A DNA stretch of 43,731 bases from Muribaculum sp. (GTDB lineage: Bacteria; Bacillota; Clostridia; Lachnospirales; Lachnospiraceae): the NCBI GenBank assembly GCA_023663735.1, contig JAMPGV010000020.1:1-43731 (forward strand). Direction: 5' to 3'. The notes under the pieces are model-generated. The model worked only from the letters and a program-made list of their open reading frames with translations. It was not told the DNA's origin and did no database searches. Shown one piece after another: positions 1 through 43,731 of this stretch. The position numbers were made by a program, and so were the translations under genes. The stretch's first letter is position 1, and each line of letters starts with the position of its first letter.

Positions 1-59
1 AATTTTCAAGGTACAAATTTATATCAAAGGTTGGTGACCTTTTGACACCCGAATCTTAA

Positions 60-118
60 TAGGCGTTTGCGAAACACTACAATTCGGATTACTTAAGCTG
101 AAGTTTCGCAATCGCCTA
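60..118. repeat. Short copy of the TAGGCG palindromic element
   Basis: This 59-bp sequence begins TAGGCGTTTGCGAAAC and ends GTTTCGCAATCGCCTA, so its ends are near-perfect inverted repeats. The middle, including CAATTCGGATTACTTAA, matches the right arm of the long copy at 17580-17870, so it looks like an internally deleted derivative. It lies 6 bp after the moaC stop codon. I could not find a clear flanking direct repeat. Confidence 0.75.
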
Positions 119-124
119 CTCTTT

Positions 125-610
125 TTAATTGACTTTTGCGGAATTCACGAAATGTCCGCTCTTTCCGCCCATCTTCTCCACCAGACGGATCTCCGACAGC
201 TCCATGCTCCGATCCATGGCTTTGCACATATCGTAGATCGTCAAAAGCGCCACACTGACGCCCGTGAGCGCCTCCATTTCCACTCCGGTTCTGCCCGCCA
301 GTTTGGCCGTGCAGCGGCAGCGGATCCGCCCGCTCCCCTCCGGCTCAAAATCAACCGATACCTTCGTGAGCATCAGGGGATGGCATAAGGGAATCAGCTC
401 CGCCGTGCGCTTTGCGGCCATGATGCCGGCAATTCTAGCCGTACCCAGCACATCGCCCTTCGCCGCGGTCCGGTTCACAACGGCATCGAACACCGCCGCG
501 CTGACCCGGATATATCCCTCCGCCACCGCAGTCCGCTCCGTGACCGCTTTCTCCGTCACATCCACCATCACTGCATTGCCCTCTTTGTCAAAATGTGTGA
601 ATCCGTCCAT
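125..610 (-). CDS. moaC: Cyclic pyranopterin monophosphate synthase MoaC
   Basis: MoaC works with MoaA to turn GTP into cyclic pyranopterin monophosphate, the first step of molybdenum cofactor synthesis in the cytoplasm. The 161-residue product has the family hallmarks: an early [14 protein letters not shown] block, the [19 protein letters not shown] segment, and the [20 protein letters not shown] and KMGGKSG regions near the C-terminus. The ATG at 610 was chosen because GGGAG stands about 8 bp before it; an upstream extension of 18 codons lacks family similarity. It is the last gene of a minus-strand cofactor cluster and is separated from the preceding gene by 165 bp with hairpin repeats. 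No moaA is in the window. Confidence 0.96.
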
Positions 611-683
611 GTCCCTGTCTCCCTTCCAAGCCTCCCTGCGGCTTCTCATAAAATCTCTTGTCAAAATCCCTCTTTAGGGAATC

Positions 684-745
684 GCTGATTAAATCATCGC
701 TTCCTCAGAGCCTCCGGCGCGGGAAACGCTTTAATCAGCGTTTCC
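684..745. repeat. Hairpin repeats between moaC and the MPT-binding gene
   Basis: GGAAACGCT (722-730) pairs with AGCGTTTCC (737-745) around a 6-nt loop. A second copy, GCTGATTAAA at 684-693, is complementary to TTTAATCAGC at 730-739, so alternative pairings are possible. A related hairpin, GACGCT with AGCGTC, followed by the same CTCCTTAAAA-like tail, occurs at 9797-9814. There is no U-run after the stem, so it may be an mRNA-stabilising or intergenic repeat and not a terminator. Confidence 0.6.
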
Positions 746-775
746 TTAAAATCCGTCTTCCGCCGCTCCGCCGGA

Positions 776-1831
776 TCATTTCCCGAAGCCGCAGCCGGGG
801 AAATGGCATTCCGGGCAGTTCAGGCACAGCCCGCCCTCGCCGTAGACCCGAATATCCTCAGGCGTCAGGCGCTCTCCCGCAAGCACTCTCGGAAGAACCA
901 AATCGAACACCGTGCGCTTCGCATACATCACACAGCCGGGCAGCCCCAGAATCGGCACGACCCTGTCCCCCCTCCGGTCATAAGCCAACAGAAACATTGC
1001 CCCCGGAAGCACCGGCGCGCCATAGGACACAATATCCGCCCCGAACGCCTTGATAGCTCCGGGCGTCCGGTCATCCGGATCCACGCTCATGCCCCCGGTA
1101 CACAGCACCAAGTCCGCTCCCTGTTCCAAGAAGCTGCCGATGGCCGCCACGATCTCCTCCTGCTTGTCGTCCACGATCCTCTGCCCCAGAATCTCCGTGT
1201 CATATTCCGCCAGCTTGGCTCTGACGGCAGGTCCGAAAGCATCCTCGATCCGTCCTTTGAACACCTCGCTCCCGGTGGTGACAATCCCCACCCGCACATG
1301 AGAAAAAGGCAGAATCCGAAGCAGCGGCTCCGCCCCCGCGGACTCCTTGGCCCGGTTCATCTTCTCCTCCTCGATCACCAGCGGAATCACGCGGACGGCC
1401 GCAATTTTGTCCCCTTTTTTCACGGGGAAATTGCCGTGTATCGTGGCGATCATCATCTCGCCTAATCCGTTCACCGCGTTCAGCCTTGCGGTATCCACTT
1501 TCAACAGACCATCCGCCTCGGCGCGGATCTCGATTTTGCCCTCCTTGGGTTCCGTGGCGGACATCCCCTCGTTGAGGCAGAGATCCCGCAGAACCGCGGC
1601 GGCCTCGTCCTCATGGAGCATCCCTTCCTGTTTCTCCCAGACATACAGATGCTCCTTTCCCACGGACAGAAGCACCGGGATATCTTCCTCGGCAACGATA
1701 TGCCCCTTTCTAAACACAGCGTCTTTCACCACGCCGGGGATGATCTGGGTGATGTCATGGCATAGTACCTGCCCCACCGCCTCCTCCGTCGCAATCAGCC
1801 GCATTTTTACAGATGTTCTTCCGGTCTCCAT
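776..1831 (-). CDS. Molybdopterin-binding (MoCF) domain protein with a C-terminal cysteine motif
   Basis: The 351-residue protein has a MoaB/Mog/MoeA-type molybdopterin-binding fold in its second half. Visible parts are VGIVTTGSEVFKGRIEDAF, LCTGGMSVDPDDRTPGAI and VPILGLPGCVMYAKRT, which match the pterin-binding loops of the MoCF family. It lacks the full MoeA domain set. The last residues carry four closely spaced cysteines (C-x2-C-x2-C-x4-C), possibly a metal site. The ATG at 1831 is preceded by a GGAGAG site; the N-terminus overlaps the end of mobAB by 25 bp, which suggests translational coupling. Its exact role is not clear: it may hand over or sense the cofactor, a role sometimes suggested for relatives next to molybdoenzyme genes. 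Confidence 0.85.
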   Translation of the reverse strand: METGRTSVKMRLIATEEAVGQVLCHDITQIIPGVVKDAVFRKGHIVAEEDIPVLLSVGKEHLYVWEKQEGMLHEDEAAAVLRDLCLNEGMSATEPKEGKIEIRAEADGLLKVDTARLNAVNGLGEMMIATIHGNFPVKKGDKIAAVRVIPLVIEEEKMNRAKESAGAEPLLRILPFSHVRVGIVTTGSEVFKGRIEDAFGPAVRAKLAEYDTEILGQRIVDDKQEEIVAAIGSFLEQGADLVLCTGGMSVDPDDRTPGAIKAFGADIVSYGAPVLPGAMFLLAYDRRGDRVVPILGLPGCVMYAKRTVFDLVLPRVLAGERLTPEDIRVYGEGGLCLNCPECHFPGCGFGK

Positions 1832-2895
1832 GATACGCTCTCCGTCCTTCCGAAATATTTTTTGACACACAAAAAAATCCCTTGGATATCATCCATGCCA
1901 AACACAGGGCATTTCACGTCTTCCCGGGATACCGTATCGGTTGCTATGCAGATCAGAGAGTCCGTGTCGCAGACCGGAACCGAAGATCTGGCCCGCCGCA
2001 CCACCTCAATCTTGGGGTAGGCGGACGCCTTCATGCCTTCGATGACCACCACGTCCGTCCCCGCGCACAGCGCAAGCATCTTCTCGATGTCCGCCTGTCC
2101 GCTGCAATTGACGGAATACTGTGTGCCGGAAAAGATCGCGCTGCACGCCGCTCCCGCCAGACGATACCGGTAAGTGTCCGTTCCCTCATGATCCATGACG
2201 TATTCATGCCCGTCATGTTTGATCACCGCAACCGAAAGCCCCTCGCCGATAAACTCGTTAATCAGTTTGATAATCAGTCCCGTCTTGCCGCTGTCCTTGA
2301 CGCCGCTGACGCAGAACACCATGGGAAGGCTCAGACGGGCATACTCCTCCCTTGTGTTGACGTTTCTCACGATCCGCCTGTCAAAACAGGACGTCTCCAG
2401 ACGGATATATTTCGTGCGGACAGCCCGCAGTACATTTAAAATCCGATAATGTCCTCTTTGGATCTGCTCCCCGACGACGTCCAGCATTTTCTTGGAATAG
2501 ATGGCGCAGAGCGGATGGATGTGATCCTCGTCCACCAGACAATAGCAGTCGTAGTCCGAGGAGATGAACTCCGCCATATACTCCACCAGCTCCCGCTTGA
2601 TAAAAGGCATGTCCGCCGCACAGATAAAGACATACTCCTCCTCCGCGTGGGACAGCACCTGATAAATTCCCTCTAACGGACCCACATCCTGACGCTCGTC
2701 ATAGACCACCTCGAACCCGGCGTCCTCATAGAGGCCTTTGCGGGCGGCGGAAATAAGCACCTGCGAAAAGCCGCTAAGCTCCTCGCAGATGCGGTCGATA
2801 AACCGCTTGGACTCCAGTTGTAACAAGGCCTTATCCTGCCCCATCCGGGTGCTTTTTCCCCCGGCCAGAACACCCACGCTCAAGTTCACGGACAT
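1807..2895 (-). CDS. mobAB: MobA-MobB fusion: molybdenum cofactor guanylyltransferase and GTP-binding partner
   Basis: The 362-residue protein joins two cofactor maturation domains. Residues 1 to about 190 are MobA-like, with the nucleotide-binding motif LAGGKSTRMGQDKALL near the N-terminus and the ICAADMPF motif, and would attach GMP to molybdopterin to give the bis-MGD or MGD cofactor. From about residue 195 it is MobB-like, with a P-loop GVKDSGKT and VVVIEGMK. The ATG at 2895 was chosen because MobA proteins begin just before the glycine-rich loop and a GGAG site lies upstream; the upstream extension overlaps moeA. It starts 13 bp after moeA stops. MobA-MobB fusions are known in Clostridia. 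Confidence 0.93.
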   Translation of the reverse strand: MSVNLSVGVLAGGKSTRMGQDKALLQLESKRFIDRICEELSGFSQVLISAARKGLYEDAGFEVVYDERQDVGPLEGIYQVLSHAEEEYVFICAADMPFIKRELVEYMAEFISSDYDCYCLVDEDHIHPLCAIYSKKMLDVVGEQIQRGHYRILNVLRAVRTKYIRLETSCFDRRIVRNVNTREEYARLSLPMVFCVSGVKDSGKTGLIIKLINEFIGEGLSVAVIKHDGHEYVMDHEGTDTYRYRLAGAACSAIFSGTQYSVNCSGQADIEKMLALCAGTDVVVIEGMKASAYPKIEVVRRARSSVPVCDTDSLICIATDTVSREDVKCPVFGMDDIQGIFLCVKKYFGRTESVSWRPEEHL

Positions 2896-2908
2896 GGTTC
2901 CCACACTC

Positions 2909-4201
2909 CTACATTCCCTTGATATATCGAATCTTGACTTCCTCTCCGGGACCCGCTTCCCTTCCGGGTTCCAGATCAATCAGACAATTACACTCCGTCA
3001 GATTATGGATCACCGACGACGCATGAACCTTTGCGGGCAGATACACCTTCCCGCCCTCCGCTCTGGCTCTGACAAAACGCCGCATACGGTTCACCTTTCC
3101 ATAAGCATCCTGCAAAACCGCCACAGCCTTCACCGAATCAAAACTCTCATGCCCCATCATCTTCGCCGCCAACGGCCAGAAGTAAACCTCAAAATTCACA
3201 AGCGCCGCATAGGGATTCCCCGACAGGCTCAGGATGATTTTGCCGTCCTTGACGCTTCCCGTGGTGGGTGTGCCGGGCTGGATGTTCGCCCTGCGGAATA
3301 AAATCTCCGCCCCCAGCCTCTGCAGCACCTTGGGTACGATATCCTTCTCCCCCACGGAGACCGCCCCCGTGGTAATCACAATGTCCGCCGCGGAAAGCGC
3401 CTCCCGGAGCTTTTCCAGAAGCAGCTCTTCCTCGTCCGGACACAGCTGCCAAAAACTTACCTGCAAGCCATCCCGCCGGATGCCCGACGCCAATATATAC
3501 GAAATGTTGTTATAGATTTTCCCCTTTTCCAGTGGTTCTCCCGCCCGGACAAGCTCCGTCCCCGTACACAGGATGGCTGTGCGCAGCGGACGGCGCACCA
3601 AAACCTTGGCTCTGCCGACCTCCGCCAGAAGCCCGATGTGGACGGGGCGCAGTCTGCACCCCTGTTCGGCCACCACGTCGCCCTTGCGGATGTCCTCCCC
3701 CGCTTTGGCATAGTTCTGAAAAGGGAGTACGGCGGCGAAGACCTGCACTTCCTCCTCCCCGTAATCCGTGTCCTCCTGCCGCACCACCGCGTCATACCCC
3801 TCCGGCACATACGCACCCGTCATGACGCGGACCGCGGTGCGCTCCTCATAGGGAATCTCCTCATAATCTCCGGCCAAAAGCCGCCCCTTTACCCGAAGTC
3901 TGACGCCGGAAGTTTTCCCGCTATCCGGATTGCTCCCCCGGGAAACGCCGCTGTGCGTTTCTCCGGCCGCGGAAGACTCCTCGACAAGACCCGCCAGATC
4001 CGCCGCGCGGACTGCATAACCGTCCATGGCCGACCTTGGATTGGGCGGGACGTCGATATCCGCATAGACCGTCTCCGCCAGCACCATGCCGCAGGCCTCC
4101 TCCAGAGACACTTCCTGTGTCCCCTGCAGAATGGCCCGCTCCATGAGCCTCGCCAGACATTCTTCGATTTCCGGCGTCCCCGCCTGTCCGTTTTGCGCCA
4201 T
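2909..4201 (-). CDS. moeA: Molybdopterin molybdenumtransferase MoeA
   Basis: MoeA inserts molybdate into adenylylated molybdopterin. The 430-residue product shows the usual order: N-terminal PNPRSAMDGYAVRAADL, the GxVMTGAYVPEG-like loop (VRVMTGAYVPEGYDAVVRQED), the pterin-binding TAILCTGTELVRAGEPLEKG and ITTGAVSVGEKD, then LSGNPYAALVNFEVYFWP and a C-terminal domain IV. The ATG at 4201 has an AGGAGG site 5 bp upstream. It is the first gene of the cofactor cluster and lies 48 bp after the GH43 gene, so it may be read from further upstream. Length is normal for the family. Confidence 0.96.
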   Translation of the reverse strand: MAQNGQAGTPEIEECLARLMERAILQGTQEVSLEEACGMVLAETVYADIDVPPNPRSAMDGYAVRAADLAGLVEESSAAGETHSGVSRGSNPDSGKTSGVRLRVKGRLLAGDYEEIPYEERTAVRVMTGAYVPEGYDAVVRQEDTDYGEEEVQVFAAVLPFQNYAKAGEDIRKGDVVAEQGCRLRPVHIGLLAEVGRAKVLVRRPLRTAILCTGTELVRAGEPLEKGKIYNNISYILASGIRRDGLQVSFWQLCPDEEELLLEKLREALSAADIVITTGAVSVGEKDIVPKVLQRLGAEILFRRANIQPGTPTTGSVKDGKIILSLSGNPYAALVNFEVYFWPLAAKMMGHESFDSVKAVAVLQDAYGKVNRMRRFVRARAEGGKVYLPAKVHASSVIHNLTECNCLIDLEPGREAGPGEEVKIRYIKGM

Positions 4202-4249
4202 CTTTCCTCCTCTTCCACAGTCCATTGGTTCCGGCCGCAGATCACACCC

Positions 4250-5824
4250 TCAAATCGGCCGCTGCATCCTCGCTTTTCCATCGTCCTGATACCGAAAATA
4301 ATCAAAATCCGCCGGCTTTCTGCTGCCGCAGCCGCCGTTGTTGGCATAAATTCCCACCAGCGTCCCCGTGTGACGCTTGGGATCTCCCGGCACGCCCTCG
4401 TCGCACAGATAGATGCAGTTTTCCAGCCTGCCCGCAAGCTCCCAATTTCCGCCGTCAAAACTGTAATAAAAACTGCGGGTCAGTCCCTCCACCGCCACGC
4501 GCAGCCAAACGGGCGTCTCGGGAACGCCGTCGATCTGCGCCATGACCTCCTCGCCATGGCTGCGGTTGATGACCAGCTGAATCTTCCTACCGCCCTCATA
4601 GCAGACCGCGCACCGGGCGTAGGTGGCCGTGCTGTAATAGCAGGTCAACCCCGCCTGCTCGCCGTCTCTGTCGGGATAGAATTCCACTTTCGTCTCCGCC
4701 TCGTAAGAAAGTTCCTGCTCCCTGCGAAGCAGCGTGTTCTTGGCGCGGATCTCGTTTAACTGCCCGTCTCTGGTCCAGATGCGGAAATACCCCGGGCGCT
4801 CCGTCAGCGACCAAGAGCCGTTGTCCGGGTTCCGCACAAATTCCCACTCCCGGTTCAGCTCCTCCCCGTCAAAATCATCGAACAGATTCCTCTCGAAAAT
4901 GCATTCCGGAAGGTCGGGAGCCGTCTGCACCAGACTGGGTCCCTTTCCTCCGTTAATGGTAAACCACCCGTCCTGCGTCCACTCCACCGGATCCAGCGCG
5001 GACTCCCTGCCCACGGTGGTGTACCGGCCCCCGTTTGGCCTGCCGCAGAGATAATAGCACCACCAGTTCCCCTTCTGATCCTGCACAAGCTTCCCGTGTC
5101 CCGCGCGCTGGATGGGCGCGTCGGGATCGGTCTGGCGCATCACCGGATTGTAGGGGGAATGCTCATAGGTTCCGTAAAGCGCGCCGCTTCTCGCCACATT
5201 GATGCCATGCCCGTATCCGGTGCCGCCCTCGGCCACCATGGCGTAATAATATCCATCCTTTTTGAACAGATGCGGCCCTTCGGAACAGCGTTCCCCGGTA
5301 CCCTCCCAAGCGGTCTTCATCGGACCTGCCACGGCCAGACCGTCCGCCGTGAGCGGAACCGTCTGCACAGCCTTCGCAATCAGCATGTACCTGCTGCCGT
5401 CCTCATCCACAAAGAGCGAGGGATCAATATCGTCCACCTCCAGACAGACCGGCTTGCCGTAAGGCCCTTCGGGCCTGTCGGACACCATCACCAGCTGTCT
5501 GCGCATCACATTGTTGTCCCGCTTCCCGTCCGCATTTAAGCGCAGGGTCGCATAGATATAGAATTTGCCGTCCACATACTCGATATCCGGCGCCCAGATG
5601 CCATGGGAATCCCGGATATCGCTCAGATCCAGCCACTCGGGATTGGTCACCGCATGTCCGATGATATGCCAATGCACCATATCCCGGGAGTGGGAAATGG
5701 GAATGGCCGGAAAATACTGGAAACTGGAATTGACCATATAAAAGTCATCCCCCACCCGGATCACCGAAGGATCCGGGAAAAATCCCCTCTGAACCGGATT
5801 GGAATAAGTTCTTGCTGCCGCCAT
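4250..5824 (-). CDS. Glycoside hydrolase family 43 protein (beta-xylosidase/arabinofuranosidase-like)
   Basis: The 524-residue protein has an N-terminal five-bladed propeller of GH43 type and a C-terminal beta-sandwich typical of longer GH43 enzymes. The expected catalytic residues are visible: Asp18 in FPDPSV (general base), Asp134 in DIDPSLF (pKa modulator) and Glu182 in SEGPHLF (general acid). It probably removes xylose or arabinose from plant oligosaccharides. No signal peptide is seen, so it should act in the cytoplasm on imported sugars, although no sugar transporter is adjacent. GGAGAG lies 6 bp before the ATG at 5824. The substrate cannot be fixed from sequence alone. Confidence 0.92.
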   Translation of the reverse strand: MAAARTYSNPVQRGFFPDPSVIRVGDDFYMVNSSFQYFPAIPISHSRDMVHWHIIGHAVTNPEWLDLSDIRDSHGIWAPDIEYVDGKFYIYATLRLNADGKRDNNVMRRQLVMVSDRPEGPYGKPVCLEVDDIDPSLFVDEDGSRYMLIAKAVQTVPLTADGLAVAGPMKTAWEGTGERCSEGPHLFKKDGYYYAMVAEGGTGYGHGINVARSGALYGTYEHSPYNPVMRQTDPDAPIQRAGHGKLVQDQKGNWWCYYLCGRPNGGRYTTVGRESALDPVEWTQDGWFTINGGKGPSLVQTAPDLPECIFERNLFDDFDGEELNREWEFVRNPDNGSWSLTERPGYFRIWTRDGQLNEIRAKNTLLRREQELSYEAETKVEFYPDRDGEQAGLTCYYSTATYARCAVCYEGGRKIQLVINRSHGEEVMAQIDGVPETPVWLRVAVEGLTRSFYYSFDGGNWELAGRLENCIYLCDEGVPGDPKRHTGTLVGIYANNGGCGSRKPADFDYFRYQDDGKARMQRPI

Positions 5825-5917
5825 GTGATCTCTCCTTCCCGATATGTCTACTATAACAATACCGAAAATACGGATGATTTTCAATCTCTTTTTTCGGGGA
5901 AAGCGGCGGACATTTGA

Positions 5918-5946
5918 CCGGAAGGTATATAATACGATATATCCGG
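5918..5946. promoter_or_regulatory. Inverted repeat in the divergent GH43/sigma intergenic region
   Basis: CCGGA at 5918-5922 and TCCGG at 5942-5946 flank an AT-rich core with TATAT and ATATA also in inverted order. It sits between the divergent GH43 gene and the ECF sigma gene and could be an operator or a protein-independent palindrome. A TATAAT-like string lies inside it, but I could not place a matching -35 with confidence. Confidence 0.3.
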
Positions 5947-6001
5947 TAAAAAAAACGCACATCCGGAGGTGTCCGGCCGTTATACAAGATAGAGACAGGT
6001 A

Positions 6002-6052
6002 CAGGTGTTTGCAAAACTCGGATTCCGCAAAATATCGTTTCGCAATCGCCTA
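6002..6052. repeat. Short copy of the TAGGCG palindromic element before the sigma gene
   Basis: The 51-bp stretch starts CAGGTGTTTGCAAAAC and ends CGTTTCGCAATCGCCTA, matching the ends of the long copies. The interior (CGGATTCCGCAAAATAT) resembles the right arms of the copies at 24024 and 25435. It ends 28 bp before the ECF sigma start codon, so it may lie in the mRNA leader. Confidence 0.65.
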
Positions 6053-6080
6053 CAGAAAATCGAGAAAGGAGGTCTGCGCC

Positions 6081-6551
6081 ATGTCTGCGGACAAGAAGAT
6101 CGACATTGAAGAGCAGTACGACAAAATCTACCGCTACTGCTATTTTAGACTGCACAACCGCGAAACAGCCGAAGATATCACGCAGGAAACCTTTCTCCGG
6201 TTTCTCGAAAGCGGCAGCTACCGCGACACCGGGCAGGTTCTGCAATATCTCTACACCATTGCCCGCAACTTATGTATCGACGAGTACCGCAAGTCCCGGA
6301 CACAGGCGCTGCCCGGCGGGGAGGAGGCGTTTTTTCCGGAGGACCGTCTGTTGACCTCCCTTGCGCTTTACAAGGCGCTGTCCGAATTGGAGCAAGAAGA
6401 CCGCGAACTGCTGCTTCTGCGGTATGCCAACGACGTTCCGACCGCCGTCATCGGCAACATGTACAATCTGTCGCGGTTCGGAGTCTACCGGAAACTGTCC
6501 AAAATTCTGCGGAAACTGCAAAAAAAATTAAAGAAGGAGGATTTCACATGA
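6081..6551 (+). CDS. ECF-type RNA polymerase sigma factor
   Basis: This 156-residue protein has the two-domain structure of extracytoplasmic-function sigma factors. Region 2 is seen in YDKIYRYCYFRLHNRETAEDITQETFLRF, split here as YDKIYRYCYFRL followed by AEDITQETFLRF, and in LYTIARNLCIDEYRK. Region 4 spans about residues 100-150 (ELEQEDRELLLLRYAN and an HTH around VIGNMYNLSRFGVYRKL). AAAGGAGG precedes the ATG at 6081. Its stop overlaps the next start by ATGA. No recognisable zinc-type anti-sigma gene follows; the next gene is a membrane protein that could hold the factor. Confidence 0.93.
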   Translation: MSADKKIDIEEQYDKIYRYCYFRLHNRETAEDITQETFLRFLESGSYRDTGQVLQYLYTIARNLCIDEYRKSRTQALPGGEEAFFPEDRLLTSLALYKALSELEQEDRELLLLRYANDVPTAVIGNMYNLSRFGVYRKLSKILRKLQKKLKKEDFT

Positions 6552-7258
6552 ACCGAAGGATCCAGAAAGCCTTAAAAGGCGCGTTTGAAGCGCCGCCGCC
6601 GCTCTCCAAAGAAGCGTTTTTAAGAACCGTTCCACGCCCCCGGATCAGCAATCCGGCGTTCGTTTTCACACAGGCCGCCTACATTCCCCTGTGGGTATGG
6701 GGTGCATCCGGGATTGCGTTTGTGATTGCACTGATGAGCGCACACTTCATGGAGCGGCATACTCTTGGGATGCTGTCCGTCTGCATTCCGTTCGTGGCCT
6801 CGACGGCGGCCGCCGAAAACGGCAAATCTGCCGCTTACAAAATGGCGGAACTGGAAATGGCCTCTCGTTTTTCCCTCAAAAGCGTCGTTCTGGCCCGTCT
6901 GGGAACCATCGGAACGGCGCACTTGCTCCTGATCTGTCTCATAAGCCCGCTTGCGGGCTTGGGCAATCTGTCCGCAGCCCTGCGTGCGGGCGTCTATCTG
7001 CTGGTGCCGTATCTATTGACCATCTGGCTGTGCCTTCTCTGCGCGCGGCGGTTCCACCACAGGGAAATCCTTTATCTGTGCATGGGAACAGCGGTCATAG
7101 TCAGCGGATTCTGCGTCATGGCGCAGCTGGAATTCCGTATTTTGTATCAGGAAGACTATTTCCTCTGGTGGGTCGCCCTTCTGACGATCCTGCTGGCGTT
7201 TACGGCGTCGGAATATGCGAAAACCATTCGGAGAACGGAGGAACTGACATGGAGCTGA
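6548..7258 (+). CDS. Membrane protein coupled to ECF sigma and ABC genes
   Basis: This 236-residue protein has a cytoplasmic N-terminus of about 45 residues followed by about six hydrophobic segments. It is not recognised as a known family member. It begins inside the stop of the sigma gene (ATGA) and ends 10 bp inside the ABC ATPase gene, so the three are translationally coupled. The soluble N-terminus followed by membrane segments would suit an anti-sigma factor or an extra subunit of the ABC exporter; both are inference. Confidence 0.75.
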   Translation: MNRRIQKALKGAFEAPPPLSKEAFLRTVPRPRISNPAFVFTQAAYIPLWVWGASGIAFVIALMSAHFMERHTLGMLSVCIPFVASTAAAENGKSAAYKMAELEMASRFSLKSVVLARLGTIGTAHLLLICLISPLAGLGNLSAALRAGVYLLVPYLLTIWLCLLCARRFHHREILYLCMGTAVIVSGFCVMAQLEFRILYQEDYFLWWVALLTILLAFTASEYAKTIRRTEELTWS

Positions 7259-8013
7259 TCATAGACAGCCTATCAAAACAATATCGAAATAAAATAGCCG
7301 TGGACAAGATCTCTCTGAGACTACACCCGGGCGTATACGGCCTGCTTGGCGCAAACGGGGCCGGGAAGACAACCCTCATGCGGATGCTCTGCGGAATCTT
7401 AAAGCCTACCGGCGGAACCGCTACCCTTGACCATATGGATGTGTCCTGCGAAGCGTACCGCGCCGTTCTTGGATATCTGCCGCAGGATTTCGGTTACTAT
7501 CCCGATTTTACGGGCATGGATTTTCTGATGTACATGGCGGCGTTAAAAGGTCTGGACAAACCTCATGCCAAGCGCAGAGCCGCTCAGGTATTAGAGCTGG
7601 CGGCCCTGCAGGAGCAGGCGCGCCGCAAGATCAAAACCTACTCCGGCGGGATGATCCGGCGTCTGGGAATTGCGCAGGCTCTATTAAACGACCCGAAGCT
7701 CTTGATTTTGGACGAGCCGACCGCGGGACTCGATCCCAAAGAACGGGTGCGGTTCCGGGATTTGATCGCAGAAATCGGAAAAGACAATATCGTTCTCCTA
7801 TCCACCCACATCATCTCGGACATCGAGCAGATCGCGGACGTTGTCTTGATGATGAAAAGCGGACGGCTGGTCTATCAAGGCACGCGGAGCGGACTGCCGG
7901 AGGATCTGGAACGCTTTTATCTGGAGCGCATTGACGCGGAAGCCGCAAGGGAAACAGACTTATCGAAGAAGACCTTAGCACCCGAAAACTTATCAAATAA
8001 AAAGGCAAGGTGA
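7249..8013 (+). CDS. ABC transporter ATP-binding protein
   Basis: The 254-residue product has all ABC ATPase motifs: Walker A GANGAGKTT at residues 34-42, Q-loop around YLPQDFG, signature YSGGMIRRLGIAQAL, Walker B LLILDEPTAGLDP and the switch histidine in LLSTHI. It resembles ATPases that pair with ABC-2 exporters. The ATG at 7249 overlaps the previous gene. The permease follows directly. Substrate is unknown; sigma-linked exporters of this size often serve antimicrobial or envelope stress, which here is only a guess. Confidence 0.94.
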   Translation: MELIIDSLSKQYRNKIAVDKISLRLHPGVYGLLGANGAGKTTLMRMLCGILKPTGGTATLDHMDVSCEAYRAVLGYLPQDFGYYPDFTGMDFLMYMAALKGLDKPHAKRRAAQVLELAALQEQARRKIKTYSGGMIRRLGIAQALLNDPKLLILDEPTAGLDPKERVRFRDLIAEIGKDNIVLLSTHIISDIEQIADVVLMMKSGRLVYQGTRSGLPEDLERFYLERIDAEAARETDLSKKTLAPENLSNKKAR

Positions 8014-8018
8014 TCCCA

Positions 8019-9230
8019 ATGAGACAATTATACTATTTTGAGTTCAAAAAGATTCTACAGAGAAAAGTCAATCAAATCGCCGCATTGCTGGGCTTTCTCC
8101 TGATGATTGCCTGCACGGTCTTCCAAATCCGTCGGGAGAGCCTTCGGGACGACGGCCGGGAATTCACCGGAGCTGCCGCGATTTTGCGGCAGGAAACGGT
8201 CGAAAATGCCCTGACCGCCGAACTGGACGAACCGTTTCTCACGGATTTGGTGCGGGAGTACCAACGGCAGGCCTCCTCGCATCCCGACGGATATGATTAT
8301 ACCCTCATTGAAGCCAAGAGCAATCTGTTCGCTTGTATTGCCAAGAACTACACGGAGTGGAATGAACATTTTGACTGGAAGGTTCTGAACCGGATCCCTG
8401 CGGCGGACGGAATCGGTTTTTATGACAGGCGCATCTCCAAAATAGAGACGCTCTTGAACGCGGAATACAGCTATGGTAATTACACGGAGGCGGAGAAGGA
8501 ATACTGGCTGCAGAAGGCGGAGACCGTCCGCACGCCGTTTCGCTGGGGCAGCCCGGCCACATGGGACATCCTGTGGAACGTGATCGCACTGCTGTTTTTC
8601 CTGTTCTTCGTCATCAGCATCTGCATTGCACCCGTGTTTGCGGGAGAATACCAGAACCGCATGGATGCGCTGCTGCTGACGGCAAAATACGGGAAAAGCA
8701 AGGTGATTGCCGCCAAAATCATGGCCTCTTTTACCTTTTCGTTTCTCTATATCGCCCTATGCTGCACCGTCTGCACGGGAATCATCGGCGGTCTGTTGGG
8801 CATAGACGGCGGGGATCTGCCCGTTCAATTATGGGATACCGTCATCCCTTATCCGATGACGGTCAGAGACGCCTGTGCATGGAATCTGCTGATCCTTTTC
8901 CTGATCGCGTCTTTTCTCACCGCATTTTCCCTGTTGCTGTCGGCATTAAGCAAAAGCCCCATGGTTGTGCTTGCCATCGACATCGTATGCCTCTGGGGAA
9001 CTGTCTTTCTGCCGTCGTCCAAAACCTGCAGCCTGTGGAACCGAATCCTATATCTGCTCCCGGTACACTGTTTTGACCTGCAGACGGTGTTAAAGACCTA
9101 CACAGACTATCCCATCGGGAATCATATTTTCTCTTATTTGGAGATGATCTTCATCACCTATATCGGACTGACGGCAGTCTGCCTTCTGTGTACGGGAAAG
9201 GGCTTTACGGCGCATCAGGTGAAGCGCTGA
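8019..9230 (+). CDS. ABC-2 type permease
   Basis: The 403-residue protein has one N-terminal membrane segment (about 17-35), a large non-membrane domain of about 150 residues, then about five membrane segments from residue 185 onward, the common layout of ABC-2 permeases. The ATG at 8019 follows an AAGGTGA site; a GTG three codons earlier is possible. It starts 5 bp after the ATPase stop and forms the exporter with it. Its last 16 bp overlap the end of the convergent ogt gene. Confidence 0.88.
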   Translation: MRQLYYFEFKKILQRKVNQIAALLGFLLMIACTVFQIRRESLRDDGREFTGAAAILRQETVENALTAELDEPFLTDLVREYQRQASSHPDGYDYTLIEAKSNLFACIAKNYTEWNEHFDWKVLNRIPAADGIGFYDRRISKIETLLNAEYSYGNYTEAEKEYWLQKAETVRTPFRWGSPATWDILWNVIALLFFLFFVISICIAPVFAGEYQNRMDALLLTAKYGKSKVIAAKIMASFTFSFLYIALCCTVCTGIIGGLLGIDGGDLPVQLWDTVIPYPMTVRDACAWNLLILFLIASFLTAFSLLLSALSKSPMVVLAIDIVCLWGTVFLPSSKTCSLWNRILYLLPVHCFDLQTVLKTYTDYPIGNHIFSYLEMIFITYIGLTAVCLLCTGKGFTAHQVKR

Positions 9231-9730
9231 CGGACGATATCCGCTTTTTCTAAGGTCAGCAGTTTGACTTTCTTATCGATGCCTCCGGCATAGCCCGTCA
9301 GGCTGCCGTTTGTCCCCACGACGCGGTGACAGGGTACGATGATGGAAATTGCATTGCGCCCGACCGCGCCGCCCACCGCCTGAGCGGACATATGCGGCAG
9401 CCCTCTCCTCGCGGCAAGCTGCTGTGCGATCCTGCCATAGGTCGTGGTCTGCCCGTAGGGAATCAAACGGAGCAGTTCCCATACTTCCTTCTGAAAATCC
9501 GTCCCCGTAAAATGTAGCGGCGGGAAGAAATCCGGCTCCTTCCCCGCAAAATAAAGATCCAGCCATCTCTTTGTCCGCTCAAACAGCGGAATTTCTTTTT
9601 CCGTGTGTTCCTTGTCCAAAGAGAGGGCAAAATATTTCTGCCCCTCAAACCATAGCCCGGTTAAACCGATATCGTCCGCCGCTAAAAGGACGCCGCCAAT
9701 CGGCGACGGATAATGACTGATATACTGCAT
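9215..9730 (-). CDS. ogt: Methylated-DNA--protein-cysteine S-methyltransferase
   Basis: The 171-residue protein transfers the methyl group of O6-methylguanine to its own cysteine and so repairs alkylated DNA. The acceptor Cys134 is in the canonical PCHRV motif, preceded by the FQKEVWELLRLIPYGQTTTYGRIA helix-turn-helix region (FQKEVWELL and PYGQTTTYG) and the RN of GAVGRNAISI. The start at 9730 is backed by GGAGG 7 bp upstream. It overlaps the ABC permease gene tail to tail. Confidence 0.94.
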   Translation of the reverse strand: MQYISHYPSPIGGVLLAADDIGLTGLWFEGQKYFALSLDKEHTEKEIPLFERTKRWLDLYFAGKEPDFFPPLHFTGTDFQKEVWELLRLIPYGQTTTYGRIAQQLAARRGLPHMSAQAVGGAVGRNAISIIVPCHRVVGTNGSLTGYAGGIDKKVKLLTLEKADIVRQRFT

Positions 9731-9796
9731 TCTATGTCCTCCCGGAACGCCGTCCCCGCCCCGTCCGCCGGATCCGCAGTGCAAATCCGCGCGGAC

Positions 9797-9814
9797 GACG
9801 CTTTCATCAGCGTC
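9797..9814. repeat. Hairpin related to the repeats at 684-745
   Basis: GACGCT at 9797-9802 pairs with AGCGTC at 9809-9814 around TTCATC. The same shape and tail (CTCCTTAAAA) is found at 722-750 near moaC. It lies 3 bp after the lipoprotein stop codon on the minus strand. Confidence 0.5.
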
Positions 9815-9817
9815 TCC

Positions 9818-10222
9818 TTAAAAGAGATCCGTTTCAAGATTCGGCGTGTCGGAAGATTTCGTATACTGATAAGCGGAACCGTTCGGCAGATACTCCCATG
9901 TCGAATCGGTAAACGTGACTGTCGCCGTCTGCCCTTCCACCGTGATCACGCCGCTGATCGGATTTCCGGCAGCGTCCGTGGCCGTGAACTTCATGCCCTC
10001 CGCCGTCAGTTCCCCCACGCCGTCATTGATCTGCGTCAAGCGGAAGATGCCGATCTGCACGATGTATTTGCCGTCCTCCCCCTTTGCAATCTCCAGATTC
10101 GGCTCCCAAACGTCGGAATCCAGATATTCTCCGATATAGAGGGCGTCCTCCGGCGTCCTCTGGGCGCAGCCGCCGACTGCAACCATTCCCGCGCATAATA
10201 AGGCTATCCATTTATATTTCAT
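9818..10222 (-). CDS. Small predicted lipoprotein
   Basis: The 134-residue product begins with a lipoprotein signal peptide: lysine at 2 and 4, a hydrophobic stretch, and a VGGC lipobox with Cys19 as the lipid-attached residue. The mature part is soluble and probably beta-rich, with no family recognised. It should be anchored on the outer face of the membrane. The start at 10222 is set by the signal peptide. It follows the GtrII-like gene on the same strand, with a palindromic element between them. Confidence 0.75.
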   Translation of the reverse strand: MKYKWIALLCAGMVAVGGCAQRTPEDALYIGEYLDSDVWEPNLEIAKGEDGKYIVQIGIFRLTQINDGVGELTAEGMKFTATDAAGNPISGVITVEGQTATVTFTDSTWEYLPNGSAYQYTKSSDTPNLETDLF

Positions 10223-10257
10223 CCCTTCAGCCCTTTCCTCGCATCCATATTTTTGCT

Positions 10258-10277
10258 TAGGCGTTTGCAAACGCCTA
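10258..10277. repeat. Minimal perfect palindrome of the TAGGCG family with flanking direct repeats
   Basis: The sequence is TAGGCGTTTG followed by its exact reverse complement. It equals the two outer ends of the long elements fused together. It is flanked by ATATTTTTGCT (10247-10257) and ATATTTTTACT (10278-10288), an 11-bp direct repeat with one mismatch. The right flank contains the stop codon of the GtrII-like gene. It could also act as a weak hairpin at the gene end. Confidence 0.7.
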
Positions 10278-10283
10278 ATATTT

Positions 10284-11951
10284 TTACTGAATATGCACCA
10301 AAATATATCCGTCCCGCTCGACAATCGATCCTTCCGCGGGATACCCCGGCATCTCATCCCCGGCGGCTCTTGCCTGTGCAAGCACCTCCGGATCCGTCAC
10401 CGTCCGGAAGGTATGACCGTGCATTTTCAGGAAATTGATCATCTCCCGGTTCGTCCCGTCGAAAGCGTCAAAGGCCCACTGAATCATGGGAAAATTCGCC
10501 TCCCCCACAAAGCTGTAGCCCCAGACCGAGAAATATTTCTCCTTCAGATGAGGATCGATCTTGTCGGTGATCGTGGCGATATAGCGGTATTCCTTGGAAC
10601 CGTAGGACACATAGTAATCCTCGGCCAGCTCGTGGGGCGTGCTGTAATGCCCCGTAAAGATCACAGGCGTCTCGCTTCCGTACTCCCGCTCTATGTCCCA
10701 CGCAATCTCGCACAACAGTTCTCTGGTGGTCTCGTATTTCCTGTAGTCCGTGTAAAAGCTCCGGTTGGTGAACTCCGCCTGATTCCAGACCAGCGCCGCA
10801 GCGCCAAGCACGGCGCAGACGCTAAGCGGTTTCCGAAAACGGGGACTCCGCATCAGGCTCCGGCACAAGAGCCATACCCCCGCCGCCGCATAAAAGGGCA
10901 GATATTGGCAGGATCGGTAATAGGAGAGGCGCATTTCCGCCAGCGTCAGCAGAAACGGAGCCACCAGCATCCCCAGATACAGCGCCGGGAAGCAGAAACT
11001 GCGCTTCCTGACTGCCAGAACCACAGATGCAATCCCAAAGACAAACACCGCCAGCTCATACACCGTCACGGGCAGATACACCACCGCGTTCAGATGATAG
11101 ACCACCCAGAACCGCTTGATCAGCATCACCAGATTGTCCCACCCGCCCTCGCGGAACAGAACCAGCATCTCCGCAAGACCGCGCTGTTCCTGCTTGACCT
11201 GCGCCAGCACGCCGCCCAGATCAAAAATCCTCGTGGTCAGACCGATCATCGCACTGCGCAGCAGCACGCACCCCAGAGTCAAGGCCGCTCCAAGCCCCAG
11301 ATAACCGCAGACCGCCAGAAATTTCAAGCGGTTGCCATCCGCCATCCCCCACAGGAACAAGACCGTCAGGATTCCCAAAATATAGAGAATCAAAAAGGAT
11401 TCGTAGCATCCCACCGCCGCCCAGATCCACAGAAGACTTCGGCAGAAAGCCCAAACCCGCTCTTTTCTTTTTGCTTTTCCTTTTGCTTCCATCCCGCTGT
11501 GGAACGCCAGCAGGGAAAGCGCCGTCAACACATAGCCAAGCCCCGCCCCGTCATGCCAGTAATACACAAACACTTCGCTGATGATCGGATTGGAGACGAA
11601 CACGCAGGCAAAGACCACGGCCTCCCCCATTCCTGTTTTCTCCTGAAAAATCCGGCGCAGCAGCACATTGAACAGCGTGGCCGCAAGCATCAAGAACAAC
11701 ACGCCCACAAGCTCCGTCATAAACGGGGCAAAATCCGACACATGAAACAATTTATTCAGCCAGAAAATCGTCCACCGCCCCATGACAACCTCAAGTCCCT
11801 CCTCCAAATACAGGGGAACCGCCGTGTCGTCAATGCCGATGCTGGGCTGCACGATGGCAAAGCCGTAGCTGCAGGCGGCCGTCAGGGAAAGGGCAAGGAT
11901 ATAGAATTTGTTCCGTAGAAAGAACAGCAGGTCGTTTTTCAGTTTCGTCAT
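10284..11951 (-). CDS. Polytopic membrane glucosyltransferase-like protein (GtrII type)
   Basis: The 555-residue protein has about 10-11 membrane segments in its first 390 residues and a soluble C-terminal domain of about 150 residues. The opening (RNKFYILALSLTAACSYGF, then the DD in IDDTAVPLY and GRWTIFWLNKLF) fits the Glucos_trans_II family, which moves glucose from a lipid carrier to cell-surface polymers. The DD pair is the likely catalytic or carrier-binding site. GGAG precedes the ATG at 11951. It lies just after the groEL terminator, so it needs its own promoter. Confidence 0.78.
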   Translation of the reverse strand: MTKLKNDLLFFLRNKFYILALSLTAACSYGFAIVQPSIGIDDTAVPLYLEEGLEVVMGRWTIFWLNKLFHVSDFAPFMTELVGVLFLMLAATLFNVLLRRIFQEKTGMGEAVVFACVFVSNPIISEVFVYYWHDGAGLGYVLTALSLLAFHSGMEAKGKAKRKERVWAFCRSLLWIWAAVGCYESFLILYILGILTVLFLWGMADGNRLKFLAVCGYLGLGAALTLGCVLLRSAMIGLTTRIFDLGGVLAQVKQEQRGLAEMLVLFREGGWDNLVMLIKRFWVVYHLNAVVYLPVTVYELAVFVFGIASVVLAVRKRSFCFPALYLGMLVAPFLLTLAEMRLSYYRSCQYLPFYAAAGVWLLCRSLMRSPRFRKPLSVCAVLGAAALVWNQAEFTNRSFYTDYRKYETTRELLCEIAWDIEREYGSETPVIFTGHYSTPHELAEDYYVSYGSKEYRYIATITDKIDPHLKEKYFSVWGYSFVGEANFPMIQWAFDAFDGTNREMINFLKMHGHTFRTVTDPEVLAQARAAGDEMPGYPAEGSIVERDGYILVHIQ

Positions 11952-11966
11952 AAGAACTCCTGTGCC

Positions 11967-12003
11967 AAAAACCGCCGCCCGGCTTGCTTTCCGGCCGGAC
12001 GGC
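11967..12003 (-). terminator. Terminator after groEL
   Basis: On the minus strand GCCGTCCGGC pairs with GCCGGGCGGC (one G-U) around a 10-nt loop and is followed by a short run of T. It lies 60 bp after the groEL stop. Confidence 0.8.
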
Positions 12004-12064
12004 AGTTTTGATTTTTGATCCTATAAACAAACGCTCTCTGCGGTCTTGTGACGCTTCCGCGGTC

Positions 12065-14019
<1,955 letters not shown>

Positions 14020-14064
14020 AATGCCGCCTCCTTATGATTGTCTCTTCCTCTATCCTTTTGCTTG

Positions 14065-14091
14065 TTAGCACTCTTTTGAATCGAGTGCTAA
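14065..14091 (-). promoter_or_regulatory. CIRCE operator (HrcA binding site)
   Basis: TTAGCACTC, nine bases, then GAGTGCTAA: both arms match the CIRCE consensus exactly. HrcA should repress groESL here at normal temperature. It lies 45 bp upstream of the groES start and just downstream of the promoter. Confidence 0.98.
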
Positions 14092-14103
14092 CCACTGAAA
14101 CAT

Positions 14104-14132
14104 ATATTAGTTTTATATGCGCAGGTTTGCAA
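14104..14132 (-). promoter_or_regulatory. groESL promoter
   Basis: On the minus strand a TTGCAA -35 (14127-14132) and TAATAT -10 (14104-14109) are 17 bp apart, placing the start of transcription just before CIRCE. The rest of the gap up to 14281 is AT-rich with no gene. Confidence 0.6.
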
Positions 14133-14281
14133 ATAGATTCAGGGTAAAATAAATCAGTTTTTCTTCCATTTTCTTCCGTTTTCTATTATTATCTCTCGTT
14201 TTCTCTTTCAAACCATAAATCTAAGATTTTATAATTAGTTTATAAATTCCATGTATTTCCTACCGCCGGCAGCCGTACCGC

Positions 14282-14318
14282 AAAACTGTCCGGCGGGCTC
14301 TTTCTGCCAACCGGACAG
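14282..14318 (-). terminator. Terminator after the DUF1905/C39-like gene
   Basis: On the minus strand CTGTCCGG pairs with CCGGACAG around a 17-nt loop, followed by TTTT. It is 53 bp after the gene's stop and separates it from groESL. Confidence 0.65.
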
Positions 14319-14370
14319 CTGTATCTTTTATCCTGATTTCTCTATGCCGATTCCCAAGAGGGGTTCGCGC

Positions 14371-15039
14371 CTAGCACTTAATCTCCAGATACCCCAGCAG
14401 CTTGCTCATGTCATACTCCTCCAGCACGCCCAGATTGGAATCGTAGAACTTCCCGTCATAATGTACCAGATAATGGCAGAAGCGCCCCATTTTCTCCATC
14501 ATCACGCAGCACTTGGGCAGAACCGTGTCGCGCCCTTCGGTATAGTTGATGATGTCGGTGTGGTCGATGCCATAATAATTCAACGCGGAGATCACGCGTC
14601 CCATTGTCGCCTGCCACTCCCGGCAGTCCATAACGGTGATGACCTCAGCGATGGTCACGCCCGCCAGCATGGCTACACAGGCCTGACCGCACAGGCCGTC
14701 CTCGGGCTGGATGATTACTTTCATGCTGTCGATCTTGCGGATCGGATTCTCAAAACTGTAGGGGCTGTTCTGATCCATCCGGATCAAAGAGCCGTTTACA
14801 TGCAGCAGAATCTTATGCGGTACGCCCAGCTCCACGCTCACCACATCGGCGTCGGGAATATGAATCTCGTAATTACCCTTCTCCTGCGGAAGCAGCTCAC
14901 AGTCGATAATCTTGTTGTCCAGCACCACATCCGCCTTGATGACTTCTCTCTGTTTGCAGACCTCCCAAATATTAAAGGGAATCTGAATCATGTATCCCTT
15001 GTCTTTCTTCTCGATTTTAGACTCAAAATAATATCTCAT
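14371..15039 (-). CDS. DUF1905-like domain fused to a C39-like cysteine peptidase domain
   Basis: In this 222-residue protein, residues 1-85 resemble DUF1905 (a small beta-barrel, seen in GYMIQIPFNI and GNYEIHIPDADV). Residues 108-222 look like a C39-type papain fold: Gln111 and Cys117 in QPEDGLCGQACVAML, His189 in CHYLVHYDG and Asp200 in FYDSN would make the oxyanion and catalytic residues. No signal peptide or transporter is present, so it is not a normal bacteriocin-export C39. GGAGG precedes the ATG. The role is unknown; it is monocistronic with its own terminator. Confidence 0.72.
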   Translation of the reverse strand: MRYYFESKIEKKDKGYMIQIPFNIWEVCKQREVIKADVVLDNKIIDCELLPQEKGNYEIHIPDADVVSVELGVPHKILLHVNGSLIRMDQNSPYSFENPIRKIDSMKVIIQPEDGLCGQACVAMLAGVTIAEVITVMDCREWQATMGRVISALNYYGIDHTDIINYTEGRDTVLPKCCVMMEKMGRFCHYLVHYDGKFYDSNLGVLEEYDMSKLLGYLEIKC

Positions 15040-15187
15040 ATTTCCTCCACTTCCGTCCGTCTGCTTCCAGCAGCATGACTTCCTTTCTCTAAATTATATA
15101 ATCTTAGCATCCGCTATTTTTATATTATATAGATTGTACCAAAAATTTACGCATTTGGGAACAGTTTTTGTAGGTTTTTTTTAAGTT

Positions 15188-16150
15188 TTATCCTCTTTGC
15201 TTTCGAGGCCGCCCACATTGGTTCCGATACTCCTTCGGCGTACAGCCGAGTTTCTCCCGGAAGCACTTTCCAAAATAGCTCGCCTGTTCAAATCCCGTCA
15301 TCACGGCAATCTCGCCTACCTGCCTGTCCGAATTGCGCAAGAGTTCCGCGGCCTTGGACAGACGATAATCCATAAGATATTTGTAGGGTGAAGTCTGCAG
15401 GCTCCGCTTGAAACAGCGCAGGCATTCCGATTTGCTCACGCCCGCGGCCGCCGCAAGTTCCTCCAATAAGACATCCTCCCGGTAATGCGCTTCTATAAAA
15501 AGAAGAAACTTCTCCATGCGTTCGCCCACCGCATTCCTGCGCTTTCGAGGCTCCGGGGGCAGGACGATATTTTTCCGAATCTCCAGCCACAGCGCCGACA
15601 GCTGCACCAGCACCTCGTAGGCATAATATCCGGAACGATTTTCCTCCAGCTCCGTGAGCCGCCTAAGGCCGCCCAGCACCCGCTCATGCCATTCCTGCCC
15701 CGGCCGGAACACATAGAGCGCAAGGCGCTTTGATCCGATTAACGGCTCCAACATGCCCCGCACCGGGCTTCCCTCATAGAATTCCAGAAAATATTCCGGA
15801 AACATAAAGCTGGTGTAACGGCAGTTCTCCGCCCCGTCCACCCAATGCACCACATCCCGGTTAATCAAGATTCCCTCGCCGCTTCCAACCCGCTCCGAGC
15901 CGTCCAGCGTGCGAATCTCCGCGCTGCCCTCGGATAGATAGAGAAACCGGAGCGTCTCGTAGCGGCGCATCACGTTCAGCGCGCCTGTGTGAGCCGTCCC
16001 CGGCGTCTGCACAACCGTTTCCGCACGGTAGGGAAAACTTCCCGCCATACCTGCCATATGAAATTGAAATTGCGCTCCGCCCGTATTCTGCCCTTTTCTC
16101 ATTCTGCGCCCGCCGCTTTCATCATAAAGCCTCCCTATGGTTTGATTCAT
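15188..16150 (-). CDS. AraC family transcriptional regulator
   Basis: The 320-residue protein has an N-terminal cupin-like sensing domain (about 40-180, with EGILINRDVVHWVDG) and a C-terminal double helix-turn-helix (about 215-315), with the AraC signature AAAGVSKSECLRCFKRSLQTSP, seen in parts as AGVSKSECLRCFK, and the second helix pair in VGEIAVMTGFEQASYFGKCF. It probably responds to a sugar-like ligand. The start is uncertain: ATG at 16150 has GGATGAGG upstream, and ATG at 16102 is possible. It lies downstream of the anion permease on the same strand. Confidence 0.92.
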   Translation of the reverse strand: MNQTIGRLYDESGGRRMRKGQNTGGAQFQFHMAGMAGSFPYRAETVVQTPGTAHTGALNVMRRYETLRFLYLSEGSAEIRTLDGSERVGSGEGILINRDVVHWVDGAENCRYTSFMFPEYFLEFYEGSPVRGMLEPLIGSKRLALYVFRPGQEWHERVLGGLRRLTELEENRSGYYAYEVLVQLSALWLEIRKNIVLPPEPRKRRNAVGERMEKFLLFIEAHYREDVLLEELAAAAGVSKSECLRCFKRSLQTSPYKYLMDYRLSKAAELLRNSDRQVGEIAVMTGFEQASYFGKCFREKLGCTPKEYRNQCGRPRKQRG

Positions 16151-16385
16151 GCCTCATCCGCTAAACCGTTTACGACGGTGCGTCACGCAGCTGCTTTTGC
16201 CCTGCGCTTGAATATATCTTGAATATATATTAATATTTTGATTGACTTTTTTACGGATACTTTGCGCATTATGTCGTCCGCTTTGCGATATCATTATATT
16301 TTTAACGCTGTATCCTGTCAAGCGCAAACCGGATTTTTCTCAAATTTCTCGAATGTTTCACATCGCTCAAATGAGGACCGAATTT

Positions 16386-17537
16386 TCAGCGTCGGCCTCC
16401 CATCAGGACATGCAGCACAACAAGCGCCGTCAAAAAGAAAAGGTTCCTCGCCGTAAACAGCGCAAGATATTTTCCTTTACATCCCTTCGTCTCCCGCGCC
16501 ACATATTTGTAAGAGATTAGGCTCGCCATAGATGCGATCAGCGTCCCCAGCCCTCCCAGATTCGTCCCCACAATCAACCCTGCAAAATCTTCCGTAAAAC
16601 CGGATAACAGCAGCGCCGCCGGTACATTGCTGATGATCTGGCTCACAAGAACGGACGTCCCAATCTCCCTGCCGGCAATCGCATCCTGCAGGAACTCCCG
16701 GAAAGCGGGAATCCGCCCCACATTTCCGACAAAAACGAAAAATCCCGCAAATGTAAGAAGCAGGGAATAATCCACCTTTGCAAATACCTGCCTGTCCGTC
16801 GCCAACACCCCGGCAGCCACCGCCAACAAGACTGCCTGCCACGGCAGAATATGGGCAACGGTAAGAAGACACAGCGCAAACAGCACAAGATAGACGATCA
16901 TCCGATAAGCCGCGCTCTTTCCATGCGCCAGACCGCTCTGCACAGCCGCTTGTCCCACCCCGGAAACCTCCGAACACGCCCTGCCCTGTATCAGGCACCA
17001 AACCGTCAACAGCGCCAGCGACAAAAGCGTATAGGGCAGCATCAGCAAAAGGAACTCCCAGATCGAGAGTCCCGCCTTCCCGTAAAGATACAAGTTCTGC
17101 GGATTTCCCACCGGCGTCAGCATACTGCCAAGGTTCGCCGCAATGGTCTGCATCACCACAACCGGCAGCGCCAGCCTCTCTTTCTGCTTGTCCCCGAGCA
17201 TTCCCAGAATGATAAAAGTAAACGGAACAAAGGTAATGAGCGCAACATCGTTCGTGATCAACATGCCGGAAAAAAAGCACAGCAGCACCAGCGTAAGAAT
17301 CAGGCCGCGCCCGCTTTTTACATGGCCTAAAAGCTTCTGTGCGATCCAGGCGAACACCCCCGCCTTTTGGAATCCCGCCATCACGCTCATCAGGCAGAAC
17401 AAAACCGCAAGCGTCCTGAAATCAATGTAGCCCCAATACATGCCATCCGGCGGCACGACAACCATGGAGGCCGCCGCCAGCAGGAGCGCCGCACACAATA
17501 CCGTCTCTTGTTTGAAAAACAGAAGGATCCTTTTCAT
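16386..17537 (-). CDS. SLC13/ArsB-type anion permease
   Basis: The 383-residue protein has about 10-11 membrane segments and belongs to the ion transporter superfamily that includes citrate, dicarboxylate and arsenite carriers. Family features are GMLITNDVALITFVPFT and NLGSMLTPVGNPQNLYLY, and the second repeat GFTEDFAGLIVGTNLGGLG. The exact substrate cannot be told. AGAGGAA lies before the ATG at 17537. A palindromic element ends 42 bp upstream of the start codon, so it may affect expression. Confidence 0.85.
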   Translation of the reverse strand: MKRILLFFKQETVLCAALLLAAASMVVVPPDGMYWGYIDFRTLAVLFCLMSVMAGFQKAGVFAWIAQKLLGHVKSGRGLILTLVLLCFFSGMLITNDVALITFVPFTFIILGMLGDKQKERLALPVVVMQTIAANLGSMLTPVGNPQNLYLYGKAGLSIWEFLLLMLPYTLLSLALLTVWCLIQGRACSEVSGVGQAAVQSGLAHGKSAAYRMIVYLVLFALCLLTVAHILPWQAVLLAVAAGVLATDRQVFAKVDYSLLLTFAGFFVFVGNVGRIPAFREFLQDAIAGREIGTSVLVSQIISNVPAALLLSGFTEDFAGLIVGTNLGGLGTLIASMASLISYKYVARETKGCKGKYLALFTARNLFFLTALVVLHVLMGGRR

Positions 17538-17567
17538 TATCTTCCTCTTAAGGCTTTCCTCTTTGCA

Positions 17568-17882
17568 TATGCATTTATTTAGGCATTTGCAAAACTCTTA
17601 CTTTGGAAAGTGTCATTGTGCAAATTGTATACTCCAACGCAGACACGCTTTCGCTCCAACCTCACCGCAAGCGGCAAGGTGAGAAGCACTTCTAAGGTTT
17701 GCACCATAGGGTGCTTCGCCAAGAAGTGCTAAATCTCACCTCAAGACGCTAAAGTACAGCGTCAATCGTAACGAAGTTACGTTGTGTACCGGCGGTTCGC
17801 TAGGGTCTGCTTATGGGGTATACAACTCGCACAATTCGGATTACTTAAATTGGAGTTTTTCAATCGCCTATATGAATTTATT
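17568..17882. mobile_element. Long palindromic element, copy A, with target-site duplication
   Basis: The element runs 17580-17870 (291 bp), from TAGGCATTTGCAAAACT to TTCAATCGCCTA. It is flanked by TATGCATTTATT (17568-17579) and TATGAATTTATT (17871-17882), an 11 of 12 direct repeat. The whole element folds on itself: GCAGAC pairs with GTCTGC, ATTGTGCA with TGCACAATT-like sequence, GACGCT (17745-17750) with AGCGTC (17758-17763), and GTAAC-GAA-GTTAC. It carries an additional nested hairpin (AGCACTTCT with AGAAGTGCT) absent from copies B and C. It encodes no protein. Confidence 0.85.
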
Positions 17883-17933
17883 GTAACATGTCCGCAGCCG
17901 GCGATCAAGAAAGAGATGCCACTCCCGCAACCC

Positions 17934-17961
17934 TTGACAAATCCCCCAAATCGGTTATACT
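17934..17961 (+). promoter_or_regulatory. Promoter upstream of rqcH
   Basis: TTGACA (17934-17939) and TATACT (17956-17961) with a 16-bp spacer. Transcription should begin near 17968, right before a terminator-like hairpin. Confidence 0.75.
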
Positions 17962-17974
17962 GAATACATCAAAA

Positions 17975-18020
17975 GCTCCCGCACCGCTCACGGATGTGCC
18001 GATCGGGAGCGTGTTTTATT
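17975..18020 (+). terminator. Terminator-like hairpin in the rqcH leader
   Basis: GCTCCCG (17975-17981) pairs with CGGGAGC (18004-18010), with an inner GCAC/GTGC pairing, and is followed by GTGTTTTATTT. It begins only about 7 nt after the predicted transcription start, so it could end a short RNA of about 50 nt or attenuate rqcH. Confidence 0.65.
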
Positions 18021-18080
18021 TGAGCATTTTATTTGGACATTTTATTTGTTCCTTTATCAGAGTTATGAAAGGACTTTACC

Positions 18081-19922
18081 ATGGCATTTGACGGCTTCAC
18101 CATCGCAAACATCGTATCCGAATTGAATCACACCCTCTTGGGCGGGCGCATTTCCAAAATCGCCCAGCCCGAGGAGGACGAACTGCTTCTGACGGTCAAG
18201 ACGGAAGGCGGCCAGAGACGGCTTTTGCTCTCTGCGGGAGCGTCTCTGCCCTTGATCTATCTCACAGAGAGCAATAAACCCAGCCCCATGACCGCGCCGA
18301 ATTTCTGTATGCTGCTCCGAAAGCACCTGCAGAACGGCCGCATCGTCCGGATCTCCCAGCCGGGTCTGGAGCGCATCATCCGCATGGATATTGAACACTT
18401 GGATGAAATGGGGGATCTGTGCCATAAGACCTTGGTGACGGAGATCATGGGCAAACACAGCAACATCATCTTCTGCGACGCACAGAATCGGATCATCGAC
18501 AGCATCAAGCGGGTGTCCGCCGCCGTCAGCAGCGTCCGGGAAGTTCTGCCCGGGAAACCCTATTTCGTGGTGGAGACACAGGACAAACAAAATCTCTTGG
18601 ACACAGACTATGACGCCTTCCGCCAAACGGTTTCCGCCAAGCCCTGCCCCCTGTTCAAAGCCCTATACGGCAGTTTTACGGGCGTCTCCCCGATTTTGGC
18701 ACAGGAACTCTGCTTCCGCGCCGGGCTGGACGGCGACGCGTCCGTGGCAGCCTGTTCCGAGGCGGACTTCCGCGCGCTCTATCAGTCCGCGGAGGAGCTG
18801 AAGCGGATCGTCTGCGAGGAAGCTTTTTCACCCTGCATCGCCTACAACGGCAGACAGCCCGTGGAGTTCGCGGCCATCCCGTTGACCCTGTACGGCGGAA
18901 CCGCCGGCTCTTCCTCCTCCGTCTCCGCCCAGACAGCGGAGCCGCCTGCAGAACAGTCCTCCGGCGACCGGCTGCGCTTCTTTGATTCCATGTCCGTCCT
19001 GCTGGAGACCTATTACGCAGAGAAAAGCACGCTCACCCGCATCCGCCAGAAATCTGCGGATCTGCGCCATATTGTGCAGACCGCGCTGGAGCGCACCGTA
19101 AAAAAGTATGATCTGCAGCTCCGCCAGATGCAGGACACCGAAAAGCGGGAGACCTACCGCATCTACGGGGAGCTTCTGAACACCTACGGCTACAGCGCTG
19201 CTCCGGGGGCCAAATCCATCCAAGTCATCAATTATTACACTGACGAACCCTTGACCATCCCTCTGGACGAAACTCTCTCCGCCACGGAAAACGCCAAACG
19301 GTATTTCGACAAATACAACAAATTAAAGCGCACTTACGAAGCGTTGTCCGAGCTGACACAGGAAGTCAAGGCGGAGATCGACCATCTGGAATCCGTCGGC
19401 GCGGCTCTGGATATCGCCCTGCAGGAGGAGGATCTGGTGGAAATCCGCGAGGAGCTCATCGAGAGCGGCTACATCCGCCGCCGGGACTCCGTCTCCAAAC
19501 AGGGCGGCAAAAAGCAAAACGGCGGCAAAAAGACTAAAACCGCCAGCAAGCCCTTCCACTACTTAAGCAGCGACGGTTTCCACATCTATGTGGGCAAAAA
19601 TAACTATCAGAACGACGAACTTACCTTCCGCTTTGCCACGGGCGGCGACTGGTGGTTCCACGCCAAAGGCATGGCCGGTTCCCATGTGGTGGTCAAAACC
19701 GAAGGCACCGGGGAACTTCCCGACCGCACGTTTGAAGAAGCGGCCAGACTGGCCGCCTACTATTCCAAGGGGCGGGGAAACGACAAAGTGGAGATCGACT
19801 ACGTCCAGAAAAAACATGTGAAAAAACCCGGCGGAGCGAAACCGGGCTTCGTGGTGTACTATACGAATTTTTCCATGATGGCCTCGGGAGACATCGAGGG
19901 CATCACTCTCGTCAGCCAGTAA
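18081..19922 (+). CDS. rqcH: Ribosome quality-control factor RqcH (NFACT protein)
   Basis: RqcH binds stalled 50S subunits and adds C-terminal alanine tails to stuck peptides. The 613-residue protein has NFACT-N (about 1-230, starting MAFDGFTIANIVSEL), a long coiled-coil middle (about 300-450), a lysine-rich linker (490-500) and the C-terminal NFACT-R/DUF814 domain (about 495-600; GGDWWFHAKGMAGSHVVVK). At positions 97-98, where the D-R pair needed for tailing is found in Bacillus RqcH, this protein has E-R. AAAGGA precedes the ATG. It was formerly called fibronectin-binding protein. Convergent with the flippase gene, 15 bp apart. Confidence 0.95.
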   Translation: MAFDGFTIANIVSELNHTLLGGRISKIAQPEEDELLLTVKTEGGQRRLLLSAGASLPLIYLTESNKPSPMTAPNFCMLLRKHLQNGRIVRISQPGLERIIRMDIEHLDEMGDLCHKTLVTEIMGKHSNIIFCDAQNRIIDSIKRVSAAVSSVREVLPGKPYFVVETQDKQNLLDTDYDAFRQTVSAKPCPLFKALYGSFTGVSPILAQELCFRAGLDGDASVAACSEADFRALYQSAEELKRIVCEEAFSPCIAYNGRQPVEFAAIPLTLYGGTAGSSSSVSAQTAEPPAEQSSGDRLRFFDSMSVLLETYYAEKSTLTRIRQKSADLRHIVQTALERTVKKYDLQLRQMQDTEKRETYRIYGELLNTYGYSAAPGAKSIQVINYYTDEPLTIPLDETLSATENAKRYFDKYNKLKRTYEALSELTQEVKAEIDHLESVGAALDIALQEEDLVEIREELIESGYIRRRDSVSKQGGKKQNGGKKTKTASKPFHYLSSDGFHIYVGKNNYQNDELTFRFATGGDWWFHAKGMAGSHVVVKTEGTGELPDRTFEEAARLAAYYSKGRGNDKVEIDYVQKKHVKKPGGAKPGFVVYYTNFSMMASGDIEGITLVSQ

Positions 19923-19937
19923 TCACGCCAGCGGAAA

Positions 19938-21620
19938 TCATGCCTGCATCAGCCCGAGGCGTTTTGCGGCTTTTACCAGCAGATAGCCTTTGGGAAAGCC
20001 CAAAAGCTCTTCCTCGGTGAGTCCCCGCAGCACGAGCATCATCACGAAATACACCAAAACCGCCGCCGCCAGCGCGGGCAGCACCGCAATGCGCATGGAG
20101 TCCGTGAGCAGATACACCCCTTCGTACACGGCCCATGCCGCCGCCCCCATAAAGGCGGACGCCAGAAACGGAATGCCGAAACTCCCCAGAATCTCCTGCC
20201 TATAGCCGATGGCACGGCGCACCGCCCATTGGTTCAGCGCACACATCATGCCGGAATACAGTGTATTCGCCACGGCTAGCGCATACAGATCCCATTTCCC
20301 GTATCGAAGCAATGCAAACAGTACCGCCGTCTGCACCGCCAGCGCAATCCCTGCATTGACAATGGGCGCATTCACCCTGCCCAATCCCTGCAGAATGGAA
20401 CTGTTCAACGTGGACAGCGCGTAGAACACCACCGACAGCGACAGCGACATCAGAAGCGTCCCCGCAAAGGTCAGCGTCTCGTCCGTCTGCGAGGGAAACA
20501 GCAGCGCCGTCAGCGGCTTTGCCAGCACCAAAAGCCCCACCGCCGAGGGAATCGAGATCACCATGGTACTCTTCACCGCCACGCCGATCTTGTCCTTGGC
20601 CTCGCTGAATTTCCCCGCGGCCACAAATGCCGCCACGGAGGGGATCATGGCAGACGCCATGGCCGACGCGAAGGCGATGGGAATATTGGAAATCGTCTGA
20701 GCCATCCCCGAGAAAATTCCGTAATTGTTATAGGCCGCCGTGCCGTCCCGCCCCATCATGCCGGGAATCACATCCACATAGAGCTTGCTGTTCACCACAC
20801 TGCTCAGATTGTACACTGCGGTACTCAAAATAAAAGGCGTCACCACCATCGTGATCGTCTTGACAATTGCGCCATAAGAGTCCAGATTTCGATGTCCGTC
20901 CCGGGCAATCCGCCTGTGGATCATTTTCCGGTTCAAGGCATAGATTCCCAGCATAAAGAGAAGCGCCGTCAGCACCCCGGCTCCGGTACCCAGCGCGCTT
21001 CCCACGGCTCCATAGGTGGCTCTGGTCACTTTCATGCCCTCATCCGCGGGCATCTCCATGGTTCCCATGACGTTCTTAATCAGAAGCACAGCCGCGCCGA
21101 TACTCACCGCCGCATTGGCGATCTGCTCCAGAATCTGGGACACGGAAGTCTGCACCATGCTGCGGTGCGCTTGAAAATAGCCGCGCAGCACCCCCAGAAT
21201 CCCATAGATAAAAATCGTGGGCGCAAAAGTCCGAAGCACCGGCACCGCCGCCGCATCCTCCAGAAAATATTCCGCACCGAAAAACAGCACCAGACTCGCC
21301 ACGCCGCCCACCACCAGCACATATCCCAGCGCACACCGGAAAATCCTGTGGGCGTTGCGGTATTCCCGCACCGACAGTTTCTGGGCGATCACCTTGGAGA
21401 TGGCAGAGGGAATGCTGTAAGAGGAAATCAGCAGGACGATGGTATAAAAACTGTAGGCTACCTGATAGTATCCGATGCCCAGCGTTCCCACGACAGCAGT
21501 TAAAGGGCTCCTGTAAAGGAGCCCTATCATTCTGCTTATGATGCCTGCCGCGGCGAGAATCCCCGCCTGCAGGACGAAACCATTGTCTTTTTTCTTCTGC
21601 GGCATCCTGCTTTGTGACAT
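19938..21620 (-). CDS. Polysaccharide flippase of the SpoVB/MurJ group
   Basis: The 560-residue protein has about 14 membrane segments and belongs to the MOP flippase superfamily, with a SpoVB-like opening (FVLQAGILAAAGIISRMIGLLYRSPL, seen as LAAAGIISRMIGLLYRSPL). It probably moves lipid-linked cell wall or sugar precursors across the membrane. The ATG at 21620 begins 1 bp after the glgA stop, so the two are coupled; a TTG at 21632 is a less likely start. Confidence 0.88.
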   Translation of the reverse strand: MSQSRMPQKKKDNGFVLQAGILAAAGIISRMIGLLYRSPLTAVVGTLGIGYYQVAYSFYTIVLLISSYSIPSAISKVIAQKLSVREYRNAHRIFRCALGYVLVVGGVASLVLFFGAEYFLEDAAAVPVLRTFAPTIFIYGILGVLRGYFQAHRSMVQTSVSQILEQIANAAVSIGAAVLLIKNVMGTMEMPADEGMKVTRATYGAVGSALGTGAGVLTALLFMLGIYALNRKMIHRRIARDGHRNLDSYGAIVKTITMVVTPFILSTAVYNLSSVVNSKLYVDVIPGMMGRDGTAAYNNYGIFSGMAQTISNIPIAFASAMASAMIPSVAAFVAAGKFSEAKDKIGVAVKSTMVISIPSAVGLLVLAKPLTALLFPSQTDETLTFAGTLLMSLSLSVVFYALSTLNSSILQGLGRVNAPIVNAGIALAVQTAVLFALLRYGKWDLYALAVANTLYSGMMCALNQWAVRRAIGYRQEILGSFGIPFLASAFMGAAAWAVYEGVYLLTDSMRIAVLPALAAAVLVYFVMMLVLRGLTEEELLGFPKGYLLVKAAKRLGLMQA

Positions 21621-21621
21621 T

Positions 21622-23070
21622 TTAATACCCAATCAGCCAGTCATACATCTCCTGATATTTGCCGGCGGACACGTTCCATGAAAAATCTGCTGCCATGGCG
21701 CGGTCAACGATTTTATTCCATTCCCGTTTCTTATCATAATATATGCGCTCGGCATAGCGGATAGTATTCAACATTTCATGCGCGTTGTAGTTGGTGAAGG
21801 AGAATCCGGTTCCGGTATTCTCAAACTCATTATAAGGCTGTACCGTGTCCTTGAGTCCTCCCGTCTCCCTGACGATCGGCACCGTGCCGTAGCGCAGAGC
21901 CATCAGCTGGCTCAGCCCGCAAGGCTCGAACAGCGAAGGCATCAGAAAAGCGTCGCAGGAAGCGTAGATCTTGTGGGACAATGCGTCTGAATAGTAGATA
22001 TTGGCGGACACCTTGTCGCCGTACTTCCAGTCAAAATGCCGGAACATATTCTCATAGCGCTCCTCGCCCGTTCCAAGCACCACCAGCTGGATATCATCCT
22101 GACAGAGTTCATCCATCACATAGGCGATCAGATCCAGTCCCTTCTGATCCGTCAGACGGGACACCAGCCCGATCATCATCTTGCGGTCATCCTGACGAAG
22201 TCCCAGCTCTTCCTGCAGGGCGCGTTTGTTCTTGACTTTCTCCTTGCGGAAATTCACCGCATTGTAGGTCTTTACGATATTTTTATCCGTCTCGGGATTG
22301 AAATCGCCGTAGTCAATGCCGTTGACGATTCCCCGCAGGTCGCCGCTCCGCGCGCGCAGCAGTCCGTCCAGTCCTTCGCCGTAGAACGTCGTCTTAATCT
22401 CCTCCGCGTAGGTCTCGCTCACCGTGGTCACCGCATCTGCAAAAACGATGCCGCCCTTGAGCAGGTTGGCGTCCTTGTAGGCCTCCAGCTTATCCGGCGT
22501 AAAATAGTGGGCGGGCAGCCCTGTGATGTTCCGCACGGTCTGAGGATCCCATTTCCCTTGGAATTTCAAATTGTGGATGGTGATAACGGATTTCATCCCT
22601 CGGAAGAAGTCTCCGTCGCGGAAGCGCTCTTTCAGATATACCGGGACAAGCCCCGTCTGCCAGTCATGGCAATGCACCACATCCGGCCGGAAATCAATCA
22701 CCGGAAGCGCGGACAGAACCGCTTTGGAGAAGAACGCATACTTCTCGATCTCCCAGAGCGTGTCGTCCCCGTAGGGCTTAAATCCGCCGAAGTAATTCTC
22801 GTTGTCAATAAAGTAATAGTGTACGCCGTCCACCACGGACTCCATGATCCCCACATACACGTTCTTCCAGTTAAAATCCATATAAAAGTGCGTTACATAC
22901 TGTAATTTATCCTTCATCTCCTGCTTCATGCAGGTATATCTGGGAATAAACACACGCACGTCAAAGTATTCCCGATCGATACACTTGGGCAGAGAACCTA
23001 CAACATCTGCAAGGCCGCCGGTCTTGATGAAAGGAACACCCTCTGATGCCACAAACAGAATTTTTTTCAT
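21622..23070 (-). CDS. glgA: Glycogen synthase GlgA
   Basis: GlgA adds glucose from ADP-glucose to the growing glycogen chain. The 482-residue GT5 enzyme has the N-terminal KTGGLADVVGSLP motif (from Lys16), HCHDWQTGLVP-like VVHCHDWQTGLVPVY, and C-terminal LMPSLFEPCGLSQLMALRYGT (as SLFEPCGLSQLMALRYG) and ETGGLKDTV. GGGAGGG stands 6 bp before the ATG at 23070. The other glycogen genes are not in the window. Confidence 0.96.
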   Translation of the reverse strand: MKKILFVASEGVPFIKTGGLADVVGSLPKCIDREYFDVRVFIPRYTCMKQEMKDKLQYVTHFYMDFNWKNVYVGIMESVVDGVHYYFIDNENYFGGFKPYGDDTLWEIEKYAFFSKAVLSALPVIDFRPDVVHCHDWQTGLVPVYLKERFRDGDFFRGMKSVITIHNLKFQGKWDPQTVRNITGLPAHYFTPDKLEAYKDANLLKGGIVFADAVTTVSETYAEEIKTTFYGEGLDGLLRARSGDLRGIVNGIDYGDFNPETDKNIVKTYNAVNFRKEKVKNKRALQEELGLRQDDRKMMIGLVSRLTDQKGLDLIAYVMDELCQDDIQLVVLGTGEERYENMFRHFDWKYGDKVSANIYYSDALSHKIYASCDAFLMPSLFEPCGLSQLMALRYGTVPIVRETGGLKDTVQPYNEFENTGTGFSFTNYNAHEMLNTIRYAERIYYDKKREWNKIVDRAMAADFSWNVSAGKYQEMYDWLIGY

Positions 23071-23098
23071 TTGAAACCCTCCCAAATATGATATTTAG

Positions 23099-23104
23099 AT
23101 TATA
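23099..23104 (-). promoter_or_regulatory. Probable -10 element of glgA
   Basis: TATAAT on the minus strand, 29 bp before the glgA start. No convincing -35 is seen (TTTTCC at best), so it may need an activator. Confidence 0.45.
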
Positions 23105-23140
23105 CACTATTTTCTGTCGTGGGAAAAGAGTTTTTTCATA

Positions 23141-23164
23141 TATTTGCCGGATTATTTGCCGGAT
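23141..23164. repeat. Perfect 12-bp tandem duplication
   Basis: TATTTGCCGGAT occurs twice in a row between spo0A-like and glgA genes. A GC-rich palindrome CCGCC-GTCC-GGCGG lies just after it. No function is evident. Confidence 0.6.
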
Positions 23165-23202
23165 ATTTCCGCTCCCTTTTCCTGCGTCCGCCGTCCGGCG
23201 GC

Positions 23203-23721
23203 TCAAGCCCGATAGGAGAGGCGGATGCGGTCTGCGATTAGGGCGATAAACTCCGAGTTGGTCGGTTTCCCCTTTCCCGTGTCCACCGTATAGCCGAACA
23301 AAGCGTCCAGCGTCTCCATGCGTCCCCTGCTCCACGCCACCTCAATGGCATGGCGGATGGCGCGCTCCACGCGGCTGGAGGTCGTCTGAAACCGCTTTGC
23401 GATGGTGGGATACAGAATCTTGGTGATGGAACTGATCATGGACGGATCCTCCACCGACATCATGATCGCTTCCCGCAGATACTGATAGCCCTTGATATGC
23501 GCCGGGACGCCGATCTCGTGTATCATGTCCGTCACGTCCTGCTCCAGATCCCGCGCCGCTTTCGAGGATGCGGGCTGTACGGCGTGTTCCCCCGTCTGGC
23601 CGCCTTTTACGGAGGGTACCGTGATCATAATCTGAAACTCCCGGTTGGCCTGCATCAAGTCTCCCAAAATCTTGTATACTTTTTCATTATCCTTTGCAGT
23701 CGTAATGTTTAATTGTTCCAT
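23203..23721 (-). CDS. Stand-alone Spo0A effector (DNA-binding) domain protein
   Basis: The 172-residue product is a transcription factor whose residues 58-170 closely match the C-terminal DNA-binding domain of Spo0A, the sporulation master regulator: [37 protein letters not shown] and [17 protein letters not shown]. The Spo0A receiver domain is missing; instead there are about 55 unrelated residues. So phosphorylation control is not expected. The ATG at 23721 has GGAGG 5 bp upstream; an ATG at 23733 is also possible. It may bind 0A boxes and compete with or replace Spo0A at some promoters (inference). Confidence 0.93.
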
Positions 23722-23836
23722 ACGATCCTCCATTCTTGCCCGTCCTCCGGATGGGGTGCGGACACAAATTCTGTCTGCGGACATTTTCGTTTCCCGGTTC
23801 CGCCCTGAGCCTGAAATACACAATTTGTACCAAACC

Positions 23837-23866
23837 ATTATAAAATAAGATGCTTTCTGACATCAA
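23837..23866 (-). promoter_or_regulatory. Promoter of the Spo0A-domain gene
   Basis: TTGATG (23861-23866) and TATAAT (23837-23842) on the minus strand with an 18-bp spacer. The leader would be about 110 nt. Confidence 0.65.
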
Positions 23867-23950
23867 CTCCAACCCATCGCACGAACTGCCCTTTTCAACC
23901 AGAATCAGACCTTCCCTCCCGTATTTTTGCAGCATTCTCAAATCTCCTCA

Positions 23951-23979
23951 TTGCCTCAAGTCGAATTTTGTTGTATACT
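23951..23979 (+). promoter_or_regulatory. Promoter reading into palindromic element B and the DUF4317 gene
   Basis: TTGCCT (23951-23956) and TATACT (23974-23979) with a 17-bp spacer. Transcription from here would place the whole of copy B in the mRNA leader of the DUF4317 gene. Confidence 0.5.
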
Positions 23980-24011
23980 GAATGTCGTCTTCGGGATCCC
24001 TTTGAATGGAA

Positions 24012-24242
24012 TACGAATCTGAATAGGCGATTGCGAAACGCTTCCGTTTGCAAAGAGTCATTGTGCAAATTGCATATTCAACGCAGACATGCTTTCGCTC
24101 CCACCTCACCGCAACGGTACATAAGACGTTAAAGGACAACGTCTAAGTACCGGCGGTTCGCCAGGGTCTGCTTATGAATATACAATCTGCACAATTTGGA
24201 TTCCAGAAGATATCGTTTCGCAATTACCTATACGAATCTGAA
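24012..24242. mobile_element. Long palindromic element, copy B, with target-site duplication
   Basis: The element (24024-24230, 207 bp) begins TAGGCGATTGCGAAACG and ends CGTTTCGCAATTACCTA. A perfect 12-bp direct repeat, TACGAATCTGAA, flanks it at 24012-24023 and 24231-24242. Inside, GACGTT (24125-24130) pairs with AACGTC (24138-24143) around a 7-nt loop and GGTAC with GTACC. No protein is encoded. It ends 31 bp before the DUF4317 start codon. Confidence 0.88.
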
Positions 24243-24261
24243 GATAGAAAGGATCAAGACC

Positions 24262-25401
24262 ATGACCAAACAGGAAATCAGTGAAATCAAACGGCTCCTC
24301 ACCATCAAAAATTGTTCCATCACACGCATCTGCGGCTGCTATGTAGACGGTGAGAAAAATAAAAAGACGGAATTAAAACAGGCCTTTCTGGCCCTTCCGG
24401 AAGAAGAAATGTTCAAATATTTTGAGCTTCTGCGCAAGTGTCTCTCCGGGACGCCGGGCAAGAATCTGCTGAACCTCGATTTCCCCCTGCGGGCGGAGGA
24501 AGCGGGCGGCACGCAGGAGTTTCTGCTGCGCCTGCGGGACAGCAAGTTGAAGGACGACGCGCTTCTGGAAGCCTTCTATGACAAAATGATCGAGACCTAT
24601 GAATATGTGGGCAATTACCTGATCCTTCTGATTCATGACGTCTACGACGTCCCCGGCAGGACGCTGGACGGTTTGGATCTGGAGGACGCTTCCGACGAGG
24701 TCTATGAGTACATCCTCTGCGCCATCTGTCCCGTGGATCTCTCCAAGCCCGGACTGTCCTATAACGCCGTGGAAAATGTGTTTCAGAATCGTGTGCGGGA
24801 CTGGGTGGTGGGAATGCCCGAGACCGGTTTTCTCTTCCCCGCCTTCAATGACCGCGGAAGCGACATCCATGCGGCGCTCTATTATTCCAAGGACGCCGAG
24901 GAATTAAAGGAGCAGTTTCTGGATCAGTTTCTGGGATGCCCGGTTCCCATGTCCGCGGGCATCCAAAAAGAGACCTTCCAGACCCTTATCGAAGAAACGC
25001 TGGGCGAGTCCTGCGGACTGGAAATGGTGAAGAATATCCATGAAAAGCTTCAAGAAATGGTGGAGGAACACAAGGAAGAACCCGCCCCTCTGACGCTGGA
25101 TAAAAACGAGGTAAAAACCCTGCTGGCGGGCAGCGGAGTTGCAAACGAAAAGCTTGCAGAATTTGACAGCTATTACGATGCCGCCGCCGGAGAACGAACC
25201 ACACTTTACGCCAATAATGTGTTCAATACCCGCTCCTTTGACGTGAAGACGCCGGACGTGGTGGTCAAAGTGAGTCCTGACCGCACGGACCTGATCGAGA
25301 CCCGTCGGATCGACGGCCGCGACTGTCTGGTCATCCGGCTAGACGGGAGCGTGGAAGTCAACGGCATCACGGTACGCGCCGAAGACACGGATGCGCCTTG
25401 A
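24262..25401 (+). CDS. DUF4317 family protein
   Basis: This 379-residue soluble protein opens with MTKQEISEIKRLLTIKNCSI and CGCYVDGEKNKK, the hallmark of DUF4317, a family I know mostly from Clostridia. It is acidic and has no signal peptide or membrane segment. The role of the family is not known. AAAGGAT precedes the ATG at 24262. Two palindromic elements, in opposite orientation, sit on either side of the gene (ends 31 bp before the start and 33 bp after the stop). Confidence 0.88.
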   Translation: MTKQEISEIKRLLTIKNCSITRICGCYVDGEKNKKTELKQAFLALPEEEMFKYFELLRKCLSGTPGKNLLNLDFPLRAEEAGGTQEFLLRLRDSKLKDDALLEAFYDKMIETYEYVGNYLILLIHDVYDVPGRTLDGLDLEDASDEVYEYILCAICPVDLSKPGLSYNAVENVFQNRVRDWVVGMPETGFLFPAFNDRGSDIHAALYYSKDAEELKEQFLDQFLGCPVPMSAGIQKETFQTLIEETLGESCGLEMVKNIHEKLQEMVEEHKEEPAPLTLDKNEVKTLLAGSGVANEKLAEFDSYYDAAAGERTTLYANNVFNTRSFDVKTPDVVVKVSPDRTDLIETRRIDGRDCLVIRLDGSVEVNGITVRAEDTDAP

Positions 25402-25424
25402 CCGCCCGCCATCCTTTCATAAAA

Positions 25425-25661
25425 GTCCTAATAATAGACGTTTGCGAAACGATATTTTGGGAACCCGAATTGTGCAGATTGTATATTCATAAGCAGACCC
25501 TAGCGAACCACCGGCACACAACGTAACTTCGTTACGATTGATGCTGTATTTTAGCATCTTATGTGCCGTTGCGGTGAAGGTTGGACGTCTGCGTTGAATG
25601 TGCAATTTGCACAATGACTCTTTGCAAATTAGAGCGTTTCGCAAATGTCTAGTCCTAATAA
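25425..25661. mobile_element. Long palindromic element, copy C (inverted), with target-site duplication
   Basis: The element (25435-25651, 217 bp) has ends TAGACGTTTGCGAAACG and CGTTTCGCAAATGTCTA and is oriented opposite to copies A and B. GTCCTAATAA flanks it on both sides (25425-25434 and 25652-25661). Stem GATGCT (25540-25545) with AGCATC (25553-25558) is at the same place as the stems of copies A and B but with compensated changes. The right flank holds the stop codon of the small membrane protein gene. Confidence 0.87.
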
Positions 25662-25924
25662 GCGGATCTGGACATCCCCTCCAAAGCCGCCATTCCGCCG
25701 CCCAGAAACATCATGAACACCATCAAGATCGCTACAATGATGAACACGCAGAAATAGGAACGGGCGAAATTTCTCAGATTGACATTTCGGGTTCCGCCCA
25801 GCGAAAAAACAATCAGCAGAATGAAGCCTACGCAGGGAATCGAAAACAGGATCTCATATCCAAGATAGCCCCACATACTGATCGGACGATATTCCTCCGG
25901 AATGTTATTGTTAAAATCAGCCAT
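25655..25924 (-). CDS. Small two-segment membrane protein
   Basis: The 89-residue protein has two hydrophobic segments (about 22-43 and 57-78) joined by a short basic loop (GGTRNVNLRNFARSYF). No family was recognised with certainty. It starts 42 bp after the DUF2752 gene on the same strand and is likely co-transcribed. Its stop codon lies within the direct repeat next to copy C, so the element inserted right at the gene end. Confidence 0.75.
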   Translation of the reverse strand: MADFNNNIPEEYRPISMWGYLGYEILFSIPCVGFILLIVFSLGGTRNVNLRNFARSYFCVFIIVAILMVFMMFLGGGMAALEGMSRSAY

Positions 25925-25966
25925 ATCTTTACCCTCCTCATCATGAGTATATTATTATTTCGTTAA

Positions 25967-26395
25967 TTATAACACAGTAATGTGAGCCACACAAGAAAAA
26001 ACTTGCAAAATCGGCAAAACATCCCTAAATCTGCACACATAAATCACAATTGTGGCGATTCCTGCCGCCGCTCCCAGCAAAAGCGCCGCGCGCGGCTTCT
26101 TTCCCAAACCGTATCTGACCGCGCACAAGTACAAAAGCAGCGGCGCCCAAATATAAATGGCGGGATTCATCCGGAAAGCGGCTGCAAAACGGCCGGACAG
26201 CAGCAAAATTCCCGCCCGGGTAAGGCCGCACGCAGGACAGGGCTTCCCCGCAAGTATCCGCCCGGGGCATACGGTTCCAAAGAGCCGCCATGCCAATGCC
26301 ATGTAGCAGACAATCGCCAATAGCGCTGTGAAATTGTGCCGGATATCGTCCCAAATCCGCCCTAGGACGCTCCGCAGATAAGCAGCGACGTTCAT
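25967..26395 (-). CDS. DUF2752 family membrane protein
   Basis: The 142-residue protein has the DUF2752 signature: a first cysteine in VCPGRI, then GKPCPACGLTR with a CPxCGLTR core, followed by hydrophobic segments (about four in total). The cysteines may bind metal or form disulfides; the family function is unknown. The ATG at 26395 has GGGAGG 5 bp upstream. An upstream extension would run through the mcp terminator and is rejected. Confidence 0.85.
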   Translation of the reverse strand: MNVAAYLRSVLGRIWDDIRHNFTALLAIVCYMALAWRLFGTVCPGRILAGKPCPACGLTRAGILLLSGRFAAAFRMNPAIYIWAPLLLYLCAVRYGLGKKPRAALLLGAAAGIATIVIYVCRFRDVLPILQVFSCVAHITVL

Positions 26396-26408
26396 AACGC
26401 CTCCCGTC

Positions 26409-26471
26409 AAAAAGAACCAAACAGCCTTTCCGGCGCGGCGGTTCGACCGCTGCCGTTTTGCTGTTTGGTTC
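26409..26471 (-). terminator. Strong terminator at the end of the chemosensory operon
   Basis: GAACCAAACAGC and GCTGTTTGGTTC (26414-26425 and 26460-26471) form a 12-bp stem on the minus strand with a GC-rich inner hairpin, followed by TTTTT. It lies 54 bp after the mcp stop. Confidence 0.88.
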
Positions 26472-26524
26472 CGTTTTATCATTTCGCTCCGGACACCGGA
26501 CAGAGCATTCTGCCCGCCCCGGTC

Positions 26525-27982
26525 TTAGTATTTGCCAAATCCGTCGTCAAAGGAAATGATCTGCTCGCTGGCACTCATACTGGAGGAAGATCCCTTATAT
26601 GCCATACTCGAGCTGCCGTTGCCCAGATTGTAGATGGAAAGCATCTCGCGCATTCTGGAAGCCTGATTGGACAGTTCTTCGCTGGCGGACGCACACTCCT
26701 CGCTGGTAGCGGAGTTGGTCTGCACCACCTGAGACACCTGCGTGATGGCCTGCTCCACCTGAGCAACTGCGGTTGCCTGATAGTTGGAGGACTCTGCGAT
26801 ACCGTTGATGATCATCTCGCTGTCCTGAACCACCTTGGTGATTTCCTCCATTGCCTTGGACGTATCGTCCACGATCTTGGAACCGGCAGCCACTTTCTCG
26901 ATGGAATCCTCGATCAGCTCGGCGGTCTCTGCGGACGCTGCGGCGCTCTTTGCCGCAAGGCTTCTTACTTCCTCTGCCACAACGGCGAATCCCTTGCCGG
27001 CCTCGCCCGCTCTCGCTGCCTCTACGGCCGCGTTCAGTGCAAGAATATTGGTCTGGAATGCAATGTCGTCGATGGTCTTGATAATCTTGGAAATGCTCTC
27101 GGAGGACTTGTTGATATCCTGCATGGATTTCATCATTTCCCTCATCTGCGCGTTACCCTGTTTTACATCATCCATTGCGCTGACAACCAGACGGGCTGCC
27201 TGATTGGCCTGCTCTGCGTTCTGTTTGGTCTTCTCGGCGATCTCGTTGATGGATGCGGTGATCTCCTCGATGGCGCTCGCCTGCTCGGTGGAACCCTGCG
27301 CCAATGCCTGACTCGCGCTGGCCACCTGAGAGGAACTTACGGTCACATGGGAACCTGCGTCGCTGATGTTGGACAAGGTATGCAGATTGTCTTCCACCAG
27401 TTTCTTTAAGGAATTGCCCAGCAGATCTTCCGGAGACTTGGGAACCACATTGACGGTCAGGTTGCCGTTTGACACTTCCTCGGCAATCTTGGACTGGTAT
27501 TTAATATTTTCAATTACTTCCGTATATTTATCTACCAGTTCACCAAACTCATCGTCATGATATTTCACCAGCTCAATGTTCACCCGACCCATGGCAATAT
27601 CGCTGGCTGCACGCGAAAGCTGTGAAACGGATTTGTTGATAATCTTAATCAACGAAACTGCAATTAAAACAGTAACGATAACAGAAAACACAATCATTCC
27701 AAAGCTGACAATATTTGAAATATTAGCCGTTTTGTTGATCAGCTCCATGTCGTCTGTCTTGACTGCGGTAAGAGCATCCGTAAGCACTTTCGCCTTCGTT
27801 TCATCTGCTCCGATTTGCTGCAAGGTATCTTGAACCGTTGTAAACTCATCCGCCTGCATATCCGTAATGGCATTTGTGATCCTGCGCACGGAATACATCC
27901 CTACCACCACGTTGATGATCGTGAGTATAATCGGGATCGCAAAGCCAATAATCATTTTTGTTTTCATCTTCATGTTTTTCAT
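26525..27982 (-). CDS. Methyl-accepting chemotaxis protein with a very short sensor domain
   Basis: The 485-residue receptor has two membrane segments (about 10-30 and 89-113), a HAMP domain (about 114-165) and a full signalling domain with the conserved tip ([21 protein letters not shown] split here as [18 protein letters not shown]). The outside part between the membrane segments is only about 58 residues, too small for the usual dCache or four-helix sensors. No CheR-tethering pentapeptide is at the C-terminus. It is the last gene of the operon with cheW 13 bp upstream and feeds CheA. Confidence 0.95.
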
Positions 27983-27995
27983 TTTTTCCTACCTC

Positions 27996-28541
27996 TCATT
28001 CCTCTTCAATAATCATTTCGTTTGCCTGTTCCATAACCGATAAATCTTCGTCGTTCAACAATTTATCGGGATCCAGCAGAAGTTTGACGGAATCCCCAAC
28101 TTTGCCGATGCCATACACATACTTGTTCTGCACCTTGTCGGTACGTCCGATCGAAGGCGGCGGCAGTATGTTCTCTTCTTTGATCTCCACTACCTCCGCG
28201 ATCTTCTCCACGATCAGCCCTACCATCATGGTTTTTACATTGATGACTATAATACAGGTTCTGTCATTATACTCAAACGGCTCCTGCTTGAACCGCAGCC
28301 TGACATCCACAACGGGAATGACCTTTCCGCGCAGATTAATCAGCCCTCTGATATAATTTTCCGTCTCCGGAATCGCCGTGATGGCTTGGAGCTGTATAAT
28401 CTCATTCACATACTGAATGCCCAGACCGAAATACTCGTTTCCGGACTTGAAAGTCATATACTTGCCCTTCTGCGCATCGCGTTCCGACGAAACATCCTGA
28501 CTGTCATCAGCTTGCCTCTTCAATTCGCTTCCTGCCTCCAT
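27996..28541 (-). CDS. cheW: Chemotaxis coupling protein CheW
   Basis: CheW links receptors to CheA. The 181-residue protein has the CheW fold with YVNEIIQLQAITAIPETENYIRGLINLRGKVIPVVDVRLRF, seen as AITAIPETENYIRGLINLRG. About 25 extra polar residues are at the N-terminus. It starts 19 bp after cheA ends. Confidence 0.95.
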   Translation of the reverse strand: MEAGSELKRQADDSQDVSSERDAQKGKYMTFKSGNEYFGLGIQYVNEIIQLQAITAIPETENYIRGLINLRGKVIPVVDVRLRFKQEPFEYNDRTCIIVINVKTMMVGLIVEKIAEVVEIKEENILPPPSIGRTDKVQNKYVYGIGKVGDSVKLLLDPDKLLNDEDLSVMEQANEMIIEEE

Positions 28542-28560
28542 ATGCTTACCGTCCCTTTCT

Positions 28561-30735
28561 TTATTCTATTAATCCACCGGCATCCAATATCAAGGCGATG
28601 CTGCCGTCTCCGAGCTGCGTACAGCCCGAGAGTCCTTTCACCTTCTTGATATAAGATGGGATAGGTTTTACAACAATTTCCTGTTCCCCGATCAGTTTAT
28701 CCACAAGCAGGCAGACTTTCTTTCCTTCCACCTCCAGAATCAGCATCACGCCGTTCTCCACAGATTCCTGATAGTGATGCAGGCCGTACCACTTGCCCAG
28801 CCGGAGTACCGGATAACACTCTCCCCGTATCATAATATATTCATCCCCGTTGGGTTCATGAATCATCATATCTTCCCTTACGCGGACAAATTCCTGAATC
28901 GCACCCGTCTCCATGACAAATGCCGAGTTGCCGGTCTCCATGACGATGCCGTCGATGATCGCCAGCGTCAGCGGAATCTTTAAGCTCATGGTGCTGCCGA
29001 ATCCCGGCGTACTCTCAATCTCCAACGCGCCTCCGATCGCCTGAATGTTCCGCACTACCACATCCATGCCCACGCCTCGTCCGGAGTATTCCGTGATCTG
29101 CTCGTTGGTGGAAAATCCCGGCAGGGTGATGAACTGGTAAACTTCCTTGTCCGTGTAGGCGGAATCCGGTTTGCCATCTTCCAACAGCCCCTGCTTTTTC
29201 GCCTTGGCCATGATCTTATCCCGGTCAAGCCCTGAGCCGTCGTCCTGCACGCTGATCCACACCTTGCCGGCCTCGGTCTTGGCAGAAAGAATTACCTTGC
29301 CCTTCTCGGGTTTTCCGGCCTCTATACGTTCTTCCTTGCTCTCGATTCCGTGATCCACCGCATTTCTCACGATGTGCATCAGCGGGTCGGAGATATGCTC
29401 GATAATGTTCTTATCTACCTCCGTGTTCTCGCCGATCATCTCGAAGTCAATGTCCTTGCCCATCTTCCGGGACACGTCGAACACAATACGGTTCATCTTC
29501 TGGAATGTATTGGTCAGAGGCACCATCCGCATGGACATGATCACATCCTGCAGATCGGTAGAAATCTTGGACAGCTGCGACGCCGCCTTGTTGAAGTTGT
29601 CAAGATTCAGCCCCGGCACCTTCAAATCGGAGTTCTGAAGCACCACGGACTCCGAGATGACCAGCTCTCCGATCAGCTCCATCAGCTGATCCATCTTCTT
29701 GACATTGACGCTGATGAAAGAAGCCTTCTCGCTTTTCGCCTTGTCTTTTGCCAGCGTCTTCGGCTTGCCGGGCTCCTTGGACTTGATGACGAAATCACCG
29801 GGCGCCATCTGCGGCTTTGCGGGCGGCGGGGGCGCTTCGCTCCCCTCCTCTTTATTCCCTTCCTCCGCTTTCGTCTGCGCCTTATCCTCAATCTCCTCCA
29901 CGCTGGATTCCAGATCAATCTCTACGCTTTGACCGGCAAAGTCAAAGCCCTGTAGAAATTCCTCCGCCTGACACTCAAAGATATCCACCTGCTTGATGTC
30001 ATATCCCGTGCCGATGACTTGTCTAAGATCATCCTCCGTACACTGCGCCTGCAGCAGGATGCGGAATCCTTCCCTGAGAATCACCTCGGAACATCCCTCG
30101 TCGGAGAGGATATCCTCCGGCGAATAGAGCAGATCTTCCGCAAGCTCTTTCAGCGCGTACACCGTCTTGTAGGCATGAATATTGGCCATCTCCGTGTCCG
30201 GAAAGAACGTGAGGTAAATCTTGAAAAAATGACTGGCGCTCGTAGCCACCGGAGCAATATAAAAATGTTTAGGCTCCTCGTGTACGTTCTGGGGGATCAG
30301 TTCCTCCTCTCCCTCTCCGGACGCGCCGCTCTTGATTTTCTCCAAGAAGACGTCAATCCGTTTGATAATGTCGGTTGCATCCCCATCCGCAGGACTGCCG
30401 TTTCGGATCTTATCCAGCTCGTTTGTGATAAAGTCCTCAACCTCCAGTACATGCTCCACCAATTCCAGATGGGGTACATTCTCGGGATGGGATTCCCGCA
30501 GATAATAGAAAACGTCCTCCAGCTTGTGCGATATGGCGGTTATGTTGTCGAACATCATAATGCCGGATGAACCTTTGATGGTGTGCATGGTTCGGAAGAT
30601 CTCATTGATGCTGTCTTCGTCAAAACACTCTGCGTCCTTCTGGTCCAGAACCGTCTCCTGAAGCTGCTCCAGAAGCTGTTCATTCTCAAACAGATAGATG
30701 TCCAACATTCCTTCTGTGTTAAATTCTTCAGCCAT
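28561..30735 (-). CDS. cheA: Chemotaxis histidine kinase CheA
   Basis: CheA autophosphorylates in response to receptor arrays and passes phosphate to CheY-type and CheB regulators. Domains in the 724-residue protein, in order: P1 HPt with His51 in MHTIKGSSG; a P2-like region (about 155-260); a charged and proline-rich linker (PPPPAKPQ); P3 dimerisation (about 340-410); P4 ATPase with N box IVRNAVDHGIE, then VQDDGSGLDRD and YSGRGVGMDVV; and C-terminal P5 CheW-like. AAGGAG precedes the ATG. It starts 44 bp after the cheY-like gene. Confidence 0.97.
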   Translation of the reverse strand: MAEEFNTEGMLDIYLFENEQLLEQLQETVLDQKDAECFDEDSINEIFRTMHTIKGSSGIMMFDNITAISHKLEDVFYYLRESHPENVPHLELVEHVLEVEDFITNELDKIRNGSPADGDATDIIKRIDVFLEKIKSGASGEGEEELIPQNVHEEPKHFYIAPVATSASHFFKIYLTFFPDTEMANIHAYKTVYALKELAEDLLYSPEDILSDEGCSEVILREGFRILLQAQCTEDDLRQVIGTGYDIKQVDIFECQAEEFLQGFDFAGQSVEIDLESSVEEIEDKAQTKAEEGNKEEGSEAPPPPAKPQMAPGDFVIKSKEPGKPKTLAKDKAKSEKASFISVNVKKMDQLMELIGELVISESVVLQNSDLKVPGLNLDNFNKAASQLSKISTDLQDVIMSMRMVPLTNTFQKMNRIVFDVSRKMGKDIDFEMIGENTEVDKNIIEHISDPLMHIVRNAVDHGIESKEERIEAGKPEKGKVILSAKTEAGKVWISVQDDGSGLDRDKIMAKAKKQGLLEDGKPDSAYTDKEVYQFITLPGFSTNEQITEYSGRGVGMDVVVRNIQAIGGALEIESTPGFGSTMSLKIPLTLAIIDGIVMETGNSAFVMETGAIQEFVRVREDMMIHEPNGDEYIMIRGECYPVLRLGKWYGLHHYQESVENGVMLILEVEGKKVCLLVDKLIGEQEIVVKPIPSYIKKVKGLSGCTQLGDGSIALILDAGGLIE

Positions 30736-30779
30736 TTTCTTCTCCTTCCCCGTATATTTTTGAAAGCCTCTGCAGTCCG

Positions 30780-31172
30780 CTAAATCAGATTCAGCTTCTT
30801 CAGCGCCTGTTCAAACCTTTCCTGATTGATCGGCTTTCCCGAATATACGGTACAGCCAAGCTCAAATGCCATCTTGACATTCTGCTCGTCGTTGAGAGCC
30901 GTGGTCATAATCACCTGCACCGCCTTGTCCGTCGGAATGCATCTCTCTTTCTCCAAATTCCGGATGGCCTGCAATGCCTGATAGCCGTCCATGACGGGCA
31001 TCATGATGTCCAGACAGATCAAGTCATACGGCTCGCCGTCTTCCAAGGCCATCATAAAGGCGTCCACGGCTTCCATCCCATCCACAGTCACATCACATTC
31101 GCCGTACTTTGACAGGAAATTCACCATGAACTTTCTTGTCGCAAAATCGTCCTCTGCCAGTAAAATCTTCAT
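30780..31172 (-). CDS. CheY-like single-domain response regulator
   Basis: The 130-residue receiver has Asp8/Asp9, phospho-acceptor Asp55 in LICLDIMMPVMDG, Thr in MTTA and Lys in SGKPI. Position between cheB and cheA suggests it takes phosphate from CheA. It has no output domain. Whether it acts on a flagellar motor or as a phosphate sink is unknown; no flagellar genes are in the window. Confidence 0.93.
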   Translation of the reverse strand: MKILLAEDDFATRKFMVNFLSKYGECDVTVDGMEAVDAFMMALEDGEPYDLICLDIMMPVMDGYQALQAIRNLEKERCIPTDKAVQVIMTTALNDEQNVKMAFELGCTVYSGKPINQERFEQALKKLNLI

Positions 31173-31184
31173 GTCCTCTCTCCT

Positions 31185-32213
31185 TTACATTTTATTCAGC
31201 AATGAATAGGTTCTCTTGGGAATATCGGACAGTTTCTCCTGATATTCCACCGCCCCCATGTCATAGGCCACCTTCGGCATCCCATAGACCACGCAGGTCG
31301 ATTCGTCCTGCCCTATGGTTCTTGCGCCCGCCTGTCTCATGGCGAGCAGTCCCTTGGCTCCGTCGCCGCCCATTCCGGTCAGGATAATTCCGATAGCGTC
31401 CTTCCCTGCCATCTTGGCGACGGAATGAAAGAGTACATCCACGGACGGACAATGCCCGTTTACCCGCTCTCCCTTTCTGCACTCCACCTGATAAACGCCG
31501 TTTACTTTCACCAAATGCATATGCATGTCTCCGCCCGGTGCAATCAGCATATGACCCGGCATCACCCGGTCTCCGGTCTGCGCTTCCTTTACCTGAATCC
31601 GGCACTGATCGTTCAGCCTCTTGGCATACATCTGGGTAAACCCGGGCGGCATGTGCTGCACCACCACGATGCCGGGAATATCCGTTCCGAATTCTTTCAC
31701 CACCGCGAAGATTGCCTCCGTCCCTCCGGTGGAGGCGCCGATGGCCACCAGCAGATTCTTGCCCTTGACTGGCGCAAACTGATTCTCCTGCGCCATCACC
31801 ACTTTTTTAATATTGCCGATTTTTGCCGTGGAAGCAATTTTAATCTTCACCAGAAGCTCATTCTTGATGAAATCTTCCAGCTGGGCGCGGCTCGACACGG
31901 CCGGCTTCGCCACGAAATCCACCGCTCCCGCGCTGAGTGCGTCGAACACCTTGTCGCTCAAAGAACTGATCACCACCACCGGAAGCGGATACTGGGGCAT
32001 CAGCTTGCGCAGAAACTCAATTCCGCTCATCCGCGGCAGCTCCACGTCCAGCGTCATAACATCCGGCTTGCACTTGATGATCGCATCCCGGGCCTCATAG
32101 GGATCCCGGGCGGTTCCCACCACTTGTATCGCAGGATCTTTGTTCAAATTCTGTACCAGAAGTTCCCTGAACACGATGGAATCTTCCACAATCAAAACCC
32201 TGATTGGCTGCAT
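31185..32213 (-). CDS. cheB: Chemotaxis methylesterase CheB
   Basis: CheB removes methyl groups from receptors when phosphorylated. The 342-residue protein has an N-terminal receiver (Asp56) and a C-terminal esterase with Ser161 in GASTGGT, His187 in VVQHMPP and Asp284 in GMGGDG. It follows cheR by 9 bp. GGAGAG precedes the ATG. Confidence 0.97.
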   Translation of the reverse strand: MQPIRVLIVEDSIVFRELLVQNLNKDPAIQVVGTARDPYEARDAIIKCKPDVMTLDVELPRMSGIEFLRKLMPQYPLPVVVISSLSDKVFDALSAGAVDFVAKPAVSSRAQLEDFIKNELLVKIKIASTAKIGNIKKVVMAQENQFAPVKGKNLLVAIGASTGGTEAIFAVVKEFGTDIPGIVVVQHMPPGFTQMYAKRLNDQCRIQVKEAQTGDRVMPGHMLIAPGGDMHMHLVKVNGVYQVECRKGERVNGHCPSVDVLFHSVAKMAGKDAIGIILTGMGGDGAKGLLAMRQAGARTIGQDESTCVVYGMPKVAYDMGAVEYQEKLSDIPKRTYSLLNKM

Positions 32214-32222
32214 AATTCTCTC

Positions 32223-33035
32223 CTACCCTTCCCTTTTTCTGAATATCGACGGTTGGATAATTTCAAACGGCGTATAACTCCGGTCAAGCGTCTCGGTTGT
32301 GCCGATAAAGAAATATCCTCCCGGCTCCAGAACGTCATAGACTCTCTGCGTCAGATCACGTTTGGTCTCCTCATTAAAATATATCATAACATTCCGCAAA
32401 AATATAGTATGTAATTTCTTTTTGAACGGCAACGGATCCATCAGGTTTAATTTTCGGAAGATAACCTCCTGCTTCAGCTCCTCCTTCACCTGATACTGAC
32501 CGCCCGCAGTCCGCTTGAAAAAGCTCCTCTTCCACTGGTCGGGAAGGCTCTGAATCCTGTCCGCGCTGTAAACGCCGGCCATGGCTTGCTGCAGCGCCTT
32601 GGTGGAAATATCCGTGGCAAGGACTTTGGTATCCCACTGATTCCTCTCCAGCCCAAAGAACTCTGCCAGCACCATGGCGATCATATACGGCTCTTCGCCC
32701 GTGGACGCCGCGCCGCACCAGATCCGCAGATCCTTGCGCCCTGCCTCCTTCTTCCGCAGATAGGGAAGCACAACACTCTTGAAATAGTCAAAATGCTCAA
32801 ACTCCCTCATAAAATAGGTGTGGTTGGTGGTCAGGTAATTGACAAGGATCTTCTCCTTGCTCCCTGTCGTGTCCCTCTCTACATCGTCCATAAAAGCATG
32901 AAAATTCGGGTATCCGTTATGCTTTAAATGATTCTCCAGCCGCCCGTTCACAATGACTTTCTTCTGGCTTAACTCAATGCCGTAGCGCTGTTTCATAAAC
33001 GTTACAATCCTAAAAAATTCCTCATCCGTTATCAC
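32223..33035 (-). CDS. cheR: Chemotaxis methyltransferase CheR
   Basis: CheR adds methyl groups from SAM to receptor glutamates. The 270-residue protein has the N-terminal helical domain and SAM-binding domain with RIWCGAASTGEEPYMIAM, LATDIS and FLRNVMIYF. A GTG at 33035 with GGAGG 8 bp upstream is the best start; a TTG six codons earlier is less likely as it overlaps the Shine-Dalgarno site. Confidence 0.96.
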   Translation of the reverse strand: MITDEEFFRIVTFMKQRYGIELSQKKVIVNGRLENHLKHNGYPNFHAFMDDVERDTTGSKEKILVNYLTTNHTYFMREFEHFDYFKSVVLPYLRKKEAGRKDLRIWCGAASTGEEPYMIAMVLAEFFGLERNQWDTKVLATDISTKALQQAMAGVYSADRIQSLPDQWKRSFFKRTAGGQYQVKEELKQEVIFRKLNLMDPLPFKKKLHTIFLRNVMIYFNEETKRDLTQRVYDVLEPGGYFFIGTTETLDRSYTPFEIIQPSIFRKREG

Positions 33036-33070
33036 TGTTCTTACCTCCGTCAAAGTCGATCTGCTCTCAC

Positions 33071-34126
33071 TCAGCTTAATTGACGCGATATTTTACAGCA
33101 TATGTCAACAATGTCGGGATTAAACCTCGTTCCCCTCTCCCTGCACAAAACAGCAAGGGCGTCCTCCCGGTCTCCTCCGCCCGTCAGCGTACAGAACCGG
33201 TCCGTCAGCGCAACAATCTGTGCAGCCAGAGGAATCTCGTCCCCTTTAAGCCCCTCCGGATAACCGCTTCCATCCCAATTTTCATGGTGATAGTGGGCTA
33301 TATCTGCCGATATACTGATAAAATCATTATAATCATCACTTCCGCCAAGATCCTGCAAAAGTTTGGCGCCCACCTTTGTGTGGCTCTGCATCTGCGCCTC
33401 CTCCTCGGCAGTCAGAGGCGTCTCCTTCCGCAAAAGCTCTCCCGGCACACCAATGTTGCCGATGTCGAAGAGCGCCGATGATATTTCTATGGTGTCGATA
33501 TAACTATCGGAAATGATTCCCTCAAACAGGGGGGAAAGCTGCATTGCCTGCGCCAGCGTCCGGCAGTTGCCGCGCAGCCTCTCCCGGTATTCCCGCTCGG
33601 CGGGAGAATGACGGGATGCAATATCCGCCAGAGCATACAGGATGTTTTTCTTCTCCTGCTCCATCTGCCGCAGCTGCTCGCTGACGGAAACCTGCAGCCT
33701 CCTGTTCATCTCCATTAACTCGCTGGTCATCTCATAGAGCCGCAGATGCACGCCCACCCGAGCCTGCACCTCCTCCGTGATAAAAGGCTTCGTGATATAA
33801 TCCGCCCCTCCGGCGGCAAAGCCCTTCACGATATCCGAAGAACCGTCGTGAGCCGAGATGAAAATCACGGGAACGCCCGCCATCGCCTTCTTTTTCTTGA
33901 GAAGCCCGCACAGCTCATAGCCGTTCATTCCCGGCATCGAGATATCCGTCAGGACAAGCTGCGGCATATGCTCTTTCACAAGCTCCAGCGCGGTCTCCCC
34001 GCTGTCGGCCAGAACGGGGCGACACCCCATATCGCGTATGATCTCCTGCAGGATGACCCGGTTGACCTCCACGTCATCCACAATGAGAACCGTCCCTCTC
34101 TCCGTGTCTTTCTCCCCGTAGCTCAT
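33071..34126 (-). CDS. Response regulator with a degenerate HD-GYP domain
   Basis: The 351-residue protein has an N-terminal receiver (Asp61 in VLTDISMPGMNG), a coiled-coil linker (about 135-165) and an HD-GYP-like domain. The metal-binding HDIGK of active cyclic-di-GMP phosphodiesterases is FDIGN here (220-224), and the late DxxDA-type aspartate is lost in LTDRFCTLT. HHENWDGSGYP (280-290) is kept. So it may bind but not cut its ligand. Its start overlaps the kinase stop (ATGA), which makes it the kinase's probable partner. Confidence 0.9.
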   Translation of the reverse strand: MSYGEKDTERGTVLIVDDVEVNRVILQEIIRDMGCRPVLADSGETALELVKEHMPQLVLTDISMPGMNGYELCGLLKKKKAMAGVPVIFISAHDGSSDIVKGFAAGGADYITKPFITEEVQARVGVHLRLYEMTSELMEMNRRLQVSVSEQLRQMEQEKKNILYALADIASRHSPAEREYRERLRGNCRTLAQAMQLSPLFEGIISDSYIDTIEISSALFDIGNIGVPGELLRKETPLTAEEEAQMQSHTKVGAKLLQDLGGSDDYNDFISISADIAHYHHENWDGSGYPEGLKGDEIPLAAQIVALTDRFCTLTGGGDREDALAVLCRERGTRFNPDIVDICCKISRQLS

Positions 34127-35589
34127 ATGTCCGCCTCCTTTGCCTCAAAGAAAGGCTTTAATTTGTCATACTCAGCCGCCGTCTGGTCATAATTCTCCTT
34201 CTGAACCGCCATCTTTAATTTCAAGAGGCTCCTGCTCACTTCCCGCGGCGCTCCCTCTGCAAGCTGGCGGATGGTCTCCATGAACATCTCCGCCTTCTCC
34301 CAGTTATCCATCTCCACACACAGAATCAGTTTCGAGAGATTCCGCCGAAGAGCCGCTTGATTCTCCGGACTCAAATACCTCTCCGCAGCTCCGTCGTCCT
34401 CCTCTTTCACGGGCGGCGGCACCGCCGTGTGGGGCAGTATCGGCGTCTGCATGGTGATCGTCTGCGGTTCGGCCGCCTGCTCTCTCAAGGGCGCCTCCGC
34501 AGCTCCGGTTCCCACCCATATGGAGAAAGAAAAAGTGCTTCCCTTCCCCTTGGCGCTCTCCACATCAATCCGTCCGCCCATCAGCTCCACGAGCTGCTTG
34601 CAGATGTTTAAGCCCAACCCCGTACCGCCATATTTTCTGGAGATCGAGGCGTCCACCTGCGAAAAACTCTGGAACAATTTATCCCTGTCTTCCTCGGCGA
34701 TACCGATTCCCGAGTCGATCACGATGAAAAACAGTTCCACCCGGTCTTTCACCTGCGCTGTCTTGAGTACCTCCACCGTCACCTTGCCCGCGGCGGTGAA
34801 TTTCAGGGCGTTGGACAGAAGATTATTGAGAACCTGCTTGATCCTCAGTTCGTCTCCCACCACATACTCCGGTATCTGCGGGGATACCGTCATGAAAAAT
34901 TCCAGCCCCTTCTCCGTGATCTTATTGATATGGCTGGCCTTCACATGATCCAGCATATCCCGGAAGTGGAACCTGCGCGGCTCCAGCGTAAACTTGCCCG
35001 CCTCCAGCTTAGAGAAGTCCAGAATATTGTTGATAATCTTATGCATATCCTCGCAGCACCGCTCTATGATGCGCAGAGGCCTCTGCAGCTGTGCGTCCGT
35101 CTCCTTCTCTAGCAGATCCCGCACATTTCCAAGCACACCGTTGACCGGAGTCCGAAGCTCGTGAGTCACGTTCGCCACGAACTCCGACTTCACCTTCATC
35201 GCTTCCTGCGCTTCCTGCCTAACCTTCTCGATCTCCCTGTTCAGATATTCTTTCTCCAGCGTATCCGCAATCATGCAGACATACTTATCCGGACAGGCAC
35301 TGCTTTGCATAATCCGCACTTCTGCCGGAAAGCAGGTGCGGTTCTGCCGATAGGCCACAAGGTTAGCGGTATCATAACCAAATTGATACGCCGTCTCGAA
35401 GCCCTCCTCCGTCGTCTTGAATTCATTCGGAAAAATATCGCCGATATGCACGCCGCATAATTTTTCCGCATATTGCAGTTTCGTCTCCGCAGAAGCATTC
35501 GCATATGAGATCACGCCTTTTTCGTCAAATATGAGAATCATTTCCAGCGCATCCTGCGCAGGGAAAATATCGCATATTTCCTGCTCCAT
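34123..35589 (-). CDS. PAS sensor histidine kinase
   Basis: The 488-residue cytoplasmic kinase has an N-terminal PAS domain (about 10-110), a HisKA domain with His143 in FVANVTHELRTPVNG, and an HATPase with N box SNALKF, G boxes DSGIGI and GGTGLGL. No membrane segment is present. A C-terminal tail of about 90 residues looks helical and recalls an HPt domain without its histidine. GGGAGGG stands 5 bp before the ATG at 35589. It likely works with the HPt protein and the two regulators in the operon. Confidence 0.94.
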   Translation of the reverse strand: MEQEICDIFPAQDALEMILIFDEKGVISYANASAETKLQYAEKLCGVHIGDIFPNEFKTTEEGFETAYQFGYDTANLVAYRQNRTCFPAEVRIMQSSACPDKYVCMIADTLEKEYLNREIEKVRQEAQEAMKVKSEFVANVTHELRTPVNGVLGNVRDLLEKETDAQLQRPLRIIERCCEDMHKIINNILDFSKLEAGKFTLEPRRFHFRDMLDHVKASHINKITEKGLEFFMTVSPQIPEYVVGDELRIKQVLNNLLSNALKFTAAGKVTVEVLKTAQVKDRVELFFIVIDSGIGIAEEDRDKLFQSFSQVDASISRKYGGTGLGLNICKQLVELMGGRIDVESAKGKGSTFSFSIWVGTGAAEAPLREQAAEPQTITMQTPILPHTAVPPPVKEEDDGAAERYLSPENQAALRRNLSKLILCVEMDNWEKAEMFMETIRQLAEGAPREVSRSLLKLKMAVQKENYDQTAAEYDKLKPFFEAKEADI

Positions 35590-35663
35590 AAAATCCCTCC
35601 CAGACGAAAGCAAAGAGGCTGCAAAAGGAAATTATCTTTTTGCCGCCTGCTTTTCATACACTA

Positions 35664-36758
35664 TCATGCAAATGTGAACATCTTAATTACTTCCACAATA
35701 TTGAAGAAGTCTTCTTTCGCAAGCCCAAAACATTCCAGTACATCCGGCGAAAACTGTCCGCATTCGCCTTTCATAATCATATCATACGCCATGTTGTTGG
35801 CATATGGACTCTTATATACTCTAGGACTTACCAAAGCATCATAGACATCCGCAATAGCGACAATCTGAGCACTGATCGGAATCTGGTCTCCCACCAGATG
35901 ATCCGGATATCCTCCGCCGTCCCATCTCTCATGGTGCCATCGGCAGATCTCGTAACAATATCGGTAGAACTCATCCTTCTGCTGCTCGTCCTTGCAGAAC
36001 TTCTCAAGGATGTCACAGCCGATTGTGGTATGCGTCTTCATGACTTCAAATTCCTCCGGCGTCAGACGTGCCGGACCAGGCTTTAACAAAATCGCATCCG
36101 GAATTCCGATCTTGCCGATATCGTGCAGGGCCGCCGCCCTCGAAATCTCATCCACCTGATGTTCCGTCAACCCGTATTGCGGGAAATACTTCACCAGATA
36201 CTTGAGCATAATCCGGGTAAAATATTTGATCCGCCTGATATGTTCTCCCGTCTCCAGACTTCTGAACTCCACTACCGAGCTGAGCGCATCGATCATAAAT
36301 TCATTGCCTTCACGGATTTTCTTCTCCTGCGCGCGGATGGCCTGCTCCTGCTCCTTCAGGCGTTTCTCCATCTCGTGCTGGCTCTGATAGAGCTTGATAA
36401 TATTGTGCGCTCTGCGCTTCACGATATGCGGATAAAAAGGCTTGTGCATCACATCCGCTATACCGTATGAATATGCCTGTTCCTCACTGTCCTGAACCGC
36501 CTCGGCCGTAATCATGATCACGGGGATTTGATCCAGATACTGATGCTCATGCATATATTCCAGAAAACCGAAACCGTCCATGACGGGCATCACCACATCA
36601 AGCAGAATCAAGATGATGCCTTTGTTATTCTCCAGCTGTCCGATGGCCTCCTGCCCGTTGGCAGCCTCCAGAATATCATACTCCTTCAAAAAGATTCCGC
36701 CCAGTATCACGCGGTTCACTTCATCGTCGTCAACAATCAAAATCTTTGGCTTTTCCAT
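35664..36758 (-). CDS. Response regulator with an intact HD-GYP phosphodiesterase domain
   Basis: This 364-residue protein has a receiver (Asp54 in LLDVVMPVMDG), a coiled coil (about 125-150) and a canonical HD-GYP domain with HDIGK (212-216), HHERWDGGGYP (275-285) and IADVYDAL. It is expected to degrade cyclic di-GMP, or a related dinucleotide, under phosphorylation control. GGAG precedes the ATG. Confidence 0.95.
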   Translation of the reverse strand: MEKPKILIVDDDEVNRVILGGIFLKEYDILEAANGQEAIGQLENNKGIILILLDVVMPVMDGFGFLEYMHEHQYLDQIPVIMITAEAVQDSEEQAYSYGIADVMHKPFYPHIVKRRAHNIIKLYQSQHEMEKRLKEQEQAIRAQEKKIREGNEFMIDALSSVVEFRSLETGEHIRRIKYFTRIMLKYLVKYFPQYGLTEHQVDEISRAAALHDIGKIGIPDAILLKPGPARLTPEEFEVMKTHTTIGCDILEKFCKDEQQKDEFYRYCYEICRWHHERWDGGGYPDHLVGDQIPISAQIVAIADVYDALVSPRVYKSPYANNMAYDMIMKGECGQFSPDVLECFGLAKEDFFNIVEVIKMFTFA

Positions 36759-36877
36759 ATCTCTCCTACACCTTCTGCTATCCTTTTACGGATCCTGTGT
36801 CTTTCTATTAAAAAGTTACCATTTTTTCATATGAATGTCAAACAGTTTCTATGTCACTTGCAACATTTATCGACATG

Positions 36878-37252
36878 CTACTGTTTGTTTTCTTCCAATA
36901 TTTTCACAAAGAGCCGATTTACCTCGCCGAGCTGTTCGGCATACTCTTCAATCTGCTCCCCATTCACCTCCTCGGCGGGCTTATTCTTCAAAGCGTCCGA
37001 TATTTTCGCCGCCGCGGCGCTCACCGGATCCAGCCCAAGATTGGCGGCAACGCCCTTGAGCGTATGCGCGCTGTTAAAAACCGCCGGATAATCTTTGTTG
37101 GAAAGATTTTCCCTGATCGCTTCATAGCTTGTGTCATCCAGAAACCTCATAAGGAATTTCAAATACAGCGCTTCATTCCCCATAAACCGCTGTATTGTTC
37201 CCTTCACATCGGCGCCGTTGTCCTCAAGCTGCTTTCTGAATTTTTCGTCCAT
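36878..37252 (-). CDS. HPt phosphotransfer protein
   Basis: The 124-residue protein is a free-standing histidine phosphotransfer domain with His63 in AHTLKGVAANLG. The ATG at 37252 was chosen because GAGG sites lie just upstream and because the promoter at 37347-37375 puts transcription start at about 37340, which excludes a start at 37342. It is the first gene of the chemosensory operon and may move phosphate between the PAS kinase and the regulators. Confidence 0.92.
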   Translation of the reverse strand: MDEKFRKQLEDNGADVKGTIQRFMGNEALYLKFLMRFLDDTSYEAIRENLSNKDYPAVFNSAHTLKGVAANLGLDPVSAAAAKISDALKNKPAEEVNGEQIEEYAEQLGEVNRLFVKILEENKQ

Positions 37253-37346
37253 TCCTCTTGTCCTCTTTTCTATGGCTTGTTCAAAATAACTGCGGCCGTT
37301 CAGAACCAAAGCCGGAAACGCTGTCTGATTCTGAACAGTCATAATT

Positions 37347-37375
37347 ATTATAAAGGAAATTTCTACATTTGTCCA
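37347..37375 (-). promoter_or_regulatory. Promoter of the chemosensory operon
   Basis: On the minus strand TGGACA (37370-37375) and TATAAT (37347-37352) are 17 bp apart. The leader is about 88 nt. No other strong promoter is seen before cheW, so it may drive all ten genes to the terminator at 26409. Confidence 0.78.
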
Positions 37376-37393
37376 CCGGAAAAAAAGCCCTAA

Positions 37394-37432
37394 AATCAGG
37401 TTCTGGAATCAGATCCTGAAATCAAGTTTAAA
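37394..37432. repeat. Three 13-bp tandem repeats upstream of the chemosensory promoter
   Basis: AATCAGGTTCTGG (37394), AATCAGATCCTGA (37407) and AATCAAGTTTAAA (37420) follow each other with a 13-bp period, the third being worn. They begin 19 bp upstream of the -35 and could bind an activator. Confidence 0.5.
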
Positions 37433-37480
37433 AAACGGAATCATGTAAATACATATACTGCAAATATATTCCCGAAAATT

Positions 37481-37492
37481 ATTGGCAAACAA
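37481..37492 (+). repeat. Left copy of the 12-bp direct repeat flanking the island
   Basis: ATTGGCAAACAA is repeated exactly at 43262-43273. The two copies bracket the AT-rich gene block. It may be an attachment site or insertion footprint. Confidence 0.5.
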
Positions 37493-37523
37493 TAGAATTC
37501 ACGCTTTGCGAGAATTCTATTGT
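37489..37523. terminator. 12-bp inverted repeat at the island edge
   Basis: ACAATAGAATTC and GAATTCTATTGT are perfect arms around an 11-nt loop. On the minus strand it follows the hairpin at 37535-37569; together they may end transcription from the island. It overlaps the left direct repeat and could alternatively be a recombination site. Confidence 0.5.
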
Positions 37524-37534
37524 TATGAATTATA

Positions 37535-37569
37535 AGGGGCTGTCGCTTTAAATTAGCGCGACAGCCCCT
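37535..37569 (-). terminator. Hairpin at the end of the 217-residue protein gene
   Basis: AGGGGCTGTCGC and GCGACAGCCCCT form a perfect 12-bp stem that includes the last codons and stop of the gene. The following TTATAATT is only a weak U-tract. Confidence 0.6.
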
Positions 37570-38201
37570 GCTTCCCCGTCTTCCCTATATTCCGCGAGAA
37601 CCTTCTCAAATCTCGGCTGATTATACAACTCCAAATGATAAAATATTTTTGCATATGCCCAAATGTCATAGTGATAACACTCTCGCCGCTTAAAGCTACA
37701 CCTATGATGCGTCCTGCACAGCGCGTTCAGTAAATTCAGCTGATATTCCTGCGTGTCGCAAATATTCTCATCAACAGCTGGCATCACCATATCGAAATGC
37801 TCCTTGAGGTAAACTTTCATCCGCTCTTTTTTATCAGAAGGAACGTCTACCTCCTTGCCCCAATTATATATCATATAAAATTTGATTACATTCAGTCCCA
37901 CATGCAGGGCAAACAAACTGTTTGCCCTTGGCGCCCCGGAGCCATCCACGCAGACAATCGGCTGAAGTTCAATGACCGCTCCGCAAATGCAGGATGCCAG
38001 TTTATGCCTGTCCAGTCTCGGATTAGACATATGCTGATTTGCACTATCTCTATACTCCTCGAATTTTTTACCCAGATCATAGAAAACCTTTTGATCACGC
38101 ACACAATAGCCGGGGAGTCTATCGCATATTGATTGCAACAATTCGCCAATAATGTAATCAAAGAATAGCTTATATGTGTTTGATGGACATGTCCTTTTCA
38201 T
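37548..38201 (-). CDS. Unrecognised 217-residue island protein
   Basis: I do not recognise this protein. It is soluble, rich in Cys, His and aromatic residues (for example RTHHRCSFKRRECYHYD near residue 165), and probably mostly helical. It starts 14 bp after the 61-residue gene with AAGGAG upstream, so the two form one unit. It lies inside the AT-rich island, next to the candidate defence genes, so it may be an accessory factor or part of a toxin-antitoxin-like pair; this is only suggested by position. Confidence 0.7.
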   Translation of the reverse strand: MKRTCPSNTYKLFFDYIIGELLQSICDRLPGYCVRDQKVFYDLGKKFEEYRDSANQHMSNPRLDRHKLASCICGAVIELQPIVCVDGSGAPRANSLFALHVGLNVIKFYMIYNWGKEVDVPSDKKERMKVYLKEHFDMVMPAVDENICDTQEYQLNLLNALCRTHHRCSFKRRECYHYDIWAYAKIFYHLELYNQPRFEKVLAEYREDGEAGAVALI

Positions 38202-38215
38202 TTGTATCCTTCTCC

Positions 38216-38401
38216 TTAGTCAAATGAAAAGAATTCTTCCGTTCCATCAGCATACCGAAATTTGTGCCGGGGTACCGTACCGCCGCCGCAAAACTCTAAT
38301 ACCATTCCAAAATCATAATCGTCGTTATGATTTTGACAGTCCCTCGCTTGATTCTCATCCAAGGACGCCAATGCGTTTAACATGTTTTCTGCCGCCAGCA
38401 T
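38216..38401 (-). CDS. Unrecognised 61-residue island protein
   Basis: The short acidic product (MLAAENMLNALASLDENQ at the start, EEFFSFD at the end) has no recognised domain. GGAGGG precedes the ATG at 38401, which is preferred to an upstream codon. It is led by a good promoter at 38544-38572 and followed at 14 bp by the 217-residue gene. Confidence 0.65.
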   Translation of the reverse strand: MLAAENMLNALASLDENQARDCQNHNDDYDFGMVLEFCGGGTVPRHKFRYADGTEEFFSFD

Positions 38402-38543
38402 AGTTTTCCCTCCAGTTTCCCACACTTTCCAGAATAAATTTCATTATTCGAATGGATCTTGCTATTTTATGCTTATGCACCATTCACAAATATGTGCAGT
38501 TTTTCCATAATCTTTTTGATACTAGGTTCTTCTCAGTATTAAT

Positions 38544-38572
38544 ATAATACTATAAAACCATAAACCCGTCAA
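38544..38572 (-). promoter_or_regulatory. Promoter of the second island transcript
   Basis: On the minus strand TTGACG (38567-38572) and TATTAT (38544-38549) have a 17-bp spacer. The -10 neighbourhood GTATTATATTA is shared with the promoter region of the DUF4062 gene, suggesting common control. Confidence 0.7.
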
Positions 38573-38593
38573 GCGGTTTTAGGATGAATGCTA

Positions 38594-40036
38594 TTATCCG
38601 ATCGTCAAAGACCGCATCAAGCCTCTATGAACGATACATTCATGATCTTCGATAAATGTCTCGCGGGGGTTTCTGTACTTGAATACAGTATACTCTTTCG
38701 ATTCTTTGGGACGATGCTGCCCTATATATCCATCATTAAACATCTTTTTTAATAGCTCTACTGCATCCACTCCTACAAATTCCTTGTGTTTATCACATTC
38801 CTGCTTAAACGTCTTCACATCAAAGAACTGCTGCCCGATCCTTGACAATACGGTTGGTAAAATCGTCACGACCGCATCTGGAAAGAACCCCGTCAACTCA
38901 TCTTGCATAGCGCTCACAAAATAGTCATTAGAATATTTGTACAAAATTGTTTGAATCATGTTCTCACTAATTCTGGAGCCGTTCACAAATACTTTCTGTG
39001 CCTCCAGCATTAATTGCAAGATATCTCTCGGACGATAAATAATATTATCCAGCACATACTCCAAAGAAGATTTTGAATCAACAACCGGTTGAAAAATCTG
39101 ATTCCATATACTCATGAAATCTTCCTCTTCCTCCCATACATTATCAAATCTCTTTTTCACCAGCTGGATCAGTCTGGACGAGGCAGCCTCGCTGATATCC
39201 TCAATTCTCCAATCCAGTTCAATCTTTGAATCCCGCAGAATTTTTGTAATATTGGGATCCCTACAGATAGTCAAAATATCCGATCTGATAAATATGATGA
39301 TTTTTAAGAAAAAAGTTCCCTTTCTGAAAAAAGAATTAATTTCGTCACAAGCCCGTATTAATCCGGTGAGTACCTTGGGTTCAAAATTGTCCACACTCAA
39401 AATATCGTCCAATCCGTCCACCAGCAGATAATGTTTGGACGATCCAAAATACAAATTTTTAATACATTTTCTGACGGCCAGATAAATCTCTTCCGTTCCC
39501 TGCAATACTTTCTCATGTTCTTTTCTGCTGTCTCTGCCAAAGAAACTTTTTAGATTAAAAGAAGTATTCGTTTCAACCAGCTTTGTCACCGTTCGCGCAA
39601 TGTCATCTGTTTCCAGCAACCCGTTTACGCGAAGCGCTTCCACTAATGTATTGAAAAAATCATTGGAAACATGCACCTGCTTCTCGTTAATCAGTTTAAT
39701 CGCCTCAATCATCAAGATACACTTCCAAAATGATATATACGGATTGCCGCCCAGACTCTGATACGTTTGCAACTGTTCAAACGTTATATTATTAAAATTA
39801 TTTAACGTTTTCTTTGCGGTATAAATATCCCGTTTTCCTTCGAGCAGGCTTATCTTCGCACTATACGCAGTCTTCCCGTCGCCTTTCCTTCCGCTCACAA
39901 TATATTTGTCACCGTCTAACAGTTCACCGATATTATTGTCCGGATCAAAAAAGGAATCAATAAACAGTTCCGGATTTCTTTCCGCCTCCTTTTCTGAATC
40001 AGCCTGCCCTAAAAATACCTCTTTGAAATTGCCCAT
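38594..40036 (-). CDS. P-loop ATPase (Sll1717-like)
   Basis: In this 480-residue protein an ATP-binding domain is marked by Walker A GRKGDGKTA (49-57) and a Walker B-like YLLVDGLDD (203-211). The N-terminal pattern NPELFIDSFFDP followed by the P-loop resembles the Sll1717 group of P-loop ATPases; the C-terminal part (about 350-480) seems to be a winged-helix-like region. Such proteins are frequent in variable islands. GGAGGG is 7 bp before the ATG. It follows the Gre-like gene by 76 bp. It could sense infection or act on nucleic acid, but no effector domain is visible. Confidence 0.8.
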   Translation of the reverse strand: MGNFKEVFLGQADSEKEAERNPELFIDSFFDPDNNIGELLDGDKYIVSGRKGDGKTAYSAKISLLEGKRDIYTAKKTLNNFNNITFEQLQTYQSLGGNPYISFWKCILMIEAIKLINEKQVHVSNDFFNTLVEALRVNGLLETDDIARTVTKLVETNTSFNLKSFFGRDSRKEHEKVLQGTEEIYLAVRKCIKNLYFGSSKHYLLVDGLDDILSVDNFEPKVLTGLIRACDEINSFFRKGTFFLKIIIFIRSDILTICRDPNITKILRDSKIELDWRIEDISEAASSRLIQLVKKRFDNVWEEEEDFMSIWNQIFQPVVDSKSSLEYVLDNIIYRPRDILQLMLEAQKVFVNGSRISENMIQTILYKYSNDYFVSAMQDELTGFFPDAVVTILPTVLSRIGQQFFDVKTFKQECDKHKEFVGVDAVELLKKMFNDGYIGQHRPKESKEYTVFKYRNPRETFIEDHECIVHRGLMRSLTIG

Positions 40037-40112
40037 AAAGATTTCCCTCCGTATTTCAATTCTCCCCTTATGTATAAGCGCTCATCTTCCCTTTAGGCGT
40101 TCGGGCATCATT

Positions 40113-40799
40113 TCATACCTCCAACTCAGCAATCACTACTTCTTCCCTTGTATTTTCCGAAATAATTACCCGATCGCCCTTCTTCCTCCCTAATAGCACT
40201 TTCGCTAATGGCGTCTGTTTCGAAATACAGAAAATGTTTTCCCCATCCACCACGATTTCCATGCCGCCAATATAATTAACAATATAGTAAACTTCTCTTC
40301 CTCCATACGCGTCTAATAACGTTACAACCGACTCTATAGAAACGGTGCTTTTGCTATCTGCCCGTTGTATTTCTCTTATCTGGTATTCGAGATACTGCCG
40401 ATCCTCCTCAACGACTATGCTATCGCCTACTCCTGCCCCCACAAAAGCTCCTATATATTTATCTGGAATTCTTGCTTCGCCCGTCGTCAAAAGAGCAAAT
40501 TTATCTGTTCGTTGATATTCCTTATTTACAATTAAATCTGCATAAACAATGTCAGACATATTGGCAAATCGCTTATCTTCCCGCAGACTATTTATATATT
40601 GTTCCAGTTCCTTTACTTCTCTTAAACATCCATCGGCCAGCCAAGCTGTTTCTGTTTTGGAAGAGTCGTATCTGGTAACCATTCTCCCCTCTGCCTCAAT
40701 CGTATCATTTTTAGCCACCTCATAGCTAGCCTTAGCCTTTTCCAATTTCCTTTCGATAGCTTGTATATAGGCTTCTTTCAGTTTCGTTTTGTCAAACAT
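40113..40799 (-). CDS. GreA/GreB-like transcription factor
   Basis: The 228-residue protein has an N-terminal coiled coil (about 5-75) broken by an acidic turn (DTIEAEGRMVTRYDSSKTE, about 32-50), like the finger of Gre factors that enters the RNA polymerase channel. Residues 170-228 fit the GreA/GreB C-terminal FKBP-like domain (EIVVDGENIFCISKQTPLAK, LLGRKKGDRV). A middle insert of about 90 residues makes it longer than GreA (about 158). It lies 14 bp after the radical SAM gene. Gre factors make the polymerase cut back blocked RNA ends, which fits a protective role in this operon (inference). Confidence 0.75.
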   Translation of the reverse strand: MFDKTKLKEAYIQAIERKLEKAKASYEVAKNDTIEAEGRMVTRYDSSKTETAWLADGCLREVKELEQYINSLREDKRFANMSDIVYADLIVNKEYQRTDKFALLTTGEARIPDKYIGAFVGAGVGDSIVVEEDRQYLEYQIREIQRADSKSTVSIESVVTLLDAYGGREVYYIVNYIGGMEIVVDGENIFCISKQTPLAKVLLGRKKGDRVIISENTREEVVIAELEV

Positions 40800-40813
40800 A
40801 TCTATTCCTCTTT

Positions 40814-41659
40814 CTATTCTTCCATTATAAAGTGTGTACGCTCCTCATGAAGTTCTTTTTGATATAATTCATGCATCCACAGATGTTTTAAATCATCCAC
40901 CAGTACATTCCCTATGATTTGGTCTTGCAAATGATAGGATATCTTAACGTCAGCATTTGGAAAAATCACAAAATACGCTGCTTCTATATTATCTCTCCCA
41001 CTTATAGAAAGCAATACATCTTTACCTTCCATATATTTGCGCATATCTTGTGCTGCTTGCTTAAAATCATCATCTGCAATAGAAAATTTTCCGTTAAATT
41101 CTTTTGCATTCCCTCTCAGGGGAACAAACTGAAATAATTTCCATCGATCAACAGAGTAATGTGTGATAATGTCAGCAATTTCAAAAATAGACTGAAAATT
41201 AATACAACTGACTAATGTATTGATTTTAATTCTACACTTTCTTCTTTTATAATGCAATGCATATTCCAAAACTTCTATTACACGATTAAAATGATTTGAA
41301 TTCCTAGTCATTTCACTTTGAATGTTTTCTGTTGCTCCATCCAACGATAATGTCAACCAGTCCAAGTTTTCAAGGCAAAAATCACGCACCTTACCTTCCA
41401 ATAAGATGGCATTTGTTGTTAAAGACACAATAAGTCCTTGGTTTTTAGCATATTCTATTAAGGTTTTAATTTCTGGAAGCAGCAACGGTTCGCCACCAGC
41501 AAATGTCAATTTTTGAATTCCTGATAACGCCACTTTATCAATCACTTTTTTTCTGTCTTCAAAATCTAAATCCAAAGACACCTGATCCCTATAACAAAAC
41601 TCGCAATTATCATTGCACCGCCTTGTTATATTCCAACAAACAGAATTTGGCATTTTCAT
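40814..41659 (-). CDS. Viperin-like radical SAM enzyme
   Basis: In this 281-residue protein the 4Fe-4S/SAM site is C15-x3-C19-x2-C22, with GGEP at 55-58. Several places resemble viperins: Lys50 just before the GGEP strand, IKINT with Lys145 and Asn147, DRWKLFQ with Arg172 and Lys174, and RDN..EAAYFVIFP with Tyr229. From memory these correspond to the nucleotide-contacting positions of animal viperin. SLDG at 105-108 is more like ordinary radical SAM proteins, so it may be a distant viperin relative. Viperins turn CTP, GTP or UTP into 3'-deoxy-3',4'-didehydro chain terminators. Its ATG overlaps the DUF4062 stop (ATGA). Confidence 0.75.
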   Translation of the reverse strand: MKMPNSVCWNITRRCNDNCEFCYRDQVSLDLDFEDRKKVIDKVALSGIQKLTFAGGEPLLLPEIKTLIEYAKNQGLIVSLTTNAILLEGKVRDFCLENLDWLTLSLDGATENIQSEMTRNSNHFNRVIEVLEYALHYKRRKCRIKINTLVSCINFQSIFEIADIITHYSVDRWKLFQFVPLRGNAKEFNGKFSIADDDFKQAAQDMRKYMEGKDVLLSISGRDNIEAAYFVIFPNADVKISYHLQDQIIGNVLVDDLKHLWMHELYQKELHEERTHFIMEE

Positions 41660-43050
41660 TGCATTTTCCCCTGACGTTTTAAATATTTTAAATAATCTGT
41701 ATGCGAATCGATAAGCATTTTAGCAATATAATCTTCACAAAATTCTTCTGTCGCTTCTTTCCGATTCTGCATATTATATTGTTCAACCGTACTCTTAATA
41801 ATTTTCTTCATTTGAATTAATGTCAATGGTTTCGCAGGAAGCTTCACCGCAATTCGTTCCTGTGAACACTCAGTATAAGGATGAATTTTTTGTATTTCAC
41901 ATACATATGCTGCGTCAAAATGTCTTAAATGACGCTTTTCGTGATAGCACTTTGCACTACCATCTTCTACAAACAGATAATTATAATGTGGTGGGCGACA
42001 GATTGTAAACTGGGCAGAAAATTCACCCGAATAATGATTATAGCTCGAATATAAATCAATGGGCCATACATCCAATCCAGCCTCTACCTTTGCTTTCATA
42101 ATTGCTGTTACCTCAGGAGAATCCTCATCCACAAATGCATGTCCTCCAGGAAACATGAATCGCCCGCCTTTAGAGTATGCTGAATTACAAACAAGATACG
42201 TCGTAATCACATTTTCTTCTTTATCGTATATAAAAGGAATACATGTACCCGTCAATGCGGTAGACGACCCGTTAAAAACTGGCAGTACTCCCTTAAATAC
42301 ATCTATTGTACCTTGCGTTAATTTCTTTATTTCTTTGTTTAGCCTTTCAATTTGAGCATTCTTTTCCCTAAGTTCTTTTTTCACCTCATCGCCGTCAATC
42401 AGTCCATCAATGTCTGCACCATCTATTATTAAGCGATTCTGAATGTGAGAAAATATCTGTATAATGCTACTGCTTATTCCACTAGAATGATTCGCATCAT
42501 AAGTTGCAAACCACTGACGCTCGACTTGCGATATTAACTTATTATACTTTTTCTGTCCCTTCTCATAATCATTTAAAAGCTTCTTCCGTTTTTGCATATT
42601 TATATCTTCTTCATCAGGTTTTGATGATATAAAAACATCAAGTCGCTTGTGAAACCCCTTCTCATTTTCAATATTCTCTTGTACAATACAATAAGATAAT
42701 ATGTTTTTATGCTTAGCATATAAATACTCAAAATGCGTATAAGAAATACTACAATTCCCTGTCTTATTCCGCTTCGCATCACAGCAGCTCTGTACCGGAC
42801 ATTCCACACACCCAAGTCCTTCTCCTATAATACTGCCATAGGTAAATCCTAAAACAAAAATTACAACATCAGCATGATCCAAATTATCTTTCATCACATC
42901 TATACTTGTCTGCCCATGGTTCCCGGAAAACCCTTCCATAGCAACCGGAATATGACCGTTCCTCCAAATAAGCTCCCGCAAGATAGTACGTTCTTCGTCC
43001 ATCATAGCGCCAACAGATGAAACAAATATACGAAGTCTTTTTTTATCCAT
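41656..43050 (-). CDS. DUF4062 domain - coiled coil - degenerate Nudix fusion protein
   Basis: In this 464-residue protein residues 5-125 match DUF4062 (RIFVSSVGAMMDEERTIL; VIFVLGFTYGS; SYTHFEYLYA), a domain found in NTPase-linked defence and signalling proteins. A cysteine-rich insert (Cys81, 84, 89, 90, 100) lies between YGS and SYTH. A coiled coil (about 221-246) leads to a Nudix-like domain (about 250-400) with FPGGHAFVDEDSPE, but the REUxEE part of the Nudix box reads MKAKVE, so most metal ligands are gone. It may bind rather than hydrolyse nucleotides. GGGAGAG precedes the ATG; it is the first gene of the island operon. Confidence 0.8.
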   Translation of the reverse strand: MDKKRLRIFVSSVGAMMDEERTILRELIWRNGHIPVAMEGFSGNHGQTSIDVMKDNLDHADVVIFVLGFTYGSIIGEGLGCVECPVQSCCDAKRNKTGNCSISYTHFEYLYAKHKNILSYCIVQENIENEKGFHKRLDVFISSKPDEEDINMQKRKKLLNDYEKGQKKYNKLISQVERQWFATYDANHSSGISSSIIQIFSHIQNRLIIDGADIDGLIDGDEVKKELREKNAQIERLNKEIKKLTQGTIDVFKGVLPVFNGSSTALTGTCIPFIYDKEENVITTYLVCNSAYSKGGRFMFPGGHAFVDEDSPEVTAIMKAKVEAGLDVWPIDLYSSYNHYSGEFSAQFTICRPPHYNYLFVEDGSAKCYHEKRHLRHFDAAYVCEIQKIHPYTECSQERIAVKLPAKPLTLIQMKKIIKSTVEQYNMQNRKEATEEFCEDYIAKMLIDSHTDYLKYLKRQGKMQ

Positions 43051-43130
43051 AATTTTCTCTCCCTGTGCATTCCTCTATTAAATGCATTATCTTTTGTCGG
43101 AAACAAATAATATGTCTTTTTATTGATAAT

Positions 43131-43159
43131 ATAATACCATAAAATTTTACATAAATCCA
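43131..43159 (-). promoter_or_regulatory. Probable promoter of the island operon
   Basis: On the minus strand TGG precedes TATTAT (-10 at 43131-43136), an extended -10; the -35 position (43154-43159) reads TGGATT, which is weak. TTTTATGGTATTATATTA here matches TTTTATAGTATTATATTA at the second island promoter. The leader would be about 75 nt. Confidence 0.55.
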
Positions 43160-43261
43160 CATATATTTTGCAAAAAATATCTTTTACGCGTATTTTGACC
43201 AAAAACAGGAATATCTCGACTTGATTTTCTCACAATATTCTGGTATATTTAGTACCATTGC

Positions 43262-43273
43262 ATTGGCAAACAA
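43262..43273 (+). repeat. Right copy of the 12-bp direct repeat flanking the island
   Basis: ATTGGCAAACAA is identical to 37481-37492. Together they bound 5.8 kb of AT-rich DNA holding all six island genes. Confidence 0.5.
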
Positions 43274-43291
43274 CCACACTGATTTCGCTCT

Positions 43292-43326
43292 ACTAAAATA
43301 AGGAACCGCCTTTTTGCAACGGTTCC
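43292..43326 (-). terminator. Hairpin terminator upstream of the island operon
   Basis: GGAACCG and CGGTTCC (43302-43308, 43320-43326) form a stem; on the minus strand it is followed by TTATTTTAG. It would end transcription coming from the fragment at 43434-43679 and insulate the island. Nothing convincing is seen between 43327 and 43433. Confidence 0.6.
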
Positions 43327-43433
43327 GCCAGCTTTGTCTCGTAAATCGCTAAGGAACGACTCTGCTCTGTTCGGTTCTGTAGACGATTCCCGCTCTAGTC
43401 GTAACCAACGCATAGGAACGGTAAGAAGAGTCC

Positions 43434-43679
43434 CTATTCCTCTAAAATCTCCTGCATCCGCTCAATCACTTCCCTCTCTCCCTCGATCTGCTTCTCCAAA
43501 CATGCAATCTTCTCCTGTGCTTCTCGTCTCCGCTCCCACGCGGCGGCATATTGCAGCGCTCTGTTCAAGCCCGCAAGCTCAAGCTCCGAGGGCAGCTCTC
43601 TGGTGAGTGTCACTTCCACCGCCTTCAGCTGACAGCTGAGTCCGTCACAGGTTCTCTTGTCCTCACCACCGATTGCTCG
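43434..43679 (-). pseudogene. Truncated coiled-coil gene remnant
   Basis: An open frame of about 81 codons ends at 43434. The C-terminal part is a charged coiled coil (ERRREAQEKIACLEKQIEGE). The frame is closed upstream by a stop at 43680-43682 and has no ATG, only a GTG at 43619 without a good ribosome binding site. It could be the 3' remnant of a longer gene, or a short gene starting at the GTG. No family recognised. Confidence 0.4.
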
Positions 43680-43731
43680 CTAGGGTAAAGTTTTTGTAGG
43701 AAAATGAAATAGATAAGAGAAGAAAGCACCT

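Follow-up and report, generated by a model that had tools for sequence, protein, structure and literature searches.

A probable set of side-by-side defence genes, among them a DUF4062 protein with a Nudix-like half and a viperin-like enzyme, on an AT-rich chromosomal insert

DUF4062 proteins were reported in 2026 to be TIR-like NADases that make up Swarozyc defence; they hydrolyse NAD+ and protect against phage (PMC13174449). In Klebsiella Swarozyc, the auxiliary domain has an HTH/winged fold and binds the phage portal (PMC13174449). Fun/Z of phage P2 is credited with broad protection in the BASEL study, which also calls its mechanism unknown (PMC8594841), and the database record for P2 Fun(Z) states that the cloned gene blocks T5. 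GreA/B domains have been recorded in prokaryotic conflict systems (PMC9503650). Here we analyze a window (the whole stretch of DNA studied, 43,731 nucleotides) in which four adjacent genes recall these systems and the prokaryotic viperins (pVips). The four are probably several defences lying side by side, and the set was not seen together elsewhere in the loci opened. The reading we favour, with moderate confidence, is that they arrived by horizontal transfer and make up a defence cluster with two or three separable modules, not one system.

All four genes lie on the minus strand, as do all features given below, and are intact open reading frames with zero internal stops. Gene 1 (41656..43050, 464 aa) encodes a DUF4062 domain fused to a degenerate Nudix-like domain, gene 2 (40814..41659, 281 aa) a viperin-like radical SAM enzyme, gene 3 (40113..40799, 228 aa) a GreA/GreB C-terminal domain protein, and gene 4 (38594..40036, 480 aa) a Sll1717-family P-loop ATPase that is kin to phage P2 Fun(Z). 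The arrangement given in a preliminary description of this DNA agrees with the ORF coordinates: genes 1 and 2 share a 4-bp ATGA overlap (spacing −4 bp), and the next two intervals measure 14 and 76 bp, which makes co-transcription of the four genes possible. Such compact spacing is little informative by itself, because the adjacent signalling operon is equally compact (gaps of −4, 9, 12, and 17 bp). The AT-rich island of that description is also found, with a GC content of 0.335–0.406 in genes 1–4 vs 0.482–0.553 in the conserved signalling genes at 33–37 kb, and the insert that carries them is absent beside the conserved flank in 4/4 congener loci opened. GC3 is 0.30 and 0.28 in genes 1 and 2 and 0.38 and 0.44 in genes 3 and 4, a contrast that, between short genes, is weak evidence. 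The promoter assigned to the island is not demonstrated: the closest promoter-like match upstream of gene 1 (43173–43144) agrees at 9/12 positions and is one of 29 in the region (20.5 ± 4.2 in shuffles), and the contig ends at 43731 on this upstream side. An Rfam search gave zero matches.

The same description had proposed that the four products act jointly as a single antiviral system, made up of a sensor, a maker of chain terminators, a rescuer of RNA polymerase and an ATPase, and had named co-occurrence of the homologs in advance as a check. We therefore looked for the other genes of the set (tblastn, E ≤ 1e-3) around each relative, at 14 rSAM/viperin loci (13 distinct contigs), 7 gene 4 loci and 27 DUF4062 loci. 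Genes 1, 3, and 4 are near gene 2 relatives at 0 of 14 loci, genes 1–3 near gene 4 relatives at 0 of the 7 opened, and other members near DUF4062 relatives at 0 of 27 (mostly with ~1.5 kb flanks); independent counts are slightly lower, as L007 and L008 look identical and L033 and L041 are one contig. Around the closest gene 2 relative (51% identity), genes 1, 3, and 4 are absent within 8 kb. In addition, P2 Fun(Z), a member of the gene 4 family, works alone. Given homologs that stand apart in the loci scanned and this lone-acting relative, the four-gene system was dropped as the leading reading; we regard it as very unlikely, even though the genes have strand, small gaps and low GC in common and GreA/B domains are known in conflict systems, as noted above. 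What endures of the original proposal is an antiviral role, which has good support for the gene types represented here, namely DUF4062, viperin-like rSAM and ATPase of the Fun(Z) family; what falls is their union in one joint system.

The DUF4062 (TIR-like NADase family) domain of gene 1 (42715..43032) matches PF13271 with E 1.9e-15 and 57.2 bits, above the cutoff of 24.7, and, judged by its sequence, gene 1 is likely an NAD-destroying alarm protein. Its presumed catalytic residue from the homolog alignment is E108 (42727..42729), the conserved Glu of SYTxxEY. A matching Glu is kept in 14 of 15 aligned DUF4062 homologs, the 15th being truncated before the site; the other 12 of the 27 loci had no phmmer row and were left out. 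E108 is presumably equivalent to KpSwz E97, with the direct alignment ending before that site. Beside the active-site Glu lies a Cys-rich insert (residues 81–100, with C81, C84, C89, C90, and C100; 42751..42810) that is missing from all 15 aligned homologs. Pfam detects no HTH/winged domain in gene 1, and the C-terminal half yields just a sub-threshold NUDIX match; because the portal-binding HTH/winged domain is absent, we do not class gene 1 as a Klebsiella-type Swarozyc.

The Nudix-like region of gene 1 (residues 274–361; 41968..42231) scores 17.6 bits against PF00293, and the C-terminal half scanned alone 19.4 bits (cutoff 21.1). Across 76 residues around the Nudix box it is 36% identical to L037, a plain MutT-like Nudix hydrolase with a canonical box. 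Aligned with that box, the gene 1 box, GGHAFVDEDSPEVTAIMKAKVEAGLDV (42067..42147), is degenerate: it reads MKAKVE where L037 has REVKEE, so that the R and two Glu, and with them most of the catalytic residues, are replaced, with one additional residue ahead, and the complete box (REUxEE) is not found in gene 1. Because of this degeneracy, a nucleotide-hydrolysing role is unlikely, and binding is a likelier function of the Nudix-like half than hydrolysis. A single-sequence structure model had a mean pLDDT of 42.4, too low for use. Among 298 other family genomes, 9 match gene 1 in the DUF4062 part only; 2 plasmid records match the N-terminal part only, and viral contigs and phages gave no relatives. 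For the Nudix half, matches came from 2 of the 390 other class genomes: L037 and a second locus (L036) that local tblastn did not recover (best E 1.7). Relatives of the DUF4062-Nudix fusion were found in none of the family and class genomes, plasmids, viral contigs and phages searched.

Gene 2 matches Radical_SAM (Pfam, E 4.9e-20), and contains the 4Fe-4S CxxxCxxC motif as CNDNCEFC (41594..41617) and the RWK motif common to viperins (41138..41146). Its earlier assignment as a viperin-like enzyme is upheld by the PADLOC pVip models, which are its top PADLOC hits (E 9.3e-45), and by the KxN and RWK motifs, which it shares with the pVips and which are absent from 14/14 other rSAM proteins. In viperins these two motifs presumably bind the nucleotide. 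The tree, from which two short partial matches (L042 and L043) were excluded, as they were from the counts, places gene 2 and the pVips in one 11-row clade with support of 96/92, the bootstrap not having settled. The five curated pVips form a separate clade (100/99), with gene 2 beside it rather than inside, and they score 263–302 bits against NF038283, for which gene 2 reaches 140.2 bits (cutoff 180). Matches to gene 2 at E ≤ 1e-15 occur in 16 of 390 other class genomes, mostly to other radical SAM proteins; the genome-contig search gave 6 loci, including the two partial ones, and plasmids 8 records (7 opened), while viral contigs gave none.

One relative of gene 2 (L032, 42% identity) sits among U32-peptidase-like, methyltransferase and ATP-grasp-like genes (families assigned by eye), which look biosynthetic, and therefore the rSAM subfamily of gene 2 need not be antiviral. 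That gene 2 is itself a biosynthetic radical SAM enzyme, on whose pathway gene 1 acts or stands guard, would accord with this neighbourhood and with the NF038283 score below cutoff; nevertheless, its viperin-type motifs, its top-ranking pVip models and the defence-type neighbours around it make this distinctly unlikely.

Under the separable-module reading that we favour, genes 1 and 2 would be a translationally coupled pair. Gene 1 would be a Swarozyc-like effector: NAD+ destruction by its DUF4062 domain would abort infection, under the control of a C-terminal Nudix-like domain that binds, but does not hydrolyse, a nucleotide-type ligand. Gene 2 would modify a nucleotide, either as a direct poison of phage replication or as a way to provide or change the ligand read by gene 1. 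Gene structure, family membership, the residues kept and lost and the lack of co-occurrence in the loci opened are observed; the biochemical activities, the Nudix gating, the connection of gene 1 with gene 2 and the effect on phage are all things that we infer. The borders of the modules are drawn from spacing, GC3 and single-gene relatives, because the gene 1 fusion is at one locus only, and it counts against this reading that defence genes within one operon can be modular. The pairing of genes 1 and 2 likewise comes from one locus. At the loci scanned, no relative connects any two of genes 1–4, and gene 1 is missing beside the nearest relative of gene 2, as would be expected of four unrelated cargo genes at one hot spot, with genes 1 and 2 adjacent by chance insertion. 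We think this rather unlikely, however, in view of the ATGA overlap, which implies that genes 1 and 2 are translationally coupled, of their nearly equal GC3, and of a cassette in which two E. coli plasmid viperin-like genes are accompanied by a deoxynucleoside kinase and NudI, a parallel to the viperin-like and Nudix pairing here.

Genes 1 and 2 may also be an unreported two-gene unit; a literature search, which can miss papers, found none linking prokaryotic viperin, viperin/ddhCTP or viperin/phage with Nudix. More specifically, the dead Nudix domain would sense the nucleotide product or substrate of the viperin-like enzyme and switch the fused DUF4062 NADase, and NAD+ loss would be triggered by a phage that blocks or strips the modified nucleotide, or by infection raising it. 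We put this forward tentatively, as a rather unlikely idea. If it is true, nucleotide poisoning and abortive infection would back each other up. If genes 1 and 2 do cooperate, viperin and TIR-type NADase ideas, both also found in animals, would be combined in one bacterial operon, the dead Nudix domain would be a candidate link from modified nucleotide to cell suicide, and there would be a direct route to asking how cells monitor viperin products. Should the two be mere neighbours, the locus would still serve well to illustrate how defences are stacked.

In the favoured cluster of separable modules, gene 3 would be a Gre-type factor, with RNA polymerase as its possible target; a role as RNA-polymerase rescuer within a viperin system is a guess. 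It shares with GreA/GreB transcript-cleavage factors the C-terminal domain (PF01272, E 2.9e-9), the sole Gre part matched, but differs from them in having no Pfam match to the N-terminal domain (E ≤ 1) and a best NCBIfam score of 27 bits, far under the cutoff of 139. The matches in 5 of 298 other family genomes are all ordinary GreA by eye; plasmids, viral contigs and phages gave no relatives, and no full-length relative was found in these or in the family genomes searched. Gene 4 would be an ATPase of the Fun(Z) family that needs no partner to abort phage infection; such lone action has been shown by others for P2 Fun(Z) only. Its description as a P-loop ATPase is confirmed by NF047389 (Sll1717 P-loop ATPase; 282.4 bits, cutoff 75, E 7.7e-84) and by the Walker A motif GRKGDGKT (39869..39892). 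Gene 4 has relatives in 2 of the 298 other family genomes, in 23 plasmid records, of which 4 were opened, and in 3 phage records; viral contigs gave none.

Overall, gene 1 resembles Swarozyc in that its DUF4062 domain is N-terminal and keeps the conserved Glu, and in having a C-terminal auxiliary domain, but this domain is Nudix-like where that of Klebsiella Swarozyc is HTH/winged, and a viperin-like gene overlaps gene 1. Gene 2 resembles the pVips in its CxxxCxxC, KxN and RWK motifs and in their joint clade, but lies outside the curated clade and under the NF038283 cutoff, and it is without the nucleotide kinase that adjoins 3 of the 5 pVip loci opened. Gene 4 differs from P2 Fun(Z), a prophage gene of 528 aa, in its chromosomal insert and its length of 480 aa; both belong to NF047389 (209 bits for Fun(Z), cutoff 75), with 24.7% identity over 73% of gene 4, and this kinship puts a chromosomal relative of Fun(Z) inside what is probably a defence cluster.

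The four minus-strand genes that the preliminary description proposed as one antiviral operon are present as open reading frames free of internal stops at 41656–43050 (gene 1, DUF4062 fused to a degenerate Nudix-like domain, 464 aa), 40814–41659 (gene 2, viperin-like radical SAM enzyme, 281 aa), 40113–40799 (gene 3, Gre C-terminal domain, 228 aa) and 38594–40036 (gene 4, Sll1717-family P-loop ATPase, 480 aa); the contig ends at 43731. They are tightly arranged as described, with spacings of -4, 14, and 76 bp, and are indeed AT-rich, with GC of 0.335–0.406 compared with 0.482–0.553 in the conserved signalling genes at 33–37 kb, but the promoter of its own that had been ascribed to this island was not borne out. 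The spacing itself is unremarkable, the adjoining signalling operon being equally tight. Four congener loci (L071–L074), taken from the 16 of 20 other genomes with some match, all share the signalling flank and have none of genes 1–4 near it, so these genes are a strain-variable insert at this site. We also note that ORFs at 37548–38201 and 38216–38425 in the same AT-rich insert have no above-cutoff family match and gave no hit at any of the four congener loci, and that a dispersed short repeat (37487–37541, about 44–55 bp) has many copies among the matches listed in this genome and its congeners; it matches itself on the opposite strand and is thus partly palindromic.

The idea of a single four-gene system fared less well. 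A tblastn co-occurrence check (E ≤ 1e-3) turned up no further gene of the four at any of 14 radical SAM/viperin loci (13 distinct contigs), 7 gene 4 loci, and 27 DUF4062 loci, most of the DUF4062 loci having flanks of about 1.5 kb, and genes 1, 3, and 4 are absent within 8 kb on either side of L038, the closest gene 2 relative (51%). These results speak against a fixed four-gene system. Since genome, plasmid, viral-contig, and phage searches found no relative of the DUF4062-Nudix fusion, genes 1 and 2 may still form a pair, which is favoured by their ATGA overlap and their GC3 (0.30 and 0.28, against 0.38 and 0.44 for genes 3 and 4). A parallel is provided by two E. coli plasmids, in which a viperin-like radical SAM gene lies in a tight three-gene cassette with a deoxynucleoside kinase and NudI (L030:5968–7978 and L031:5968–7965); in a near search of 5,426 E. 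coli genomes, the L030 cassette occurred in one, its own record. A nucleotide kinase adjoins the prokaryotic viperin (pVip) at three of five opened pVip loci; none of the five has a DUF4062 match.

The top NCBIfam model for gene 2 is NF038283 (prokaryotic viperin; 140 bits, under the cutoff of 180), and the PADLOC pVip model matches at E 9.3e-45. In a tree of 27 radical SAM proteins, the bootstrap of which did not converge, gene 2 is sister to L038 (support 100/98), and an 11-row clade (96/92) holds gene 2, further clostridial sequences, and the five curated pVips, which group in a clade of their own (100/99). The KxN and RWK motifs are common to gene 2 and viperins and absent from all 14 other radical SAM proteins; the exact KxN match is missing in two viperin-type rows, and RWK is AWR in two E. 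coli plasmid rows. Scores, tree placement, and motifs thus indicate that gene 2 is viperin-like, a sister line of the pVips and not a filed member. Adjoining the L038 gene is one for a protein with an RNA polymerase alpha C-terminal domain (L038:8993–9631; PF03118, E 3.6e-12), and a 42% relative of gene 2 (within L032:8811–13943) lies among U32-type peptidase-, methyltransferase-, and ATP-grasp-like genes (families by eye), a neighbourhood that looks biosynthetic.

The N-terminal part of gene 1 matches DUF4062 (E 1.9e-15). Passages of a 2026 preprint (PMC13174449) report TIR-like NADase activity for DUF4062 proteins, name the defence system Swarozyc, and find its catalytic Glu to be required for defence. 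The Glu of the SYTxxEY motif is present in gene 1 as E108 and is conserved in 14 of 15 homolog rows, the remaining row ending before this position; E108 appears to be the counterpart of E97 of the Klebsiella Swarozyc protein KpSwz, before which the direct alignment with gene 1 ends. Beside this presumed active-site Glu, a Cys-rich insert (residues 81–100, 42751–42810) with five cysteines, absent from all 15 aligned homologs, is possibly a metal or redox site. The C-terminal half scores below the NUDIX cutoff of 21.1 bits (17.6 in the whole protein, 19.4 alone), and gene 1 is 36% identical over 76 residues to L037, a canonical MutT-like Nudix protein. Aligned to L037, its Nudix box is GGHAFVDEDSPEVTAIMKAKVEAGLDV, in which REVKEE of L037 is replaced by MKAKVE with one additional residue ahead. 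Given Nudix chemistry, the loss of this Arg and two Glu argues for a domain that may bind a ligand without hydrolyzing it. A scan of 13 further DUF4062 proteins gave no Nudix match.

The Gre C-terminal domain (E 2.9e-9) is the sole domain recognized in gene 3; no full-length relative was found in family genomes, plasmids, viral contigs or phages, and the five weak family matches are all ordinary GreA by eye. GreA/B domains occur in other conflict systems, according to a section of PMC9503650. Gene 4 belongs to NF047389 (282 bits, cutoff 75), as does Fun(Z) of phage P2 (209 bits), and the alignment of the two covers 73% of the gene 4 product at 24.7% identity (E 5e-10). The P2 database record states that the cloned Fun(Z) gene blocks T5 growth, and a passage of PMC8594841 describes Fun/Z as inhibitory to many phages by a mechanism given there as unknown. 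Relatives of gene 4 were inspected on four plasmids, in two family genomes, and in P2, and all are flanked by other genes.

We infer from these likenesses a scheme in which a gene 1 NADase would be gated by its dead Nudix domain and coupled to a gene 2 enzyme that would modify a nucleotide, with gene 4 acting as an independent abortive-infection ATPase. Neither the DUF4062-Nudix fusion nor its overlap with a viperin-like gene was found elsewhere in these sequence searches, and no description of them was found by a literature text search, an imperfect one that did not pick up the name Swarozyc although one of the papers uses it; the component genes are themselves of known kinds.
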